Positions 1 to 64,000 of a stretch of 64,000 bases of DNA are shown here, one piece after another. The position numbers were made by a program, and so were the translations under genes. How positions within the stretch are numbered: position 1 is the stretch's first letter; each line of letters opens with the position of its first letter. Under the pieces are notes generated by a model. The model searched no databases. It was not told where the DNA came from and was given only the letters and a program-made list of their open reading frames with translations. Location: contig NZ_JACHMO010000001.1 of the NCBI RefSeq assembly GCF_014205015.1, forward strand, positions 8,370,001-8,434,000, written 5' to 3'. The DNA is from Saccharothrix ecbatanensis. Lineage in GTDB: Bacteria; Actinomycetota; Actinomycetes; Mycobacteriales; Pseudonocardiaceae.

Positions 1-427
1 ACTCACCCTGTTCACCGGCGGCTTCTTCGCCGCCCACGCCGTGGCGAGCGGCTGGGTGGGGGCGCGAGCTCCGGAGCACGTCCGGGGGCAGGCGTCGGGC
101 GTCTACCTGTTCGCGTTCTACGTCGGCAGCAGCACCGGCGGCACGGCGGGCAGCGCCGCGTACCAGGCGCACGGCTGGACCGGCCTGGTCGTCCTGATCA
201 CGGTGTGGCTGGCGTTGGCGGCGGCAGCGGTTGTCACCGCGCACAGGGTCCAGAGGTCGGAGAGCGGTCAGAAGTCGAGTGGCACCTCCACCGCAGCGCC
301 ACCGGTGACCGCGACCGTGCCGAGCTGCGGCAACGTCACCGTCCCAGGCGCCACCGAGAACGTCACCGACCGCACGTCCTCCGGCACCTCGTACACGCCG
401 GCCACCGGGAACGTCTCACCGCCGTAG
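1..427 (+). CDS. MFS transporter, C-terminal fragment
   Basis: This is the last third of a major facilitator superfamily permease whose start lies left of the window; the frame is open from base 2. Two hydrophobic stretches can be seen: one running from the left edge through VYLFAFYVGSS and one around LVVLITVWLALAAAAVV. The turn sequence VGSSTGGTAGSAAYQAHGW is typical of the YnfM-like drug/solute subgroup. After the last helix (about base 240) the frame runs on for some 60 Ser/Thr/Pro-rich codons to a TAG at 425-427, overlapping the convergent lipoprotein gene by 160 bp. That tail looks like antisense read-through of the neighbour, so the native stop may have been lost by mutation. The substrate cannot be inferred. 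Confidence 0.7.
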   Translation, partial: LTLFTGGFFAAHAVASGWVGARAPEHVRGQASGVYLFAFYVGSSTGGTAGSAAYQAHGWTGLVVLITVWLALAAAAVVTAHRVQRSESGQKSSGTSTAAPPVTATVPSCGNVTVPGATENVTDRTSSGTSYTPATGNVSPP

Positions 428-1641
428 CGGGCGCCGACCTGCCGCGCCACCTTCCCGTCGGGCAGCACCACGGTCAGCAGACCGGCCGTCTGCCACGACC
501 CGACCACGGTCGGCACCCCGTGCCCCCTGAACCGCAGCTCCAGCAGCGCCGTCCCGGGCTCGGCCGTGGCCAGCTCGTACTGCCCCTCGGACCACACCGG
601 CCGCTGCCGCCCCAACCGCGCCCGGACCACCTCCAGCGACCCGACCTGCTCGGGCGCACCCACCGACACGGGCGTCGACACCGACATCGTCTCCGGCCCG
701 GGAGCACGCCTCAGCACCGCTGGAGCATCGCCGACCACCTGCCCGGACGGCACCGCGACCCGCTGCTCCAGCGACTTCGCCCCCACGGTGTTGAGCACCA
801 GCGCCTCCGGACCACCCGCGCCCGGACCACCCGCGACCGGCACCGTGTAGACGATCAGCACCGTCCCGTCGTCCGGTAACCGGTCCGCCGGCAACGGGTG
901 CCGCCGCCCCGGCACGTCGAGCGCCGGCTCCGGCGGCTGAGGCAGCCAGCGGTGCCACGGCGTCTGCCGGAACGCCAAGTCCGTCTCGCCGTGCCGCAGC
1001 ACCCGCAGCCGCAGCACCCGCAACGCCACCCCGTGCTCGGCCCGCAGATCGCCCTCCGCCGTCGGCCACACCGCCGGGGACGAGTAGCCCGTCACCTGGA
1101 GTTCGAGCTGGTCGTCCCGCACCGTCGCGGACGCCGGGTCGAGCGCCTGGCCCTCGTCCGGCAGCACGGCCAGGAAGTCGGGCCCGGCATTGCCGACGCC
1201 CTGGTCGGCCGTCGTCACCCGCCCGTCGGTGCGCACCAGCTTCCCCACCGGCGTGCTCCGCGAGCCCTGCGCGGGCACCTGGGGCGGTTGGACCTCCAGC
1301 CGGATCCCGGCCCCGGTCCGCTCGACCTCCTTCAACGGCACCGGCACCCAGTCGGTGGCGGCGGCCGTGCCCGGCACCTGCACGGGACCGCACCACAACC
1401 GGGTGTCGACCTCGAACGCCGGTCCCGTCCGGGCGAACCAGCAGCTCACCGCGTCGGTGCCGGTCCGGGCCACGTACCCGAACGACAACGTGTAGCTCAG
1501 CTCGGCCTCGGCCCGCGCCTGCAAGCCGGGCGCGTCCAACACCGCGCTTCCGCCCATGGTCAACCCGACCTGCTCGGCGCTGAACGCGGGTGTCGCGCAC
1601 CCACCGGCCACCAACGCGAGCACGAGCACGAGCCACCGCAT
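268..1641 (-). CDS. Large secreted lipoprotein of unknown function
   Basis: The 457-aa product starts at an ATG preceded by a G-rich ribosome-binding stretch. It opens with a short lipoprotein signal peptide ending in the lipobox VAGGC (lipidated Cys15), so it should be anchored on the outer face of the membrane. The rest lacks further membrane segments and reads as a beta-rich extracytoplasmic protein with many Val/Thr/Gly strands. No domain is recognised. It overlaps the end of the convergent MFS gene. Upstream lie a hairpin (1650-1669) in the leader and a Crp-type palindrome (1710-1725), suggesting cAMP-linked control of transcription. The gene call rests on length, signal peptide and codon-position bias; function is unassigned. 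Confidence 0.8.
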   Translation of the reverse strand: MRWLVLVLALVAGGCATPAFSAEQVGLTMGGSAVLDAPGLQARAEAELSYTLSFGYVARTGTDAVSCWFARTGPAFEVDTRLWCGPVQVPGTAAATDWVPVPLKEVERTGAGIRLEVQPPQVPAQGSRSTPVGKLVRTDGRVTTADQGVGNAGPDFLAVLPDEGQALDPASATVRDDQLELQVTGYSSPAVWPTAEGDLRAEHGVALRVLRLRVLRHGETDLAFRQTPWHRWLPQPPEPALDVPGRRHPLPADRLPDDGTVLIVYTVPVAGGPGAGGPEALVLNTVGAKSLEQRVAVPSGQVVGDAPAVLRRAPGPETMSVSTPVSVGAPEQVGSLEVVRARLGRQRPVWSEGQYELATAEPGTALLELRFRGHGVPTVVGSWQTAGLLTVVLPDGKVARQVGARYGGETFPVAGVYEVPEDVRSVTFSVAPGTVTLPQLGTVAVTGGAAVEVPLDF

Positions 1642-1649
1642 GTTGCCCC

Positions 1650-1669
1650 CCAGTAGTCCCCTCTACTGG
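1650..1669. promoter_or_regulatory. Inverted repeat in the lipoprotein gene leader
   Basis: CCAGTAG at 1650-1656 and CTACTGG at 1663-1669 form perfect 7-bp arms with a 6-nt spacer. It lies just 8 bases upstream of the lipoprotein start codon, so it may be an operator or an RNA hairpin near the ribosome-binding site. Its role is not established. Confidence 0.4.
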
Positions 1670-1709
1670 TTACATGCGATGGCGGGACTGTGGGGTTGCC
1701 AGATATTCA

Positions 1710-1725
1710 TGTGACGGGTGTCACA
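1710..1725. promoter_or_regulatory. Crp-type binding site TGTGA-N6-TCACA
   Basis: TGTGA at 1710-1714 and TCACA at 1721-1725 are separated by six bases and extend to CATGTGAC/GTCACATG arms at 1708-1727. This matches the consensus of cAMP receptor proteins, including actinobacterial Crp (M. tuberculosis Rv3676). It lies about 70-85 bp upstream of the lipoprotein start and 8 bp past the stop of glgM. It could activate or repress the lipoprotein gene. Alternatively the hairpin could terminate glgM transcripts. Confidence 0.6.
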
Positions 1726-1734
1726 TGGATGGGA

Positions 1735-2892
1735 TCATGCTCCCAAGGCGGCCCGGTACACGGCCACGGTCTGCTCGGCCACCGTCGTCCACGAGAACTC
1801 CTCCACCGCCCGCTCCCGCCCCGCCGCGCCGAACGCCGCCGCCCGCTCCGGAGAGCCCAGCACCTCGTTCACCGCGTCGGCCAACCCGACCCGGTACGCC
1901 TCGATGTCCTTCTCGTCGTAGTGCACGAGCAGCCCGGTCCGCCCGTGGTCCACGACCTCCGGGATGCCGCCGACGTCGGACGCCACCACGGCCGTCCCGC
2001 ACGCCATCGCCTCCAGGTTCACGATCCCCAGCGGCTCGTACACCGACGGGCACACGAACACCGTCGAACGGCTCAGGATCTGCCGCACCTCGGCCGGCTG
2101 GAGCATCTCCCGGATCCAGAACACCCCCGGCCGCGCCGCCGCCAGCTCCGCCACCGCGAGCCGCGTCTCCTCCGCGATCTCCGGTGTGTCCGGCGCGCCC
2201 GCGCACAGCACGATCTGCGCGTCCGACGAGATCCGGTGCGCGGCGGCGACCAGGTGCCCGACGCCCTTCTGCCTGGTGATCCGCCCCACGAACGTCACGA
2301 GCGGCCGGTCCGGGTCGATCCCGTGCCGGACCAGCGCGTCGGTCTCGGAAACCGGGTGGTAAGCCGTCGTGTCGATCCCGTTGCGCACCACGTGCACCCG
2401 CGCCGGGTCCAACGCCGGGTAGCAGTCCAGCACGTCGGTCCGCATGCCCTGGCTGACCGCGATCACCGCGTCCGCCGCCTCGTACGCGGTCCGCTCCACC
2501 CACGACGAGATCCGGTAGCCGCCACCCAGCTGCTCGGCCTTCCACGGACGGCGCGGCTCCAACGAGTGCGCGGTCACCACGTGCGGGATGCCGTGCAGCA
2601 GTTTGGCCAGGTGACCGGCCATGTTGGCGTACCAGGTGTGCGAGTGCGCGAGCTGCGCCCCGCCCAGCGCGGCGGCCATCTCCAGGTCCACCGAGAGGGT
2701 CGCCAACGCGGCGTTCGCCTGCTCCAGCCCGTGCGCCGGGTTGTGCGCCTTGGCGTCCGCGCGCGGCCCGCCGAAGGCGTGCACGTCCACGTCGACCAGT
2801 TCGCGCAGTCTCGGCACCAGGAAACCGACGTGCACCCCCGCCCCGCCGTAGACCTCCGGCGGGTACTCCCGTGTCAGCAGTCCAATTCGCAC
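1735..2892 (-). CDS. glgM: Alpha-maltose-1-phosphate synthase / glycogen synthase, GT4 family
   Basis: This 385-aa GT-B glycosyltransferase matches actinobacterial GlgM (Rv1212c type), annotated as glycogen synthase. It uses ADP-glucose to make maltose-1-phosphate or extend alpha-glucan, feeding the GlgE route in the cytoplasm. The N-terminus carries [17 protein letters not shown]. The C-terminal domain has [12 protein letters not shown] and the nucleotide-sugar motif [15 protein letters not shown] chose the GTG at 2892 because a TACGGT hexamer (complement of 2900-2905) stands 7 nt before it, the usual leaderless arrangement. A GTG at 2901 is the alternative start. It is divergent from glgC, which supplies ADP-glucose, the same arrangement as in mycobacteria. 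Confidence 0.93.
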
Positions 2893-2958
2893 GCCGCTCA
2901 CCGTAACCCCGGCGCGGGGGCAGCCGGGTGAACCGGGCGAGTCCGTCTTACTTCGCCG

Positions 2959-2988
2959 TTGGTGGGCCGGTGCTCACCCGGTTAGTGT
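2959..2988 (+). promoter_or_regulatory. glgC promoter, probably leaderless
   Basis: TTGGTG (2959-2964), an 18-bp spacer and TAGTGT (2983-2988) form a plausible -35/-10 pair. The GTG start of glgC begins 7 nt after the -10, so the transcript would start at or very near the start codon. No Shine-Dalgarno sequence precedes that codon, which supports this reading. Confidence 0.55.
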
Positions 2989-2995
2989 CGCTGCT

Positions 2996-4210
2996 GTGAA
3001 AGGGCAACCGCATGTTCTAGGAATTGTCCTCGCCGGTGGCGAAGGCAAACGGTTGTGGCCGTTGACCGCCGACCGGGCAAAGCCGGCGGTGCCCTTCGGC
3101 GGTAACTACCGGTTGGTGGACTTCGTGCTGTCCAACCTGGTGAACGCGGGTTTCGTGAAGCTCTGCGTGCTCACCCAGTACAAATCCCATTCCCTGGACC
3201 GGCACATCTCGACCACGTGGCGGCTGTCCAACGTGCTCGGCCAGTACGTCACGCCGGTGCCGGCGCAGCAGCGGCTCGGGCCGCGCTGGTACACCGGCAG
3301 CGCGGACGCGATCTTCCAGTCGCTGAACCTCGTCAACGACGAGCGGCCGGAGCACGTGATCGTCTTCGGCGCGGACCACGTCTACCGGATGGACCCGGGC
3401 CAGATGGTGGACCAGCACGTCCGGACCGGCGCGGGCGTCACCGTCGCGGGCATCCGGGTGCCGCGCGCCGAGGCCAAGGCGTTCGGGTGCATCGACTCCG
3501 ACGAGTCCGGGCTGATCACCCGGTTCCTGGAGAAGCCGTCGGACCCGCCGCACGTGCCGGGCGACCCGGAGGTCACGTTCGCGTCGATGGGCAACTACGT
3601 GTTCACCACGGAGGCGCTGCTGGAGTCGTTGCGGGCGGACGCGGCCAATCCCGACTCGGACCACGACATGGGCGGCGACATCATCCCGATGCTCGTCGGC
3701 CAGGGGCGCGCGCACGTCTACGACTTCGCCGACAACGACGTGCCGGGCGAGACCGACCGGGACCGCGGGTACTGGCGCGACGTGGGGACGATCGACGCGT
3801 ACTACGAGGCGCACATGGACCTCGTGTCGGTGCGGCCGGTGTTCAACCTCTACAACCAGGCGTGGCCGATCCGGACGGCGACGCCGCCGTTGCCGCCGGC
3901 GAAGTTCATCGCGGGCGGTAGCGCGGAGGACTCGATGGTGGGGCCGGGGTCGATCATCTCCGGCACGATCCACGGGTCGGTGATCAGTTCGGACGTGGTG
4001 GTGGAGTCCGGGTCGGTGGTGCAGGGGAGCGTGCTGCTGCCGGGGGTGCGGATCGGGCGCGGGGCGGTGGTGCGGCGGGCGATCCTGGACAAGAACGTGG
4101 TGGTGCCCGACGGTGCGCTGATCGGGGTGGACCCGACGACGGACCGGCAGCGCTACACCGTGTCGTCCGGTGGCGTGACCGTGCTCGGGAAGGGCGTCAC
4201 GGCGGACTGA
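2996..4210 (+). CDS. glgC: Glucose-1-phosphate adenylyltransferase (ADP-glucose pyrophosphorylase)
   Basis: The 404-aa enzyme makes ADP-glucose from ATP and glucose-1-phosphate, the committed step of glycogen and alpha-glucan synthesis. The N-terminal nucleotidyltransferase domain shows [13 protein letters not shown] and KPAVPFGG. The sugar-phosphate segment includes FLEKPSDPP, and [18 protein letters not shown] is the characteristic late-domain motif. The C-terminal third is a left-handed beta-helix with repeats such as [18 protein letters not shown]. Length is normal for the family. The GTG start is supported by the leaderless promoter. It lies back to back with glgM, its product's consumer. 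Confidence 0.96.
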
Positions 4211-4290
4211 GGTGGGCGACTGGGCCGGGGCGACTGGGCAAGGGCCGACCGAGCCCACGACCGACCGAGCCCACGACCGACCGACCAGGA
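4211..4290. repeat. Short direct repeats after glgC
   Basis: GGGCGACTGGGC-like units (two) are followed by two copies of a 16-bp unit reading CGACCGAGCCCACGAC. They begin immediately after the glgC stop codon. No gene is seen in the 210-bp gap to the convergent hydrolase. Confidence 0.6.
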
Positions 4291-4420
4291 CGTAGACATG
4301 GACGAACAACTCGGCAACCCGCGGCATGGCACCCGGCTTTCGCGGCGATGATCAGGCGTCGACAACTTGATCTATCTGCCACGAAGGCCTCCCCACGTCA
4401 AGATCAGCGCATAGCGCGCT

Positions 4421-5182
4421 TCAGCCGCTCGAGAGGAACCCCCGGACGAGGTCGGCGAACTGGTCGGGGGCGTCGTGGTGCACGACATGGCCAGTGGGCA
4501 ACTCGGCCAAGCGCGCACAGCCTGCGCGGCGGGCGATCATCTGCTGGGCGTGCCCGGCGGACAGTTCGTCGCTGCGGGCCCCGCGGACCAGCAGGGTCGG
4601 GCAGGCCACCGCCGCCCAGTCATCCCAGTGGTCGCCATTGAGCGCTTTCTGGGACCGCACGGTGTGGTCGATGTCGAAGGAGAACCCCCAGCCGTCGCGC
4701 CGGCGGCGGAACGAGCCCGCCAGGTATGGGGCGGCCGGACCGGTGGCCGCCGCCAGGGCCTCGCGCGTGGGGGCGCGGCGTGGCAGCCGCAGGGTGAACC
4801 CCCAGTCACAGTCCACCACCGCGCCGATGTCCTCGACGATCAAGGCCGTGACCTGGCCGGGATGCCGGGCGGCGTACTGGTAGGCGTTGACCCCGCCCAG
4901 CGAATGGCCCAGCACCGCCGCCGGGCCAACGCCCACATGGCGATGGAACGCCGCGACATCGGCGACATAGCCGTCGCGCCCGTAAGCCGGGGCGCGGTCG
5001 GACTCACCATGCCCACGCTGGTCCAACGCGAGCACCCGCCACCGCGGGCCCAACGCCTCGGCCAGCGGCGCGAACACGGACGCCTCGTTGTAATGCCCAT
5101 GCAAGGCCAACAGTGGAGCGCCCCGCCCTCCGTAGTCCAGAAACGACAACCGCCGCCCTTCGGCTGTGAAGAATCCACGCAC
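4421..5182 (-). CDS. Alpha/beta-hydrolase fold protein
   Basis: This alpha/beta hydrolase (about 253 aa from the GTG at 5182) shows the oxyanion segment LALHGHYNEASVF, then LDQRGHGESDRAP, the nucleophile elbow GHSLGG, and a C-terminal catalytic His in LPTGHVVHHDAPDQF. An Asp in LLVRGARSDEL probably completes the triad. The substrate is unknown. I chose GTG 5182 because AGGG lies at a suitable distance. An ATG at 5212 or a start further upstream is possible, but the extra residues look like non-coding repeat-region translation. It converges on glgC. A long repeat array lies upstream. Confidence 0.82.
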   Translation of the reverse strand: MRGFFTAEGRRLSFLDYGGRGAPLLALHGHYNEASVFAPLAEALGPRWRVLALDQRGHGESDRAPAYGRDGYVADVAAFHRHVGVGPAAVLGHSLGGVNAYQYAARHPGQVTALIVEDIGAVVDCDWGFTLRLPRRAPTREALAAATGPAAPYLAGSFRRRRDGWGFSFDIDHTVRSQKALNGDHWDDWAAVACPTLLVRGARSDELSAGHAQQMIARRAGCARLAELPTGHVVHHDAPDQFADLVRGFLSSG

Positions 5183-5404
5183 GACCCGCACCCTAAAACA
5201 CCACACCGACATCCCAGTCCGCACGCCAGTCCGCACGCTGCCCATGCCAACATCAACCCGCATAACGCGCCTGAGGCCTCGCCCGTTGAGTTGTCCACAA
5301 CCAGCTGGGTCATCCACAACCGAGCTCTGATCGCGCGCAATCGCCGGCCACAGCCGGCAAGATCAAAGCAGGGGTCCCCTTGGCGCGAGGACCCCTGCGA
5401 AGCT

Positions 5405-5508
5405 GTTGCCGGGTTGCCGGGTTGCCGGGTTGCCGGGTTGCCGGGTTGCCGGGTTGCCGGGTTGCCGGGTTGCCGGGTTGCCGGGTTGGCCGGTTGTCGG
5501 GTCGCCGA
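5405..5508. repeat. 8-bp tandem repeat array (GTTGCCGG, 10 perfect copies)
   Basis: Ten exact head-to-tail copies of GTTGCCGG occupy 5405-5484, followed by about three degenerate copies. An 8-bp unit cannot keep a reading frame in single steps, so this is almost certainly non-coding. It sits in the 435-bp gap (5183-5617) between two leftward genes, upstream of the hydrolase. Such arrays usually expand and contract by slippage; an effect on hydrolase expression is possible but unproven. Confidence 0.95.
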
Positions 5509-5606
5509 GCCGTCCACGTCGAGCGCGTCAGAACCCGTGTCCGGGTCCGGGCGTGTCGACCGACCACTACGGCCAAACCAGACCGGTCACGCCGGCAGGC
5601 GAGCCC

Positions 5607-5628
5607 TCAGCCGACCTTCAGCCGACCT
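5607..5628. repeat. 11-bp duplication containing the methyltransferase stop codon
   Basis: TCAGCCGACCT occurs twice in direct succession (5607-5617, 5618-5628). Read on the minus strand, the second copy contains the last two codons and TGA of the O-methyltransferase, and the first copy repeats them after the stop. Confidence 0.85.
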
Positions 5629-6244
5629 TCGCCGCCACGAGCAGGCCGTCGCCCAAAGGCAGGATCACGGGCACCAGCCGGTCGTCGTCCCGCACCGCCC
5701 GCGCCACCTCCCGCATCGCCACCGTGTCCGGATCCCGGTGCGCCGGATCGACCACCCGCCCGTGCCACAGCACGTTGTCGAACGCGAGCACCCCACCCGG
5801 ACGCAGCAGCCGCACGCCCTCCTCCAGGTACCTCGGGTACTCGGACTTGGCCGCGTCCACGAACACCAGGTCGTACGCGCCGTCGGTCAACCGGGGCAGC
5901 ACCTCCAGCGCCCGGCCCATGATCAGACGGGTGCGGGACACCGCGATCCCCGCCTCCGCGAACGCCAGCCGCGCCGCCCGCTGGTGCTCCGGCTCCACGT
6001 CGATCGACGTCAGCACCCCGGCCGCCGGCATGCCGCTGAGCAGGTACAACGCGCCGACCCCGGCACCGGTGCCGATCTCGACCACGGCCTTGGCCTGCAA
6101 CGCCGCGGCGAGGAACCGCAACGCCGCCCCGCCGCCGGACCCGATCGGCACGCACCCCAACTCGACGCCACGAGCCCTGGCGGCCGTGACCACGGCGTCC
6201 TCGGGCAGGTAGCGCTCCACGTACTCGCGCGTCGGCGCATCCAC
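5618..6244 (-). CDS. O-methyltransferase, caffeoyl-CoA OMT-like
   Basis: A 208-aa SAM-dependent class I methyltransferase equivalent to mycobacterial Rv1220c, which also neighbours sigE. Motif I is VVEIGTGAGVGALYLLSG. The acidic ribose-binding strand is SIDVEPEHQRAA, and the metal-binding region has FVDAAKSEYPRYLE and LAFDNVLWHGRVVDP. These fit the cation-dependent catechol/caffeoyl-CoA group. Substrate unknown. The GTG at 6244 has TAGCCT (complement of 6252-6257) exactly 7 nt before it, suggesting a leaderless message. It is divergent from sigE across a 218-bp gap. Confidence 0.9.
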   Translation of the reverse strand: MDAPTREYVERYLPEDAVVTAARARGVELGCVPIGSGGGAALRFLAAALQAKAVVEIGTGAGVGALYLLSGMPAAGVLTSIDVEPEHQRAARLAFAEAGIAVSRTRLIMGRALEVLPRLTDGAYDLVFVDAAKSEYPRYLEEGVRLLRPGGVLAFDNVLWHGRVVDPAHRDPDTVAMREVARAVRDDDRLVPVILPLGDGLLVAAKVG

Positions 6245-6462
6245 AGCACGAAGGCTAACGCCGCCGGCGGCAATTCGGGTGAATCTTGCGGCCGATCGGG
6301 ATTCTCAGGCTGCTCTCAGCCGACTCTCACGATGGTTATAAGAGGACCCGTCAGGCTGGGCACATCGCAAGACCAGCAGGACCAACGGGGAACACGCCGG
6401 CCCGGCCGCGCGTTGAACCGTGCAGCAGGGCAGCCAGCCCAGTGGAGGTGCTTAACCGCCCG

Positions 6463-7038
6463 ATGCCAAAGCAGCCGACCGCCGCACTGACCGCGCCCAT
6501 CGACGACGTGGAGTGGATCCCGCCCTCGTGGGACGAAGTGGTGCGCGAACACGCAGACCGGGTGTACCGGCTGGCCTACCGCCTCACCGGCAACCAGCAC
6601 GACGCCGAAGACCTCACCCAGGAGACGTTCATCCGGGTGTTCCGCTCTCTCGCGTCGTACAAGCCCGGCACGTTCGAGGGCTGGCTGCACCGCATCACCA
6701 CGAACCTCTTCCTCGACATGGCCCGCCGCCGCTCCCGCGTGCGCATGGAGGCCCTGCCGGACGAGACCGACCGCATCCCGGGCGACGACCCGACCCCGGA
6801 GGAGATCTACGCCGACACGCACCTCGACCCGGAACTGCAGGCCGCGCTCGACGAGCTGCCGCCCGAGTTCCGCGCCGCCGTGGTGCTGTGTGACGTGGAA
6901 GGTCTCTCCTATGAGGAGATCGGCGCCACTCTCGGCGTCAAACTCGGTACCGTGAGGAGCAGGATCCACCGGGGCCGCCAGGCCCTGCGGGTCGCACTCG
7001 AACGCCGTCGGGGTCTCGTCCAGGAGGACTCTGCATGA
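6463..7038 (+). CDS. sigE: ECF RNA polymerase sigma factor SigE
   Basis: A 191-aa group 4 sigma factor. Region 2 includes [20 protein letters not shown] and [14 protein letters not shown]. Region 4 includes [20 protein letters not shown] and [19 protein letters not shown]. The sequence is close to mycobacterial SigE, which drives the envelope and heat/oxidative stress response. ATG 6463 was chosen because residues match the family from here. GTG 6448, or a longer N-terminus, cannot be excluded; SigE start sites are variable in relatives. The stop overlaps the anti-sigma gene by 4 bp (ATGA), so the two are translationally coupled. Confidence 0.95.
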
Positions 7039-7643
7039 CCGACCTGCGAGGTTGGCAACTGCCCGAGCAGCACCTGCTGCCCGACGCGGTCGTCGCCTTC
7101 GTCGACGGCGAGCTGTCCGCCTCGGCGCACTCCAGGGCGTCCGCGCACTTGGCGCGCTGCCCGTTCTGCGCCGCCGAGGCGTACTCCCAGCAGCAGGCCC
7201 GTTCCGCGGTGCGCGCCGCCGACGCGCCGTGCGCCCCCGCCGGGCTCCTGGCCAGGCTGGGCGCGATCCCGCAGGAAGTGGAGCTGCCCAGCGCGCCGGA
7301 CGGCCTCGCGGTCACGGAGGACGGCCAGCTCGTCACCGTGCAGCGGCCCGACCGGGTCGCGTTCGGCGGCGGTCCCGTGTTGGGCCAGAGCCGCCCTTTC
7401 GGGACAGGCGGCGCAAGCCGCTTCGGAGGTAGGCGGGCCCGCCACGGTGCGGGTGTCGTCGTCTCCGGCCTCATGCTCGGCGCCCTCGTGCTCGTCGCAC
7501 CCGGCAGCGAGGACACCTCGCCGCCGCCCGCTCAGGGCAACACCCCGGAGCCCACGCCGGCCGTCGCGCCGTCGCTGGCGGGCACCAGCCACCAGCAGAT
7601 GGGCGTGCTGCGCCCCGTGGTGGACCCCGGCCTCGGCCGCTGA
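7035..7643 (+). CDS. rseA: Anti-sigma-E factor with zinc ZAS domain
   Basis: This 202-aa protein has an N-terminal zinc anti-sigma domain with the HX3CX2C signature (His38, Cys42, Cys45, in [11 protein letters not shown]). A hydrophobic segment around residues 137-157 ([20 protein letters not shown]) suggests it may be membrane-anchored, unlike the soluble mycobacterial RseA. The Pro/Thr-rich tail would then be external. It should bind SigE and release it on redox or envelope stress. It is coupled to sigE by a 4-bp overlap and followed by tandem repeats, then htrA. Confidence 0.9.
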
Positions 7644-7787
7644 CCCCCAGCAGCCTGACCGAGCAGGCTGACCCCAGCAGGCCCACGCGAGCAGGCTGAC
7701 CCTGAGCAGGTTGACCCCAGCCGGCCCGCCCCAGCAGGTTGACCCCAGCCGGCCCGCCCCAGCAGGTTGACCCCAGCCGGCCCGCCC
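7639..7787. repeat. Tandem repeats between rseA and htrA (28-bp unit)
   Basis: From 7711 to 7787 there are 2.75 perfect copies of a 28-bp unit containing TTGACCCCAGCCGGCCCGCC followed by CCAGCAGG. Upstream, from the rseA stop codon on, degenerate GCTGACC...CAGCAGG units continue the pattern. No open frame of interest lies in the 7644-7902 gap. The array separates the sigE-rseA pair from htrA. Confidence 0.9.
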
Positions 7788-7902
7788 GAACCTGCCACCC
7801 ACCCGAGCCGAACCGGCCGATGAGGCCCACTGACGGCAACTTCACCGGTAACCGGGCACGATTGACCCCGGACGACCATGGTGTGACGACGTGCGGGGAG
7901 CG

Positions 7903-9429
7903 ATGAGCGAGCCAGAGCAGGGCAACGGGATCCCCCGGTCGGGCATTGACGACGGGGCGAACCGCAGGCTCGCACCCCGCCCGCTCAACCGCCCGCCGGT
8001 CGACTCCGGCCAGGCGGCCGTGTTCGGCAGGCCGCAGGGCGTTCCGGGCGCGTTCTCCGCCGACCGGCCGAGCCTCAACGGCAACGGCGCCGTCCAGTTC
8101 GCGCCACCGCCGCCGGAAGCGCTGTCCACGGCGTTCGGCCGGCCCCAAGGCGACCCGGACACCCGCTTGCAGCGCCCGCCCGTCGACCTGAACGGCGAGC
8201 CCGAGGTCGAGCCCGTCTTCTGGGAGGGCAAGCCGGCGGGTGACGCCTGGCGCGACCCGGCCGCGTCGGCCGTCATCGGCCCGCCCGCGGTCACCGAGCA
8301 GCCCGACACCGAGACCAAGCCCGAGTCGCCGGCCGGTCCGCAGCTCAGCATCCCCGAACTCCTGTTCGGTCGACGCGTGAAGCCGATGGCCCTGGTCCTG
8401 CTGATGGTGGCCGCACTCCTGATCGGCACGGGCGGCGGTGTGGTCGGGTGGCTGCTCGGCCGCGTCGGCAACCCGCTCACCGACGGCGGCGTCACGCTCG
8501 CCGAGGTCAAGCCCGGCAAGGAACGCCCGGTCGGCTCGGTCGCCGACATCGCCCAACGCGTCACGCCCAGCGTCGTGTCGATCGAGTTCAAGGGCGCCAA
8601 CGTGGCCGGCGTCGGCTCCGGCGTGGTGATCGACGGCGAAGGCTACGTGCTGACCAACGACCACGTGGTCGCACCGGCCGTGCAGGACACGTCCGCGAAG
8701 CTGACCGTCGTCTTCACGGACGGCAAGAGGGCCGTGGCGCAGGTCGTCGGCCGCGACTCCAAGACCGACCTCGCGGTGATCAAGGTCGAGGTGGACAACC
8801 CGACCGTGCTCCAGTTCGGCGACTCGGACGCGTTGGCCGTCGGCGACACCGTGCTGGCCATCGGCTCGCCGCTGTCCCTGTCGAACACCGTGACGGAGGG
8901 CATCGTCAGCGCCCTGCACCGCCCTGTGACGGCGGCCGGTGACAACGGCGGCCCGCAGATCACCTACGACGCGATCCAGACCGACGCGGCCATCAACCCC
9001 GGCAACTCGGGCGGCGCGCTGGTCGACTCGTCCGGCGCGCTGGTGGGCATCAACTCGTCGATCCGGACCGAGACCGGCGGCTCGGTCGGCCTCGGCTTCG
9101 CCATCTCCGGCAACTACGCGCGCAAGGTGTCGCAGGCCCTCATCCGCGACGGCGAGGTCAAGCACGCCGACATGAACATCAACGTGCGGTCGGCGTCGGC
9201 GGAGACGGCGGAAGGCGCGCAGGTGCAGAACGTCCCCGAAGGCGGCGCCGCCGACGCGGCCGGCATCGAGGAGGGCGACGTGATCACCCGCGTCGGCGAC
9301 CGGATGGTGCGCAACGCCGCGGAGTTGACCGTCGCGGTAAGGAACCATGAAATCGGCGAGACGGTGCCGGTCGTGCTGGCCAGGCAGGGCCGAGAGCTGA
9401 CCGTGCAGGTCACACTGCGGTCCGACTGA
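7903..9429 (+). CDS. htrA: Membrane-anchored HtrA/DegP-type serine protease
   Basis: A 508-aa envelope protease. The cytoplasmic N-terminus (about 155 residues) is Pro/Arg-rich. A single membrane helix follows (PMALVLLMVAALLIGTGGG). Then comes a trypsin-like domain with catalytic His254 (TNDHVV), Asp289 (TDLAVIKV) and Ser369 (NPGNSGGAL), and a C-terminal PDZ domain (about 410-505) with EGGAADAAGIEEGD. It matches Rv1223, next to sigE/rseA in mycobacteria, and is thought to act in envelope protein quality control. ATG 7903 has GGGGAG just upstream. Confidence 0.95.
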   Translation: MSEPEQGNGIPRSGIDDGANRRLAPRPLNRPPVDSGQAAVFGRPQGVPGAFSADRPSLNGNGAVQFAPPPPEALSTAFGRPQGDPDTRLQRPPVDLNGEPEVEPVFWEGKPAGDAWRDPAASAVIGPPAVTEQPDTETKPESPAGPQLSIPELLFGRRVKPMALVLLMVAALLIGTGGGVVGWLLGRVGNPLTDGGVTLAEVKPGKERPVGSVADIAQRVTPSVVSIEFKGANVAGVGSGVVIDGEGYVLTNDHVVAPAVQDTSAKLTVVFTDGKRAVAQVVGRDSKTDLAVIKVEVDNPTVLQFGDSDALAVGDTVLAIGSPLSLSNTVTEGIVSALHRPVTAAGDNGGPQITYDAIQTDAAINPGNSGGALVDSSGALVGINSSIRTETGGSVGLGFAISGNYARKVSQALIRDGEVKHADMNINVRSASAETAEGAQVQNVPEGGAADAAGIEEGDVITRVGDRMVRNAAELTVAVRNHEIGETVPVVLARQGRELTVQVTLRSD

Positions 9430-9477
9430 CGGCTACGCTGGCAGCCAGGGCCAGGGCGCGGAAGGTGGGGCACGCGG

Positions 9478-9852
9478 GTGTTCGACAGCATCGGTTGGGT
9501 TGAAATCCTGCTCATCATCGTCGCGGGCCTGTTCATCCTCGGCCCGGAACGACTGCCGGCGGCGGCCGGCTGGGTCGGCAAGACGATCCGCCAGGTCCGC
9601 GACTACGCGACCGGCGCGCGCGAGCAGTTGAAGCAGGAGATGGGACCGGAGTTCGAGCAGCTGCGCAAGCCGCTGGAAGACCTGCGGGAACTGCGGAACT
9701 TCGACCCGAAGCGCGCCATCACCAAGCACCTGTGGGACGACGACCCGGCCGACAAGCCGAACGGCCACCCGGTCACGCCCCAGCCGGCCGTGGACCGCGA
9801 ACGTCCCCTGGCCCAGGGCGAGCGCCCGCCGTTCGACCCCGACGCCACCTGA
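9478..9852 (+). CDS. tatB: Sec-independent protein translocase subunit TatB
   Basis: A 124-aa TatB: an N-terminal membrane helix ([20 protein letters not shown]), the hinge LGPERLP, an amphipathic helix ([19 protein letters not shown]) and a charged variable tail. With TatA/TatC it exports folded proteins such as cofactor-bearing enzymes. It begins with GTG at 9478. It follows htrA as in mycobacteria (Rv1224). The last five codons, including TGA, form the first unit of a five-copy tandem repeat, so its C-terminus has probably been remodelled by repeat slippage. Confidence 0.95.
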
Positions 9853-9915
9853 CCCCGACGCCACCTGATCCCGACGCCACATGGCCCGGACGCCACCTGA
9901 CCGGACGCCACCTGA
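9838..9915. repeat. Five tandem 15-16 bp units that include the tatB stop codon
   Basis: The unit reads CCCGACGCCACCTGA. Copy 1 (9838-9852) is the tatB C-terminus plus TGA. Copies 2-5 (9853-9868, 9869-9884, 9885-9900, 9901-9915) repeat it with few changes, and three of the four retain the TGA. The array ends 28 bp before the -35 region of the next operon. Confidence 0.95.
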
Positions 9916-9943
9916 CGCGGTCCGCGCGGGACGAGCACTCCTG

Positions 9944-9989
9944 TTGACGCAACCCACCGGTTTCTATAATATGGCAACTGACCGGTTGC
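9944..9989 (+). promoter_or_regulatory. Strong promoter and probable ArsR operator of the SRPBCC operon
   Basis: TTGACG at 9944-9949 and a perfect TATAAT at 9965-9970 (15-bp spacer; TAATAT at 9967 gives 17) form an unusually consensus-like promoter for this genome. Overlapping the predicted start site, GCAAC (9974-9978) and GTTGC (9985-9989) form an inverted repeat with a 6-bp centre, a likely site for the ArsR repressor encoded two genes on. Confidence 0.7.
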
Positions 9990-10008
9990 TACTTGGTGGA
10001 GGCTTGAC

Positions 10009-10443
10009 ATGGGTTTTCCTGACCGCATCGAACGGACCGTGGACATCACCCGCCCCCCGCGCGACGTCTGGGCGGCGCTGACCACGGCCGAGGGCCTGGG
10101 CACCTGGTTGGGCAACCGCACGGCGACGATCGACCTCCGTCCGGGCGGGTTGGCCAACGTCGAGTGGACCGACGGCAACTCGGCCACGCTCAGGGTCGAA
10201 CGGGTCGAGGAGCCGACGTCGTTCGCCTTCACCTGGAGCATCCACGGCATGCCCGAGGACGACCTCCGCCGCACCTACGTCGAGTTCACCCTCGAACCGG
10301 TCGGCACGGGCACCCGGCTGAAGGTCGTCGAGTCCGGTTTCGCCCAGCTGCCCGAGGACCGCCACGGCAAGTCGTTCGAGGCACACAGCGCCGGGTGGAC
10401 GCACGAGCTGGGTGAACTCGTCGACTACGTCGATGCCGCCTGA
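10009..10443 (+). CDS. SRPBCC (AHSA1/START-like) domain protein
   Basis: A 144-aa hydrophobic-ligand fold protein of the AHSA1 group. Visible marks are RTVDITRPPRDVWAALTT at the N-terminus, the central GGLANVEW, and a C-terminal helix SFEAHSAGWTHELGELVDYV. Members bind hydrophobic ligands or act as uncharacterised enzymes, and are frequently encoded next to an ArsR regulator, as here (11-bp overlap). GGTGGAGG precedes the ATG. The real ligand is unknown. Confidence 0.9.
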   Translation: MGFPDRIERTVDITRPPRDVWAALTTAEGLGTWLGNRTATIDLRPGGLANVEWTDGNSATLRVERVEEPTSFAFTWSIHGMPEDDLRRTYVEFTLEPVGTGTRLKVVESGFAQLPEDRHGKSFEAHSAGWTHELGELVDYVDAA

Positions 10444-10798
10444 CGACACCGAGGCGGTCGCCGAACGGGTCTTCACCGCCCTGGCGGACCCGACCCGGCG
10501 CTCGATCCTGTCCACCCTCGCCGCCGCGGGCCCGGCCACGGCCACGGACCTGGCCGCCCGCCTGCCGATCAGCCGGCAGGCGATCGCCAAACACCTGGCG
10601 CTGCTGTCCGACGCCGGCCTGGTCACGGCCGAACAGGGCGAGCGGCGCCGGGTGCGCTACCGGGTGCGCTCCGCGCCCATGCGCGTCGCGCAGCAGTTCC
10701 TCGCATTGCTGGCCCGCGACTGGGACAGCACACTCGATGCGCTGAAGGACCACCTCGAACGGAACTCCGCCGTGCCCATGGCGGATCAACCCGAATAG
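10433..10798 (+). CDS. ArsR-family transcriptional regulator
   Basis: A 121-aa winged-helix regulator with ALADPTRRSILSTLAAAGPA, the recognition region LPISRQAIAKHLALLSDAGL and the wing ERRRVRYRV. It has no CXC metal-binding motif, so it is probably not a metal sensor. It belongs to the subgroup paired with SRPBCC proteins. The ATG at 10433 overlaps the preceding gene. It probably represses its own operon through the GCAAC-N6-GTTGC site at 9974-9989. Confidence 0.9.
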   Translation: MPPDDTEAVAERVFTALADPTRRSILSTLAAAGPATATDLAARLPISRQAIAKHLALLSDAGLVTAEQGERRRVRYRVRSAPMRVAQQFLALLARDWDSTLDALKDHLERNSAVPMADQPE

Positions 10799-10811
10799 AA
10801 CCGAGGACCTC

Positions 10812-11675
10812 ATGTCTGATCAAGCACCCACGACGATGAAGACGCCCCCGATCGTCACGCCGCAGGAGTGGGAGGAGGCGCGCGAACGGTTGCTGGTGAA
10901 GGAGAAGGAGCTCACCCGCGCCCGTGACGCGATGGCCGCGCAGCGCCGGCGGATGCCGTGGATGGAGGTGGAGAAGCAGTACGAGTTCGACGGACCAGAG
11001 GGCAAGGTGAGCCTGCTCGACCTCTTCGAGGGCCGTCGTCAGCTGATCGTCTACCGCGCGTTCCTGGAGCCTGGCGTGTTCGGCTGGCCCGAACACGCGT
11101 GCCGCGGCTGTTCCATGGTGGCCGACCAGGTCGCCCACGTCTCCCACCTGCACGCCCGGAACACCAGCCTCGCCTTCGCCTCACGCGCGCCGCAGCCGGA
11201 CATCCAGCGGGTGAAGGCGCGGATGGGCTGGACGATGCCCTGGTACACGATCACCAGCGACTTCGACGTCGACTTCGGCGTGGACGAGTGGCACGGCACG
11301 AACGCCTTCATCCGCGACGGCGACCGCGTGTTCCGCACCTACTTCATCAACGCCCGCGGCGACGAGGTGATGGGTGGCACCTGGAGCTACCTCGACATCA
11401 CCGCGCTCGGGCGGCAGGAGGAGTGGGAGGACTCGCCCGAGGGCTACCCGCAGGAGCCGCCGTACCAGTGGTGGAACTGGAACGACGAGTACGGCGACGC
11501 CGAGGTCCCCGCGGAGTGGCTGGCCAAGGTCGAGCTGCCGGGAGCCAGGAGCGGTGGCCGGGTCGCATCCAAGCCGGCCGACACCAATACCGCCGACACC
11601 GGGTCGGCCGACACCTCACAGGCCGACTCCAAGCCCGCCGACACCGGACAGGCCGGCTGCGGTTGTTCGCAATGA
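10812..11675 (+). CDS. DUF899 family thioredoxin-like protein
   Basis: A 287-aa DUF899 protein, third gene of the SRPBCC-ArsR operon (13 bp after the regulator, GAGG before the ATG). The thioredoxin-like core contains LIVYRAFLEPGVFGWPEHAC followed by RGCSMVADQVAHVSHLHARN, where two cysteines sit in CRGC, and NARGDEVMGGTWSYLDITALGRQE. Beyond the usual family end (about residue 245) it carries a tail with repeated Ala-Asp-Thr/Ser units and a terminal CGC motif. The tail looks like a lineage addition made by repeat expansion. Role unknown; redox or stress functions are guesses. Confidence 0.88.
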   Translation: MSDQAPTTMKTPPIVTPQEWEEARERLLVKEKELTRARDAMAAQRRRMPWMEVEKQYEFDGPEGKVSLLDLFEGRRQLIVYRAFLEPGVFGWPEHACRGCSMVADQVAHVSHLHARNTSLAFASRAPQPDIQRVKARMGWTMPWYTITSDFDVDFGVDEWHGTNAFIRDGDRVFRTYFINARGDEVMGGTWSYLDITALGRQEEWEDSPEGYPQEPPYQWWNWNDEYGDAEVPAEWLAKVELPGARSGGRVASKPADTNTADTGSADTSQADSKPADTGQAGCGCSQ

Positions 11676-12057
11676 TCTACATCGACCGGGTGGCATTCGG
11701 GCGGCGTTCACATTGTCCGACCGACTCCGGTGATGAGTGCCTGCGGCCGAAGCGGCGGTTCGGCGTCATCTGATCGTGGTGGGCAGGACAGCACGATCAA
11801 CCAGACGGGCCGTGGCCGGCCAGATCGCGGGCGGGCACCCGGTGGAGAAGGCCTACACCAGCGAAGACCCGGAAGCCGCCGGCAACGCGCTGGTCGGCCG
11901 GTTCTGATCGTTCACTCCCGCGCCGTCACGCGCGGTTCCGCATTCCGTAATTCTCGTATCGCGCCCGAACGCATTCGGTCGCGCGATGCCTGCGTGCGCC
12001 GAACCTGATCGTTGTCCGCACCCTCGACGACGATCGTGGTCCGGTAGGAGATTGTTC
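11676..12057. other. Gene-poor gap with a decayed small frame and a hairpin
   Basis: The gap between DUF899 and mrp shows no convincing gene. A 43-codon frame from GTG 11776 to TGA 11907 (with IAGGHPVEKAYTSEDPEAAG) has coding-like composition and may be the remnant of a lost gene. At 11958-11987, ATCGCGC-CCGAA pairs with TTCGG-GCGCGAT around a CGCA loop with a 2-nt bulge. The stretch 11930-12060 is less GC-rich than its surroundings. Confidence 0.4.
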
Positions 12058-12100
12058 CGCCAATTCGCCCGGCGCGGGAAATGCGCCGGGCGAATTGGCG
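12058..12100 (-). terminator. Perfect 18-bp hairpin terminator downstream of mrp
   Basis: Arms at 12058-12075 and 12083-12100 are perfectly complementary over 18 bp around the loop GGGAAAT. It lies 6 bp past the mrp stop codon. There is no U tract, as is common for actinobacterial hairpin terminators. Confidence 0.85.
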
Positions 12101-12105
12101 CGTTG

Positions 12106-13239
12106 TCAGCGCCCGGCCGGGGTGACGTTCAGCAGCCGCCCGGCGAGCCCGCGTGAACGGGTCGACAGCTTGCCCGCCACGGCCGTCAGCACCTGGCCGG
12201 CGGGCGAGTCGGGGTGCGCCAGCACGATCGGCGTGCCCGAGTCGCCCTGCTCCCGCACCCGCGGGTCGAGCGGCACCTGGCCCAGCAGCGGCACGTCCGC
12301 GCCGACGGCCTGGGTGAGCGAGTCGGCCACGGCCTGCCCGCCACCGGCGCCGAACACGTCCATCCGCGTCCCGTCCGGCAGCTCCAGCCACGACATGTTC
12401 TCGATGACGCCGGCCACCCGCTGCCGCGTCTGCAACGCGATCGCGCCGGCCCGCTCGGCCACCTCGGCCGCGGCCTGCTGCGGCGTCGTCACGACCAGGA
12501 TCTCCGCGTTCGGCACGAGCTGCGCCACCGAGATGGCGATGTCGCCGGTGCCCGGCGGCAGGTCGAGCAGCAGCACGTCCAGGTCGCCCCAGAACACGTC
12601 CGCCAGGAACTGCTGCAACGCCCGGTGCAGCATCGGGCCGCGCCACACGACCGGCGCGTTGCCCGGCGTGAACATGCCGATCGAGATCAGCTTCACGCCG
12701 TGCGCCTGCGGCGGCATGATCATCTTCTCGACCTGGGTGGGCTTGGCGTCCGTGCCCAGCATCCGCGGGATCGAGTGGCCGTAGATGTCGGCGTCCACCA
12801 CGCCGACGGACAGCCCGCGCGCGGCCATCGCGACGGCCAGGTTCACCGTCACCGACGACTTGCCGACACCGCCCTTGCCCGACGCCACGCAGTACACGCG
12901 CGTCAACGACCCGGGCTGGGCGAACGGGATCACCGGTTCTTCGACGCCGCCGCGCAGCGACTTGCGCAGCTCGGTGCGCTGCGCGTCGCTCATCACGTCG
13001 AGCTCGACGCGGACGCCGGTCACGCCTTCGAGCGCGGTCACGGCGGCGGTCACGTCGGCGGTGATCTTGTCGCGCAGCGGGCAGCCGGAGACGGTCAGGA
13101 ACACCGCCACGTCCACTACCCCGTCGTCACCGACCACGACGCCCTTGACCATGCCGAGGTCGGTGATGGGGCGCCGGATCTCCGGGTCCTGCACACCGGC
13201 CAACGCCTTCTGCACGTCGTCAACGGAGGGAAGAGTCAC
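12106..13239 (-). CDS. mrp: Mrp/ApbC family iron-sulfur cluster carrier ATPase
   Basis: This P-loop ATPase (377 aa from GTG 13239) is of the Mrp/NBP35 family, which assembles or delivers Fe-S clusters. An N-terminal MIP18/DUF59 domain has LAGVQDPEIRRPITDLGMVK. The deviant Walker A SGKGGVGKS is at residues 120-128, followed by VGVVDADIYGHSIPRMLG and LLLDLPPGTGDIAIS. The usual CXXC near the C-terminus is not evident, as in many actinobacterial members. AAAGG lies 7 nt before GTG 13239; a longer start (ATG 13275) lacks one. Matches Rv1229c. Terminated by a strong hairpin. Confidence 0.93.
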   Translation of the reverse strand: MTLPSVDDVQKALAGVQDPEIRRPITDLGMVKGVVVGDDGVVDVAVFLTVSGCPLRDKITADVTAAVTALEGVTGVRVELDVMSDAQRTELRKSLRGGVEEPVIPFAQPGSLTRVYCVASGKGGVGKSSVTVNLAVAMAARGLSVGVVDADIYGHSIPRMLGTDAKPTQVEKMIMPPQAHGVKLISIGMFTPGNAPVVWRGPMLHRALQQFLADVFWGDLDVLLLDLPPGTGDIAISVAQLVPNAEILVVTTPQQAAAEVAERAGAIALQTRQRVAGVIENMSWLELPDGTRMDVFGAGGGQAVADSLTQAVGADVPLLGQVPLDPRVREQGDSGTPIVLAHPDSPAGQVLTAVAGKLSTRSRGLAGRLLNVTPAGR

Positions 13240-13372
13240 TGGAACGCCTTTGGAAGATGTGGTGGGGACCGCCATGCTACGGCGGGCCGTGCCCCTCCAA
13301 GCTACCGGTCGGTCACCTCGGATACGGGGGCAGCGCGAAGTCGGTCGCGTGCTTTCCGTAACATCGGTATCC

Positions 13373-13834
13373 GTGCCGGAAACCGGATCTGCCCGGTTGC
13401 CCACCCGTACCGAGCTGGGGGTGTGGCGATCCTTTCTCCGGGCGCACGCGAGGCTCACTCGGATTCTGGAAGCCGAACTGATCGCCGAGCAACGCCTGTC
13501 GCTCGCGGCCTACGACGTCCTGGTCCAGCTCGCCGAGGCGCCGCTGTACCGACTGCGCATGACCGAGCTGGCGGACGCCGTGCTCCTGTCCCGCTCCGGC
13601 GTGACCAGACTGGTGGACCGCCTCGAACGCGCGGGCCTGGTGCTGCGGGAACGCGCCGACGGCGACGGGCGCGGCGTGGTGGCGGTGCTCACCCAGCAGG
13701 GGCTGGACCGGCTGCGCACCGCGTCCGGCACGCACCTCACGGGTGTGGTGCGCCACTTCGCCGAGGTTTTCGACCACAGCGAGCTGGAGGCGTTCGGCCG
13801 GACGTGCGACCGGCTCGGCACGGCTGAGCCCTGA
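13373..13834 (+). CDS. MarR-family transcriptional regulator
   Basis: A 153-aa winged-helix protein with the MarR pattern: LAAYDVLVQLAEAPLYRLRM, the recognition helix LLSRSGVTRLVDRLERAGLV and the wing DGRGVVAVLTQQG. It is likely a dimeric repressor responding to a small ligand. GTG 13373 is preceded by TAACAT (13359-13364) at 8 nt and by no Shine-Dalgarno, consistent with leaderless expression. It is divergent from mrp (133-bp gap). No adjacent target gene is obvious. Confidence 0.9.
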   Translation: MPETGSARLPTRTELGVWRSFLRAHARLTRILEAELIAEQRLSLAAYDVLVQLAEAPLYRLRMTELADAVLLSRSGVTRLVDRLERAGLVLRERADGDGRGVVAVLTQQGLDRLRTASGTHLTGVVRHFAEVFDHSELEAFGRTCDRLGTAEP

Positions 13835-13850
13835 CCCGAGCCCGACCGCC

Positions 13851-13888
13851 ACTCGGACTCGGACTCCGACTCAGGACTCCGACTCAGG
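13851..13888. repeat. Tandem repeat containing the DUF1003 stop codon
   Basis: ACTCCGACTCAGG occurs at 13863-13875 and 13876-13888, preceded by two ACTCGG units. On the minus strand the 13-bp unit carries the DUF1003 gene's TGA and repeats it downstream. The two convergent genes are only 49 bp apart here. Confidence 0.85.
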
Positions 13889-14447
13889 ACGAGGACACGT
13901 CGCCCTTCACCGAGTCCTTGCCCGGGTTCTTGCCTGGGCTTTTGCCTTCTTTACCGCCCTCTTTGCCCGAGCGCTTGCGATCGCGGTCGCGGTCGCGGAA
14001 CACGCGCTCCAGCTCGCTGCGCAGGTAGTCGCGGGTCGCCACCTCGCCGACGGCGATCCGCAGCGCGGCCAGCTCGCGTGCCAGGTACTCGGTGTCCGCC
14101 TTGGTCTGCGCGGCCCGTGCCCGGTCCTCCTCCAGCGACACCCGGTCCCGGTCGTCCTGCCGGTTCTGCGCGAGCAGGATCAGCGGCGCGGCGTACGCGG
14201 CCTGGGTGGAGAACGCCAGGTTGAGCAGGATGAACGGGTACGGGTCCCAGCGCAGCGTCACCGCGAACAGGTTCAGCGTGATCCACACGATCACCATCAG
14301 CGTCTGCCAGAACAGGAACTTCCCGGTGCCGAGGAACCTGGCCAGCCGTTCGGAGAACCGCCCGAACGCCTCCGGGTCCAGCGACAGCCGGAACCGGCCT
14401 TCCGTGCGCGGCTGGTCGAGCCGTCGGCGCGGCAGCAGCTCAGGCAT
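13884..14447 (-). CDS. DUF1003 membrane protein
   Basis: A 187-aa DUF1003 protein (Rv1231c-like). Two membrane helices are visible: FLFWQTLMVIVWITLNLFAV and PFILLNLAFSTQAAYAAPLI. A coiled-coil-prone Glu/Arg segment follows (QDDRDRVSLEEDRARAAQTK), then a Lys/Gly-rich tail (GKEGGKEGKSPGKNPGKD) made of short repeats. It overlaps the upstream MgtE_N/CBS gene by 8 bp on the same strand, so the two are co-transcribed. A part in magnesium or cation handling is inferred only from that partnership. Confidence 0.9.
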   Translation of the reverse strand: MPELLPRRRLDQPRTEGRFRLSLDPEAFGRFSERLARFLGTGKFLFWQTLMVIVWITLNLFAVTLRWDPYPFILLNLAFSTQAAYAAPLILLAQNRQDDRDRVSLEEDRARAAQTKADTEYLARELAALRIAVGEVATRDYLRSELERVFRDRDRDRKRSGKEGGKEGKSPGKNPGKDSVKGDVSSS

Positions 14448-15693
14448 GGGTCAGCCCCGTCTCGCGCCAGTTCGCCGGCAGCAGGTGGTCCAGCACGTCG
14501 TCCACGGTGACCGCGCCGAGCAGGTGGTCGCTCTCGTCCACGACCGGCCCGCACACCAGGTTGTACGCGGCGAAGTAGCGGGTCACGTCGCTCAGCGACG
14601 CGTTCGGCGACAACGTGGCCAGGTCGAGGTCGAGGACGCCCGCCACCAGGCTGGACGGCGGTTCCCGGAGCAGCCGCTGGATGTGCACGCAGCCCAGGTA
14701 GCGCCCGGTCGGCGTGGCCGTCGGCGGGCGGCACACGAACACCATGCTGGCCAACGCGGGCGTGAGGTCCGGGTTGCGCACGTGCGCCAGGGCCTCGGCC
14801 ACGGTCGCGTCCGGCGCGAGGACCACGGGCTCGGGCGTCATCAACCCGCCCGCGGTGTCGTAGCTGTACTCCAGCAGCCGCCGGACCGGTTCGGACTCCT
14901 CCGGCTCCATCAGCTCCAGCAGCCGGTCCTTCTCGCCCTCGGGCAGCTCGGACAGCAGGTCGGCGGCGTCGTCCGGGTCCATCGCCTCCAGGATGTCCGC
15001 CGCGCGCTCGTCGTCCAGGTAGGCCAAGAGGTCCTTCTGGTCCTCCTCGCCCAACTCCTCGATCACGTCGGCGAGCCGTTCGTCGTCCAGCGCCTCGGCC
15101 ACCTCGTAGCGGCGTTTGAACGGCAGGCTGTGCAGGGCCAGCGCCACGTCGGCCGCGCGCATCGTCTCGAAGACCGCGACCAGGTGCTGCGCGCCCTGCG
15201 GCTGGCCCGCCAGCTCGGTCACCGACAGGCCGGTCAGGTCCTCCCAGTGCAGCACCTGCACCGGTCCGCGCCTGGCCAGCCGCCCGGTGCGTTCGCGGAC
15301 GGCGACCCTGGTCATCCGCCAGTCGCGGGTGCGGGTGGGTTCCATGGCGGCGTCCACCAGCACCGCGGCCCGGCCGTCGGAGAGCGTGACGCGGGCGTCC
15401 AGCAGTTCGCCGACGACCAGCACTTCGTTGGTGCGCTGGTGGAACTGGCGCAGGTTGACGGAACCGGTGGCGAGCGTCACCGCGTTCGGTTCGATGGAGG
15501 TGACCCGCAGCATCGGCACGAAGATGCGGCGGCGGGTCGCCAGCTCCAGCACCAGGCCGAGGACGCGCGGCGGCTGGCGGTCCACGCGCAGGCCGATGAC
15601 CAGGTCACGGACCTTGCCGATGGATTCCCCGTCGGGTCCGAACACCGGCAGCCCGGCTAGTTGGGCGGCGAAGACCCGGTTCACGGCGACCAC
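14440..15693 (-). CDS. PRC-barrel / MgtE_N / CBS-pair protein, no transporter domain
   Basis: A 417-aa Rv1232c-like protein. An N-terminal PRC-barrel-like domain (PVFGPDGESIGKVRDLVIGL) is followed by an MgtE intracellular N-domain (RYEVAEALDDERLADVIEEL, YLDDERAADILEAMDPDDAA) and two CBS motifs (YDTAGGLMTPEPVVLAPDAT; VCGPVVDESDHLLGAVTVDD). The membrane domain of true MgtE magnesium channels is missing. It therefore looks like a soluble sensor, perhaps of Mg2+ or nucleotides, acting on its membrane partner DUF1003. TAACCT lies 6 nt before GTG 15693 on the coding strand, suggesting a leaderless start. Confidence 0.9.
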   Translation of the reverse strand: MVAVNRVFAAQLAGLPVFGPDGESIGKVRDLVIGLRVDRQPPRVLGLVLELATRRRIFVPMLRVTSIEPNAVTLATGSVNLRQFHQRTNEVLVVGELLDARVTLSDGRAAVLVDAAMEPTRTRDWRMTRVAVRERTGRLARRGPVQVLHWEDLTGLSVTELAGQPQGAQHLVAVFETMRAADVALALHSLPFKRRYEVAEALDDERLADVIEELGEEDQKDLLAYLDDERAADILEAMDPDDAADLLSELPEGEKDRLLELMEPEESEPVRRLLEYSYDTAGGLMTPEPVVLAPDATVAEALAHVRNPDLTPALASMVFVCRPPTATPTGRYLGCVHIQRLLREPPSSLVAGVLDLDLATLSPNASLSDVTRYFAAYNLVCGPVVDESDHLLGAVTVDDVLDHLLPANWRETGLTHA

Positions 15694-15697
15694 GTGA

Positions 15698-16615
15698 TCA
15701 GGTTAGTCCGCTGACCGGTCCACCGCTGCGTTCCACAGTGGACGAGGGCGCCGGGGACGAGGGGTGGAGGGCGCGGGCGATGGCCTCGCACCTCACCGCC
15801 GAGTCGGCCGAACCCACGTCCAGGCCCCACAGCCAGTTGTCGACCGCGCGGTAGAACGTCCAGTCGCGGGCGCGGGCGACGTCCAGCCCGGCGATGTCGC
15901 ACAGCGCGGCGAACCGGTCGCGCAGGCCGCGTTCGCCGTCCATCTCGCCGAACCTGTTCCACAGCAACGGGATCACGCCGAACTCGGGGTCGCCGGCGAG
16001 TGGTTTCGGGTCGATCATCACCCACGGCTCGCGGTCGCCGCGCAGCACGTTCTCGTAGTGCAGGTCCTCGTTGACGAGCGTGTTCCCGGCCGATTCGGCG
16101 AGCGAACGGCCCAGCTCCTGGGCCAGGTGAACGAACGCGTCCGGCACCGGTCCGCCCAGCGCGGCGTTCTCCTCGGCCAGGTCGTCCGGGATGTGCCGGC
16201 GGAACTCCGCGCCGGCCGGGACGCTCAGCCGGCGGAGCAGTCCGCCGGTGACGGCCAAGGCCTCCTCGATCGGCGCGTGGTTCAGCGTGTGGGTGTGGTC
16301 GAGGCGTTCGAGGAGGAGCGCGCCGTGCTCGTCGTCGTGGTCCAGCAGTTCCACCACACCCCGGCCGCGCCACTTCTCCAGTGCCAGCGGTTCCTGGCGG
16401 GTCTCGGTGTCGAGCCAGGTGAGCTTGAGGACGGCCGGGTGCCCGTCGGCGCGGCGGACCGGGAGGACGACGGCGACGTGGCCGTTGAGCAGGGGGCCGT
16501 CGGGGGTGAGGGCCCAGTGGGCGCAGAACTTCGTGGCCAGGGCGGGCAGCCTCGCGCGCCACGCCGGCGCGCCCTCGCCGAGGGTGAGCGCGAAGTCTTC
16601 GGGGACGGTGATCAC
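15698..16615 (-). CDS. Aminoglycoside/hydroxyurea phosphotransferase-like kinase (APH_6_hur)
   Basis: A 305-aa protein resembling streptomycin 6-kinases. Key parts are WALTPDGPLLNGHVAVVLPV, the nucleotide-lysine region PAVLKLTW, the catalytic loop NEDLHYENVL (Asp as base) and the metal-binding MIDPKPLAGDPEFGVIPLLW. Such kinases phosphorylate streptomycin or hydroxyurea, but many chromosomal members have no known substrate. The GTG at 16615 overlaps the upstream gene's TGA (GTGA), so the two are translationally coupled. Resistance function is not established. Confidence 0.88.
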   Translation of the reverse strand: MITVPEDFALTLGEGAPAWRARLPALATKFCAHWALTPDGPLLNGHVAVVLPVRRADGHPAVLKLTWLDTETRQEPLALEKWRGRGVVELLDHDDEHGALLLERLDHTHTLNHAPIEEALAVTGGLLRRLSVPAGAEFRRHIPDDLAEENAALGGPVPDAFVHLAQELGRSLAESAGNTLVNEDLHYENVLRGDREPWVMIDPKPLAGDPEFGVIPLLWNRFGEMDGERGLRDRFAALCDIAGLDVARARDWTFYRAVDNWLWGLDVGSADSAVRCEAIARALHPSSPAPSSTVERSGGPVSGLT

Positions 16616-16947
16616 GCGAACTCCAAGCGGTAGACCGATTCCCACTCCGGCCGGGTGTTGAGCCGTGCGGCCTTGAGCGCTTTGGCGGTGTCGTCGTCAG
16701 GTTCGGCCAGGTGGGCGGTCGCCGGGGCGTCCACCAGGTGCGAGTGCGTGGTGGGGGAGCGGACGGTCACCGTGCAGGCGACGCCGTCCGCCAGCCCCGG
16801 GACCACTTGTTCCGTGCCGCCGACCGCCACCAGCACCGCGCCGTCGCGCCAGAGGGCCCACACAAGCCTCGGCTCGTGGCCGGACGGCTCGACCCAGATC
16901 GCGGCGGCTTTGCGCAGCGCGTTGTCCAGCACCTGCTCGATCTCCAC
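16612..16947 (-). CDS. Hypothetical protein, 111 aa
   Basis: A small acidic protein without signal peptide or membrane segment (start GTG 16947). It opens with a helix (VLDNALRKAAAIWV) followed by short beta strands (PRLVWALWRDGAVLVAVGG; ACTVTVRSP) and a charged C-terminus ending in RPEWESVYRLEFA. The family is not recognised. It is coupled to the downstream kinase gene by a 4-bp overlap and divergent from the CitE-like gene. Codon use matches the neighbours, so it is probably a real gene. Confidence 0.75.
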   Translation of the reverse strand: MEIEQVLDNALRKAAAIWVEPSGHEPRLVWALWRDGAVLVAVGGTEQVVPGLADGVACTVTVRSPTTHSHLVDAPATAHLAEPDDDTAKALKAARLNTRPEWESVYRLEFA

Positions 16948-17061
16948 CGGTTCAGCCTGCCACGGGCCTGTGAATCGGGACTCACGAAATAGCGGGCGGA
17001 ACGTGTGCGTGCCACCCTTCGCACAACAGGAGTTACCGGCCGGTACGAGGAGGTACCCACA

Positions 17062-18021
17062 GTGGTCGACCAGCAGCGTCCCCGTCGCTCGTGTCTGGCC
17101 GTGCCCGGCTCGAGCCAGAAGATGATCGACAAGGCTCGCACGCTGCCCGCGGACCAGGTGTTCCTCGACCTGGAGGACGCGTGCGCGCCGCTGGCCAAGC
17201 CGGACGCGCGCAAGACCATCGTGGCGTCGTTGAACGAGGGCGGCTGGGGCTCGCGCGCCAGGGTGGTCCGGGTCAACGACTGGACCACCGAGTGGACGTA
17301 CCGCGACGTCACCGAGGTGGTGGAGGGCGCGGGGGCGAACCTGGACTGCGTCATGCTGCCCAAGGTGCAGACCGCGGAGCAGGTGCACGCGCTGGACCTG
17401 CTGCTGACGCAGATCGAGAAGACCATGGGGTACGAGGTCGGCCGGATCGGCATCGAGGCGCAGATCGAGAACGCCCTCGGTCTGATCAACGTCAACGCGA
17501 TCGCGGTCGCCTCGCCGCGGGTCGAGACGATCATCTTCGGGCCGGCCGACTTCATGGCGTCGATCAACATGAAGTCGCTGGTCGTGGGCGAGCAGCCACC
17601 GGGCTACGACGTGGGCGACGCGTACCACTACATCCTGATGCAGATCCTGATGGCGGCCCGTGCGCACGACAAGCTGGCGATCGACGGGCCGTACTTGCAG
17701 ATCCGCGACGTGGACGGGTTCAAGCGGGTGGCCGGCCGGTCGGCGGCTTTGGGCTTCGACGGCAAGTGGGTGCTGCACCCCGGTCAGATCGATGCGGCGA
17801 ACGAGGTGTTCAGCCCGAAGCAGGAGGACTACGACCACGCCGAGAACATCCTCGACGCGTACGACTACTTCACGTCCGAGGCGGGCGGCAAGCGCGGCGC
17901 CGTGATGCTCGGCGACGAGATGATCGACGAGGCGTCCCGGAAGATGGCCCTGGTCATCTCGTCCAAGGGACGTGCCGCCGGCATGACCCGCACGAACGTG
18001 TGGTCGCCGCCGGAGGAGTGA
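17062..18021 (+). CDS. CitE-like / malyl-CoA lyase family protein (HpcH/HpaI fold)
   Basis: A 319-aa TIM-barrel lyase. Hallmarks are SCLAVPGSSQKMIDKA (CoA region), VFLDLEDACAP (metal-binding acidic residues), MLPKVQTAEQV, IGIEAQIENALGLIN and FGPADFMASI, with KWVLHPGQIDAANEVFSP near the end. Length and pattern resemble actinobacterial malyl/methylmalyl-CoA lyase-like proteins found in ethylmalonyl-CoA clusters. A citramalyl-CoA lyase role is an alternative. GTG 17062 has an AGGAGG 8 nt upstream. Functional partners (acyl-CoA dehydrogenase at 20559, MaoC at 34548) lie elsewhere in the window. Confidence 0.9.
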   Translation: MVDQQRPRRSCLAVPGSSQKMIDKARTLPADQVFLDLEDACAPLAKPDARKTIVASLNEGGWGSRARVVRVNDWTTEWTYRDVTEVVEGAGANLDCVMLPKVQTAEQVHALDLLLTQIEKTMGYEVGRIGIEAQIENALGLINVNAIAVASPRVETIIFGPADFMASINMKSLVVGEQPPGYDVGDAYHYILMQILMAARAHDKLAIDGPYLQIRDVDGFKRVAGRSAALGFDGKWVLHPGQIDAANEVFSPKQEDYDHAENILDAYDYFTSEAGGKRGAVMLGDEMIDEASRKMALVISSKGRAAGMTRTNVWSPPEE

Positions 18022-18052
18022 CTTCGTGCCGTTCCCCGTCGGTCCGTGGTCG

Positions 18053-18058
18053 TAGAGT
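18053..18058 (+). promoter_or_regulatory. TAGAGT -10 element of the AAA ATPase gene
   Basis: TAGAGT ends 6 nt before GTG 18065, with no Shine-Dalgarno sequence between. This fits a leaderless promoter dedicated to the ATPase-DUF4276 pair. Confidence 0.5.
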
Positions 18059-18064
18059 GATCGC

Positions 18065-19147
18065 GTGACCGACAGGGAGCTGAAGTCCATCGAGATCGAG
18101 GGCTACGCCTCGATCCGGTCGGCAACGGTGTCCCTCGGCCGGCTCAACGTGCTGGTCGGCGCGAACGGCGCGGGCAAGAGCAACTTCGTGCGTGTGTTCG
18201 AGTTGCTGGGCAGGCTGGTCGAGTCGGATCTCGGCTTCTTCGTCGGCCTGAACGGCGGCGCGTCCGCGCTGCTCAACTCGACTGCCACTCGGCTTCGGCT
18301 GGCGCTGACCGGCTCGATAGAGCAGTACGAAGCAGTGCTCGTGTCAGCCAGCGACGACGAATTCATCTTCGCCCACGAATCCGTTGGCTGGGCGGTGCCG
18401 GTCGAGGTCGGCCGGGGGAACCGGGAGACGCGTCTCCACGAGACCGCCGAGACGGGGGTCAACCAGGCAGCCTCGGGAATGATCGACTTCCTGCGCGGCT
18501 GCCGCGTCTACCACTTCCACGACACGAGCCGGAACGCCCCGGTCAAGCAACTGGTGCCGACGGCCGACAACCTGTCGTTGCGCAACGACGCGGGCAACCT
18601 CGCGGCGGTCCTTCTGGCGCTGATCGAAAGTGGGGACAGCGCCGACCAGGCGGCGTACCGGCGGATCGTCGGCGTGATCCGCCAGGTCGCGCCGTTCTTC
18701 CGGGACTTCGTGCTGAGCGCGGAGAAGAGCGACAGCGTTCGCCTGCGGTGGCGGCAGGCCGACTCGGATGCCGTGTTCTCCGCCAACCAGATGTCCGACG
18801 GCACCTTGCGGTTCGTCTGCCTGGCGACCCTCCTGCTCCACCCGAGGCTCCCGTCGCTGGTCGTGCTGGACGAACCCGAACTCGGGTTGCACCCGTACGC
18901 CGTCGTCCAGTTGGCAGGGCTCCTGCGGCAGGCGTCGGTGCGCAGCCAGGTGCTTATCGCGACCCAGTCCGTCACGCTGATGAACCAGTTCGAGATCGAC
19001 GACCTCATCGTGGTCGAGCGGGTCGACGGCGCCTCCGAGTTCATCCGACCGGATCGCGAACGGCTGGGCGAGTGGTTGAACGAGTACTCGCTGGGCGAGT
19101 TGTGGGAGAAGAACCTGATCGGGGGCAGGCCGGGCGGTAGCACGTGA
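18065..19147 (+). CDS. AAA/ABC-type ATPase (AAA_21), defence-associated type
   Basis: A 360-aa stand-alone ABC-like ATPase of the RecF/OLD type. Walker A is GANGAGKS (residues 32-39), in the usual context IEGYASIRSATVSLGRLNVL. A signature-like FSANQMSDGTLRFVCLATLL precedes Walker B SLVVLDEPELGLHP, and the sensor strand is QVLIATQSVTLMNQF. It overlaps the DUF4276 gene by 4 bp. Pairing of such an ATPase with a TOPRIM-like partner recalls phage-defence systems of the OLD/Gabija/PARIS kind, though none of those is a direct match. The ATPase is intact but its partner is frameshifted. Confidence 0.88.
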   Translation: MTDRELKSIEIEGYASIRSATVSLGRLNVLVGANGAGKSNFVRVFELLGRLVESDLGFFVGLNGGASALLNSTATRLRLALTGSIEQYEAVLVSASDDEFIFAHESVGWAVPVEVGRGNRETRLHETAETGVNQAASGMIDFLRGCRVYHFHDTSRNAPVKQLVPTADNLSLRNDAGNLAAVLLALIESGDSADQAAYRRIVGVIRQVAPFFRDFVLSAEKSDSVRLRWRQADSDAVFSANQMSDGTLRFVCLATLLLHPRLPSLVVLDEPELGLHPYAVVQLAGLLRQASVRSQVLIATQSVTLMNQFEIDDLIVVERVDGASEFIRPDRERLGEWLNEYSLGELWEKNLIGGRPGGST

Positions 19148-19805
19148 CGGGCGCTTTCCGGCGGCTGCACGTCCTGGTCGAAGGACAGACCGAGGAAGTA
19201 GTGGTCAACACGGTGATCGGCCCGCACCTGCGGTCGTTCGGATGGCACACCACGTACTCCCTGGTGAAGACCAAGCGGCCCGCGTCGGGGCCCTCCCACA
19301 AGGGCGGCATCACCAGTTGGAGGCAGGTCCAGACCGACATCCGGCTGCTGCTCGGCGACTCCAGCCTCGAAGTGCTGACCACGATGTTCGACTACTACGC
19401 GTTTCCGGTCGAGAGCCCGGCATGGCCGATCGGCCGTCAGGCGACGTCTACCAGCGGGTTGAGCACGTCGAACGGGCGCTCGCCGCGGCGTTCGGGGATC
19501 GTCGGCTTCGTCCGAACCTGGTTCTCCACGAGCTGGAGGCGTGGGTTTTCGCCGCTGCCGACGAACTCGGAGTCCTGCTCGGGGACGAACTGGCTGCGCT
19601 GCTGCGGCGCGACGTACTGACCGCAGGCGGTCCGGAAATGGTCGACGACCGACCCGAGACCGCGCCGTCGAAGCGTCTGCTCGCGTACTGCCCGACCTAC
19701 CTCAAGACGTCTGACGGACCCCTCGCCATCGCAGAGCTCGGGATCGGGAAGTTGCGCGCGCAGTGCCCGCACCTCGACGCGTGGCTGCGGACGCTGGCGG
19801 AGTGA
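19144..19805 (+). pseudogene. DUF4276 family protein, frameshifted
   Basis: The N-terminal part (frame from GTG 19144) reads HVLVEGQTEEVVVNTVIGP, the acidic TOPRIM-like start of DUF4276, and continues to LTTMFDYYAFPVESP. The family then needs a P-G-M...RV..LE.AL stretch followed by an HE(L/F)EA motif. These occur in the -1 frame as GMADRPSGDVYQRVEHVERA and LVLHELEAWVFAAADELGVL, up to TGA 19805. The switch maps to the CCC run at 19416-19418; one extra C would restore a full gene of about 220 codons. It is either an inactivating 1-bp deletion, an assembly error or, less likely, programmed frameshifting. It is the partner of the upstream ATPase. Confidence 0.85.
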
Positions 19806-19900
19806 CTTCGTGTGCCGGTGAGGTCACGGGTGGTGGCCTCACCGGTGAGCATGCACACAAGTCCTGGTCGGGATTGGCGATCAAGGGGTGGGTCCTGTGC

Positions 19901-20074
19901 ATGGTGTTCGCCGTGTCCAGACATCGAACCCCCCGCCGCCGACTGTTCCAGCGTCGGCGTGACGACCTGCTGGAGCGCAGCTTCCGGTCCTGCCCGGCCT
20001 GCTCCACGGAAGTCCACGTGTTCGCCGACCTCTGCCGGCACTGCGGCGGCACGCTGGAGTTGCGCGCCTCCTGA
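19901..20074 (+). CDS. Small zinc-ribbon protein
   Basis: A 57-aa peptide from ATG 19901 with a basic N-terminal half (SRHRTPRRRLFQRRRDDLLE) and two CXXC knuckles (CPAC and CRHC, spaced 14 residues) that should bind one zinc ion. The start is uncertain because no clear ribosome-binding site is present. Related zinc-ribbon domains are common in small actinobacterial proteins of unknown function. It follows the DUF4276 pseudogene by 95 bp. Confidence 0.6.
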   Translation: MVFAVSRHRTPRRRLFQRRRDDLLERSFRSCPACSTEVHVFADLCRHCGGTLELRAS

Positions 20075-20122
20075 CCGGACCGGACGGGACGAGACGGGAC
20101 GGCCTCCTGGGACGGTCAGGGG

Positions 20123-20413
20123 TCAGCGCGGGAGCGGCATGTCGCCGATCTCCCGGTACAGCCACACGGCCAGCACGACCCAGAGCACGAACGCCAGCGC
20201 CCAGAGCACGGTCAGCACCACGCCGATGATCATGCCGGCGGTCGCCATGCCCCAGCCCTCCTCACCGGTCTGCCGGATCTGCTTGCGCGCCACGACGCCG
20301 AGCACGATGCCGACCGGGGCGCACAGGACCGCGGTGATCAGTGCGGCGATGGCCATGCCGTTCATGCGTCTGGGCGGGTAGTAGCCGGGCTGCTGGTAGT
20401 GCGGGTGCGACAT
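20123..20413 (-). CDS. DUF4190-type small membrane protein
   Basis: A 96-aa protein with a Pro/Tyr-rich N-terminus (HPHYQQPGYYPPRR) and two membrane helices: GMAIAALITAVLCAPVGIVL with GVVARKQIRQTGEEG after it, then ATAGMIIGVVLTVLWALAFV continuing to the end. The A-x-I-R-R/Q-T-G-E-x-G loop is the DUF4190 signature. GGGGGA precedes ATG 20413. Function unknown, probably a membrane-associated protein of the cell surface. Confidence 0.85.
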   Translation of the reverse strand: MSHPHYQQPGYYPPRRMNGMAIAALITAVLCAPVGIVLGVVARKQIRQTGEEGWGMATAGMIIGVVLTVLWALAFVLWVVLAVWLYREIGDMPLPR

Positions 20414-20558
20414 CTCGGTCCCCCTGGCGGTCGATGCGGGCGCACAGGCTATCCCGCTGTTTCGGTTCAGCGGGTGGCGATGAGCACCTTCGTGCCGCGA
20501 ACGCGCGTTAACCGGTCCATACTCGCCGGTAACCCGAGATCTACGAAGGGAAACCGCG

Positions 20559-21755
20559 ATGGCGCGCCTGGCCCGGACCGCAGGACTGACCGACATCCAG
20601 GAGGAGATCCTGTCGACGGTCCGCACCTTCGTGGACAAGGAGATCATCCCGCACGCCCAGGCGCTGGAACACGGTGACACCTACCCGACCGACATCGTCG
20701 AGGGCATGAAGGAGATGGGCCTGTTCGGGCTCACCATCCCCGAGGAGTTCGGCGGGCTCGGCGAGTCCCTGCTCACCTACGCCCTGGTCGTCGAGCAGAT
20801 CGCACGCGGCTGGATGTCGGTGTCCGGTGTGATCAACACCCACTTCATCGTGGCGCACATGCTCAAGCAGCACGGCACGCCAGAGCAGCAGCAGAAGTAC
20901 CTGCCGCGGATGGCGACCGGCGAGGTGCGCGGCTCGTTCTCCATGTCCGAGCCCGAGTTGGGCTCCGACGTGGCCGCGATCCGGACGCGTGCGACCCGTG
21001 ACGGCGACGACTTCGTCATCAACGGCCAGAAGATGTGGCTCACCAACGGCGGCACGTCCAACCTCACCGCCGTCCTGGTGAAGACCGACGAAGGCGCGGA
21101 GAAGGCGCACCAGAACCTGACCACGTTCCTGGTGGAGAAGCCCGAGGGCTACGGCGAGGTCCTGCCCGGTCTCACCATCCCCGGCAAGCTCGACAAGATG
21201 GGCTACAAGGGCGTCGACACCACCGAGATGGTGTTCGACGGCTTCAAGATCCCCGCCGAGCAGGTGCTGGGCGGCACGACCGGGCGCGGGTTCCGGCACA
21301 TGATGGACGGCGTCGAGGTCGGCCGGGTGAACGTGGCGGCACGGGCGTGCGGCATCGCGTTGCGGGCGTTCGAGTTGGCCATCGAGTACGCCCAGCAGCG
21401 CAAGACGTTCGGCAAGCCGATCGTCGAGCACCAGGCCATCGCGTTCAAGCTGGCCGAGATGGCGACCAAGGTCGAGGCCGCGCACCTGATGATGGTCAAC
21501 GCGGCCCGGCTGAAGGACTCCGGCGCGCGCAACGACGTCGAGGCGGGCATGGCGAAGCTCATCGCGTCCGAGTACTGCGCCGAGGTGACGCAGGAGGCGT
21601 TCCGCATCCACGGCGGCTACGGGTACTCCAAGGAGTACGAGATCGAGCGCCTGATGCGCGAGGCCCCGTTCCTGCTCATCGGCGAGGGCACCAGCGAGAT
21701 CCAGAAGACCATCATCAGCCGGGGCCTCCTGCGCGACTACCAGTCCCGCGGCTGA
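20559..21755 (+). CDS. Acyl-CoA dehydrogenase
   Basis: A 398-aa FAD enzyme with the complete acyl-CoA dehydrogenase pattern: GLFGLTIPEEFGGLG, SFSMSEPELGSDVAAIRTRA (FAD/substrate), NGQKMWLTNGG, CGIALRAFELAIEYAQQRKT, HGGYGYSKEYEIERLMREAP and the catalytic-base loop LIGEGTSEIQK. GAAGGGA precedes the ATG. The segment GWMSVSGVINTHFIVAHML resembles enzymes acting on methyl-branched or dicarboxylic acyl-CoAs, such as the methylsuccinyl-CoA type, but the substrate cannot be fixed from sequence. It stands alone, followed at once by a hairpin terminator. Confidence 0.93.
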   Translation: MARLARTAGLTDIQEEILSTVRTFVDKEIIPHAQALEHGDTYPTDIVEGMKEMGLFGLTIPEEFGGLGESLLTYALVVEQIARGWMSVSGVINTHFIVAHMLKQHGTPEQQQKYLPRMATGEVRGSFSMSEPELGSDVAAIRTRATRDGDDFVINGQKMWLTNGGTSNLTAVLVKTDEGAEKAHQNLTTFLVEKPEGYGEVLPGLTIPGKLDKMGYKGVDTTEMVFDGFKIPAEQVLGGTTGRGFRHMMDGVEVGRVNVAARACGIALRAFELAIEYAQQRKTFGKPIVEHQAIAFKLAEMATKVEAAHLMMVNAARLKDSGARNDVEAGMAKLIASEYCAEVTQEAFRIHGGYGYSKEYEIERLMREAPFLLIGEGTSEIQKTIISRGLLRDYQSRG

Positions 21756-21760
21756 AGACG

Positions 21761-21794
21761 GGAGGCCGCGAGCAACCGGCAGCTCGCGGCCTCC
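21761..21794 (+). terminator. Hairpin terminator after the acyl-CoA dehydrogenase gene
   Basis: Perfect 13-bp arms, 21761-21773 and 21782-21794, enclose the loop AACCGGCA. The hairpin starts 5 bp after the stop codon. Confidence 0.85.
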
Positions 21795-21950
21795 TGGCGT
21801 GCGGCGGGGCACGGCGGCGTAGCGTTGCCGATGTGGTGCTGCGACAAGCGCCCACATCACGTTCGCGTCAGTTTCGCGCGAACCCGTTTCGCGCTGGTCG
21901 CCCGGTGTTGGCAGGATGGGGTAGATCAGCACCGCGAAGAGGTGGTCACC

Positions 21951-22478
21951 GTGACGAGTTCCTTCTCCGGCCAGAACCGACCCGGGGTGCCGCCCCGTCT
22001 CCCCACCCCGCCCACCGGCTGGCCCATCGGCTCGTACAGCACCTACGAGGAAGCGCAGCGGGCGGTCGACTTCCTCGCCGACGGCGACTTCCCCGTCCAG
22101 GAGGTCACGATCGTCGGCGTCGACCTCATGCTCGTCGAACGCGTCACCGGCAAGCTCACCTGGGGCCGCGTGCTCGGCACCGGCGCGGCGTCCGGCGCGT
22201 GGTTCGGCCTGTTCGTCGGCGTCCTGCTCAGCCTGTTCAACACGAGCCCCGACGCGAGCCTCGGGCCGATCGTCGCGGGCCTCGTCGTCGGTATCGCCTT
22301 CGGTCTCATCTTCGCCGCCGTCGGCTACGGCTCGGCGCGCGGCAAGAGGGACTTCCAGAGCGCCAGCCAGCTCGTCGCCGGCCGGTACGACGTGCTGTGC
22401 CAGCCCCGTTCCGCCGAACGCGGCCGTGACCTGCTCGCCCAGCTCGCCCTGCGCCCCTCGGACGCCAAGAAAGACTGA
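21951..22478 (+). CDS. Rv1234-like membrane protein with general-stress domain
   Basis: This is a 175-aa protein, the same length as mycobacterial Rv1234, which likewise precedes the lpqY-sugABC operon. The N-terminal soluble part (IGSYSTYEEAQRAVDFLADG, then FPVQEVTIVGVDLMLVERVT) resembles the YflT/general stress 17M fold. Two Gly-rich membrane helices follow (GAASGAWFGLFVGVLLSLF; GPIVAGLVVGIAFGLIFAAV), then a cytoplasmic tail. GTG 21951 was chosen from the family start and a GAGG stretch upstream. Role unknown. The stop codon lies in a 16-bp tandem repeat. Confidence 0.85.
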   Translation: MTSSFSGQNRPGVPPRLPTPPTGWPIGSYSTYEEAQRAVDFLADGDFPVQEVTIVGVDLMLVERVTGKLTWGRVLGTGAASGAWFGLFVGVLLSLFNTSPDASLGPIVAGLVVGIAFGLIFAAVGYGSARGKRDFQSASQLVAGRYDVLCQPRSAERGRDLLAQLALRPSDAKKD

Positions 22479-22512
22479 ACGCCGGAAAGACTCAACGCCA
22501 CGAAGACTCACG
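22470..22512. repeat. 16-bp tandem repeat spanning a stop codon
   Basis: AAAGACTGAACGCCGG (22470-22485) contains the TGA of the Rv1234-like gene. It is followed by AAAGACTCAACGCCAC (22486-22501) and a partial third copy beginning GAAGACTCACG. Confidence 0.85.
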
Positions 22513-22591
22513 TTTGAAGTTCGACACCATCGGGTAAGGCCGTTCCGGGCTCCGGTGGTTGCGGCACCTGATCACCGGGCCTACGTTCGTT

Positions 22592-22621
22592 CCACCGGAT
22601 GGCCTAACAGCCGTCCGGTGG
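22592..22621. promoter_or_regulatory. Inverted repeat upstream of lpqY
   Basis: CCACCGGA (22592-22599) and TCCGGTGG (22614-22621) are perfect 8-bp arms 14 bp apart, centred about 77 bp upstream of the lpqY start. It may be an operator for a sugar-responsive repressor or a leader hairpin. Confidence 0.4.
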
Positions 22622-22683
22622 GCACGACGAGGTGCCGGGCGCTGCGGTCTGGCTCCTCCGTTGTCGGGAAGGAGGCAGGACCG

Positions 22684-23931
22684 ATGAGGGGCAAGGGTCA
22701 TCGGTTGGCCGCCGCAGGGGGCGCCGCGCTGATCGCGACGTCCGTGCTGGCGGGCTGTGGTTCGGGTGACGGCGGGATCACCATCAACGTCTACAAGTAC
22801 CCGCAGGAGAACTTCCAGACCATCGTCGACAACTGCAACGCGTCCGCCGACGGCTACCGGATCGTCTACCACAAGCTCCCGCGCGAGGCGGACGGCCAGC
22901 GCGAGCAGATGGTCCGCCGGCTGGCCGCCGAGGACACCGGCATGGACGTGCTGGGGCTCGACGTCACGTGGACCGCCGAGCTGGCCAAGGCCGGCTGGAT
23001 CAAGGAGTTCACCGGCCAGGCCAAGTCCCACGTCGAGGACGGCACGCTCGAAACCCCGCTGGAGACGGCCCGTTACGAGGGCAGGCTGTACGGCGCTCCG
23101 GACAACACGAACGTCCAACTCCTCTGGTACCGCGGCGACCTCGTACCCACCCCGCCGAAGACGTGGGACGAGATGATCGAGATGGGCTCCCAGCTCAAGG
23201 CGCAGGGCAAACCGGGCCTGGTCGAGGCGACCGGCAAGCAGTACGAGGGCCTGGTCGTGCTCTACAACACGCTGGTCAACTCCGCGGGCGGCCGGATCCT
23301 GGACGAGAACGGCACCAAGGCCGTGGTGGACGACGGCGCGGTGAAAGCGCTGGAGGTGCTGAAGAAGTTCGCCACCTCGGACGTGGTCGACCCGTCGTTC
23401 TCCAACGCCGTCGAGGACGACGCCCGGCTGGCGATGGAGGGCGGCAAGGCCGCGTTCATGCTGAACTGGCCGTACGTCTACGCCGCCGCGCAGAAGGTCC
23501 CCGACCTCGCCCCGAACCTCAAGTGGGCGCCCTACCCGTCGATCGACGGCAGCGAGTCCAAGGTCACCGTCGGCGGCATCAACTTCGCCGTCAGCGCGTT
23601 CAGCGAGCACCCGGACGAGTCGTTCGACGCGGTGCTGTGCCTGCGCGGCGCGGAGAGCCAGAAGTTCGCCGCCATCAACGACGGCGTGCCGCCGACCATC
23701 GAATCGGTCTACGACGACCCCGAGATGGCCGAGCCGTACCCGATGAAGGAAGCGATCCTGGAGACGCTGCGGAACGCGAGCGCGCGTCCGAGCACCCCCG
23801 CGTACCAGAACGTCTCCACGGTGATCTCGACGATCCTGTCGCCGCCCGCGGACATCGACCCGCAACGCACGGCGGAACGGCTGCGCACCGAGCTCCAGGA
23901 CGCGCTCGACTCCAAGGGGGTGCTGCCGTGA
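22684..23931 (+). CDS. lpqY: Trehalose-binding lipoprotein of the LpqY-SugABC importer
   Basis: A 415-aa ABC solute-binding lipoprotein with a signal peptide and lipobox SVLAGC (Cys25). The fold shows [20 protein letters not shown], the substrate loop [40 protein letters not shown] and [20 protein letters not shown]. It captures trehalose outside the membrane for recycling, by analogy with Rv1235. GGAGG lies at good distance before ATG 22684. It is the first gene of a four-gene operon; its TGA overlaps the sugA GTG. Confidence 0.93.
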
Positions 23932-24911
23932 GCCACGCGTTGAGGCAACCCGCCGAACCCGCCGAACCCTCCGACGCCGACCAGGTCGCCGGCGAGCCGA
24001 AGCTGTCACCCAAGGCGAAAGCCGCGCTGAGCGAGGGCAAGAAGGCCGAACGGCGACTCGGCCTGCTGCTGTGCGCCCCCGCGATCCTCATCATGGCCGC
24101 GGTCGCCGGCTGGCCGATCGTCTACTCCGTCTGGCTGTCGCTCCAGCGCTACGACCTCAAGTTCCCGGACCGCACCGAGTTCGTCGGCCTGGAGAACTAC
24201 GTGACCGTGCTGTCGAACCCGTACTGGTGGAACGCCATGTGGGTGACGGTGCTGATCACGGTGGTGTCCGTGGCGGTCGAGCTGGTGCTGGGCATGGTGC
24301 TCGCCCTGATCATGCACCGCACGCTGGTCGGCCGGGGCATCGTGCGCACGTCCACGCTGATCCCGTACGGCATCGTCACGGTCGTCGCCGCGTTCTCGTG
24401 GCGCTACGCCTGGACGCCCGGCACCGGCTACCTGGCCGAGACGGTCGCGGGCGGCGACCCGGTGCTCACCGAGAAGATCCCGGCGATCATGGTCGTGACG
24501 CTGGCCGAGATCTGGAAGACCACGCCGTTCATGGCGCTGCTGTTGATGGCGGGCCTGGCGCTGGTGCCGGACGACCTGCTCAAGGCCGCCGCGATGGACG
24601 GCGCCACGGCGTGGCAGCGGTTCACCAAGGTCATGGTGCCGGTGATGAAGCCGGCGATCCTGGTGGCGCTGCTGTTCCGCACGCTCGACGCGTTCCGCAT
24701 CTTCGACAACCTGTTCGTGCTGACAGCGGGCTCGCAGGGCACGTCGTCGGTGTCGATGCTGACCTACAACAACCTGATCAAAGGCCTGAACCTGGGCATC
24801 GGCTCGACCATGTCGGTGCTGATCTTCATCGCGGTGGCGATCATCGCGTTCGTGTTCGTGAAGCTGTTCGGGACCGCCGCCCCCGGCGGCGACGGCGGGG
24901 GGAGGCGCTGA
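23928..24911 (+). CDS. sugA: Trehalose ABC transporter permease SugA
   Basis: A 327-aa MalF-type permease. A charged cytoplasmic N-terminus of about 45 residues precedes six predicted helices, beginning with [20 protein letters not shown]. The EAA loop that docks on the ATPase reads [23 protein letters not shown] 23928 overlaps the lpqY stop (GTGA), with AAGGGGG 7 nt upstream. Partner of SugB. Confidence 0.93.
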
Positions 24912-25756
24912 TGGCCGGCATCGGCGGAGCCGTGACCACGGGCCGCAAGGCGCGCTGGACCGTGCTCAACGTCCTGGTCGTGGTGTACGCGCTGTTCCCC
25001 GTGCTGTGGATCGTGTCGCTGTCGTTCAAGACCAAGGAAACCCTGGGCGACGGCAACTTCATCCCGCGCCAGTGGACGTTCGACAACTACAAGACGATCT
25101 TCTCCACCACGGAGTTCGTCCGCGCGCTGGTGAACTCGATCGGCATCGCGCTCATCGCCACCGCCGTCGCGGTCGTGTTCGGCACGATGGCCGCCTACGC
25201 GATCGCCCGGCTCGACTTCCCCGGCAAGCGCCTGCTCATCGGGGTGTCGCTGCTGATCGCGATGTTCCCGCAGATCTCGCTGGTCTCACCGCTGTTCGAG
25301 ATCGAGCGCGGGCTCGGCCTGTTCGACACCTGGCCCGGCCTGATCCTGCCCTACATCACGTTCGCGCTGCCGTTGGCGATCTACACGCTGTCGGCGTTCT
25401 TCCGCGAGATCCCGTGGGAGCTGGAGAAGGCGGCGAAGATGGACGGCGCGACGCCGGGTCAGGCGTTCCGCCGGGTCATCGCGCCACTGGCCGCGCCCGG
25501 CGTGTTCACCACGGCCATCCTGGTGTTCATCTTCTGCTGGAACGACTTCCTGTTCGCGATCTCGCTGACCTCCACCGAGGCGTCCCGCACGGTGCCGGTC
25601 GCGCTGTCGTTCTTCACCGGCAGCTCGCAGTTCGAGGACCCGACCGGGTCGATCGCCGCCGCCGCGGTGGTGATCACCATCCCGATCATCCTCTTCGTGT
25701 TGTTCTTCCAGCGTCGGATCGTCGCCGGGTTGACCTCCGGCGCCGTCAAGGGGTGA
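24911..25756 (+). CDS. sugB: Trehalose ABC transporter permease SugB
   Basis: A 281-aa MalG-type permease: helices from [20 protein letters not shown] to [20 protein letters not shown], with the EAA loop [20 protein letters not shown]. The ATG shares one base with the sugA stop (TGATG), so translation is coupled. It forms the membrane channel with SugA. Confidence 0.93.
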
Positions 25757-25760
25757 AGCA

Positions 25761-26942
25761 ATGGCCGAGATCGTTCTGGACAACGTGACCAAGCAGTACC
25801 CCGACGGCGCGGTGGCCGTGCGGGACGTCGACATCGAGATCGCGGACGGCGAGTTCATCATCCTGGTCGGCCCGTCCGGCTGCGGGAAGTCCACCACCCT
25901 GAACATGATCGCGGGCCTGGAGGACATCACGGCCGGCGAGCTGCGCATCGGCGGCGAGCGGGTCAACGAGCGCGCGCCCAAGGACCGCGACATCGCGATG
26001 GTGTTCCAGTCCTACGCGCTGTACCCGCACATGACCGTGAAGGAGAACATGGCCTTCCCGCTGCGGCTGGCCAAAGTGGACGACACGACCGTGGAGAAGA
26101 AGGTCCGGGACGCGGCCGAGATCCTGGACCTGACCCAGCACCTGGACCGCAAACCGTCCAACCTGTCCGGTGGGCAGCGGCAGCGGGTGGCGATGGGGCG
26201 GGCGATCGTGCGCAGCCCCAAGGCGTTCCTGATGGACGAGCCGCTGTCCAACCTGGACGCGAAGCTGCGGGTGCAGATGCGCACGTCGGTGTCCCGGCTC
26301 CAGAAGCAGCTCGGGACGACCACCGTGTACGTGACGCACGACCAGACCGAGGCGATGACCCTCGGCGACCGGGTGGTGGTGATGCGGGGAGGCGCGGTGC
26401 AGCAGCTCGGCGCGCCGCAGTTCCTCTACGACAACCCGGCCAACCTGTTCGTCGCCGGGTTCATCGGCTCGCCCGCGATGAACTTCGTGCCGGCGTCGTT
26501 GGAGAACGGCATGCTGCGCTCGGCGCTCGGCGACGTTCCGCTCACCGACCGGGTGCGCGGGCTGCTGGAAGGCGCCGACGCACCCCGTGAAGTGATCATG
26601 GGGTTGCGGCCCGAGCACTTCGAGGACGCCCGATTGGTGGACGACACCGTTCGCTCGAACGGGGTCACCTTCACCAACCAGGTGGACGTGCTGGAGTCGA
26701 TGGGCTCGGACAAGTTCGCCTACTTCAACCTTTCCGGTGAACAGGCGACCTCGGCCGAGTTGGCCGAGTTGGCGGCCGACGCGGGCTCGGCCGACGTGCC
26801 GGGCGGCGGTGTGTCACTGGTCGCCCGGATTTCCGCGACGTCGTCCGCGGTCGAAGGCGAACCGGCCGAGATCTGGTTCGACGCGGACAAGGTGCAGTTG
26901 TTCGACCCGGGGAACGGGCGAAACCTCACATATCGAGCCTGA
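25761..26942 (+). CDS. sugC: Trehalose ABC transporter ATPase SugC
   Basis: A 393-aa MalK/UgpC-type ATPase: Walker A GPSGCGKST, Q-loop VFQSYALYP, ABC signature LSGGQRQR, Walker B AFLMDEPLSNLD and H-loop VYVTHDQTEAM. The C-terminal 150 residues form the OB-type regulatory domain (MGLRPEHFEDARL; MGSDKFAYFNLSGE). It powers LpqY-SugAB uptake. It sits 4 bp after sugB and is closed by a hairpin terminator. In mycobacteria this importer recycles trehalose released at the cell surface, linking to the glgM/glgC alpha-glucan genes upstream. Confidence 0.95.
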   Translation: MAEIVLDNVTKQYPDGAVAVRDVDIEIADGEFIILVGPSGCGKSTTLNMIAGLEDITAGELRIGGERVNERAPKDRDIAMVFQSYALYPHMTVKENMAFPLRLAKVDDTTVEKKVRDAAEILDLTQHLDRKPSNLSGGQRQRVAMGRAIVRSPKAFLMDEPLSNLDAKLRVQMRTSVSRLQKQLGTTTVYVTHDQTEAMTLGDRVVVMRGGAVQQLGAPQFLYDNPANLFVAGFIGSPAMNFVPASLENGMLRSALGDVPLTDRVRGLLEGADAPREVIMGLRPEHFEDARLVDDTVRSNGVTFTNQVDVLESMGSDKFAYFNLSGEQATSAELAELAADAGSADVPGGGVSLVARISATSSAVEGEPAEIWFDADKVQLFDPGNGRNLTYRA

Positions 26943-26951
26943 AAAGGTTGC

Positions 26952-26988
26952 CGAAGGGCCGTTCACACTCGTCGGGGACGGCCCTTCG
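26952..26988 (+). terminator. Terminator of the lpqY-sugABC operon
   Basis: CGAAGGGCCGT (26952-26962) pairs perfectly with ACGGCCCTTCG (26978-26988), an 11-bp stem, followed by TGCTTTC. It begins 9 bp after the sugC stop. Confidence 0.85.
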
Positions 26989-27199
26989 TGCTTTCAACGG
27001 GGGTTACCGGGCGGTGCCGACCAGTCGGGCGCATCGGCTCGGACGAACTCCGTAGGCCATTCAGCGCAGCAAACGCACACCTCGTCGCAATTGTCCCGCC
27101 GATGCCGTCGCCGATCCCCACGCTGGGCGGAGGCGGGGACGACTCCGGCCGTAACGCGCCGGGGCAGGGGAATCCGCCGAGCACAGAGAAGAGCGCGAG

Positions 27200-28087
27200 A
27201 TGGGGATTCTTGACGGCAAAGCAGTCGTGATCACCGGGGCGGGGCGAGGTCTCGGTGAGGCCTACGCGATGCACGCCGCGCAGGCGGGAGCGGCGGTCGT
27301 GGTGAACGACATCGACGCTGACCTGGCCGAACAGGTTGCCGAGCACATCCGGACCTACGGCGGACGCGCGGTGGCGAGCACGCACACGGTGGCGGATCCG
27401 AGCGAGGCCGAGAAGATCGTGGGAATGTGCCTGGCGGAGTACGGCCGGGTGGACGGGCTGGTCAACAACGCCGGGCTGAACTACGAGACCCTGCCCTGGG
27501 AGGACGATCCGGAATCGATCCGACGGATCGTCGAGGTCAACCTCCTGGGTGTCATATACACCGGAATGGCGGCGATGCGCGTGATGCGCGAGCAGCGTTC
27601 CGGTTCGATCGTGAACATTTCGTCCGGGGCGTTTCTCGGCCAGCGCAAACTCGCCACGTACGCGGCGACCAAGGGCGCGGTGACGTCGCTCAGCTCGTCG
27701 TGGGCGCTTGACCTGGAAGGGGAGAACATCCGGGTGAACGCGGTCTGCCCGGTCGCGCACACCCGGATGGTGTGGAAGTCGGAGCGTTCGCTGCGGGCCA
27801 TCCCCGCCGACCGCACACCGGGCAAGGTCGCGCCGTTGGTGCTGTTCCTGCTCAGCGACGCGGCGGAAGGCATCACAGGGCAGATCATCCGGTGCAACGG
27901 GCGGCAGCTGCACCTCGTCGGCCATCCGTACTTCAAGCAGCCGATCCTGGAGAGCGACACGTGGGACTCCACCTCGGTGAAGCGCGCCTTCGACGGCGTC
28001 CTCCAGGCCCACCTCGAACCGTTCGGCCTGGAAAAGCGCATCCCACCGCGCCTGCGTGAACTGGTGGAGCCCGGCCAGACAGCCTGA
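27200..28087 (+). CDS. Short-chain dehydrogenase/reductase
   Basis: A 295-aa classical SDR: cofactor loop TGAGRGLG (12-19), VVNDIDADLAEQV suggesting NAD(H) preference by the Asp after the second strand, NNAG, the Ser of NISSGA, and the YAATK catalytic pair. The C-terminus is longer than in minimal SDRs (about 250 aa) and ends with a charged extension. The region SGAFLGQRKLATYAATKGAV is standard. Substrate unknown. GAGCGCGAG precedes the ATG. No partner genes adjoin it. Confidence 0.92.
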   Translation: MGILDGKAVVITGAGRGLGEAYAMHAAQAGAAVVVNDIDADLAEQVAEHIRTYGGRAVASTHTVADPSEAEKIVGMCLAEYGRVDGLVNNAGLNYETLPWEDDPESIRRIVEVNLLGVIYTGMAAMRVMREQRSGSIVNISSGAFLGQRKLATYAATKGAVTSLSSSWALDLEGENIRVNAVCPVAHTRMVWKSERSLRAIPADRTPGKVAPLVLFLLSDAAEGITGQIIRCNGRQLHLVGHPYFKQPILESDTWDSTSVKRAFDGVLQAHLEPFGLEKRIPPRLRELVEPGQTA

Positions 28088-28103
28088 GTACGCGTGGACA
28101 AGG

Positions 28104-28672
28104 GTGTCTCAGGGAACGACTGACCTTGCGACACTCTTGTCCGTGCCCCGGCTGGACGGCCTGCCGCCGACCTTCACCACAGCGACGGCGTTGCGCCTCG
28201 GACTGCACCGCCGGGACCTCTACCGGCTGCGGGACGACGGCGAGCTGAACGCCCAGGGCAGCCCGGCGTCGTTGTGCTCGGCTATCCCATCGACACCGTG
28301 CTCGCGGAGAAGCTGAGCACCGCGATCGAATTGGGCGAGGCGAACACGCGTGTGCGTGACTACGTGGACGTCTACACGCTGGTCGCTCGGAATGACCCGG
28401 ACCGCGATGCCGTGCGCACGGCGTTGGGCGCGACGACCGCGCACCGAGGGGTGGAGGTCAGGCGGCTTTCCGAGGTGATCGGGGAATTGGCGGAGCGGCG
28501 GGATGGGGCGTACCGGGCGTTCAGGCGGCGGCTCGGCGGTGATGGTGACGGGCTGCCCGAGACGTTCGCCGAAGTGGTCGCCGTCGTCGTGGAGTTCGCC
28601 GACTCGCTGGTCGACGGCCCGCCTTCCCCCTCACAGCTCACGGATGACGCGGCAGGGGTTGCCGGCGGCTAG
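28104..28672 (+). pseudogene. AbiE (type IV) toxin-antitoxin remnant: AbiEi N-terminus joined to AbiEii C-terminus
   Basis: The first part (frame of GTG 28104/28143) reads PTFTTATALRLGLHRRDLYR followed by LRDDGEL, the N-terminal winged helix of an AbiEi-type antitoxin. At about 28258-28275 the match jumps to another frame, giving VVLGYPIDTVLAEKLSTAIE and NTRVRDYVDVYTLVARND, the C-terminal half of the AbiEii/AbiGii nucleotidyltransferase toxin. The rest of the antitoxin and the toxin's catalytic N-terminus (GSDVD-type motif) are missing. A single internal deletion of roughly 1 kb explains this. The locus should be non-functional. Its 3' end overlaps the convergent acetyltransferase by 42 bp. 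Confidence 0.8.
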
Positions 28673-29188
28673 GGCGTGTGGGGGGAGGCTTCGGGTCACC
28701 ACGCTGCCGGCGCCCACGACGGTGTTCTCGCCGATGGTCACGCCGGGGCAGACGATGACGCCGCCGGCGAGCCACACGTTGTCGCCGATCGTGATCGGGG
28801 CGGCGGTCTCCCAGCGTTGGCGGCGCTGTTCGTGGTCCTCGATCGGGTGAAGTGCGGTGAGGAGTTGGGCTCGTGGGCCGATGGAGACGTCGTTGCCGAT
28901 GGCGATGGGGGCGCAGTCCATCAGGATCGCGTCGTAGTTGACGAAGCTGTTCGACCCGAGGGTGATCAGGCTCCCGTAGTCGCAGACGAACCGCGGCATG
29001 ATCCAGGAACCCTCGCCGATCCCGCCCAGCAGCTCCCGCAGGACCTCCGCGCGGACGTCGTCCTCGTCGGCACGAGCCGCGTTGAAGCGGTCCAGCAGGC
29101 GACGGCAGTGGAGGCGTTCGGCCACCAGGTCCGGATCGTTGTCCCGGTACGGGAGCCCCGCGAGCATGCGCTGTTTGTGATCACCCAC
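28631..29188 (-). CDS. Maltose/galactoside O-acetyltransferase-like hexapeptide enzyme
   Basis: A 185-aa left-handed beta-helix acetyltransferase of the Maa/LacA/NodL group. The N-terminal Mac domain has KQRMLAGLPYRDNDPDLVAE. The core reads FVCDYGSLITLGSNSFVNYD, SIGPRAQLLTALHPIEDHEQ (catalytic His) and NVWLAGGVIVCPGVTIGENT, ending in AAGNPCRVIREL. It transfers acetyl from acetyl-CoA to a sugar. GTG 29188 has GGGA upstream and a TACGCT hexamer 8 nt away. The true sugar is unknown. Confidence 0.9.
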   Translation of the reverse strand: MGDHKQRMLAGLPYRDNDPDLVAERLHCRRLLDRFNAARADEDDVRAEVLRELLGGIGEGSWIMPRFVCDYGSLITLGSNSFVNYDAILMDCAPIAIGNDVSIGPRAQLLTALHPIEDHEQRRQRWETAAPITIGDNVWLAGGVIVCPGVTIGENTVVGAGSVVTRSLPPHALAAGNPCRVIREL

Positions 29189-29323
29189 GCGTCCCGAGCG
29201 TAGCCGAAAACGCCTGGTCGGGCGGATTTCACCTGTTTGCCGACACCTCAACGGCGAAATCGCCGCTGATCACTCCTTCGGGTGATCGCCCGATCGTCGG
29301 ACCCCCCTGCCACGATGCTGGAC

Positions 29324-30295
29324 ATGGGCGCACGCACACCCCGTGTCACGGACTGGCGACTGATCGTGCAGTCGCGGCTGGATCGCGTCCGCGCCGACCT
29401 GGCCGCCCTCGGACCGCCGGACCCGCTCGACCAGGAGAGCCAACAGTGGCGTGCGGTGGCGGAGCAGGAGGCCGCTGTCGTCGAGGACATGATCACGCGC
29501 GCCGAGTCGCGGTGGAGCGCGGTCGCGTCCTGGTGGTCCGGGTGGCACATCGAGCGCGCTTGGCGGTCGCTGCACGAAGCCGAGATCGCCGTGGTGGCGG
29601 CGGGCAACGGGTTCCTGGGGCGGCTGCCCGGCCTGAAAGCCCGCGTCGCGGAGAACCTGCCCGACGACGATCCGCGACGGGTCGCGCTGGAGGAGATGCG
29701 GCCGGGCGAGTACCCGCTGGCCATCGAACGCGAACTCGTGGTCGACGCGCTCCGGGCCGCCTTCGACGCGTCCGACTTCGCCCACGCCGGCTCGCGGGCA
29801 CTGCGGAACAAGCTGATCGCGACCTCGGTGGTGCTGTTCGTGGTCAACACGGTCCTGGGCGTCATCGGCCTGGTCAAACCCGGTCTGATCCCGATGTGCG
29901 TCGGCTCGGAGAAGCTGCCCACGGTGTGCCCGTCGGGCAAGGGCGCGGCCGGGACGGACGTGTGGCTGGTCCAGGTGCTCGGCGCGTTCGGCGCGGTGCT
30001 GTCGGCCGTCGTGCTGCTCCTGCGGCGACGCCCCAGCCTGTCCCCGTACGTGATGGTCGGCTACCAGGCGCTGATCAAGGTGCTGCTCGGCGCGGCGCTC
30101 GCGGTGGTCGGCATCCTCGCCCTCGGCGCCGGTGTGACGACCGGCCTCATCGGCGTGGCCTCCCAGGCCGCCCTGCTGCTCTGGGCCGTCATCCTCGGCT
30201 ACGGCCAGCAGATCGCGACACGCCTGCTCGACACCTACACCGATCGGGTCATGGACCAGGCCCGCCCGCTGCCCAAGCTGGAGAGCCCGCGCTAG
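29324..30295 (+). CDS. Four-helix membrane protein of unknown function
   Basis: A 323-aa protein. The first 170 residues are soluble and highly helical (QSRLDRVRADLAAL; AESRWSAVASWWSGWHIERA). Four membrane segments follow: LIATSVVLFVVNTVLGVIGL, VLGAFGAVLSAVVLLL, VLLGAALAVVGILALGAGV and SQAALLLWAVILGYG. No family recognised. ATG 29324 was chosen because CACGAT lies 7 nt upstream (leaderless pattern); ATG 29315 is possible. Its TAG shares the palindrome CTAG (30292-30295) with the stop of the convergent ParB-like gene. Confidence 0.8.
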   Translation: MGARTPRVTDWRLIVQSRLDRVRADLAALGPPDPLDQESQQWRAVAEQEAAVVEDMITRAESRWSAVASWWSGWHIERAWRSLHEAEIAVVAAGNGFLGRLPGLKARVAENLPDDDPRRVALEEMRPGEYPLAIERELVVDALRAAFDASDFAHAGSRALRNKLIATSVVLFVVNTVLGVIGLVKPGLIPMCVGSEKLPTVCPSGKGAAGTDVWLVQVLGAFGAVLSAVVLLLRRRPSLSPYVMVGYQALIKVLLGAALAVVGILALGAGVTTGLIGVASQAALLLWAVILGYGQQIATRLLDTYTDRVMDQARPLPKLESPR

Positions 30296-31131
30296 CGGCG
30301 CGAACGGAGCGTCGAGATGACGTCCTGGTCCCACCGGTGCGTGCGGATCAGGCGGTAGCGCTCGGCCGCGACCCACATGTACGCCTCGGTCTCCGTCCGG
30401 TCGCCGACCAACTCCGCCTGCCGCAGCATCTCCACCACCGGCACGTACTCCTCCTCGTACCAGCGCTTGGCCACCGTCGCCCGGTCCAGGAACGCGCCCT
30501 CGTCCTGCATCAGCCGGAACCCCCAAGCCTCCACGTGCTCGCCCAGCTCCGCGTACTCCCACGGGTCCGACAACACCACCGCCGCCCGCGCCTCCCCGCC
30601 CAGCGGCACCCGTTCCAGGAACAGCCGCCGGTAGTCCTTCACGATCAGGTCGCCCCGGTACCGGATGCCGTGCGCCGGGATCCGCGTGACGACCTCCGTC
30701 ACGTACGCGTCGATGACGTCCAGCCCCAACGCGTGCGCGACCGACACCCGGTGGTGCCCGTCGTGGACGAAGTGCAGGTCACCGACCCGGTACACCTCGA
30801 TCGGCGGCACCGCCTCACCCCGCCGCTGGGCCAGCGCCAACCGCTGCCACCGCTCCCGGACCCGCGCCGACGTGGGCCGGAACCGGCGGTCGAAGTCACG
30901 GGTCCGGTCCACGCTGCCGACGATCGAGTCCAGTCGGATCGTCCGCAACCCCAGCCGCCGCTCGCTGAGCATCCCCAGCGACTCCACCACCTCGTGGAAC
31001 GGCAGCATGATGTTCACGTCGTCCGGCTCCCGGCGCAGCCACGTCGACAGCCGCGACATCACCTGGCGGCGGCGGGCGCGCTGGAAGTCGTTCTCCGCGT
31101 CCGCTTTGGGGAAACCGGTGTCACGGCGCAC
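30292..31131 (-). CDS. ParB/Srx-superfamily nuclease-like protein
   Basis: A 279-aa protein with the ParB N-terminal fold: RTIRLDSIVGSVDRTRDFDR, VPPIEVYRVGDLHFVHDGHH and RVSVAHALGLDVIDAYV, where the DGHHRVS motif equals the GxHRxxA signature. There is no ParB helix-turn-helix domain for centromere binding, so chromosome partitioning is unlikely. The C-terminal half is helical (SDPWEYAELGEHVEAWGFRL) and unrecognised. GGAGGA precedes GTG 31131. Many such stand-alone proteins are of unknown function. Confidence 0.8.
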   Translation of the reverse strand: MRRDTGFPKADAENDFQRARRRQVMSRLSTWLRREPDDVNIMLPFHEVVESLGMLSERRLGLRTIRLDSIVGSVDRTRDFDRRFRPTSARVRERWQRLALAQRRGEAVPPIEVYRVGDLHFVHDGHHRVSVAHALGLDVIDAYVTEVVTRIPAHGIRYRGDLIVKDYRRLFLERVPLGGEARAAVVLSDPWEYAELGEHVEAWGFRLMQDEGAFLDRATVAKRWYEEEYVPVVEMLRQAELVGDRTETEAYMWVAAERYRLIRTHRWDQDVISTLRSRR

Positions 31132-31140
31132 CGCACTCCT

Positions 31141-31180
31141 CCGATCCGAGCCGATCCGAGCTGATCCGAGCTGATCCGAG
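31141..31180. repeat. Four tandem 10-bp repeats (YYGATCCGAG)
   Basis: CCGATCCGAG twice and CTGATCCGAG twice fill 31141-31180 exactly, between the stop of the metallophosphoesterase gene (31183) and the ribosome-binding site of the ParB-like gene. Possible slippage product or spacing element. Confidence 0.9.
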
Positions 31181-31182
31181 CG

Positions 31183-31851
31183 CTAACCGGGGCGGTCACC
31201 AGGCGGGATGTCCAGCACCTTGTAGCCCACCACGTTGACCACACGCGTCGAGTCGAGCATCCGGTCTTCCTTCACGGCGCCGTGCGGGTGGATGTGCCCA
31301 TGCAGCATCAACGGCGGACGCATGCGCCGCACGGCGTCGTGCAGGCACGCGAAGCCCCGATGCGGCGGATCGGGCTCGTCACCGCAGTCCAGCGGAGGGG
31401 AGTGGGTGAGCAGCACGTCCACCCCGCGCCCGTCGCGCAACCGCCGCCACCGCGCGGTCCGCACCACCCGCCGCGCCCGCCGTGCCTGCTGGCGCTCGGT
31501 CCACTGGTTCGGCCCGCCGCTGTACCGGATCGATCCACCAAGCCCGGCCACCCGCAACCCGGCCACGTCCACCACCCGCTCGTCCGCGTTCACACCGCCC
31601 GCCGGACCGGGCCACCGCGCCGGGATGCCCGCCTTGGTCCACAGGCCCCGGACCTTGGCAAATCCCGTCAGGTCGACGTCGTGGTTGCCCGGCACGAACA
31701 CGCACGGCCGGTCGAGCGCGCTCGCCAGGAACTCCAGGTAGTCGAACGGCAGGTCGCCGGCCGCGACGATCAGGTCCACGCCGTGCCGGTGCACGCGGTC
31801 GCTCCACAGCTGCTCGACGACCTCGTCCGACACCGCGAGCACCTTCGGCAT
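31183..31851 (-). CDS. Calcineurin-like metallophosphoesterase
   Basis: A 222-aa phosphoesterase with the dimetal motifs AAGD, PGNHDVD, LLTHSPP and LHGHIHPHG. The first motif (usually D-x-H) is altered to VSDEVVEQ, so one metal ligand differs. The substrate could be a phosphodiester or a nucleotide. On the coding strand TAGGCT ends 6 nt before ATG 31851, indicating a leaderless start. Its stop lies next to a four-copy 10-bp repeat. Confidence 0.88.
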   Translation of the reverse strand: MPKVLAVSDEVVEQLWSDRVHRHGVDLIVAAGDLPFDYLEFLASALDRPCVFVPGNHDVDLTGFAKVRGLWTKAGIPARWPGPAGGVNADERVVDVAGLRVAGLGGSIRYSGGPNQWTERQQARRARRVVRTARWRRLRDGRGVDVLLTHSPPLDCGDEPDPPHRGFACLHDAVRRMRPPLMLHGHIHPHGAVKEDRMLDSTRVVNVVGYKVLDIPPGDRPG

Positions 31852-31945
31852 CCACCGAGCCTAGGCGCTGTCGCCGGGCGGGACATCTCGCCGAGGAAAG
31901 GGGTGAAAACGCCCTTCTCCTACTGCCGCACAAGGGAAATCGGGT

Positions 31946-31951
31946 TAGCGT
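31946..31951 (+). promoter_or_regulatory. TAGCGT -10 element of the first DUF2332 gene
   Basis: TAGCGT ends 6 nt before GTG 31958; the message is probably leaderless. Confidence 0.5.
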
Positions 31952-31957
31952 CACGGT

Positions 31958-33043
31958 GTGCTCGCCGAGTTGTTCCTCGACGCGTCCCGCGCATGCCACG
32001 TCCACAGCCCGCTCACCCACTCCCTGCTGGTGTCGGCCGCCGACGACCTGGCGCGCGGGGGCGTCACCGCGCGGGTGATGGCGGGCGCCGAGTGCGACCG
32101 CCAAGGCACCGTGCCCGGACTCCGGTTCGCGGGCGCCCTGCACCGGCTGGTCCTGGAGGGGCGCGCGCCGACCCTCGCCAAGCACTACCCGACGGCCGGC
32201 GGCAGGCCCGACCTCGACACGCTGTGGGACGACGCCCTGCCGGTGCTGCACGAGCACACCGACGAGCTGCACGCCCTGGTCACGTCCACCGTCGTGCAGA
32301 CGAACGAGCCGGGCCGCAGCGCGCCGCTGTTCGGCGGCCTCCAGACCGCCACCCACCTGGCCGCGATCGAGGCCGACCGGCGCGCCACGTTCCCGATCCG
32401 GCTGCTGGAGGTCGGCGCGTCCGGCGGCCTGAACCTCCGACCGCACCGCATCGCCTACCGCGCGGACGGCGTCACGTACGGCGACCGGCACAGCCCGTTC
32501 GTCCTCGACCCGAGGTGGACCGGCCGGCTACCGGTCGACTTCACCCACAACCTGCGCCTGGTCCGGCGGGCGGGCTGCGACGTGAACCCGGTGGACGTGT
32601 CCACAGAGGACGGGCGGCTGCACCTGTCGTCGTTCGTGTGGGCCGACCAGGTGGCCCGCTTCGAACGCCTCCAGACCGCCCTGGACCTGGCCCGACTCGA
32701 CCCGGTCCCGGTCCAGCGGGCGACCGGCCCGGAGTGGCTGGCCGACCAGCTGGCCCGGCCGGAGCGAGACGTGCTGACCGTCGTCTGGCACTCGGTGGTC
32801 TGGCAGTACGCGTCACCCGCCGACCGGGCCATGGGCCGGGCCATCCTCGCCGACGCCGCCGCCCGTGCCACCCGGATGGCGCCGCTCGCCCTGCTCGTCT
32901 ACGAGCCGCGGCGCACGCACATGGCGGACAAGTACGAGTTCCAGCTCCTGCTCAAGCTGTGGCCGGCGGGTGTCTCGCTGCGCCTGGGCACGGGTGTGGG
33001 CCACGGCATCCCGTTCTCATGGGACACCCAGCCCTGGAGCTAG
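31958..33043 (+). CDS. DUF2332 family protein (copy 1)
   Basis: A 361-aa DUF2332 protein. Family features include SPLTHSLLVSAADDLA, LHALVTSTVVQTNEPGRSAP, the methyltransferase-like glycine loop LLEVGASGGLNL, VWADQVARFERLQTALDLAR and TVVWHSVVWQYAS. The glycine loop in LLEVGASGGL suggests a degenerate Rossmann/SAM-like fold, but no activity is known. It ends 3 bp before the convergent 31-aa ORF. A second, divergent paralogue lies at 35123, about 2 kb away. Confidence 0.88.
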   Translation: MLAELFLDASRACHVHSPLTHSLLVSAADDLARGGVTARVMAGAECDRQGTVPGLRFAGALHRLVLEGRAPTLAKHYPTAGGRPDLDTLWDDALPVLHEHTDELHALVTSTVVQTNEPGRSAPLFGGLQTATHLAAIEADRRATFPIRLLEVGASGGLNLRPHRIAYRADGVTYGDRHSPFVLDPRWTGRLPVDFTHNLRLVRRAGCDVNPVDVSTEDGRLHLSSFVWADQVARFERLQTALDLARLDPVPVQRATGPEWLADQLARPERDVLTVVWHSVVWQYASPADRAMGRAILADAAARATRMAPLALLVYEPRRTHMADKYEFQLLLKLWPAGVSLRLGTGVGHGIPFSWDTQPWS

Positions 33044-33046
33044 CTC

Positions 33047-33142
33047 TCAGTGGCCGTTGGCGATGAGCACGGTGACTGTGGTGAGCCAGCCGAGCAGGAA
33101 GGTGAGAACCCAGAAGCGGGGGTTGGAGAACATTCTGGTCAT
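33047..33142 (-). CDS. 31-aa single-helix membrane peptide downstream of corA
   Basis: An ATG at 33142 opens a 31-codon frame: a short basic N-terminus (MTRMFSNPRF), a membrane helix (WVLTFLLGWLTTVTVLIA) and NGH at the end. It starts 36 nt after the corA stop on the same strand, so it should share the corA transcript. A weak GGGA lies upstream. The size and layout recall small regulatory peptides of Mg2+ transport such as MgtS, but there is no sequence similarity to claim. It could also be a chance frame. Confidence 0.55.
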   Translation of the reverse strand: MTRMFSNPRFWVLTFLLGWLTTVTVLIANGH

Positions 33143-33178
33143 GTCGGAACATCCCGTCGCGGGAAGGGGAAGGGGGAC

Positions 33179-34258
33179 TCAGAGCCAGCGGTTGCGACGG
33201 AATATTCGGTACAGGGTGAGGCAGACGGTGATGATCACCGAGATCACCATGGGGTAGCCGTAGCGCCAGTGCGTCTCCGGCATGTGGTCGAAGTTCATGC
33301 CGTAGACGCCGACCACCATGGTTGGCACGGAGATGATCGCCACCCACGCGGCGAGCTTGCGCATGTCCGAGTTCTGCTGGAGCGTGATCTTCGCCAGCAC
33401 CGCGTTGACCAGCGTGGTCAGCAGCTCGTCGAAGTTGATCACGCGCTCGGACACCTCGGTGAGGTGGTCGTCGACGTCGCGGAAGTACGAGCGCACGTGC
33501 TCCGGGATCAGCGGCGTGTAGCCCTCCGCGAGCCGGCGCAGCGGCACGGCCAGCGGCATCACCGCCCGGCGCAGCTCCAGCACCTCGCGCTTCATCAGGT
33601 AGATCTGGTCGGCGCTGACCCGGCTGCGCGGCTGGAAGACCAGCGCCTCCATCTGGTCGATGTCGTCCTCGATGTTGTCCGTCACGTCGAGGTAGTTGTC
33701 CACCACGTGGTCGGCGATCGAGTACAGCACCGCGGCCGGACCGCTGCGCAGCCGCTCGGTCTCCTCCTCCAGCTCGCGCCGCACCGCCGCGAGCCCTGAG
33801 TGGTTGCCGTGCCGCACCGTCACCACGAAGTCCCGGCCGAGGAAGACCATGATCTCGCCGCTCTCGACGATCTCGTTGGCCGTGTCCGGTGACGCGTTCT
33901 GGATGTACCGCACGGTCTTGAGCACCATGAAGAGCGTGTTGTCGTAACGCTCCAGCTTGGGCCGCTGGTGGGCGTGCACGGCGTCCTCGACGGCCAGCTC
34001 GTGCAGCCCGAACGTGTCCGCGACGCCCTGGATCTGCTCCTCGTCGGGCTCGTGCAGCCCGATCCAGACGAACCCGTCGCCGCGCTTGCGCACTTCCTCG
34101 ACCGCGTCGGTGTGCGTCCAAAGCCCCGGCAGACGCGCGCCGTCGACGTAAACGCCGCAGTCCACCACGTACGCCGACGGCGACAGCGTGACCGGCGCCG
34201 ACACGGGGCGTTCCGGGACGCGGCCTCTCAGGCCGCCGAGTGAGGGCAAGCTGGGCAC
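33179..34258 (-). CDS. corA: Magnesium/cobalt transporter CorA
   Basis: A 359-aa CorA channel. The N-terminal cytoplasmic funnel includes VWIGLHEPDEEQIQGVADTF and VEDAVHAHQRPKLERYDNTL. The long stalk helix follows, then two C-terminal membrane helices with the selectivity motif GMN in VGVYGMNFDHMPETHW and a basic end (YRIFRRNRWL). It mediates Mg2+ uptake as a pentamer. GGAGG lies 7 nt before GTG 34258. It matches Rv1239c in position after sugC, although seven genes intervene here. Confidence 0.95.
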   Translation of the reverse strand: MPSLPSLGGLRGRVPERPVSAPVTLSPSAYVVDCGVYVDGARLPGLWTHTDAVEEVRKRGDGFVWIGLHEPDEEQIQGVADTFGLHELAVEDAVHAHQRPKLERYDNTLFMVLKTVRYIQNASPDTANEIVESGEIMVFLGRDFVVTVRHGNHSGLAAVRRELEEETERLRSGPAAVLYSIADHVVDNYLDVTDNIEDDIDQMEALVFQPRSRVSADQIYLMKREVLELRRAVMPLAVPLRRLAEGYTPLIPEHVRSYFRDVDDHLTEVSERVINFDELLTTLVNAVLAKITLQQNSDMRKLAAWVAIISVPTMVVGVYGMNFDHMPETHWRYGYPMVISVIITVCLTLYRIFRRNRWL

Positions 34259-34328
34259 AGGGTCCTCCAGGTGGGGAGCGTCGACTCGACAAACGACGAC
34301 GGCACGTCCCCGACCGGTACCGCTGGGC

Positions 34329-34397
34329 CTAGCTGTGGAAAGCCGGCTCCCCGATGAGGACGCGCGAGGTACTCGCAGGATGGGGGTCGTTACTCAT
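34329..34397 (-). CDS. 22-codon upstream ORF in the corA leader
   Basis: An ATG (complement of 34395-34397) with GAGG 8 nt upstream, itself part of a longer GAGGAGGTGAGGA purine run, opens a 22-codon frame beginning MSNDPHPASTSRV and ending at TAG 34329. It stops 70 nt before the corA GTG. The ribosome-binding site is better than that of many genes in the window. It may be a leader peptide whose translation controls corA, in the way proline- or acid-rich leaders control Mg2+ transporters elsewhere. The alternative is a chance ORF. Confidence 0.5.
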   Translation of the reverse strand: MSNDPHPASTSRVLIGEPAFHS

Positions 34398-34547
34398 CGG
34401 TAGTCCTCACCTCCTCGGGTCGGCTGTCCGCGGCGGTGTAGTCGCTCACAGACCAGTTGCCGAGGGTACTACCCCGGTGCTCACACTGTCGTCCCGGTCG
34501 AAGGGGTCTTCGATCACACGGGGAACAGCCAGCCAACGGAGGCGTGC

Positions 34548-35054
34548 GTGCAGTTCGGGCGTTACTACGAGGAGTTCGAGGTCGGCGCGGTCTACAAGCA
34601 CTGGCCCGGGAAGACGGTCACCGAGTACGACGACCACCTGTTCTGCCTGCTGACCATGAACCACCACCCGCTGCACATGGACGCGCACTACGCGGCGGAG
34701 ACGACCGACTTCGGCAAGAACGTGGTCGTGGGCAACTACATCTACTCGCTGCTGCTGGGCATGTCCGTGCCGGACGTCTCGGGCAAGGCGATCGCGAACC
34801 TGGAGGTCGAGTCGCTCAAGCACATCAAGCCGACCTTCCACGGTGACACCATCTACGGTGAGACCGAAGTGCTGGACAAGACGCCGTCGAAGTCCAAGGA
34901 CGACCGCGGCGTGGTCTACGTCGAGACCCGCGGGTACAAACAGGATGGAACGGTCGTCTGCGTGTTCCGCCGGAAGGTCATGGTGCCCAAGCGCTCCTAC
35001 GGCGACGCACGCGGTGGAGAGCAGCCCGGCAGGCCCGAGCCTTCCACCGGCTGA
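34548..35054 (+). CDS. MaoC-like acyl-CoA hydratase
   Basis: A 168-aa hot-dog-fold hydratase: YYEEFEVGAVYKHWPGKTVT, the catalytic region DDHLFCLLTMNHHPLHMDAH (Asp/His of the MaoC motif) with YAAETTDFGKNVVVGNYIYS, and HIKPTFHGDTIYGETEVLDK. The type is that of mesaconyl-CoA or related C4-C5 acyl-CoA hydratases encoded with CitE-like lyases in actinomycetes. GGAGG precedes GTG 34548. Its stop is inside a direct repeat. It is followed 68 bp later by a DUF2332 gene, probably in one operon. Confidence 0.92.
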   Translation: MQFGRYYEEFEVGAVYKHWPGKTVTEYDDHLFCLLTMNHHPLHMDAHYAAETTDFGKNVVVGNYIYSLLLGMSVPDVSGKAIANLEVESLKHIKPTFHGDTIYGETEVLDKTPSKSKDDRGVVYVETRGYKQDGTVVCVFRRKVMVPKRSYGDARGGEQPGRPEPSTG

Positions 35055-35110
35055 GCCGGCAATCGACCAGGAGCTGGCTGAGCCGGCGATCGGACATCCC
35101 GCAATCGGAC
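35049..35110. repeat. Direct repeat containing the MaoC stop codon
   Basis: GGCTGAGCCGGCAATCGAC (35049-35067, with the TGA) recurs as GGCTGAGCCGGCGATCGGA (35076-35094), and a partial GCAATCGGAC follows at 35101. It occupies most of the gap to the next ribosome-binding site. Confidence 0.85.
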
Positions 35111-35122
35111 ATAAGGAGTGAA

Positions 35123-36208
35123 GTGACCTCGCTGGATCTGGTGCGGCAACGACTGGCCGGGTTCGCCCAGCGGGAGGCGCACGGCGTTTCCCCGCTCTAC
35201 GAGCACCTGGCTTCGCACGCCGCCGACGATCCGGAGGTCGCCGGTCTGCTGACCGCCGCCCCGGAGCGGTTCGCGCACGCGACCCTGCTCCTGGCGGCGG
35301 CGCACCGGCTGGTGCAGGCCGAGCCGTACCACGCGCTGTCGAACTACTACCCGTCCCTCGGCGGCACGTACGGCGCGGACGAGAACACGTGGTCGCTGTT
35401 CCGCGCCTTCGTGCTGGACCGGGCGGACAAGATGCGGGCGCTGATCTCCAATCGCAGCACCCAGACCAACGAGGTGCGCCGCGCCGCACTGCTCTACCCG
35501 GCGCTGGCGCAGGTCAAGGGGCCGGTCGGGCTGCTGGAGGTCGGCTGCTCGGCCGGTCTGCTGCTGGGGCTGGACCAGTACGGCTACCGCTACCAGACCG
35601 AGGAGGCCGGGCAGCTGGTCGCCGGACCGGCGAAGGCGGCGCTCGGGCTGCACTGCGCGTTGGAGGCGGCGCCCGGCGCGGAGCTGCCGAAGATCCCCAA
35701 GACGGTGAAGGTCGCGGCGAAGGTGGGGTTGGACCGGGCGCCCGCCGACCTGACCGACGAGGACACGTACGCGTGGCTCGAAGCGTGCGTGTGGGCGGAC
35801 CAGCCGGAGCGGCTGCGGCTGTTCGGCGTGGCCGCGACCGTGCAGCGGAAGTCACCGCCGGAGTTCGTCGTCGGTGACGCGGTGGCTGACCTCGGCAAGG
35901 CCGCCGCACGCGTGCCGACGGACCTGCCGCTGGTGGTCCTGACCAGCAACGTCCTGCCGTACGTGCCGGGGGAGGAGTTCGTCCGGGCGCTGCGGGCGCT
36001 GGACCGGCCGGTGTGGTGGTTGAGCCACGAGGGGTACGCGGCGGGGCTGGTCCACGTCCTGCCGGGCCGGGACGACCTGCGGCCCGGCCCGGACGAGCAG
36101 GCGTTCGGCGTCGTGGGGCTGGTCCGGTTCGAGGACGGCGAGGTGCGGTCGGCGCGGGCGTTGGGCAAGACGGCGCCGCACGGTCAGCGGTTGACCTGGT
36201 TGCCGTGA
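35123..36208 (+). CDS. DUF2332 family protein (copy 2)
   Basis: A 361-aa paralogue, the same length as copy 1 at 31958 but clearly diverged. It keeps HGVSPLYEHLASHAADDPEV, MRALISNRSTQTNEVRRAAL, LLEVGCSAGLLLGLDQYGYR and CVWADQPERLRLFGVA. AAGGAGTGAA directly precedes GTG 35123. Lying just downstream of the MaoC gene, it may be co-transcribed. Biochemical role unknown. Confidence 0.88.
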   Translation: MTSLDLVRQRLAGFAQREAHGVSPLYEHLASHAADDPEVAGLLTAAPERFAHATLLLAAAHRLVQAEPYHALSNYYPSLGGTYGADENTWSLFRAFVLDRADKMRALISNRSTQTNEVRRAALLYPALAQVKGPVGLLEVGCSAGLLLGLDQYGYRYQTEEAGQLVAGPAKAALGLHCALEAAPGAELPKIPKTVKVAAKVGLDRAPADLTDEDTYAWLEACVWADQPERLRLFGVAATVQRKSPPEFVVGDAVADLGKAAARVPTDLPLVVLTSNVLPYVPGEEFVRALRALDRPVWWLSHEGYAAGLVHVLPGRDDLRPGPDEQAFGVVGLVRFEDGEVRSARALGKTAPHGQRLTWLP

Positions 36209-36235
36209 TCGTGTCGCCTGATCGGGCGAAGTTGA

Positions 36236-36655
36236 TCAGCTCCGGGGTAGTTGATCCCACGCCTTGAGGGTGTCGTGGAGCATCTCGACCAGTGGAAGTG
36301 TGGCCAAGATCGCAGCGTCGGCCCAGCAGGCATCCGATGCGTCGTCCCCCGCTCGGAGCACGCCGGATCGCACCTGGCAGGCGTAGTCGTGGATCTCGTA
36401 CCGGCCCCGTGGCGCCGGACGGGTGACGGTGCCGATCAGCGCCCCCACTGTCACGGAGAGTCCGGTTTCCTCCAGGAGTTCCCGCACAATTGCGGTCTCG
36501 TCGGACTCGCCGTGCTCGACTCGGCCACCTGGCAAGGACCACAGTCCCTCACCTGGGGGATTGCCGCGACGCACGAGCAGCAGTCGCCCGTTCGAGTCAT
36601 GCGCGATGCCCCCGACGCAGCGGATCGCGGGCTCCCGTTCGGCCGTCACGATCAC
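36236..36655 (-). CDS. NUDIX hydrolase
   Basis: A 139-aa pyrophosphohydrolase with a complete Nudix box GGRVEHGESDETAIVRELLE followed by ETGL (GX5EX7REUXEEXGU). A strand-rich N-terminus (IRCVGGIAHDSNGRLLLVRR) precedes it. It probably cleaves nucleoside diphosphate derivatives in the cytoplasm; substrate unknown. Start GTG 36655. It converges on the second DUF2332 gene. Confidence 0.92.
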   Translation of the reverse strand: MIVTAEREPAIRCVGGIAHDSNGRLLLVRRGNPPGEGLWSLPGGRVEHGESDETAIVRELLEETGLSVTVGALIGTVTRPAPRGRYEIHDYACQVRSGVLRAGDDASDACWADAAILATLPLVEMLHDTLKAWDQLPRS

Positions 36656-36699
36656 GAAGCGTAGTCACACCGGGTTGGCGGTGCAGCACGCTGACCCAA

Positions 36700-36772
36700 G
36701 TGCGGTACAAATCTCCCGACGTGTCGCGGAGTGCGGTACAACGGTTTTCACTGGCGCCAAACGGGTGCGGTA
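36700..36772. promoter_or_regulatory. Three GTGCGGTA direct repeats upstream of a small membrane gene
   Basis: GTGCGGTA occurs at 36700-36707, 36731-36738 and 36765-36772; the first two extend to AGTGCGGTACAA. Spacings of 31 and 34 bp are about three helical turns, so a regulator could bind all sites on one DNA face. They precede the 36793 and 36990 genes. The binding protein is unknown. Confidence 0.5.
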
Positions 36773-36792
36773 GCGAACGGGAGTTGATCACC

Positions 36793-36951
36793 GTGAATCT
36801 GAAGAAGATTCTCACTTTCGCCGGGGTCGGCTTGGTCCTGTTCTTCCTCATCGCGGAACCTGAGCAAGCGGCCGGACTGGTGCACAACATCCTCGACACC
36901 CTCCGGACGGCTGCTGAGGCGCTCATCACCTTCGTGAAACAATTGTTCTGA
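36793..36951 (+). CDS. 52-aa small membrane protein
   Basis: GTG 36793 with GGGAG 9 nt upstream begins a 52-codon frame: a membrane helix (KILTFAGVGLVLFFLIAEPE) followed by an amphipathic helix (LVHNILDTLRTAAEALITFV). Small single-helix proteins of this design are common beside actinobacterial membrane proteins. It is probably co-transcribed with the PH-domain gene 38 bp downstream. Function unknown. Confidence 0.75.
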   Translation: MNLKKILTFAGVGLVLFFLIAEPEQAAGLVHNILDTLRTAAEALITFVKQLF

Positions 36952-36989
36952 GTCGCCCGACTCCTCCCCCACGGCGAGAGGTCGCAGGC

Positions 36990-37550
36990 ATGTTCGCACC
37001 ACGTGACCCCGACGAGTACCTGCTCCCCACGGAGCGTCGGGTCATCCGGGTACGCAGGCACTGGAGCAGTCTGCTCTGGGATCTCCTCGAAGCAGGCGCT
37101 CTGCTGGCCGGCGCGATGATGATCTCGTACCTGCTGCCGGACAACGCGGGGATCATCCAGAACATCCTCTGGTACGCCTCGCTGTTCGTGCTGCTCAGGC
37201 TGGCCTACTTCGTCATGGAGTGGTGGGTGGAGCGGATCGTCGTCACCGACAAGAGGTTCATGATCTCCTCCGGGGTGTTCGAGACCAAGGTCGCGATGAT
37301 GCCGATCAGCAAGGTCACCGACCTGACCTACGAGCGCTCGGTGCTCGGGCGCATGTTCGGCTTCGGCACCCTGGTCGTCGAGTCGGCCGGTCAGATCCAG
37401 GCGTTGAACCGGATCGAGTACCTGCCGAACCCCGAGGAGGTCTACGACGCCATCTCGGAGTTGACCTTCGGTGACAAGAAGGCCCAGGCGGAGCGGTTCT
37501 CGATGATCAAGGCGCAGCGGGCGGCCCGCGGCAAGAAGATGGTGCCGTAG
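36990..37550 (+). CDS. Bacterial PH-domain (bPH2) membrane protein
   Basis: A 186-aa protein. Two adjacent membrane helices (LLEAGALLAGAMMISYLLPD; IIQNILWYASLFVLLRLAYF) are followed by a bPH2 domain with WVERIVVTDKRFMISSGVFE, KVAMMPISKVTDLTYERSVL and GFGTLVVESAGQIQALNRIE. The tail is basic. The YdbS/YdbT-like group is membrane-associated with unknown roles. GAGAGG precedes the ATG. Confidence 0.9.
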   Translation: MFAPRDPDEYLLPTERRVIRVRRHWSSLLWDLLEAGALLAGAMMISYLLPDNAGIIQNILWYASLFVLLRLAYFVMEWWVERIVVTDKRFMISSGVFETKVAMMPISKVTDLTYERSVLGRMFGFGTLVVESAGQIQALNRIEYLPNPEEVYDAISELTFGDKKAQAERFSMIKAQRAARGKKMVP

Positions 37551-37594
37551 GGCGGGCGGCGAGTGGGCGGAGTGCCGTAGTAGAGACTGGCGGG

Positions 37595-38452
37595 GTGCGC
37601 ATCGACCTGCACACCCACTCGACCGAGTCCGACGGCACCGACACGCCCGCGGAGTTGGTGGCGGCTGCCGCCGCTGCCGGCTTGAGCGCGGTCGCGCTCA
37701 CCGACCACGACACCGCCGCCGGCTGGGCGGAGGCGGCCGACGCGCTGCCACCCGGCTTGAAGCTGGTGCGTGGCGCGGAGCTGTCCTGCGCGTCCGACGA
37801 CGGCCGGGGTCGGGTCATCACCGTCCACCTGCTCGCCTACCTGTACGACCCCACCTCGCCGGCGTTGGTGGAGGAGCAGTTGCGGCTGCGCCTCGAACGA
37901 CGGCACCGGCTGCGCCGGATGGCGGAGCGGATGGTCGAGGACGGCTTTCCGATCGACCCGGACGAGCTGATGGCGGCCATGCCGACCGACGCGCCCGCCG
38001 GACGTCCGCACCTGGCCATGGCGTTGATCCGGGCCGGTGTGGTGAGCACGGTGAACGAGGCGTTCGCCCGCTACCTGACCGGCGGCCGGTACTACGTGCC
38101 GCGGACCGACACGCCCGTGGCGCGGGCCATCGAGATGATCACCGAAGCGGGCGGGGTGACGGTGCTCGCGCACCCTTTCGCGGTGTCCCGAGGGCCGATC
38201 GTCACCGACGAGGTGGTGGCGGACCTGGCGGGCCTCGGGTTGGCCGGCGTCGAGGTGGACCACCCGGACCACGACCTCCCGACCAGGGTGCGGCTGCGCC
38301 GGCTGGCGGGGGAGTTGGGGCTGCTGCCCACCGGGTCCAGCGACTACCACGGCACGAACAAGACGGTGCGGCTCGGCGCGGAGACCACGTCACCGGAGGT
38401 CTTGGACGCCCTGGCGGATCGGGCAACCGGGTGCAAGATCCTCGTCGGGTGA
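37595..38452 (+). CDS. PHP-domain phosphoesterase (TrpH/RNase AM-like)
   Basis: A 285-aa PHP metalloesterase: motif I DLHTHSTESDGTDTP, motif II LTDHDTAAGW, the Glu of VRGAELSC, AHPF, and C-terminal GSSDYHGTNK. Family members hydrolyse 3',5'-nucleotide bisphosphates or trim RNA 5' ends using three metal ions. Length is normal. The start is GTG 37595. It is followed by copy A of the dispersed repeat. Confidence 0.92.
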   Translation: MRIDLHTHSTESDGTDTPAELVAAAAAAGLSAVALTDHDTAAGWAEAADALPPGLKLVRGAELSCASDDGRGRVITVHLLAYLYDPTSPALVEEQLRLRLERRHRLRRMAERMVEDGFPIDPDELMAAMPTDAPAGRPHLAMALIRAGVVSTVNEAFARYLTGGRYYVPRTDTPVARAIEMITEAGGVTVLAHPFAVSRGPIVTDEVVADLAGLGLAGVEVDHPDHDLPTRVRLRRLAGELGLLPTGSSDYHGTNKTVRLGAETTSPEVLDALADRATGCKILVG

Positions 38453-38456
38453 ACGC

Positions 38457-38513
38457 GAGGTCGCGTCGATCGACCTCCAGGCGACCGAGCCCGCCGTCTG
38501 CGGAGCAGCGGCC
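38457..38513. repeat. Dispersed repeat, copy A (short form)
   Basis: A 16-bp left block, GAGGTCGCGTCGATCG (38457-38472), and a 34-bp right block (38480-38513) match copy B at 54588-54707; the right block has one mismatch. In copy A only 7 bp lie between the blocks. GAGGTCG and CGACCTC (38457-38463, 38471-38477) form a small hairpin. Confidence 0.85.
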
Positions 38514-38537
38514 TCCAGCACTGTCGGTGGGCATCGG

Positions 38538-38543
38538 TAGCTT
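38538..38543 (+). promoter_or_regulatory. TAGCTT -10 element of the RecB-like nuclease gene
   Basis: TAGCTT ends 6 nt before GTG 38550, consistent with leaderless transcription starting just downstream of the dispersed repeat. Confidence 0.45.
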
Positions 38544-38549
38544 GAACCC

Positions 38550-39389
38550 GTGCAGGAACAGTTGGGGTTCGACTTCGGCGCGATGCCGAAGAAGCTGGTG
38601 CGGGTGACGCCGGCGAAGCTCGCCACGTGGGCCGACTGCCCGCGTCGGTTTCGCATGGCCTACCTCGACCGGCCGTCGCCGCCGCGCGGTGGGGCGTGGG
38701 CGCACAACACCCTCGGCGCGGTCGTGCACAACGCGTTGAAGGCGCTGTTCGACCTGCCCGTCCAGCGGCGCACCCCGGAGCAGGCCGTGGCGCTGCTGCA
38801 CCGGCAGTGGAAGAACGAGGGCTTCAAGGACGCCGAGCAGGCGGGCGTCTACCGCGATCGGGCGGTCGGGTGGGTGCGCGACTACGTCACCGAGATCGAC
38901 ACGTCCATCGAGCCGGTCGGCATCGAGCGGTGGGTGTCCACGCCGACGTCCAAGATCGTCGCCGAGGGCCGGGTCGACCGGATCGACCTGCGCGACGGCG
39001 AGCTGGTGATCGTCGACTACAAGACCGGGCGGCACGCGCTGACCGTGGACGACGCGCGGGGTTCGCAGGCGTTGGCGCTGTACGCGCTGGCGGCGCGGCG
39101 GACGTTGCGCAAGCCGTGCCACCGGGTGGAGCTGCACCACCTGCCGTCGGGCTCCGTGGCGGTGTGGGAGCACACCGAGGAGAGCCTGGCGCGGCACGTG
39201 ACGCGAGCCGAGGAGGCGGCGGACGAGTTGGCGCTGGCCACCGACACCCTCGCCGCGGGCGGCGACCCGGAGATCCTGTTCCCGCCGCGCACCGGGAACC
39301 AGTGCACGTGGTGCGACTTCCGGCGTTCCTGCCCTGAGGGTCAGCGGGCGTCACCCGCGATCGACCCGTGGGCGTTGCTCGCGCCGTAG
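38550..39389 (+). CDS. RecB/Cas4-like PD-(D/E)XK exonuclease with Fe-S cysteines
   Basis: A 279-aa nuclease similar to mycobacterial Rv2119. TPAKLATWADCPRRFRMAYL supplies the first cluster cysteine. The PD-(D/E)XK core is AEGRVDRIDLRDGELVIVDY followed by KTGRH, with catalytic Asp, Asp and Lys. C-terminal cysteines in NQCTWCDFRRSCPEGQ complete the likely [4Fe-4S] site, as in AddB and Cas4. A role in DNA end processing is inferred. No Cas genes or CRISPR array are nearby. Confidence 0.9.
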   Translation: MQEQLGFDFGAMPKKLVRVTPAKLATWADCPRRFRMAYLDRPSPPRGGAWAHNTLGAVVHNALKALFDLPVQRRTPEQAVALLHRQWKNEGFKDAEQAGVYRDRAVGWVRDYVTEIDTSIEPVGIERWVSTPTSKIVAEGRVDRIDLRDGELVIVDYKTGRHALTVDDARGSQALALYALAARRTLRKPCHRVELHHLPSGSVAVWEHTEESLARHVTRAEEAADELALATDTLAAGGDPEILFPPRTGNQCTWCDFRRSCPEGQRASPAIDPWALLAP

Positions 39390-39392
39390 AGT
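39387..39392 (+). promoter_or_regulatory. TAGAGT -10 element overlapping a stop codon
   Basis: TAGAGT begins with the TAG that ends the nuclease gene and lies 7 nt before GTG 39400, so stop codon and promoter are shared. Confidence 0.5.
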
Positions 39393-39399
39393 TGGCCGG

Positions 39400-39702
39400 G
39401 TGACGATCGTGGACAGCGGACCCGAACCACGCCTGGCGAGGCTGTGGCGCGGCGTCAGCGGCGCACTGGCCGTCGGCTTGGTGCTGTTGGCGTTGGTGAT
39501 GATCGGCGTGCAGATCTACGCCGGCGCCCGTGACCTGCCGGGCCCGGGGTTCGACGTGGTGGCGGGTCATGTGGCGGCGGCTGTCGCGGCGGTGGTGGCC
39601 CAGGTGGTCGCGGACCGTCGCAAGGGCTGGCTGGTGGCCGTGTGCGGGCTGGCGGTCGTGCTGCTGGTGGTGGTGACGCTGTGGGTGTTCTGGTGGGCGT
39701 GA
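39400..39702 (+). CDS. Small three-helix membrane protein
   Basis: A 100-aa protein from GTG 39400 with hydrophobic segments ALAVGLVLLALVMIGVQIYA, VVAGHVAAAVAAVVAQVVA and WLVAVCGLAVVLLVVVTLWV. Actinobacterial homologues of this design are annotated only as membrane proteins. It follows the nuclease gene at 10 bp. A bidirectional terminator follows. Confidence 0.82.
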   Translation: MTIVDSGPEPRLARLWRGVSGALAVGLVLLALVMIGVQIYAGARDLPGPGFDVVAGHVAAAVAAVVAQVVADRRKGWLVAVCGLAVVLLVVVTLWVFWWA

Positions 39703-39715
39703 CCTCGCGCTGACC

Positions 39716-39750
39716 GGGCACGTCGGCAGAACGCGCCTGCCGACGTGCCC
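39716..39750. terminator. Bidirectional terminator between convergent genes
   Basis: Perfect 14-bp arms, 39716-39729 and 39737-39750, enclose a 7-nt loop between the membrane protein gene (ends 39702) and the lectin gene (ends 39762). Confidence 0.88.
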
Positions 39751-39761
39751 AGCGGCCGTCG

Positions 39762-40229
39762 TCAGTAGCGGATGTACCAGCGCTGGTCGCTCCGGTCGGG
39801 GTCGCAGTCCCTCAGGAGCAGCTGCCTCTTGGAACCGTCGTGCGTGACGCACAGCCCGGTCTCGTAGAGTTCGATCATCGTGGCATTGGGCTGGTCCAGG
39901 CCGAGCCACCGCTGGTCGGCGTAGCCGGTGCAGCGCCTGCCCACGACCTGGTCGTTCTCCGCGGTCGCGCAGAGTTTGTCCCGTTCACTCCTGAGCATGG
40001 TGCCGTCGCCGGAGACCTCCCACATCTGGTTCGCCCCCCCGTGGTTCGGATAGGCGATGACCGGATAGCCGTCCCAATTGGACTGGTCCCACACATCGCC
40101 CGGCCGGGTCACGCTCTCGATCATGACCACGTGTTGTCGGGCGTCGGCCTGGTCGGCGATGGCCGTCGGCGCGATCACCAGTGCCGAGGCCGCCACGAGG
40201 GTGGCGGTGAGCACTCGTCGGAACGTCAT
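39762..40229 (-). CDS. Secreted ricin-type beta-trefoil lectin domain protein
   Basis: A 155-aa secreted protein. The signal peptide is MTFRRVLTATLVAASALVIA with cleavage likely after PTAIADQADA. The mature part has beta-trefoil marks: QMWEVSGDGTMLRS, KLCATAENDQVVGRRCTGYA, DQRWLGLD and LCVTHDGSKRQLLLRDCDPD ending QRWYIRY (QxW repeats). AAGG lies just before ATG 40229. It may bind carbohydrates outside the cell; no catalytic domain is attached. Confidence 0.85.
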   Translation of the reverse strand: MTFRRVLTATLVAASALVIAPTAIADQADARQHVVMIESVTRPGDVWDQSNWDGYPVIAYPNHGGANQMWEVSGDGTMLRSERDKLCATAENDQVVGRRCTGYADQRWLGLDQPNATMIELYETGLCVTHDGSKRQLLLRDCDPDRSDQRWYIRY

Positions 40230-40459
40230 TTGCCTTCCCTTTCCCTGTCGGTGTTCGGGTGCACCCTCAAGTAGAAGCGCCCAACTGGGCTGCGAGCAGC
40301 GAAAACACCCATCGATGGAGGCAAATGACACGGTCAGGCGAGCTGACGTCGCGCCGGTCACATGGCGTGGGCGAGGACCCCCGACGACGCGCACGATGAT
40401 CGTCCGAGTGACGCCGATGGCCGGACGTCGCGGTGGTGAACCCGTGAACCCGTCGCCGG

Positions 40460-41332
40460 TCAGCTGAGCCAGGCGCGCCAGGTCGGCAGGAGCGTGGCCA
40501 GCAGGGCGTCCGGGGCCTCGGTGTTCGGTGAGTGCATCACGCCGGACAGCACGGCGAAGTCGGCGTCCAGGCGTTCGGCCATGTCCCGCTGGCTCGCCGC
40601 GGACCAGGAGTCGTCGAACTCACCGCACACCACCAGGCACGGGATGCCGGACGAGCGCGCGACGCGGGCCAGTTTGGCGACCAGGTCCGGTTCCGTGCGC
40701 AGCGCCTCGCCCATGCCGAGCAGGCCGACGGGCGACGAGCGGACGAACCGCTCGTGGTAGAAGTCCTTGAGTTCCTGCGGGATGAGCTGCCAGCGCGGGT
40801 TCAGCGCATGGCGGGCCTCGTGGACCTGCTGTGACGCTTCGACGCCCTGTTCGCGGAGCACGATCTCGCCGTAGTCGAGGGCGGTGCGGCCTTCGCCGGG
40901 CGGCAGTTCGGACGGGCCGGACGCGAGGAGGGTCAGCCCCGCCACGGGCGCGCCGGCCAGCACCGCGCCGCGGGCGACGAGTCCACCGAACGAGTGACCC
41001 AGCAGCAGCACGCGCCTGCCTTCGGTGGTCAGCTTCGCGACCAGGTCGGCGATCACCGTGCCGAGGACGGCGGGCCGGTAGTCGGATTCCACCATCGGGC
41101 CGACCGACTCGTACTGGCCGGGCAGGTCGACGGCGACGACCTCGATGCCGGCGTCGGCGATCGGGTCGATCAGCGGGGCGAAGTCCTCTTTGGATCCGGT
41201 GTAGCCGGGTACGAGGAGTGCGGTGGCGCCGAGGTCGAGTCCGGCGGCGGGCGCGCGGAGGGCGGCGATCGGGCCGTGCCGACCGGGCAGGTCCACGCGT
41301 TCCGCGCGGTGCGGGCTGAACTGCGAGTGCAC
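40460..41332 (-). CDS. Alpha/beta hydrolase
   Basis: A 290-aa alpha/beta hydrolase: TALLVPGYTGSKEDFAPLID (oxyanion loop), VVAVDLPGQYESVGP, nucleophile elbow GHSFGG, acid strand LVVCGEFDDSW and catalytic His in LSGVMHSPNTEAPD. CAGACT lies 7 nt before GTG 41332 on the coding strand. It is downstream of the PQQ-propeller gene on the same strand (98-bp gap). Substrate unknown. Confidence 0.88.
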   Translation of the reverse strand: MHSQFSPHRAERVDLPGRHGPIAALRAPAAGLDLGATALLVPGYTGSKEDFAPLIDPIADAGIEVVAVDLPGQYESVGPMVESDYRPAVLGTVIADLVAKLTTEGRRVLLLGHSFGGLVARGAVLAGAPVAGLTLLASGPSELPPGEGRTALDYGEIVLREQGVEASQQVHEARHALNPRWQLIPQELKDFYHERFVRSSPVGLLGMGEALRTEPDLVAKLARVARSSGIPCLVVCGEFDDSWSAASQRDMAERLDADFAVLSGVMHSPNTEAPDALLATLLPTWRAWLS

Positions 41333-41430
41333 GTCTCGCAGTCTGCCCCACCGGCCGCGCGGGCGCTGGCGCCTTACCGCAGTGCTCGCTTGGTGTTCAC
41401 CGGGCTTCGCGGTGTGCCGCTCTTGGCCTC

Positions 41431-42795
41431 TTACCGGAGTGCGACGAGCGTGTCGCCGCGCTGCTCCAGCACGATCGGCCCTTCGGTGGCCATCTCGATC
41501 GGCCCGGTGTAGCCGTCGCGGTTGACCGGGATCGCGCCGACTTCCTGGCCGGTGACCTGGTCGAGCACCTTCAGCCCGTCCGCGACCGGCAGCAGCAGGT
41601 GGCCGGCGAGCGTGGTGCCCGGGCCGCGGGTGTCGTCAGCGGTCCACAGCGGGTTCAGCTCGACCGGCGACAGCGCGATCGTCTTCGACCCGGTGAACCA
41701 GTAGATGTTCGCGGTGCTGGTGAAGGTCGACGCCACCCGGCCGGGCGGGTCGCCCGCGAGTTCGTCGGCGCTGACGTCGACCGGGTACGTCGCCACGAGT
41801 GAGCCGGTGTCCGCGTCGAACACCACGATCCGGCCCGGCACGGCCACCGCGACCCGGGTCGCCGTCACCGCGATCACCCGGCTGTTCTTCTCGCCGGTGA
41901 CCGTGGTGCTGATGACCTGCGGTTCGTCGGACTTCTCCGGGTTCGGCTTGAGCACCGTGATGCGGTCCGACGGGTCCAGCGCGGGGCAGCGCTCGATCAG
42001 CGCGATCTTGCCGCCGGTGACCGCGAAGGAGCCGTACGTGCAGCCGGTGCGGGGCTGCTTGTTGGGGTTCACGATGGCGCGCAGCGTGCCGTACTCCAGC
42101 GAGCGGACCAGGTCGTCGCGGCGGTAGACCTCGACGAAGTCCTCGCCGGTGGTGAGCACGTGCGAGCCCTCGTTCAGCAGGCGGGTGCCGGGTTCGGCGT
42201 CGCCGTTGCGCTGCGGGCCGCGCTTGCCGGAGCCGATTTCAAGGGTGGTGACCTCGGAGCAGTTGGTCCCCTTGGTGTGCACCGCGAACACCCGGCCCCA
42301 GGCCGCGGTGACGGTGCACAGGGGCCAGTCGCGGGAGTAGCGCCAGCGGACTTCGCCGCTCAGCGCGTCGCGGCCGACGACCTCGCCACCGTCGCCGGTG
42401 ACGACGACCGAGTCGAGGTTCACCGGGACGGGCGTCGCGTCGCTGGGCGCGCGCCAACTCTCGGACAGCGACGGCGGCATCGTGGTGACCGGGATCAGCG
42501 GGGTGACCTCGGCCGGGCCGGTCTGGCTGACGGTGTTGCGGGCGTCACTGGTGAGCCACAGGAGCAGGCTCGCCACCAGCACCCCGACCAGGACCAGGGC
42601 GAGGCCGATGAAATCGCCCCTGGTGCGCCACGACCGGGCCGGCAGCGGTTCCGGGGTGTCGTCGTCCCGCGGCTCGACGGGCTCTGCCAGGACGTCCTCG
42701 TCCAGCATGACCTGCCCGTTCGACTCCGCCTGTTCCGGCTGGCCCACTGCCCGGCTCCCGATGGTCGGTGATCTATCGCGTTCGTCTGGCGACAT
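41431..42795 (-). CDS. Membrane-anchored PQQ-like beta-propeller protein
   Basis: A 454-aa protein of the Rv3212 type. An acidic N-terminus is followed by one membrane helix (FIGLALVLVGVLVASLLLWL) and an external seven-bladed propeller with repeats such as VVGRDALSGEVRWRY, IVVFDADTGSLVATYPVDV and GLKVLDQVTGQEVGAIPVN. Four conserved cysteines (PLCTVTA, GTNCSEV, TGCTYG, ERCPALD) probably form disulfides. It may act as a scaffold, with no enzyme activity evident. The start at ATG 42795 is tentative; a longer N-terminus is open. Confidence 0.85.
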   Translation of the reverse strand: MSPDERDRSPTIGSRAVGQPEQAESNGQVMLDEDVLAEPVEPRDDDTPEPLPARSWRTRGDFIGLALVLVGVLVASLLLWLTSDARNTVSQTGPAEVTPLIPVTTMPPSLSESWRAPSDATPVPVNLDSVVVTGDGGEVVGRDALSGEVRWRYSRDWPLCTVTAAWGRVFAVHTKGTNCSEVTTLEIGSGKRGPQRNGDAEPGTRLLNEGSHVLTTGEDFVEVYRRDDLVRSLEYGTLRAIVNPNKQPRTGCTYGSFAVTGGKIALIERCPALDPSDRITVLKPNPEKSDEPQVISTTVTGEKNSRVIAVTATRVAVAVPGRIVVFDADTGSLVATYPVDVSADELAGDPPGRVASTFTSTANIYWFTGSKTIALSPVELNPLWTADDTRGPGTTLAGHLLLPVADGLKVLDQVTGQEVGAIPVNRDGYTGPIEMATEGPIVLEQRGDTLVALR

Positions 42796-43325
42796 GCTGC
42801 CACCACGGGGAAGAGGTCGGTGTGAGGCGGCGGCGGGTTCTGCTTCGGGCTCGCCGTCGCCGCGTGTCATCGCCCGTGTCGTCGTGCCATCCGCCGGGTG
42901 CCATCGCCCCCGTGTCGTCGTCCGTGTCGTCGTCCCGCGCGGTGGTCCCCGCGCGGTGGTGCCGGCGTGGCCGTCGTGCGTGGTCGTCGTGCGTGGTCGT
43001 CACGCGTGGTTGTCCGGGGTGGTCGTCCCGCGTGGTCGCCCCGTCCCGGCCGGGTCCCTGGTGCCGACCCGGCGGGTGGGTCGGGTTCAGGAGTAGCGGC
43101 GGGGTGGTTCGGGGCGCCTCGTTCTAACCGAGGTACGAGAACAGTGTTTCCGTACATTTTCGGGCCATGATCACCCGAAAGTGTGGGCACCGGGCCAGGC
43201 AGCGCTCGGATCCGCGCTGCCCACCACGACGACTGTTCCGCACCAGTGTTCCGTACCTGACCAGTGTTCCGTACTCGCCCGTACTCGGCGATCTTTCCCA
43301 CGCGATCTGGCCTGCGCGATGTTCC
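42796..43325. other. 530-bp gap with degenerate GTCGTC repeats and two hairpins
   Basis: No gene is seen. From about 42865 to 43060 the sequence is a degenerate array of CGTGTCGTCGT/GCGTGGTCGTC-like units. Perfect inverted repeats are TTTCGGG/CCCGAAA (43158-43164/43174-43180) and GGCAGCGC/GCGCTGCC (43198-43205/43214-43221). CCAGTGTTCCGTAC occurs twice at an 18-bp interval around 43240-43272. The hairpins may terminate the leftward helicase gene; the rest includes the PQQ-propeller promoter. Confidence 0.6.
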
Positions 43326-45059
43326 CTACTCGGCGGAAGCGGGCTCGCCCGACTCGCCGTTGCCCGTCGTGCGCCTACGCCTGCGCCTGCGCGGACGGTC
43401 GCCCTCGGCCGTCGACGGCTCGGACGACGACGCCTCGGCAGAGGCCGGCGCACCGGCGGTCACGTCGGCCGACGCCTCGGACGGCTGACCGCCCTCGGGT
43501 GCCACACCCGCACGGCTCCGCCTGCGCCTGCGCGGACGGGTGCCGCCTTCCTCGCCCGAACCCGAGCCCGTGGTGCTGCTACTGCTGCCGGCGCTGGAAC
43601 TCGTCTCCGGCGCGGGCGCGGCGTCGCCGCCTGCCCGACCGGTGCGCTTGCGCTTGCGGGTCTTCTTGTCGCCCTTGAGGTTCTCCTCCGGCTCGGCGCC
43701 CAGGCCCGCGCGCGTGCGCTGACCCATCGGCAACCGCCCGGACGAACCGGACGGGATGTCCAGCTCGGCGAACAGGTGGTCCGACGTCGAGTACGTCTCC
43801 ACCGGCTCCGGCTTGCCCAGGTTGAGCGTGTCGCTGATCAGCTTCCAGCGCGGCATCTCGTCCCAGTCCACCAGCGTGACCGCGACACCCGTGCGCCCCG
43901 CGCGACCCGTGCGGCCGATGCGGTGCACGTAGGTCTTCTCGTCCTCGGGGCACTGGTAGTTGATTACGTGCGTGACGCCCTCGACGTCGATGCCGCGGGC
44001 CGCCACGTCGGTGGCCACCAGCACGTCGATCTTGCCCGAGCGGAACGCCCGCAGCGCCTGCTCACGCGCGCCCTGCCCGAGGTCGCCGTGCACCGCCGCC
44101 GCCGCGAAACCGCGCTCGACCAGGTCGTCCGCCACCTTCTGCGCGGTGCGCTTGGTGCGGGTGAAGACCATCGACAGACCGCGCTCACGGGCCTGCAACG
44201 CGCGGGCCAGCAGCTCCAGCTTGTCGAGCGCGTGCGCCCGGTAGACGAACTGCTCGGTGCGCTCGTGGATCGCGCCCGCGTCGTTCTCCTCGGCCCGCAC
44301 GTGCGTGGGCTGGTTGAGGAACGTCCGCGCCAGCGTGATGATCGGGCCGGGCATGGTCGCCGAGAACAGCATGGTCTGCCGCTCGTCCGGCACCATGCGC
44401 AGGATCCGCTCGATGTCCGGCAGGAAGCCCAGGTCCAACATCTCGTCGGCCTCGTCCAGCACCAGGTTGCGCACCTTGCCGAGCACCAGGTGGCGCTGTT
44501 CGGCCAGGTCCAGCAACCGGCCCGGCGTGCCGACGACCACGTCGACGCCCTTGCGGAGCGCCGCGATCTGCGGCTCGTACGGCCGGCCGCCGTAGATGGC
44601 CAGCACGCGCACGTTGAGGTGCTTCGCCGCGTCCGTCAGGTCGTGGGTGACCTGGAGGCACAGCTCACGCGTCGGGACGACGACGAGCGCCTGCGGCGTG
44701 CCGTCACCGGGCACGATGATCCGCTGGAGCAGCGGCACGCCGAAGCCCAGGGTCTTGCCCATGCCGGTGCGGGCCTGGCCGATGACGTCGTCGCCGGCCA
44801 GCGCCAGCGGGAGCGTCAACTCCTGGATGGCGAACGTGCGGTGGATGCCCGCCTCGGCCAGGGAGCGCACGATCTCCTCGCGCACACCCAGCTCGGCGAA
44901 CGTTGGGGATTCGTTCTTGACCGGGGCGTCGGCCACGAGCGGGTGCGAGGTGTCCTCTTCGGGCACACCCGCCTCGCTGTGCTCCAAGGCCACCGGGTCG
45001 ATATGTGTCTCTTCGTTCGTCGCGGTCAGGGTGATCGCCTCTCTCGTACCAGCGCGCAC
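43326..45059 (-). CDS. DEAD-box RNA helicase, RhlE-like
   Basis: A 577-aa helicase (Rv3211 type). Motifs in order: Q-motif [30 protein letters not shown] (I), PTRELCLQV (Ia), [19 protein letters not shown] (II), LFSATMPG (III), [33 protein letters not shown] (V) and [13 protein letters not shown] (VI). A basic/acidic low-complexity tail ([25 protein letters not shown]) probably binds RNA. GTG 45059 is taken as start. A CTG at 45029 has the better GAGAGG site and may be the real one. It unwinds structured RNA during ribosome assembly or decay. Confidence 0.93.
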
Positions 45060-45332
45060 GGCCTGTACGGGCCGCTCGACCGCGTCCACCGCCACTCGGC
45101 CGTCGCAAGGGGCCGGGCGGGTGTCGCGGGAGGGCCAGCGAGGTATGCGCGCACCCTCTCCTGGCGGCACGGTGCCGCCGCAGTTCAGCCTTCGGCACCG
45201 CTGCGAGCCCCCACTGGGCCGCGCCGCGCCGGGCGTCAACTATCGAGTCTACCCGCCGCTTGGTCCGATCGTGCTGGAACGCGAGGTCGACTGCGGTTTC
45301 GCGTGCCTGGGGTGTAGCGCAGGACACGCGAC

Positions 45333-45338
45333 TAGGCT
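45333..45338 (+). promoter_or_regulatory. TAGGCT -10 element of the MiaE-like gene
   Basis: TAGGCT ends 7 nt before ATG 45346 without an intervening ribosome-binding site: a leaderless promoter. Confidence 0.5.
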
Positions 45339-45345
45339 CGTGGGC

Positions 45346-46044
45346 ATGAGCGACCCAGGAGTGGATCGAGCGGCGGCTCAGGCGGTTGCGGTGGGTGGGG
45401 AAGGCCCGTTGGCCGAGGGCATCGTGGACCTGCTGGGCGCGCTCGCGTACGGCGAGCTGTCGGCGTTCGACCGGATGGCCGAGGACGCCCGCAGTGCTCC
45501 CACGCTGGCCGGACGGGCCGCGTTGGCGCAGATGGCCGCGGCCGAGATCGGGCACTACGCGCTGCTGGAGCGGTACCTGGGCGACCGCGGCCACTCGATC
45601 GAGGAGGCCATGCGGCCGTTCGCCGTCGGGTTCGACGCGTTCCACGCTTCCACCGCGCCGCGGTCGTGGTCGGAATCGCTGGTCAAGGCGTACGTCGGGG
45701 ACGCGCTGGCGGCGGACTTCTACCGCGAGGTCGCCGAGTGGCTGGACGAGCCGACCAAGGAGCTGGTGCTCGCGGTGCTGGCCGACACGGGGCACTCCGC
45801 GTTCGCCGAGCGCGAAGTCCGGGCCGCCTGCGCCGCCGATCCGACGTTGCGCGACCGGCTCACGTTGTGGGGTCGCCGGCTGCTCGGCGAGGCGTTGACG
45901 CAGGCCCAGTACGTGGTCGCGGAACGGGACGGGCTGGCCGAGCTGATCGTGCGCGGCTCGGGCGACCTGGCGGGCATCGCGGCGCTGTTCCGCCGGCTGC
46001 AACAGAGCCACACGAGGCGCATGACGGTGCTCGGGCTCGGCTAG
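45346..46044 (+). CDS. Ferritin-like diiron protein, MiaE-like (Rv3210c type)
   Basis: A 232-aa four-helix ferritin-fold protein. Likely diiron ligands lie in [37 protein letters not shown] and [19 protein letters not shown], fitting the MiaE_2-type tRNA-hydroxylase-like family. The actual substrate in actinobacteria is unknown. It is divergent from the helicase, as in mycobacteria, and followed by DUF3107. Confidence 0.88.
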
Positions 46045-46085
46045 GGTTGGGTTTCGAAAGCATTCAACGCCGCACGGAGGTCAGC

Positions 46086-46316
46086 GTGGAGGTCAGGGTC
46101 GGGATCGCGGACAGCCCGCGGGAGCTCGTGGTGTCCAGCGGGCTCACCCCCGAAGAGGTCGAGTCGCAGGTCGCGGACGCGCTGAAGGCGGGCACGGGGC
46201 AGCTCGTGCTGGTCGACCAGAAGGGCGCCCGCTACGTGGTGCCCGCGGCGCGCATCGCGTACGTGGAGATCGGTCCGAGCGACGCCCGTCGGGTCGGTTT
46301 CGTCTCCGGCGACTGA
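46086..46316 (+). CDS. DUF3107 family protein
   Basis: A 76-aa protein equivalent to mycobacterial TB9.4 (Rv3208A): VEVRVGIADSPRELVVSSGL, EEVESQVADALKAGTGQLVL and AARIAYVEIGPSDARRVGFV. It is small and strand-helix-strand in character, with no known function. GGAGG precedes GTG 46086. Followed by a strong bidirectional terminator. Confidence 0.93.
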   Translation: MEVRVGIADSPRELVVSSGLTPEEVESQVADALKAGTGQLVLVDQKGARYVVPAARIAYVEIGPSDARRVGFVSGD

Positions 46317-46356
46317 GCGTCCGAGCGGCCGGGCGAGCGCGGCTCTCCGGAACACG

Positions 46357-46386
46357 GGAAGGGGCACCCGATCGGGTGCCCCTTCC
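46357..46386. terminator. Near-continuous 30-bp palindromic terminator
   Basis: The 30 bp from 46357 to 46386 are one perfect inverted repeat (GGAAGGGGCACCCGA and its complement), folding into a very stable hairpin with a minimal loop. It serves the rightward DUF3107 gene and the leftward DUF4873 gene. Confidence 0.9.
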
Positions 46387-46403
46387 GCATTTCTCGCCCT
46401 TGG

Positions 46404-46700
46404 TCAGCCGACCGTGAACGGCGGGGTCGAGATCCCCGCCACCCGGTAGCGCGACCAGGGATCGCGGTCGGTCAGCGATCCGGTCGCCGTGCCGTCGGGG
46501 GTGCGCAGCAGCGCGGTCCGCGCACCGCCCTCCACCAGCTCGGTGACCTGCTCGTTGGCGCCGACCCGGCCGTACCAGTGGTAACGGCCGTCAATGGGCT
46601 GGAAGTAGCCGCGCAGCTCGACGTCCACCGGCACCTCCCGCTCGTCGAACACCAGCACGGCGGTGCCCGTGTACCCGTCCTCGTGGTGTTCCTCGGACAT
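46404..46700 (-). CDS. DUF4873 domain protein
   Basis: A 98-aa protein with DUF4873 features: YTGTAVLVFDEREVPVDVEL, GYFQPIDGRYHWYGRVGANE and RDPWSRYRVAGISTPPF. This domain occurs alone or fused to flavin monooxygenases and is of unknown function. ATG 46700 overlaps the TetR stop codon (ATGA), so it is translationally coupled to the regulator. Confidence 0.88.
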   Translation of the reverse strand: MSEEHHEDGYTGTAVLVFDEREVPVDVELRGYFQPIDGRYHWYGRVGANEQVTELVEGGARTALLRTPDGTATGSLTDRDPWSRYRVAGISTPPFTVG

Positions 46701-47446
46701 CAGGCCTCCTCGGCGTCTGCATCGGGGTCGACGAGCCGCAGGCGGGGCTCGTCCAGGGGAACGGCTCCCGGGAAGTCCATGGTCAGCGGCGCGTCCGGGT
46801 CGAGTTCCACGCCCGCGGAGCGGAGCAGTCCGTCGATGGCGTGCCAGATGATCGTGGTCAGGTAGCCGCTCAGGCTGGCCCGCGTCATCGACTGCCGGTC
46901 CAGCCACCAGTCGCCCGCGTTCTGCACCATGCCGACCAGCGCGTGCGCCCACGGCTCGGCGCCGCCGGAGTCCATCCCGAACCCGCGCAGGTAGTCGCCG
47001 AGCAGCCGGGCCAGGGCCGCCGCGATGAGCTGCTTGTCCTGGTCGACCACGTCCTGCTCGACCGGCCGGTCGGTGAACGACTTGCGCACCACGAACCGGT
47101 ACAGGTTGGGGTGCTCCTCGATCACCGACAGGTACGCGTCGACGATGCGCTTGATCCGGACGCGGAGCGGGCCTTCCTCCGCGATTGCCGGGCCGAGCCG
47201 GTCCATCAGCATCTCGGTGCCGCGCTGACCGACCGCGAGGTACAGGTCGGACTTGTCGGCGAAGTGCCGGTACAGCACCGGTTTGCTGACGCCCGCCTCG
47301 GCGGCGATCTCGTCCATGCCCACGTCCGCGCCGTGCTTGGCGACCGCGCGGACGGTGGCCTCCACGAACTCGGCGCGCCGCGCCTCGCGGTGTCCCTTCC
47401 ACCGCTCGCGGCGTGCGTCCGTCCCGCCCTTGACAGTTCGTGCCAT
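46700..47446 (-). CDS. TetR-family regulator of the AurF-like oxygenase module
   Basis: A 248-aa TetR repressor. The helix-turn-helix is TVRAVAKHGADVGMDEIAAE followed by AGVSKPVLYRHFADKSDLYL. The large ligand domain includes VIEEHPNLYRFVVRKSFTDR and GMVQNAGDWWLDRQSMTRAS. ATG 47446 is favoured; an ATG three codons upstream is possible. It is divergent from the diiron oxygenase gene with a GTAACCGTTAC palindrome between, so autoregulation and control of the oxygenase are likely. A hydrophobic ligand is guessed from pocket composition. Confidence 0.9.
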   Translation of the reverse strand: MARTVKGGTDARRERWKGHREARRAEFVEATVRAVAKHGADVGMDEIAAEAGVSKPVLYRHFADKSDLYLAVGQRGTEMLMDRLGPAIAEEGPLRVRIKRIVDAYLSVIEEHPNLYRFVVRKSFTDRPVEQDVVDQDKQLIAAALARLLGDYLRGFGMDSGGAEPWAHALVGMVQNAGDWWLDRQSMTRASLSGYLTTIIWHAIDGLLRSAGVELDPDAPLTMDFPGAVPLDEPRLRLVDPDADAEEA

Positions 47447-47465
47447 GTCACGCACGCTACCAGAA

Positions 47466-47476
47466 GTAACCGTTAC
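47466..47476. promoter_or_regulatory. TetR operator palindrome GTAAC-C-GTTAC
   Basis: A perfect 11-bp palindrome midway in the 65-bp gap between the TetR gene (start 47446) and the AurF-like gene (47512). A further AAGTTAC half-site follows at 47480. Position and symmetry suit a TetR operator controlling both directions. Confidence 0.65.
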
Positions 47477-47511
47477 CTCAAGTTACACATACTGAACCGG
47501 GGAGGGACCCG

Positions 47512-48411
47512 ATGACCAGGACCTTGAAGGTCGCGGATCGTGAGAAGACCGCGGAACGCCTGCTCAACTCCTCGGCCGACAAGTTCTACGACCCGGACGT
47601 GGACATCGACTGGTCCGCGCCTCTGGTGGACGGCCTGCGGTACACCCCCGAGCACCGGTGCTCGCTCTACGGCACCGAGCTGTGGGACCGGATGAGCCCG
47701 GAGCAGCGGATCGATCTCTCGCGGCACGAGGTCGCCAGCATCGCCAGCGTCGGCCTGTGGTTCGAGATCCTGCTGATGCAGATGCTGCTGAAGGAGGTCT
47801 ACCGCTCCGACCCGACGACCAAGCACGCGCAGTACGCGCTGACCGAGATCGCCGACGAGTGCCGGCACTCCACCATGTTCGCGCGGATGGTCGAACGGAT
47901 CGGCTGCCCGGCCTACGGACCCAGCCGGCGCGTCTACCACCTGGGCAAACTGCTGCCGGTGATCGGCTACGGGCCCGCGCTGTACGGGTCGATCCTGGTC
48001 GCCGAAGAGGTCCTGGACCGGTTGCAGCGCGAGGCGATGGTCGACGAGACCGTGCAGCCGCTGGTGCGCATGGTCAACCGGATCCACGTGCTCGAAGAGG
48101 CCCGGCACGTGCGGTTCGCCCGCGAAGAGGTCGTCCGGGGCATGGAGAAGCTGACCAAGAAGGAGATGGCCTACCAGCGGTGGCTCATCGCGACGACGGC
48201 GATGTTCATCACCCGCTCGATCGTCAACCCGGAGGTCTACGCGGCCGTCGGGCTGGACAAGGACGAGGCGCACAAGGCGGCGGTGACGAACCCGAACTGG
48301 CAGGAGACGATCCGCTGGTCGGGTGAGCGGATCATGAAGTTCCTGGACGAGGTGGACCTGGTGGGCAAGCCGGGGATGCGGGCATGGCGTCGGTCGTTCC
48401 TGCTCGGGTGA
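47512..48411 (+). CDS. AurF-type diiron oxygenase
   Basis: A 299-aa protein of the AurF/p-aminobenzoate N-oxygenase family. Helical diiron-binding segments are EVASIASVGLWFEILLMQML, LTEIADECRHSTMFARMVER (ExxH) and MVNRIHVLEEARHVRFAREE (EExxH). Such enzymes oxidise arylamines or other substrates with O2. Many actinobacterial paralogues have unknown substrates and may act on lipids. GGGGAGGG precedes the ATG. The next gene, an alpha/beta hydrolase, overlaps it by 4 bp. Confidence 0.9.
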   Translation: MTRTLKVADREKTAERLLNSSADKFYDPDVDIDWSAPLVDGLRYTPEHRCSLYGTELWDRMSPEQRIDLSRHEVASIASVGLWFEILLMQMLLKEVYRSDPTTKHAQYALTEIADECRHSTMFARMVERIGCPAYGPSRRVYHLGKLLPVIGYGPALYGSILVAEEVLDRLQREAMVDETVQPLVRMVNRIHVLEEARHVRFAREEVVRGMEKLTKKEMAYQRWLIATTAMFITRSIVNPEVYAAVGLDKDEAHKAAVTNPNWQETIRWSGERIMKFLDEVDLVGKPGMRAWRRSFLLG

Positions 48412-49289
48412 GCGGCCGGGCGGACGCGCCATGGGCGGTGGACCACCGGTTCGTGACGTCGGACGGCACGGCGCTGCACGTCGTGGACACCGGGCCGCGG
48501 GACGCGGAGCTGACGACCGTGCTGCTGCACGGCTGGACGTTGGACCACACGTCGTGGGACCTGGTGGCCGAAGGGCTGCCGGGCCGGGTGCTGCGGTACG
48601 ACCACCGGGGTCACGGCGGGTCGGGGCACGCGCCGGCCGGGTCGGCCACCATCGCGCGGTGCGCGGACGACCTGGCCGAGCTGATCGAGGCACGGGTGCC
48701 GACCGGGCGGATCGTGCTGGCCGGGCACTCGATGGGCGGCATGACGATCATGGCGTTGGCCGAGCAGCACCCCTCGCTGCTCGACCGCGTCGCAGGCGTC
48801 GTCCTGGTCGCCACCTCTTCGGGTGAACTTGCCGGGTCGACGCTGGGGCTGCCGATCGCGGTGGGCCGGGCGGTCACGGCGGGGGAGAAGGCGGTCAACC
48901 GGCGGATCGCGCGGCTGCGGCGGGCGGAGCTGCTGCGCCGGACGGAGATCGCGCGGCCGGGGGTCAGGTGGCTGCTGTTCGGCAAGCGGCCGTCGTGGCG
49001 GCACGTCGCGGCGACGGCCGGGATGGTCGGCCGGTGCCACCCGGTGAGCATGGTCGGGTTCCGCGACTCGCTGGACCTGCACGACCGGCGCAAGGCGCTG
49101 GCCGAGTTCGCCCACGTCCCGGCGGTGGTGCTGGCGGGCGCGGAGGACAGGCTCACGCCGTTGTCGCACGCCAGGGTGCTCGCGGAGGAGCTGCCGCACG
49201 CCGAGCTGGTGATCTACCTGGGCGCCGGCCACATGCTGCCCTTCGAGAGGGCGGGGGAAGTCACAGCACACGTTCGCGCATTGCTGTGA
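48408..49289 (+). CDS. Alpha/beta hydrolase coupled to the diiron oxygenase
   Basis: A 293-aa alpha/beta hydrolase: VLLHGWTLDHTSWDLVAEGL, YDHRGHGGSGHAPAG, nucleophile elbow GHSMGG, acid loop LAGAEDRLTPLSHA and catalytic His in YLGAGHMLPFERAGEV. GTG 48408 overlaps the oxygenase TGA (GTGA), so translation is coupled; ATG 48384 is an alternative start. The pairing suggests hydrolysis of an ester or thioester in the same pathway. A strong terminator follows. Confidence 0.9.
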   Translation: MSGRADAPWAVDHRFVTSDGTALHVVDTGPRDAELTTVLLHGWTLDHTSWDLVAEGLPGRVLRYDHRGHGGSGHAPAGSATIARCADDLAELIEARVPTGRIVLAGHSMGGMTIMALAEQHPSLLDRVAGVVLVATSSGELAGSTLGLPIAVGRAVTAGEKAVNRRIARLRRAELLRRTEIARPGVRWLLFGKRPSWRHVAATAGMVGRCHPVSMVGFRDSLDLHDRRKALAEFAHVPAVVLAGAEDRLTPLSHARVLAEELPHAELVIYLGAGHMLPFERAGEVTAHVRALL

Positions 49290-49291
49290 CT

Positions 49292-49331
49292 ACGAAATGG
49301 GGGCCGTCGTCGGGGACGGCCCCCATTTCGT
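49292..49331. terminator. 17-bp-stem bidirectional terminator
   Basis: Arms 49292-49308 and 49315-49331 pair perfectly over 17 bp (ACGAAATGGGGGCCGTC and complement) with loop GTCGGG. It lies between the hydrolase stop (49289) and the convergent TetR stop (49336) and has T-rich flanks in both directions. Confidence 0.92.
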
Positions 49332-49335
49332 GTGT

Positions 49336-49998
49336 TCAGTGCTGGGACTCCGGGTGCTGCAACGGGAAGCCGCCGCCGATGCCGCGCCAGGCGAGGTTCG
49401 AGATCAGGGCGACCGCGTCCTCTTTGGCCAGCTGTCGGTCGTCTGCCAGCCACGCACGGGCCGTGACCTGGGACAAGCCGACCAGGCCGACCGCCAGCAG
49501 TCGCGCCCGGTGCTCGTCCAGGCCCGCGTCGGCGGTGATCGTGTCGGTGATGGCCTCGACGCTGTCCGTCGTCGCGCGCTCGACCGCACGCGCCACCGCG
49601 GGCTCGCTGCGCAGGTCCGACTCGAACACCATCCGGAACGCCTGGCCCTCGCCGTCCACGAAGTCGTAGAACGCGGCGACCGCGGCCTTCACCCGCTGCT
49701 TGTTGTCCGTCGTGGACGCCAGCGCACCGCGAACGCGGTTCACCAGCTCGTCCACGTGGGACTCGAGCAGCGCCATGTAGAGCTCGAGCTTGCCTGGGAA
49801 GTGCTGGTAGAGCACAGGCTTGCTGACTCCCGCGCGTTCGGCGATCTCGTCCATCGCCGCGGCGTGGTAGCCGTTGGTCACGAACACGTCCTGCGCCGCG
49901 GCCAGCAATTGGGCACGTCGAGCGGTGCGTGGGAGCCGTACACCCCGCCCCGCCGCGCCGCCGTGGTGCCCGACCGCAGTCTGGGCCGTCTCCGTCAT
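49336..49998 (-). CDS. TetR-family regulator, Rv3208 type
   Basis: A 220-aa TetR protein. The helix-turn-helix covers QLLAAAQDVFVTNGYHAAAM, DEIAERAGVSKPVLYQHFPG and KLELYMALL, with the C-terminal signature NLAWRGIGGGFPL seen in Rv3208-like proteins. GGAGG stands 5-6 nt before ATG 49998. It is divergent from an alpha/beta hydrolase gene (135-bp gap), a probable target. Mycobacterial relatives sit near the same DUF3107, DUF3152 and moeZ neighbours. Confidence 0.9.
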   Translation of the reverse strand: MTETAQTAVGHHGGAAGRGVRLPRTARRAQLLAAAQDVFVTNGYHAAAMDEIAERAGVSKPVLYQHFPGKLELYMALLESHVDELVNRVRGALASTTDNKQRVKAAVAAFYDFVDGEGQAFRMVFESDLRSEPAVARAVERATTDSVEAITDTITADAGLDEHRARLLAVGLVGLSQVTARAWLADDRQLAKEDAVALISNLAWRGIGGGFPLQHPESQH

Positions 49999-50133
49999 GG
50001 TGCCTCCAGCCAACCAACTCATCGCGGAACCGGAAAGGGGTTGCCCTCACGGCTCGTCGGCAACCTTACTCGCTGGTAGCAGCGTTCTGGGAAAGCTTCC
50101 CGTTTCGTAGGACGCCCGGACAGGCATCCTTGG

Positions 50134-51120
50134 GTGGTGACCGAGACGCTGGAGGCGCGCAGAACCGCCATCACCCACGTGCCCCTGTCCATCGCGCCGC
50201 TACCGCCGTTGGACACAACGATCGAGCCCTGGCCTGGTGACTACGTCGAGCTCGCCGGTCACCGCGTGCACGTGCGGCGCACGCCCGGACCAACCGGCTC
50301 CACCGCCGTCTACGTGCACGGACTGGGTGGTTCGTCGACCAACTGGACCGACCTGGCCGCCCAGTTGCGCGAGCACGTCGACGGCCACGCGCTGGACCTG
50401 CCGGGGTTCGGCCGGTCCGAGCCGATCGACGGCTACGACTTCCGGATGGCCACCCACGCGCGGGTCGTGATCGAGTACATCGAGTCGCTCGGCCGCGGCC
50501 CGGTGCACCTGTTCGGGAACTCCATGGGCGGCGCGATCACGTTGATGGCCGCCTCCACCCGTCCCGACCTGGTGCGCACCCTGACCCTGGTCTCGCCCGC
50601 CGTGCCGGACCTGCGGCCGAGCCTGCGCCGGGTGTCGGACCGGCGGCTGCCGCTGGCGTTCCTGCCGGTCGTCGGCCCGCGGGTGCGGGAGCAGTTGGCC
50701 GCCGTGACGCCGCGTGAGCGCACTCACCAGATGCTCCGGCTGTGCTTCGCGGAGCCCCACTCGGTGCCGCCGCACCGGATCGCGCAGAGTGACCACGAGT
50801 ACACCGAGCGGTCCGCGCAGGCGTGGGCGGGCAACGCGCTGAGCCGCAGCACGATCGACCTGATCCGCACGTGGCTGGTGCCGCGGTCCAAGTCGATGTG
50901 GCTGCTGCCGCCGAAGATCGCCGCCCCGACGCTGGTGGTGTGGGGGACCGAGGACCGGCTGGTCAGCGTGCGCAAGGCGCCCAGGGTGGCCCGGCTGATC
51001 CCGCGTGGACGGCTGCTCGTGCTGCCGCGCACGGGGCACGTGGCTCAGATGGAGCGGCCGGTGTCGGTGGCACGTGCCGTGGTGGGCATGTGGGAGGCGG
51101 TCGAGCGGCGGGCGTGGTGA
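50134..51120 (+). CDS. Alpha/beta hydrolase
   Basis: A 328-aa hydrolase: VYVHGLGGSSTNWTDLAAQL, LDLPGFGRSEPIDG, nucleophile elbow FGNSMGGAI, acid VVWGTEDRLVSVRKA and His in LPRTGHVAQMERPVSVARAV. The N-terminal 40 residues are Pro-rich and lack a signal. GTG 50134 start. It is divergent from the Rv3208-type TetR, which may control it. Substrate not inferred. Confidence 0.9.
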   Translation: MVTETLEARRTAITHVPLSIAPLPPLDTTIEPWPGDYVELAGHRVHVRRTPGPTGSTAVYVHGLGGSSTNWTDLAAQLREHVDGHALDLPGFGRSEPIDGYDFRMATHARVVIEYIESLGRGPVHLFGNSMGGAITLMAASTRPDLVRTLTLVSPAVPDLRPSLRRVSDRRLPLAFLPVVGPRVREQLAAVTPRERTHQMLRLCFAEPHSVPPHRIAQSDHEYTERSAQAWAGNALSRSTIDLIRTWLVPRSKSMWLLPPKIAAPTLVVWGTEDRLVSVRKAPRVARLIPRGRLLVLPRTGHVAQMERPVSVARAVVGMWEAVERRAW

Positions 51121-51211
51121 CGATCAGTGACCCGGGCCGGTCGGGTGGGTCGGTGCCGCGCTGGTCACCTGGAATCCGCCACCTGGGTGCGGTTGTGGCA
51201 CCCTGGTTGCC

Positions 51212-52252
51212 GTGAACCGGACGTCGCAGGGCGAGCGTGACGCGCCGCCGTCCGCTGATGACCGGCCGCCGCTATCCGAAGACCGCTATCGCCGCGGCGC
51301 GCGCCGGACCGGCGCCGAGCCGCTGGCCGCGTCATGGGAACCGGCCGGCCCCAGGCACCGAAAACGCCGCACGGGCGTGCGTGGGATGGTCGCGAGCTAC
51401 GGCTGGCGGATCTACGCCGTCCCCGTGCTCCTCGTGCTGACCGCCCTGGTCGTGCTGGACACCGCCGCGCCGACGACCGGCAACGAGCTGGCGGGCACCC
51501 CGACCGACACCGGCACCGCCGCGCCCGGGCCGACGTCCACCTCCGGTCCGCCCGAGGCGACCGAGAAGCCGCCGCCCGAGATCGACCTGAAGAACTTCCC
51601 GACCGCGCAGCTGCCGGACGGCCCGAAGTTCTCCGAGCAGGGCGCGGGCACGTTCGCGGTGATCCCGGGCACCACGCCGCAGGCGGGCAACGGGAGGCTG
51701 TACCGGTACGCCGTCGCGATCGAGGACGGCGTCGAGCCGGGCGACTACGGCGGCGACCGCGAGGCGTTCGCCCGGACGGTCGACGGCTTCCTGGCCGATC
51801 CGCGCAGCTGGGTCGGCACCGGCACGGCGGCACTGCAACGGGTCCCGGCCGAGGGTGACGACGTCGACTTCACCGTCGCGCTCACCACGACGAACACCGC
51901 CCACTCGCTGTGCGGGTTCTCGATCCAGTTCGAGGCGTCGTGCTGGCACCGGCCGAGCGGTCGGGTGATCATCAACACGGCCCGCTGGGTGCGCGGCGCG
52001 AAGGCCTATGGCAACGACATCAGCGGCTACCGGACGTACGCCATCAACCACGAGGTCGGGCACGCCCTCGGCAACGGCCACGTGGGCTGCGCGGCCGACA
52101 ACGGCTTCGCCCCGGTGATGATGCAGCAGTCGTTCGGCGTGGCGAACGACTACGTGGCGCAGCTCAACTCGGTGCCCGGCGGCGACCGCAGCGCCGTGCC
52201 GGCGGACGGCAAGGTCTGCAAGCCCAATCCATTCCCCGTAGCACCGCAGTAG
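51212..52252 (+). CDS. DUF3152 membrane-anchored putative metzincin protease
   Basis: A 346-aa Rv3207c-like protein. A charged N-terminus is followed by one membrane helix (WRIYAVPVLLVLTALVVLDT), a Thr/Pro-rich linker and an external domain. That domain bears a full metzincin zinc signature HEVGHALGNGH (His280, Glu281, His284, Gly287, His290), and VMMQQS downstream could be the Met-turn. Cysteines in LCGFSIQFEASCWH and GHVGCAADNG may form disulfides. Peptidase activity is a prediction from the motif; the family is formally of unknown function. Confidence 0.88.
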   Translation: MNRTSQGERDAPPSADDRPPLSEDRYRRGARRTGAEPLAASWEPAGPRHRKRRTGVRGMVASYGWRIYAVPVLLVLTALVVLDTAAPTTGNELAGTPTDTGTAAPGPTSTSGPPEATEKPPPEIDLKNFPTAQLPDGPKFSEQGAGTFAVIPGTTPQAGNGRLYRYAVAIEDGVEPGDYGGDREAFARTVDGFLADPRSWVGTGTAALQRVPAEGDDVDFTVALTTTNTAHSLCGFSIQFEASCWHRPSGRVIINTARWVRGAKAYGNDISGYRTYAINHEVGHALGNGHVGCAADNGFAPVMMQQSFGVANDYVAQLNSVPGGDRSAVPADGKVCKPNPFPVAPQ

Positions 52253-52357
52253 TACAGGGCCGTCCCGCGCCTTGGGACGACTTCCCATCGGGGAAGACGG
52301 ACGGGCAGGCTGGCGTTGTCCGTCTGTACAGGACATGTTTCGTCGAGGAGGACTCAG

Positions 52358-53530
52358 ATGGCGCTTCCGCCGCTCGTGGAGCCCGCAGCGGAGCTGACCA
52401 AGGAGGAAGTCGCGCGGTACAGCCGCCACCTGATCATCCCGGATGTCGGGGTCGACGGGCAGAAGCGGCTGAAGAACGCGAAGGTCCTGGTCGTCGGCGC
52501 GGGTGGGCTGGGCAGCCCGGCCCTGCTGTACCTGGCCGCGGCGGGTGTCGGCACGCTGGGCGTGGTCGACTTCGACATCGTCGACGAGTCGAACCTCCAG
52601 CGGCAGGTCATCCACGGCCAGTCCGACATCGGCAAGCCCAAGGCCGAGTCGGCGCGGGACTCGGTGGCCGAGATCAACCCGTTCGTGAAGGTGGTGCTGC
52701 ACCAGACCCACCTGAACTCGGAGAACGCGCTCGACATCTTCCGGGACTACGACCTGATCCTGGACGGCACGGACAACTTCGCCACCAGGTACCTGGTCAA
52801 CGACGCCGCCGTGCTGCTCGGCAAGCCCTACGTGTGGGGCTCGATCTTCCGGTTCGAGGGCCAGGTCAGCGTGTTCTGGGAGGACGCGCCGAACGGCCAG
52901 GGCCTGAACTACCGCGACCTCTACCCCGAGCCGCCGCCGCCCGGCATGGTCCCGTCGTGCGCCGAGGGCGGCGTGCTGGGCGTGCTCTGCGCGTCGATCG
53001 GCTCGATCATGGTGACCGAGGCGATCAAGCTGCTGACGGGCATCGGCGACCCGCTGCTCGGCCGGCTCATGGTGTACGACGCCCTGGAGATGTCCTACCG
53101 GACCATCAAGATCCGCAAGGACCCGGAGAGCATCAAGATCACCGAGCTGATCGACTACGACGCGTTCTGCGGTGTGGTGTCGGACGACGCCCAGCAGGCC
53201 GCGGCGGGCAACACGATCACGCCGCTGGAGCTGAAGCAGAAGCAGGACGCCGGGGACGACTTCCTCCTGGTCGACGTCCGCGAGCCGCACGAGTACGAGA
53301 TCGTGAAGATCCCGGGCTCGGTGCTCATCCCGAAGGACCGCATCCTGTCGGGTGAGGCGCTCGCGGAGCTGCCGCAGGACAAGCAGGTCGTGCTGCACTG
53401 CAAGTCCGGCGCGCGTTCGGCGGAGGCGCTGGCCGCGTTGCACAAGGCCGGGTTCAAGGACGCCGTGCACGTGGGCGGCGGCGTGCTCGCCTGGGCCCGT
53501 GAGGTCGACCCCTCACTGCCGACGTACTGA
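52358..53530 (+). CDS. moeZ: Adenylyltransferase/sulfurtransferase MoeZ
   Basis: A 390-aa fusion of an E1-like ThiF/MoeB domain and a rhodanese domain. The ATP-binding loop is VVGAGGLGSPALLYLAAAGV, followed by ESNLQRQVIHGQSDIGKPKA and MVPSCAEGGVLGVLCASIGS. The rhodanese part has LVDVREPHEYEIVKIPGSVL and the active-site Cys348 in LHCKSGARS. It adenylates and sulfurates small carrier proteins (MoaD, ThiS, CysO types). It may supply molybdopterin sulfur for the nitrate reductase encoded 2 kb away. GAGGAGG precedes ATG 52358. Confidence 0.95.
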   Translation: MALPPLVEPAAELTKEEVARYSRHLIIPDVGVDGQKRLKNAKVLVVGAGGLGSPALLYLAAAGVGTLGVVDFDIVDESNLQRQVIHGQSDIGKPKAESARDSVAEINPFVKVVLHQTHLNSENALDIFRDYDLILDGTDNFATRYLVNDAAVLLGKPYVWGSIFRFEGQVSVFWEDAPNGQGLNYRDLYPEPPPPGMVPSCAEGGVLGVLCASIGSIMVTEAIKLLTGIGDPLLGRLMVYDALEMSYRTIKIRKDPESIKITELIDYDAFCGVVSDDAQQAAAGNTITPLELKQKQDAGDDFLLVDVREPHEYEIVKIPGSVLIPKDRILSGEALAELPQDKQVVLHCKSGARSAEALAALHKAGFKDAVHVGGGVLAWAREVDPSLPTY

Positions 53531-53544
53531 TTTTCACGCACGAG

Positions 53545-53579
53545 ACGCCGGGGTGGCCCTTCACGGGCCGCCCCGGCGT
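53545..53579. terminator. Terminator after moeZ
   Basis: Arms 53545-53559 and 53565-53579 pair over 15 bp with one G-T wobble around TTCAC, followed by TCGTTTT. It lies between moeZ (stop 53530) and the convergent serpin gene (stop 53585). Confidence 0.88.
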
Positions 53580-53584
53580 TCGTT

Positions 53585-54571
53585 TTACGGCTCGGTCACC
53601 TCGGCCAGGAACAGCAGCAGGCCGGTGGCGCGGTGGCGGACGGCCAGCAGGAACGGCCGGTCGAACCGCACCACCAGGGCCTCTGCCGGGTCGTGCCCGC
53701 CCATGGTGGCGAACATCATCGTGGCCGCCGCACCTTCGACGCCTTGCTCGTCGACCGCGAGCGTCGCCTGGTGCAGGACTTGCTCCACCATCAGCCACGA
53801 GTCGAACAGCGGTCCGGCGCCGAGTGCGCGCAGTTGGCCGGTGAGCTCGGTGGCGGCGGTCAGGTCCACCTTGGGCAGGTACAGGTCGACCTCGGTGGAC
53901 CGCACGCCCGTGAGCAGGTCGGCGAACGCCTCGCCGTCGAGTTCCGACGTCGCCGGCGGTGAGTCGGACCGCAGGGCGATCACGTCCATCGCCTCGTCGC
54001 ACGGGATGAGCACGGCCTGCCAGCCTTGACGGGCGGCGTAGCCGAAGGTGCCGACCCGGTGCATCGTCGGCACCATCCGCTTGCCCGAGGGCGTGCGGAA
54101 CTTGCGGGGACGGGTGTCGTCAGCGGGGAATTCCTCGACCCACGCGGCCTTGGCGTGCAGGGCGTTGACCAGCACGGCGAGGGTGCTGGGCGTGATAGCG
54201 CCAGGCGGGACGGCCTCGGGGATCAAGCCCCGGGTCAGCTCCGCCACGACCTTGTTGATCTCGACGTGCGCGTTCTCGTCCAGCACGAGCCGCCGGACGT
54301 CGGGGTGGTCGGCCAGCGGTCCGGACGGGTCGACCCAGATGGTGTCGGTCGACGTCACAGCGTCGTCGCCGGCCGCGATGGCAAGCAGCTTCGAGACCTG
54401 TCCGACGTCGGCGCCCAGCACCTCGGCCACGGCGGGTCCCGTGTCCTCGCCCGCCACGTCGGTGGCGCTGCACAGCGCCGCGGCCACCGAGAACGGCGAC
54501 CAGCACCGGTTGCCGGCGGGCAGCTTGCGGTGCAGGGCTAGCGCAAACGCGGCGTGCGTGGCGTCGGTCAC
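53585..54571 (-). CDS. Serpin-family protease inhibitor
   Basis: A 328-aa serpin, shorter than the usual 370-400. Conserved parts are NRCWSPFSVAAALCSATDVA, LVNALHAKAAWVEEF (breach/shutter region), VDLYLPKVDLTAATELTGQL and the C-terminal VRFDRPFLLAVRHRATGLLL. The hinge of the reactive-centre loop reads DEQGVEGAAATMM, with small residues at P12-P9, as expected of an inhibitory serpin. The scissile P1 is probably in FATMGGHDP. There is no signal peptide, so it is likely cytoplasmic. AAGGAG precedes GTG 54571. It interrupts the conserved moeZ-TIGR02569 neighbourhood, suggesting insertion by transfer. Confidence 0.92.
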   Translation of the reverse strand: MTDATHAAFALALHRKLPAGNRCWSPFSVAAALCSATDVAGEDTGPAVAEVLGADVGQVSKLLAIAAGDDAVTSTDTIWVDPSGPLADHPDVRRLVLDENAHVEINKVVAELTRGLIPEAVPPGAITPSTLAVLVNALHAKAAWVEEFPADDTRPRKFRTPSGKRMVPTMHRVGTFGYAARQGWQAVLIPCDEAMDVIALRSDSPPATSELDGEAFADLLTGVRSTEVDLYLPKVDLTAATELTGQLRALGAGPLFDSWLMVEQVLHQATLAVDEQGVEGAAATMMFATMGGHDPAEALVVRFDRPFLLAVRHRATGLLLFLAEVTEP

Positions 54572-54587
54572 AAATAACTCCTTGTGT

Positions 54588-54707
54588 GAGGTCGCGTCGA
54601 TCGTTCGCGGCTCATTTTCCGGCGATCACGCTTTTCGATCGTCGGAAAATGGGGCGCGAGCGGTCGACTCCGGGGCGACCGCGCCCGCCGTCTGCGGAGC
54701 AGCGGCC
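54588..54707. repeat. Dispersed repeat, copy B (long form with hairpins)
   Basis: The left block GAGGTCGCGTCGATCG (54588-54603) and right block (54674-54707) match copy A at 38457-38513. Copy B holds about 70 bp between the blocks. These include TTTTCCGGCGATC/GATCGTCGGAAAA arms (12 of 13 complementary) and GCGGTCG/CGACCGC arms reaching the right block. It lies in the 242-bp gap between divergent serpin and kinase-like genes. Confidence 0.85.
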
Positions 54708-54801
54708 ATCCAACCCAGACCGCATAACTGCGGTTAGGCCGAACGCGTGGACACCACGCGTTTCGGCGTGGGAGGTCCACCAACGGAAGGCCGGGTGCAG
54801 G

Positions 54802-54807
54802 TAGCGT
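54802..54807 (+). promoter_or_regulatory. TAGCGT -10 element of the TIGR02569 gene
   Basis: TAGCGT ends 6 nt before GTG 54814, a leaderless arrangement. Confidence 0.5.
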
Positions 54808-54813
54808 GCCGGC

Positions 54814-55611
54814 GTGACCCCATCCCCGGAGCCGCCACCGTCGCACGTGCGCGCCGCTTTCGGCGCGCGGGACGCCGAACCGGAGTTGATCGACGGCGGT
54901 CCGGTGTGGCGGTGCGGGGACGCGGCCATCCGCCCGGCGGGCAAGCCGGCCGAGGCCACCTGGGTCGCCAAGACGCTCGACACCCTGGACGTCGACAACC
55001 TGCGCGTCGCCCGTCCCCTGAGGTCCACCGACGGCCGGTACGTCGTCGGCGGCTGGGCGGCGACCAAGTACCTGTCCGGCCGCGCCGAGCCCCGGCACGA
55101 CGAGGTCGTGGACGTCGCCGTGAAGCTCCACCGCGCGACCGTCGAGCTGCCCAAGCCGCGGTTCCTGGACGCGCGCGCCGACCTGTTCGCCACCGCCGAC
55201 CGCTGCGCGTGGGACGAGGAGCAGGCCGACCTCGACCCGGACCTGGGCGGCCGGCTGTTCGAGTTGTGCGCGGCCTACCGCAAGCCCGTCACGGCCAAGC
55301 CCCAAGTCGTCCACGGCGACCTGTTCGGCAACGTCCTGTTCGCCGGTGACGCGGCCCCCGCGATCATCGATTTCGCCGCCTACTGGCGTCCCGGAACGTA
55401 CGGCGCGGCGGTCGTCGTGGTCGACGCGATGGCCTGGGGTGGCGCGGATCACGGCATCCTCCAGCGCTGGGCGCACCTGGAGGAGTGGCCGCAGATCCTC
55501 CTGCGGGCGACCCTGTTCCGCCTCGCGGTCCACGCCCTGCACCCCCGTTCGAGCCGACAATCTCTCGTCGGGCTGGAGCGGATGGCCGCCCGGGTCGTCG
55601 AATCACTGTGA
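54814..55611 (+). CDS. TIGR02569 family protein (kinase-like, Rv3205c type)
   Basis: A 265-aa actinobacterial protein with an aminoglycoside-phosphotransferase-like fold. PVWRCGDAAIRPAGKPAEAT is the nucleotide-binding N-lobe. QVVHGDLFGNVLFAGDAAPA is the catalytic loop (HGDLxxNVL) and IIDFAAYWRPGTYGAAVVVV the metal-binding segment. The substrate is unknown. In mycobacteria it neighbours moeZ (moeB1); here the serpin lies between them. Confidence 0.9.
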   Translation: MTPSPEPPPSHVRAAFGARDAEPELIDGGPVWRCGDAAIRPAGKPAEATWVAKTLDTLDVDNLRVARPLRSTDGRYVVGGWAATKYLSGRAEPRHDEVVDVAVKLHRATVELPKPRFLDARADLFATADRCAWDEEQADLDPDLGGRLFELCAAYRKPVTAKPQVVHGDLFGNVLFAGDAAPAIIDFAAYWRPGTYGAAVVVVDAMAWGGADHGILQRWAHLEEWPQILLRATLFRLAVHALHPRSSRQSLVGLERMAARVVESL

Positions 55612-55679
55612 CCTCACCCTCAGCGCAGGCGTGCTGAGCAGTCAAGTTCGCGTGGACGAAACATCCCGCGTTTTGCCGT

Positions 55680-55699
55680 TAACAGGGTGTTCTTACCGT
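55680..55699 (+). promoter_or_regulatory. Nitrate reductase promoter with TAAC-N6-TTCTTAC motif
   Basis: TAAC (55680-55683), six bases, then TTCTTAC (55690-55696). The hexamer TACCGT (55694-55699) ends 7 nt before GTG 55707 and is the likely -10 of a leaderless transcript, so the motif overlaps the promoter. The same motif recurs before narK. It may be a binding site for GlnR or the HemD-type regulator at the end of the cluster. Confidence 0.5.
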
Positions 55700-55706
55700 C
55701 AGACGC

Positions 55707-57733
<2,027 letters not shown>

Positions 57734-57737
<4 letters not shown>

Positions 57738-59176
57738 GGAACGTTGTCATCGTGGGCTACGGCATGGCCGGCGCCCGGCTGGCCGACGAGATCCGCCGCC
57801 GCGACCCGAAGGCGGAACGGGTCGCGGTGACCGTGCTGGGCGACGAGTCGCACCCCGCGTACAACCGGGTGCTGCTGTCCAGCGTGGTGGCCGGGTCGCT
57901 GACGCCGGAGGCCGTGCGGCTGCACGACCCGGAATGGGCCGCCAGGCACCACATCGACCTGCGGCTGGGCGGTTCCGTCAGCAAGATCGACCGGACCCGG
58001 CGGGTCGTGCACGTGGACGACGACGAGGTGCCGTACGACTCGCTGGTGCTGGCCACCGGCGCCCGGTCGTGGGTGCCGCCGACCGACGGGCTGCTGGACG
58101 GCAACGGCACCCTGGCGTCCGGCGTGGTGGCGTTCCGCTCGCTGGACGACTGCGCCCGGATCGTGGACAAGGCCTCACCCGGCACGCCGGTCGCGGTGCT
58201 CGGCGGCGGGCTGCTCGGGCTGGAGGCCGCGCGTGGTCTGGCCGGTCGGGGCTGCCTGGTCACGGTCGTGCACCCGGTCGGGCACCTGATGGAACGGCAG
58301 CTCGACCCGGGCGCGGGCCGGGTGCTGGCCACCACGTTGCGGGGCCTGGGCATCGAGTTCCGGCTCGGCGTGCTGGCCACCAAGTACACGCCCGGCGAAG
58401 GGCTGGAGCTGAACGACGGCACGCACGTGCCCGCCGACCTCGTCGTCGTCTCGGCGGGCGTGCGCGCGGAGACCGGGCTCGCCGAGCAGGCGGGCATCGA
58501 CGTCGACCGGGGCGTCCTGGTGGACGACGCGCTGCGCAGCAGCGACCCGAGGGTGCACGCCATCGGCGACTGCGCCCAGCACGTCGGCACGGTGTCCGGC
58601 CTGGTCCAGCCCGCGTGGGAGCAGGCGGCCGTGCTCGCGGACCGGCTCACCGGCGCCGCGCCGGCCGCCCGCTACTCCGGGACCACCGTCGTGACCAGGC
58701 TCAAGGCCCGTGACGTCGATCTGGCCGCGTTGGGCGACGTGCACGTGGGCGTCGACTCGGCGGACGACGAGGTGCTGTGCTTCCAGGACCCGGCGCGCGG
58801 CCGTTACGCGAAGCTCGTGCTGCGCGGGGACAAGGTCACCGGCGCGATCGTCATCGGCGCGCCGGACGCGGCGGCGGCCATCACCCAGCTGTTCGACCGC
58901 GGCCTGCCCGCGCCGACCGACCGGCTCGCGCTGCTGCTGGGTCGCGCGCTGCCCGCCGAGAACGAGGCGAGCCCGGCCGACCTGCCCGCGTCCGCGGTCG
59001 TGTGCAGGTGCAACACGGTCAGCAAGAGCCAGTTGGTCAGCGCCTGGCGTGGCGGCGCGAAGACGGTTTCCGCGATCGCGGAGGTCACCCGGGCGAGCAC
59101 GGGCTGCGGCGGCTGCAAGGACGCCGTCTGCGGAATCGTCGACTGGCTGGCGGCCTCACAGCCGCAGTCGGCGTGA
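57734..59176 (+). CDS. nasB: Nitrate reductase electron-transfer flavoprotein with BFD [2Fe-2S] domain
   Basis: A 480-aa protein. It has an FAD/NAD(P)H disulfide-reductase-like fold with VVIVGYGMAGARLADEIRRR, LVLATGARSWVPP, AVLGGGLLGLEAARGLAGRG and VHAIGDCAQHVG. A C-terminal bacterioferritin-associated-ferredoxin domain has VVCRCNTVSKSQL and STGCGGCKDAVC. This resembles the N-terminal half of NirB and passes electrons from NAD(P)H to the catalytic subunit. ATG 57734 overlaps the nasC stop (ATGA). Confidence 0.93.
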
Positions 59177-59221
59177 TGTGCGGTGGTGTTGCCGGCGGCG
59201 ACACCTGCCTGAACGTCGGGG

Positions 59222-59241
59222 TAACGGACCGTTCTTACGGT
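59222..59241 (+). promoter_or_regulatory. narK promoter with TAAC-N6-TTCTTAC motif
   Basis: TAAC (59222-59225), GGACCG, TTCTTAC (59232-59238), with TACGGT (59236-59241) as the likely -10. The narK ATG follows after a 35-nt stretch with its own ribosome-binding site. Same motif and same geometry as in the nasC promoter. Confidence 0.5.
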
Positions 59242-59276
59242 TCCGGCAACGGGAAATCGGTGTCCGGGAGGGTCCA

Positions 59277-60629
59277 ATGAGCACAGTGGTGGAGACCGAG
59301 AGCGTGACGCCGCAGGCGAAGCGGCGTGGTCGGTGGATCGACAACTGGGAGCCGGAAGACCCGTCGTTCTGGGAGACGACCGGCAAGAAGGTGGCCCGCA
59401 AGAACCTGATCTTCTCCATCCTGGCGGAGAACCTGGGCTTCACGGTGTGGAGCCTGATGAGCATCGTCGTCGTGAGCCTCGGCTCCGTCGGCTTCAGCTT
59501 CAGCGTCGGCCAGACGTTCTGGCTGCTGATCGTGCCGAACCTGGTCGGCGCGGTGCTGCGCATCCCCTACACGTTCGCGGTGCCGAAGTTCGGCGGCCGG
59601 GCGTGGACCACGATCAGCGCCGCGCTGCTGCTGATCCCCTGCACGATGCTGGCGATCGCGGTGGCCGATCCGAGCACGCCGTACTGGTTCTTCCTGCTCA
59701 CATCGGCCGCGATGGGCTTCGGCGGCGGCAACTTCTCGTCCTCGATGGCGAACATCTCGTTCTTCTACCCGGAGGGCAAGAAGGGCCTGGCGCTCGGCCT
59801 CAACGCGGCGGGCGGCAACCTCGGCGTGGCGATGGTGCAGCTGGTCGTGCCGATCATCATCTCCCTCGGCACGGGCATCAACCTGGCCTACGCGGCGCTG
59901 TTCTGGATGCCGTTCGTCGTCATCGCCTCGGCGTGCGCGTGGTTCCTGATGGACAGCCTCACGCAGGCCAAGCCGGACGGCTCGTCGTACAAGAAGGCGA
60001 TGTCGAACAAGCACACGTGGGTGATGTCGTTCCTGTACATCGGCACGTTCGGCTCGTTCATCGGCTTCTCGTTCGCGTTCCCGTCGCTGATCAAGCTGAG
60101 CTTCGTGGAGTACAAGAGCTTCGTCGCGCTGGCGTTCCTCGGCGCCCTCATCGGCTCGGTGAGCAGGCCGTTCGGCGGCTGGCTGTCGGACCGGTTCGGC
60201 GGCGCCCGGATCACCATGGCGGTGTTCCTCGGCCTGGCGGTCGGCACGGTCGGCCTGCTGATCAGCATCGAGACCCGCAGCTTCGCGCTGTTCTTCAGCG
60301 CGTTCATCGCGCTGTTCGTGCTGGCCGGCGTCGGCAACGGCTCCACCTACCGGATGATCCCGGCCATCTTCGCCGCCCAGAGCGACGACGTGCGTTCGGC
60401 GAAGCGGCAGGCCGCGGCGGTGGTCGGCATCGCGGGCGCGATCGGCGCGTTCGGCGGCGTGCTGGTGAACCTGGTCTTCAAGTTCTCGCTGGAGGGCAGC
60501 AAGACGCTCGCCCCGGCGCTGACCGCGTTCCTCGTGTTCTACGGCCTGTGCATGGCCACCACCTGGTGGTTCTACATGCGTCGCAGGGTCTTCGCGCGGC
60601 GTCCGAGCCTCGCATATGCCGGTGTGTGA
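59277..60629 (+). CDS. narK: Nitrate/nitrite transporter, NarK/NasA (NNP) family
   Basis: A 450-aa MFS permease. A 50-residue soluble N-terminus (NWEPEDPSFWETTGKKVARK) precedes twelve predicted helices starting with NLIFSILAENLGFTVWSLMS. The nitrate signature occurs twice: AMGFGGGNFSSSMANISFFY with PEGKKGLALGLNAAGGNLGV, and VGNGSTYRMIPAIFAAQSDD. The conserved Arg of the substrate site is in LRIPYTFAVPKFGG. It imports nitrate and/or exports nitrite. GGGAGGG precedes ATG 59277. Confidence 0.95.
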   Translation: MSTVVETESVTPQAKRRGRWIDNWEPEDPSFWETTGKKVARKNLIFSILAENLGFTVWSLMSIVVVSLGSVGFSFSVGQTFWLLIVPNLVGAVLRIPYTFAVPKFGGRAWTTISAALLLIPCTMLAIAVADPSTPYWFFLLTSAAMGFGGGNFSSSMANISFFYPEGKKGLALGLNAAGGNLGVAMVQLVVPIIISLGTGINLAYAALFWMPFVVIASACAWFLMDSLTQAKPDGSSYKKAMSNKHTWVMSFLYIGTFGSFIGFSFAFPSLIKLSFVEYKSFVALAFLGALIGSVSRPFGGWLSDRFGGARITMAVFLGLAVGTVGLLISIETRSFALFFSAFIALFVLAGVGNGSTYRMIPAIFAAQSDDVRSAKRQAAAVVGIAGAIGAFGGVLVNLVFKFSLEGSKTLAPALTAFLVFYGLCMATTWWFYMRRRVFARRPSLAYAGV

Positions 60630-60666
60630 CACACACAACGCTCTGAAGTGCGGCGTGAGGCTGCTT

Positions 60667-60683
60667 TAACACCTGCGCAACAT
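60667..60683 (+). promoter_or_regulatory. nirB upstream TAAC-N6-GCAACAT motif
   Basis: TAAC (60667-60670), ACCTGC, GCAACAT (60677-60683). It shares the TAAC-N6 spacing with the nasC and narK promoters, but its second half reads GCAAC, closer to the GAAAC half-site of described GlnR boxes. It lies about 66 bp upstream of the nirB start. Confidence 0.4.
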
Positions 60684-60748
60684 TCGCGACCTTGGCACGA
60701 CACGGTGCCCGGTGAGCATTGACCCGGGCAGAAGGAGGGGTTGGTCCC

Positions 60749-63259
60749 ATGACGCGAACGCTGGTAGTCGCCGGTCACGGCATGGTCGGTCACCGGCTCG
60801 TGGAGGCCCTCCGCGAGAAGGACGTCACCGGCCAGTGGCGGATCGTCGTGTTCGCCGAGGAGTCCCGTCCCGCTTACGACCGCGTCGCGCTGTCGTCCTA
60901 TGTGGACAGCTGGGACGCGGGCTCGCTGAGCCTCCCTCCGCACGACGACACCGTGGAACTGCGCCTGAACGACCAGGTCGTGCACATCGACCGGGACGCC
61001 AAGGTGGTGCGCACGACGAGTGGTCGGGTGCAGCCGTACGACGCGCTGGTGCTGGCCACCGGCTCGGTGCCGTTCGTCCCCCCGGTGCCGGGCCGTGACC
61101 TGCCCGGATGTCACGTCTACCGGACCATCGACGACCTGGACGGCATCCGCGCCACGGTCGAGTCGGCGCGCGGCGGCGGCCGGCACGCGGGCATGGTGCT
61201 CGGCGGCGGCCTGCTCGGGCTGGAAGCCGCGAACGCGTTGCGCGGGATGGGCATCTCGCCGCACGTGGTCGAGCTGGGCCCGCGCCTGATGCCGCTCCAG
61301 GTGGACGAGGGCGGCGCCGGGCTGCTCAAGCGGCTGGTCGAGAAGCTGGACCTGACCGTGCACACCGGCACGTCCGCGTCGTCCATCGAAGAGGACCGCG
61401 GCCGGCTCATCGCCAAGCTGTCCAACGGCGTCGAGCTGGACCTGGACGTGGTGGTGTTCTCCGCCGGCATCCGGCCGCGCGACGAGCTCGCCCGCTCGTT
61501 CGGCCTCGAGGTCGGCCCGCGCGGCGGCATCGTGGTGGACAAGGCCTGCCGCACGTCCGACCACGACATCTACGCCATCGGCGAGTGCGCCAACCTCGAC
61601 GGAATGGTGTACGGACTGGTCGCTCCCGGGTACTCCATGGCCGAAGTGGTGGCCGACCGCCTGCTCGGCGGCGGCGCGGAGTTCCCCGGAGCCGACATGT
61701 CCACCAAGCTGAAGCTGCTCGGCGTGGACGTGGCCTCGTTCGGCGACGCCCACGCGAAGGAAGAGGGCGCGCTGGAGGTCGTCGTCAACGACGCCGTCGC
61801 CGGCACCTACGCCAAGCTCGTGGTGTCCGACGACGCGAAGACCCTGCTCGGCGGCATCCTCGTCGGCGACGCGTCCAAGTACACGTCGCTGCGGCCCCTC
61901 GTCGGGCGTGCCCTGCCCGGTGACCCGGTGGCCCTGATCGGGCCGGAGGGCGGCGTCGAGCTGACGCTGCCGCACGACGCGCAGGTGTGCTCGTGCCACG
62001 CGGTCACCAAGCAGCAGATCGTGGACGTGGTGAACTCCGGCGACGCGGTCGACGTGCCGGGCATCAAGGCGTGCACCAAGGCGGGCACCGGCTGCGGCTC
62101 GTGCGTGCCGATGCTGAAGAAGCTGCTGTCCGAGTGCGGTGTCGAGCAGTCCAAGGCGCTGTGCGAGCACTTCGACCACTCCCGCGCCGAGCTGTTCGAG
62201 GTCGTCCGCTCCACCGGCATCACCACGTTCACCGACCTGATCACCCGGCACGGCCGCGGCCTCGGCTGCGACATCTGCAAGCCCGCCGTCGCCTCGATCC
62301 TCGCGTCGCTGGACAACGGGCACGTGCTGGAGGGCGAGCAGGCCACCCTCCAGGACACCAACGACCGCTTCCTGGCCAACATGCAGCGCAACGGCACCTA
62401 CTCGGTCGTGCCGCGCATCCCCGGCGGCGAGATCACCCCGGAGAAGCTGATCGTCATCGGCGAGGTCGCCCGCGACTACGGGCTGTACACCAAGATCACC
62501 GGCGGGCAGCGGATCGACCTGTTCGGCGCGACCGTCGACCAGCTGCCGGCGATCTGGAAGCGCTTGGTGGACGCCGGTTTCGAGTCCGGGCACGCCTACG
62601 GCAAGGCGCTGCGCACGGTGAAGTCGTGCGTCGGCACCACGTGGTGCCGGTTCGGCGTGCAGGACTCGGTGTCGCTGGCCATCGAACTGGAACTGCGCTA
62701 CCGGGGCCTGCGGTCGCCGCACAAGCTCAAGTCCGCCGTGTCCGGCTGCGCGCGCGAGTGCGCCGAGGCGCGGGGCAAGGACTTCGGCATCATCGCGACC
62801 GAGAACGGCTGGAACCTGTACGTCGGCGGCAACGGCGGCTTCACGCCCCGGCACGCGGACCTGATCGCGTCCGATGTGGACACCCGGACCCTGATCAAGC
62901 TGATCGACCGGTTCCTGATGTTCTACATCCGCACGGCGGACCGGTTGCAGCGCACCTCGACCTGGATCGAGTCGCTGGAAGGCGGGCTGGACCACCTGCG
63001 CGACGTCATCGTGGACGACAGCCTCGGCATCTGCGCCGACCTGGAGGCCGCGATGGAGAAGCACGTGGACAACTACGCCGACGAATGGCGTGGCGTGCTG
63101 GAGGACCCGGAGAAGCTGTCCCGCTTCACGTCGTTCGTCAACGCGCCCGACACGCCCGACCCGACGATCTCGTTCCGTGAAGAGCGCGGCCAGAAAGTGC
63201 CGGTCTTGTTGGGTGTTCCCGCTTTCGGTGAGGCGGAGAGTCCGGAGGTTTCCCGATGA
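60749..63259 (+). CDS. nirB: NAD(P)H-dependent nitrite reductase large subunit
   Basis: An 836-aa NirB. The N-terminal FAD/NAD domain has VVAGHGMVGHRLVEALREKD, LVLATGSVPFVPPVPG and LGGGLLGLEAANALRGMG. The BFD [2Fe-2S] domain carries Cys414, Cys416, Cys449 and Cys452. The nitrite/sulfite-reductase halves follow, with siroheme-[4Fe-4S] ligands Cys627, Cys633, Cys667 and Cys671 (CVGTTWC; CAREC). It reduces nitrite to ammonium in the cytoplasm with six electrons from NAD(P)H. GGAGGGG precedes ATG 60749. It overlaps nirD by 4 bp. Confidence 0.97.
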   Translation: MTRTLVVAGHGMVGHRLVEALREKDVTGQWRIVVFAEESRPAYDRVALSSYVDSWDAGSLSLPPHDDTVELRLNDQVVHIDRDAKVVRTTSGRVQPYDALVLATGSVPFVPPVPGRDLPGCHVYRTIDDLDGIRATVESARGGGRHAGMVLGGGLLGLEAANALRGMGISPHVVELGPRLMPLQVDEGGAGLLKRLVEKLDLTVHTGTSASSIEEDRGRLIAKLSNGVELDLDVVVFSAGIRPRDELARSFGLEVGPRGGIVVDKACRTSDHDIYAIGECANLDGMVYGLVAPGYSMAEVVADRLLGGGAEFPGADMSTKLKLLGVDVASFGDAHAKEEGALEVVVNDAVAGTYAKLVVSDDAKTLLGGILVGDASKYTSLRPLVGRALPGDPVALIGPEGGVELTLPHDAQVCSCHAVTKQQIVDVVNSGDAVDVPGIKACTKAGTGCGSCVPMLKKLLSECGVEQSKALCEHFDHSRAELFEVVRSTGITTFTDLITRHGRGLGCDICKPAVASILASLDNGHVLEGEQATLQDTNDRFLANMQRNGTYSVVPRIPGGEITPEKLIVIGEVARDYGLYTKITGGQRIDLFGATVDQLPAIWKRLVDAGFESGHAYGKALRTVKSCVGTTWCRFGVQDSVSLAIELELRYRGLRSPHKLKSAVSGCARECAEARGKDFGIIATENGWNLYVGGNGGFTPRHADLIASDVDTRTLIKLIDRFLMFYIRTADRLQRTSTWIESLEGGLDHLRDVIVDDSLGICADLEAAMEKHVDNYADEWRGVLEDPEKLSRFTSFVNAPDTPDPTISFREERGQKVPVLLGVPAFGEAESPEVSR

Positions 63260-63576
63260 CACCTGTGTGCGAGTTGAGCGCCCTTCGGCCCGACCAAGGG
63301 GTGGCGGCCCTGCTCCCCGACGGTTCCCAGGTGGCGGTGTTCCTCACCTCGGCCGGGACCGTGCACGCGTTGGGCAACATCGACCCGTTCAGCGGCGCGG
63401 CGGTGATGTCGCGCGGGATCGTCGGCGACCGGGGTGGCGTGCCGGTGGTCGTGTCGCCGGTCTACAAGCAGGCGTTCGAGCTGACCACCGGCAAGTGCCT
63501 GGACGACCCCTCGACCGGGGTGCCGGTGCACCCGGTGGTCGTGACCGACGGCATCATCCAGGTCGGGTCACCGTGA
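63256..63576 (+). CDS. nirD: Nitrite reductase small subunit
   Basis: A 106-aa Rieske-fold subunit (TPVCELSALRPDQGVAALLP; TVHALGNIDPFSGAAVMSRG; VVSPVYKQAFELTTGKCLDD). As usual for NirD, the Rieske Cys-His ligand pairs are absent, so no [2Fe-2S] cluster is bound. It stabilises or completes the NirB enzyme. The ATG overlaps the nirB stop, and its own stop overlaps the next GTG. Confidence 0.95.
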   Translation: MTPVCELSALRPDQGVAALLPDGSQVAVFLTSAGTVHALGNIDPFSGAAVMSRGIVGDRGGVPVVVSPVYKQAFELTTGKCLDDPSTGVPVHPVVVTDGIIQVGSP

Positions 63577-64000
63577 ACGCCGCCCCGCTGGCCGGGTACA
63601 CGGTCGGTGTGACCGCCGCCCGGCGGGCCGACGAGCTCTCGGCTTTGCTGGAGCGCAAGGGCGCGACCGTGCTCCAGGGTCCCGCCATCCGGATCGTGCC
63701 GCTGCCCGACGACGCGGAGCTGCTGGCCGCGACGAAGGCCGTGGTGGAGGAGCCGGTGGACGTCGCCGTGGCGACCACCGGCATCGGCTTCCGCGGCTGG
63801 GTCGAGGCGGCCGAGGGCTGGGGTCTGGGCGCACGGCTGCTGACCCGGCTGTCGGGGGCGCACGTGTTGGCGCGTGGGCCGAAGGCTCGGGGTGCCGTGC
63901 GTGCCGCCGGTCTGGTGGACGCGTGGTCGCCGGAGAGCGAGAGCAACGCCGAGTTGCTGGACTACCTGATGCGTGCCGGTGTGTCGGGCAAGCGCATCGC
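63573..64000 (+). CDS. HemD-domain regulator of nitrate assimilation (NnaR type), 5' part
   Basis: The frame opens at GTG 63573 (GTGA overlap with nirD) and runs off the window after about 142 codons. The visible part is a uroporphyrinogen-III synthase-like fold: GYTVGVTAARRADELSALLE, RKGATVLQGPAIRIVPLPDD, VAVATTGIGFRGWVEAAEGW and HVLARGPKARGAVRAAGL. In actinomycetes such proteins next to nirBD usually carry a C-terminal DNA-binding domain and act as NnaR. A plain HemD making siroheme precursor is the alternative, since the C-terminus is not visible. Confidence 0.85.
   Translation, partial: MNAAPLAGYTVGVTAARRADELSALLERKGATVLQGPAIRIVPLPDDAELLAATKAVVEEPVDVAVATTGIGFRGWVEAAEGWGLGARLLTRLSGAHVLARGPKARGAVRAAGLVDAWSPESESNAELLDYLMRAGVSGKRI

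Follow-up and report, generated by a model that had tools for sequence, protein, structure and literature searches.

A candidate HEC-01 pair with an interrupted effector gene

In a 64,000-nucleotide stretch of the Saccharothrix ecbatanensis genome (here called the window), an ABC-type ATPase gene runs into a DUF4276 gene whose reading frame is broken, raising the question of whether the pair is a phage defense module and what the break means for it. We conclude that it is probably a two-gene anti-phage candidate of the HEC-01 type, with its effector gene frameshifted here, its ATPase gene whole and carrying an exchangeable cassette, and a sensor-effector mechanism that we infer.

The ATPase gene (positions 18065 to 19147, forward strand) has a GTG start, is intact, and encodes an OLD/SMC-type ABC ATPase of 360 amino acids. 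Its 3' end shares 4 bp with the GTG start of the DUF4276 gene at 19144, bearing out the coupling by a 4-bp overlap that had been read from the sequence. A Pfam profile search of the ATPase identified AAA_21 (1.2e-29) and no TOPRIM family, the ORF stopping at 360 residues. Among the PADLOC models, PDLC04175 (HEC-01A) matched residues 1 to 356 of 360 at 1.4e-130, compared to 1.2e-27 for the best PARIS AriA model. PDLC04188 (HEC-01B) matched both pieces of the interrupted DUF4276 gene (3e-25 and 6.6e-38), on which only HEC-01B models scored. Since both proteins are best scored by HEC-01A and HEC-01B models, the pair belongs to the PADLOC candidate family HEC-01; the original prediction was right to see a defense-type ATPase with a TOPRIM-like partner and wrong that the pair matches no such system by family. 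Intact relatives reached 2.2e-132 (ATPase) and 2.5e-70 (DUF4276 protein P0016) with the HEC-01 models.

By sequence, the ATPase had weak matches among solved structures to two transporter ATPases and a protein of the OLD family, and a Foldseek search with its predicted model placed Septu PtuA and retron-linked PtuA ATPases among the top matches. The DUF4276 protein matched no solved structure by sequence at E values up to 1 and its model none by Foldseek at E < 0.001. Pfam returned OLD-like_TOPRIM below threshold (0.19), and the protein has a residue pattern of two Glu, an Asp, an acidic pair, and a Lys, in which the DxD position reads DxY.

The pair occurs across several phyla. The HEC families of PADLOC are candidates embedded in Hma operons, according to excerpts of the report that describes them (PMC12111858). 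Plasmid relatives were found in 12 records at 29 to 40% identity, and in all three plasmid loci read (L141, L142, and L143; Aeromonas, Ideonella) the pair lies among SNF2/DEAD-box helicase, methyltransferase, or Mrr genes. None of 50,697 phage records matched. The literature searched did not mention DUF4276; in the context of bacterial defense it merely listed HEC-01, with no report of anti-phage activity, and no description of a HEC-01 mechanism was found in it. A Rhodothermales contig (L073) carries two ATPase-DUF4276 pairs in tandem (4841 to 6681 and 7264 to 9104).

Mutation, error, or programmed shift

In its present coding form, HEC-01B extends from 19144 to 19620 on the forward strand (158 amino acids), is native up to about residue 91 and out of frame after that, and ends at a stop codon at 19618 to 19620. 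Positions 1 to 69 of the PF14103 profile match at 19177 to 19407 (8.2e-10) and positions 69 to 191 of 192 at 19437 to 19796 (8.5e-25), both above the curated cutoff, with the second piece in the -1 frame relative to the first. The one-base frameshift therefore lies within 19408 to 19437 (forward strand), the space between the two pieces, where alignments to relatives also put it. The detached C-terminal part can be followed in the -1 frame from 19417 to 19805 (forward strand; PF14103, 1.4e-25) and corresponds to residues 92 to 220 of P0016, an uninterrupted relative of 220 amino acids. As identity to this single protein is 97.8% for one window piece and 97.7% for the other, the frame break is beyond chance. 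The break had been assigned to the CCC run at 19416 to 19418; the interval and the resumption in the -1 frame with PF14103 were both recovered, but the exact base is not fixed, since alignments to different relatives place the gap a few bases apart near that run. Counterparts of the invariant residues E130, E132, S176, and K177 lie in the detached part, and the frameshift removes residues that are probably catalytic. With the effector gene broken, the system would be off in this genome, with an uninterrupted copy in a very close relative; a recent silencing with the ATPase intact, as originally proposed, is supported. The longest contig is 115,251 bases for both P0016 and the ATPase relative P0124, a shared value from which the two genes are probably neighbors.

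A sequencing or assembly error in a strain that in truth has an intact HEC-01 pair would account for several of these features. The one-base indel adjoins a short run of C, the genome is rich in GC, and the C-terminal part has kept 97.7% identity to P0016, so that any loss would have to be very recent. Five residues differ from P0016, of which only N168D and E219A depart from the residue of more than half of 50 relatives, too few to demonstrate decay or to tell mutation from error. However, residue 168 is N in 48 of the 50 relatives and D here, which fits relaxed constraint, comparable lesions are common in relatives, and in the blocks compared (55.3 kb with G008, 53.4 kb with G005) the window has no convincing coding frameshift other than the DUF4276 break, which was detected against G005, as G008 lacks the module. 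Error is thus less likely than mutation, and we regard it as unlikely overall. Three further frameshift candidates in the window have third-position G+C of 0.51 to 0.60 in the frames concerned, a composition expected of non-coding or wrong frames. That at 15761 to 16951 is a gene extended upstream, its third-position G+C dropping from 0.93 to 0.51 in the extension, and those at 45336 to 46399 and 36636 to 37029 (0.51 to 0.60) are probably wrong-frame ORFs. Two breaks fall on the G005 side of the window-G005 comparison.

A programmed -1 frameshift, by which a full-length protein would be made from the two frames, is in keeping with both DUF4276 frames being open and each being conserved on its own side of the junction. 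Against it, P0016 and four intact relatives of the genus (G005, G020, G021, and G024) carry DUF4276 in one frame, no X-XXY-YYZ heptamer was seen by eye at the junction in the incoming frame, and other broken DUF4276 genes are interrupted elsewhere, at codons of about 30 (G858), 74/75 (G895), 98/99 (G002), and 142/147 (G947). DUF4276 is in a single frame in the 27 of 49 loci of the family with both genes open, and the site of the shift is not conserved. With P0016 and the intact genus relatives in a single frame and the G002 break elsewhere, the programmed shift that the original prediction had entertained is ruled out for practical purposes, and we consider it extremely improbable. The suggested check of relatives found the same lesion in none of the other genomes compared, the break in G002 lying about 20 nt downstream. 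A phase-variable hotspot was also considered and rejected: the lesions of G002 and of the window genome (G000) are about 20 nt apart, and the remaining lesions are scattered along the gene. Judged from these alignments, the window frameshift is a predicted loss-of-function lesion, private to this genome among those compared, and a case of ordinary gene decay.

Loss of the effector gene across the family

We surveyed 390 genomes of the family, searching for the two proteins separately, so that a skew in lesions should not stem from the search. With E-value limits of 1e-5 for DUF4276 and 1e-25 for the ATPase, these were found in 43 and 47 genomes, respectively; their union of 48, together with a remnant found as DNA only (G022), gave 49 loci, all of which were checked for open frames. 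Beyond the 27 with both genes open, 10 have a full-length ATPase gene and a broken or absent DUF4276 gene (G000, G002, G265, G385, G841, G842, G858, G895, G947, and G1082), a single locus has a broken ATPase gene beside an open DUF4276 gene (G882), and both genes are damaged in 11 (G001, G007, G019, G022, G223, G365, G808, G849, G896, G900, and G922). Some assignments call for comment: G841 is classed as lacking DUF4276 and may never have had such a partner; G849 is classed as damaged, its DUF4276 being one open ORF that skips residues between 171 and 190, including the invariant S176 and K177; and G002 is classed as ATPase-intact, with its first five codons missing and a TTG start present.

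Lesions confined to a single gene thus fall in DUF4276 in 10 of 11 cases, compared to an expectation from gene length of 0.376 (p = 4.1e-4). Other ways of classing the lesions gave p values of 0.001 to 0.01, and small point-like lesions only gave 5 of 6 in DUF4276 (p = 0.03). In two actinobacterial loci outside the family count (L065 and L071), too, the DUF4276 frame is broken and the ATPase is full-length. This skew fits an effector that would be safe to lose and a disfavored loss of the ATPase alone. It does not prove that the ATPase restrains its partner, because in PARIS deletion of ariA alone is non-toxic, as excerpts of the study state (PMC9122126), although AriA does sequester AriB (PMC11455837; also excerpts of PMC12409363).

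A hypervariable cassette in the ATPase

Variation within the ATPase is concentrated in one block, residues 70 to 142 (18272 to 18490, forward strand; boundaries approximate and set by eye). Compared to P0124, the window ATPase is identical at 66 of 69 positions in residues 1 to 69 and at 217 of 218 in residues 143 to 360, but at only 33 of 73, with 10 further gap columns, in the block. P0123 and P0124 are identical throughout residues 143 to 360 (218/218) and share 38 of 76 positions in the block. In summary, backbones are 99% identical and cassettes 42 to 50%. For 331 ATPase pairs among the 120 relatives listed, all with an identity of 85% or more outside the block, the mean drops to 0.36 to 0.41 at residues 101 to 140, compared to 0.75 to 0.95 in the 20-residue bins outside. 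The 52 comparable DUF4276 pairs have no such trough (0.78 to 0.94). In the predicted ATPase model, the block spans the four strands that follow the first helices, plus two further helices.

The history of the block differs from that of the backbone. In the sub-block 99 to 142, the window sequence is identical to P0122 at 36 of 44 positions and to P0127 at 38 of 44, and the backbones of these two proteins are more distant from the window than those of P0123 and P0124. In approximately unbiased (AU) tests on 22 sequences, the block rejected the backbone clade (p-AU = 8.4e-5), and the backbone in turn rejected the block clade (1.3e-3), which the block itself did not (0.129). These p values are optimistic because the cassette clades were named after the identities had been seen. 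The cassette therefore appears to have been exchanged between backbones. Decoupled variable blocks of this kind are typical of recognition regions, and a role in recognition may be supposed for the cassette.

Relation to known systems and a putative mechanism

Among systems with a related layout, HEC-01 is the closest: its models give the best match to both window proteins and the ATPase gene directly precedes the DUF4276 gene, but the window pair stands alone beside metabolic genes, outside any Hma operon, and its B gene is frameshifted. PARIS likewise consists of an ABC ATPase and a separate TOPRIM protein encoded by two genes, and structural matches to chains from PARIS complexes were obtained with the models of both proteins. 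However, AriB is a DUF4435 protein, according to excerpts of PMC9122126, whereas the window effector is DUF4276, in which Pfam finds PF14103 and no DUF4435. OLD nucleases and GajA of Gabija combine an ABC ATPase with a TOPRIM nuclease and have the pattern of Glu, Asp, acidic pair, and Lys seen in Bp OLD, but the domains that are fused there are separate in the window, where DxD reads DxY. Gabija and Class 2 OLD further have an adjoining UvrD-like helicase gene and a fused TOPRIM domain, neither of which occurs in the window pair. Membership of PARIS, Gabija, or OLD is therefore ruled out by partner family and architecture. HEC-04/IbfA, for which phage defense is reported in excerpts of PMC12111858, is similar by its description there, belonging to the same Hma-embedded candidate set and combining an ABC ATPase with a TOPRIM domain, and is set apart by that description as a single fused protein. 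Septu and retron-linked PtuA rank high in the Foldseek results for the ATPase, but their partner is an HNH nuclease (as in the titles of the retron IA complex entries) and not DUF4276.

We propose that the ATPase senses a signal of infection, with specificity given by the cassette, and that it either holds or activates the DUF4276 protein. The latter would be a two-metal nuclease with a TOPRIM fold, whose action leads to death or arrest of the cell or which cleaves nucleic acid of the phage or the host. Losing the effector first would be tolerated, whereas loss of the ATPase alone is rarely seen. As in PARIS, where AriA sequesters AriB (PMC11455837; also excerpts of PMC12409363), the TOPRIM nuclease is likely to be under the control of an ATPase that acts as a variable sensor. 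A more specific proposal, which we offer tentatively and at somewhat less than even chances, is that HEC-01 is PARIS-like in that specificity resides in the cassette (residues ~70 to 142), exchanged as a unit between lineages and thereby leaving almost identical backbones with widely differing recognition segments, and that the TOPRIM effector must go first as the ATPase restrains it. The frameshift itself is ordinary; the interest of the locus lies in effector-first decay together with a swappable hypervariable block in the ATPase, patterns of decay and variation that give a testable map of the sensing and acting parts of a candidate family.

A long-occupied site between metabolic genes

The window genome is a single contig of 9,689,237 bases, and among named proteins the closest come from Saccharothrix and Actinosynnema. 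Upstream of the module lies a gene (17005 to 18021, forward strand) whose product we take to be a CitE/HpcH-type lyase; it is matched in all 25 genus genomes, and its stop codon is 43 bp before the ATPase start. Beyond DUF4276, the order of genes is a zinc-ribbon-like protein, a DUF4190 gene, and a dehydrogenase gene (20559 to 21755, forward strand), presumably encoding an acyl-CoA dehydrogenase, which also follows this gap in 20 of the 25 genus genomes. The gap behind CitE holds an intact pair in 4 of these genomes, a frameshifted DUF4276 in 2 (the window and G002), and remnants in 4 (G001, G007, G019, and G022). The other 15 yielded no trace of the module here; in 4 of them (G004, G012, G014, and G018) the acyl-CoA dehydrogenase is absent from the 9 kb read.

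This setting bears on whether the pair serves defense at all. If the ATPase were a housekeeping protein and DUF4276 dispensable, DUF4276 would be lost first, and full-length ATPase ORFs would persist as they do in the 10 loci with a damaged or absent partner; the module also adjoins metabolic genes in several genera, and the phage records contained no match. Yet the 15 trace-free genomes indicate that the ATPase is not essential, the plasmid relatives sit in restriction-type operons, the PADLOC HEC families are Hma-embedded candidates, and the cassette varies as a recognition region would. We therefore consider a role other than defense improbable and retain the anti-phage reading.

The gap between CitE and the dehydrogenase takes different cargo: in G008, the closest genus relative by flank, it holds a full DndB gene on the opposite strand (PF14072, 8.6e-70; L031, 951 to 2168, minus strand) and in G003 a GNAT acetyltransferase gene (PF13302, 5.3e-13; L045, 7503 to 8201, minus strand). 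Elsewhere in the family, outside this genus, the module also lies near related dehydrogenase, zinc-ribbon, or CitE-like genes, the CitE-like neighbors often being merely 33 to 36% identical. These recurring neighbors suggest that the site is old, or favored. From gene order, this is a putative HEC-01-type pair at a long-occupied Saccharothrix site between lyase and dehydrogenase genes. The small zinc-ribbon-like protein (19763 to 20074, forward strand; start uncertain) is a conserved neighbor with a weak DZR match (0.001, below cutoff), and several genera have its gene close to the module. ORFs sharing its C-terminal sequence were also seen by eye in the gaps of several module-free genus genomes.
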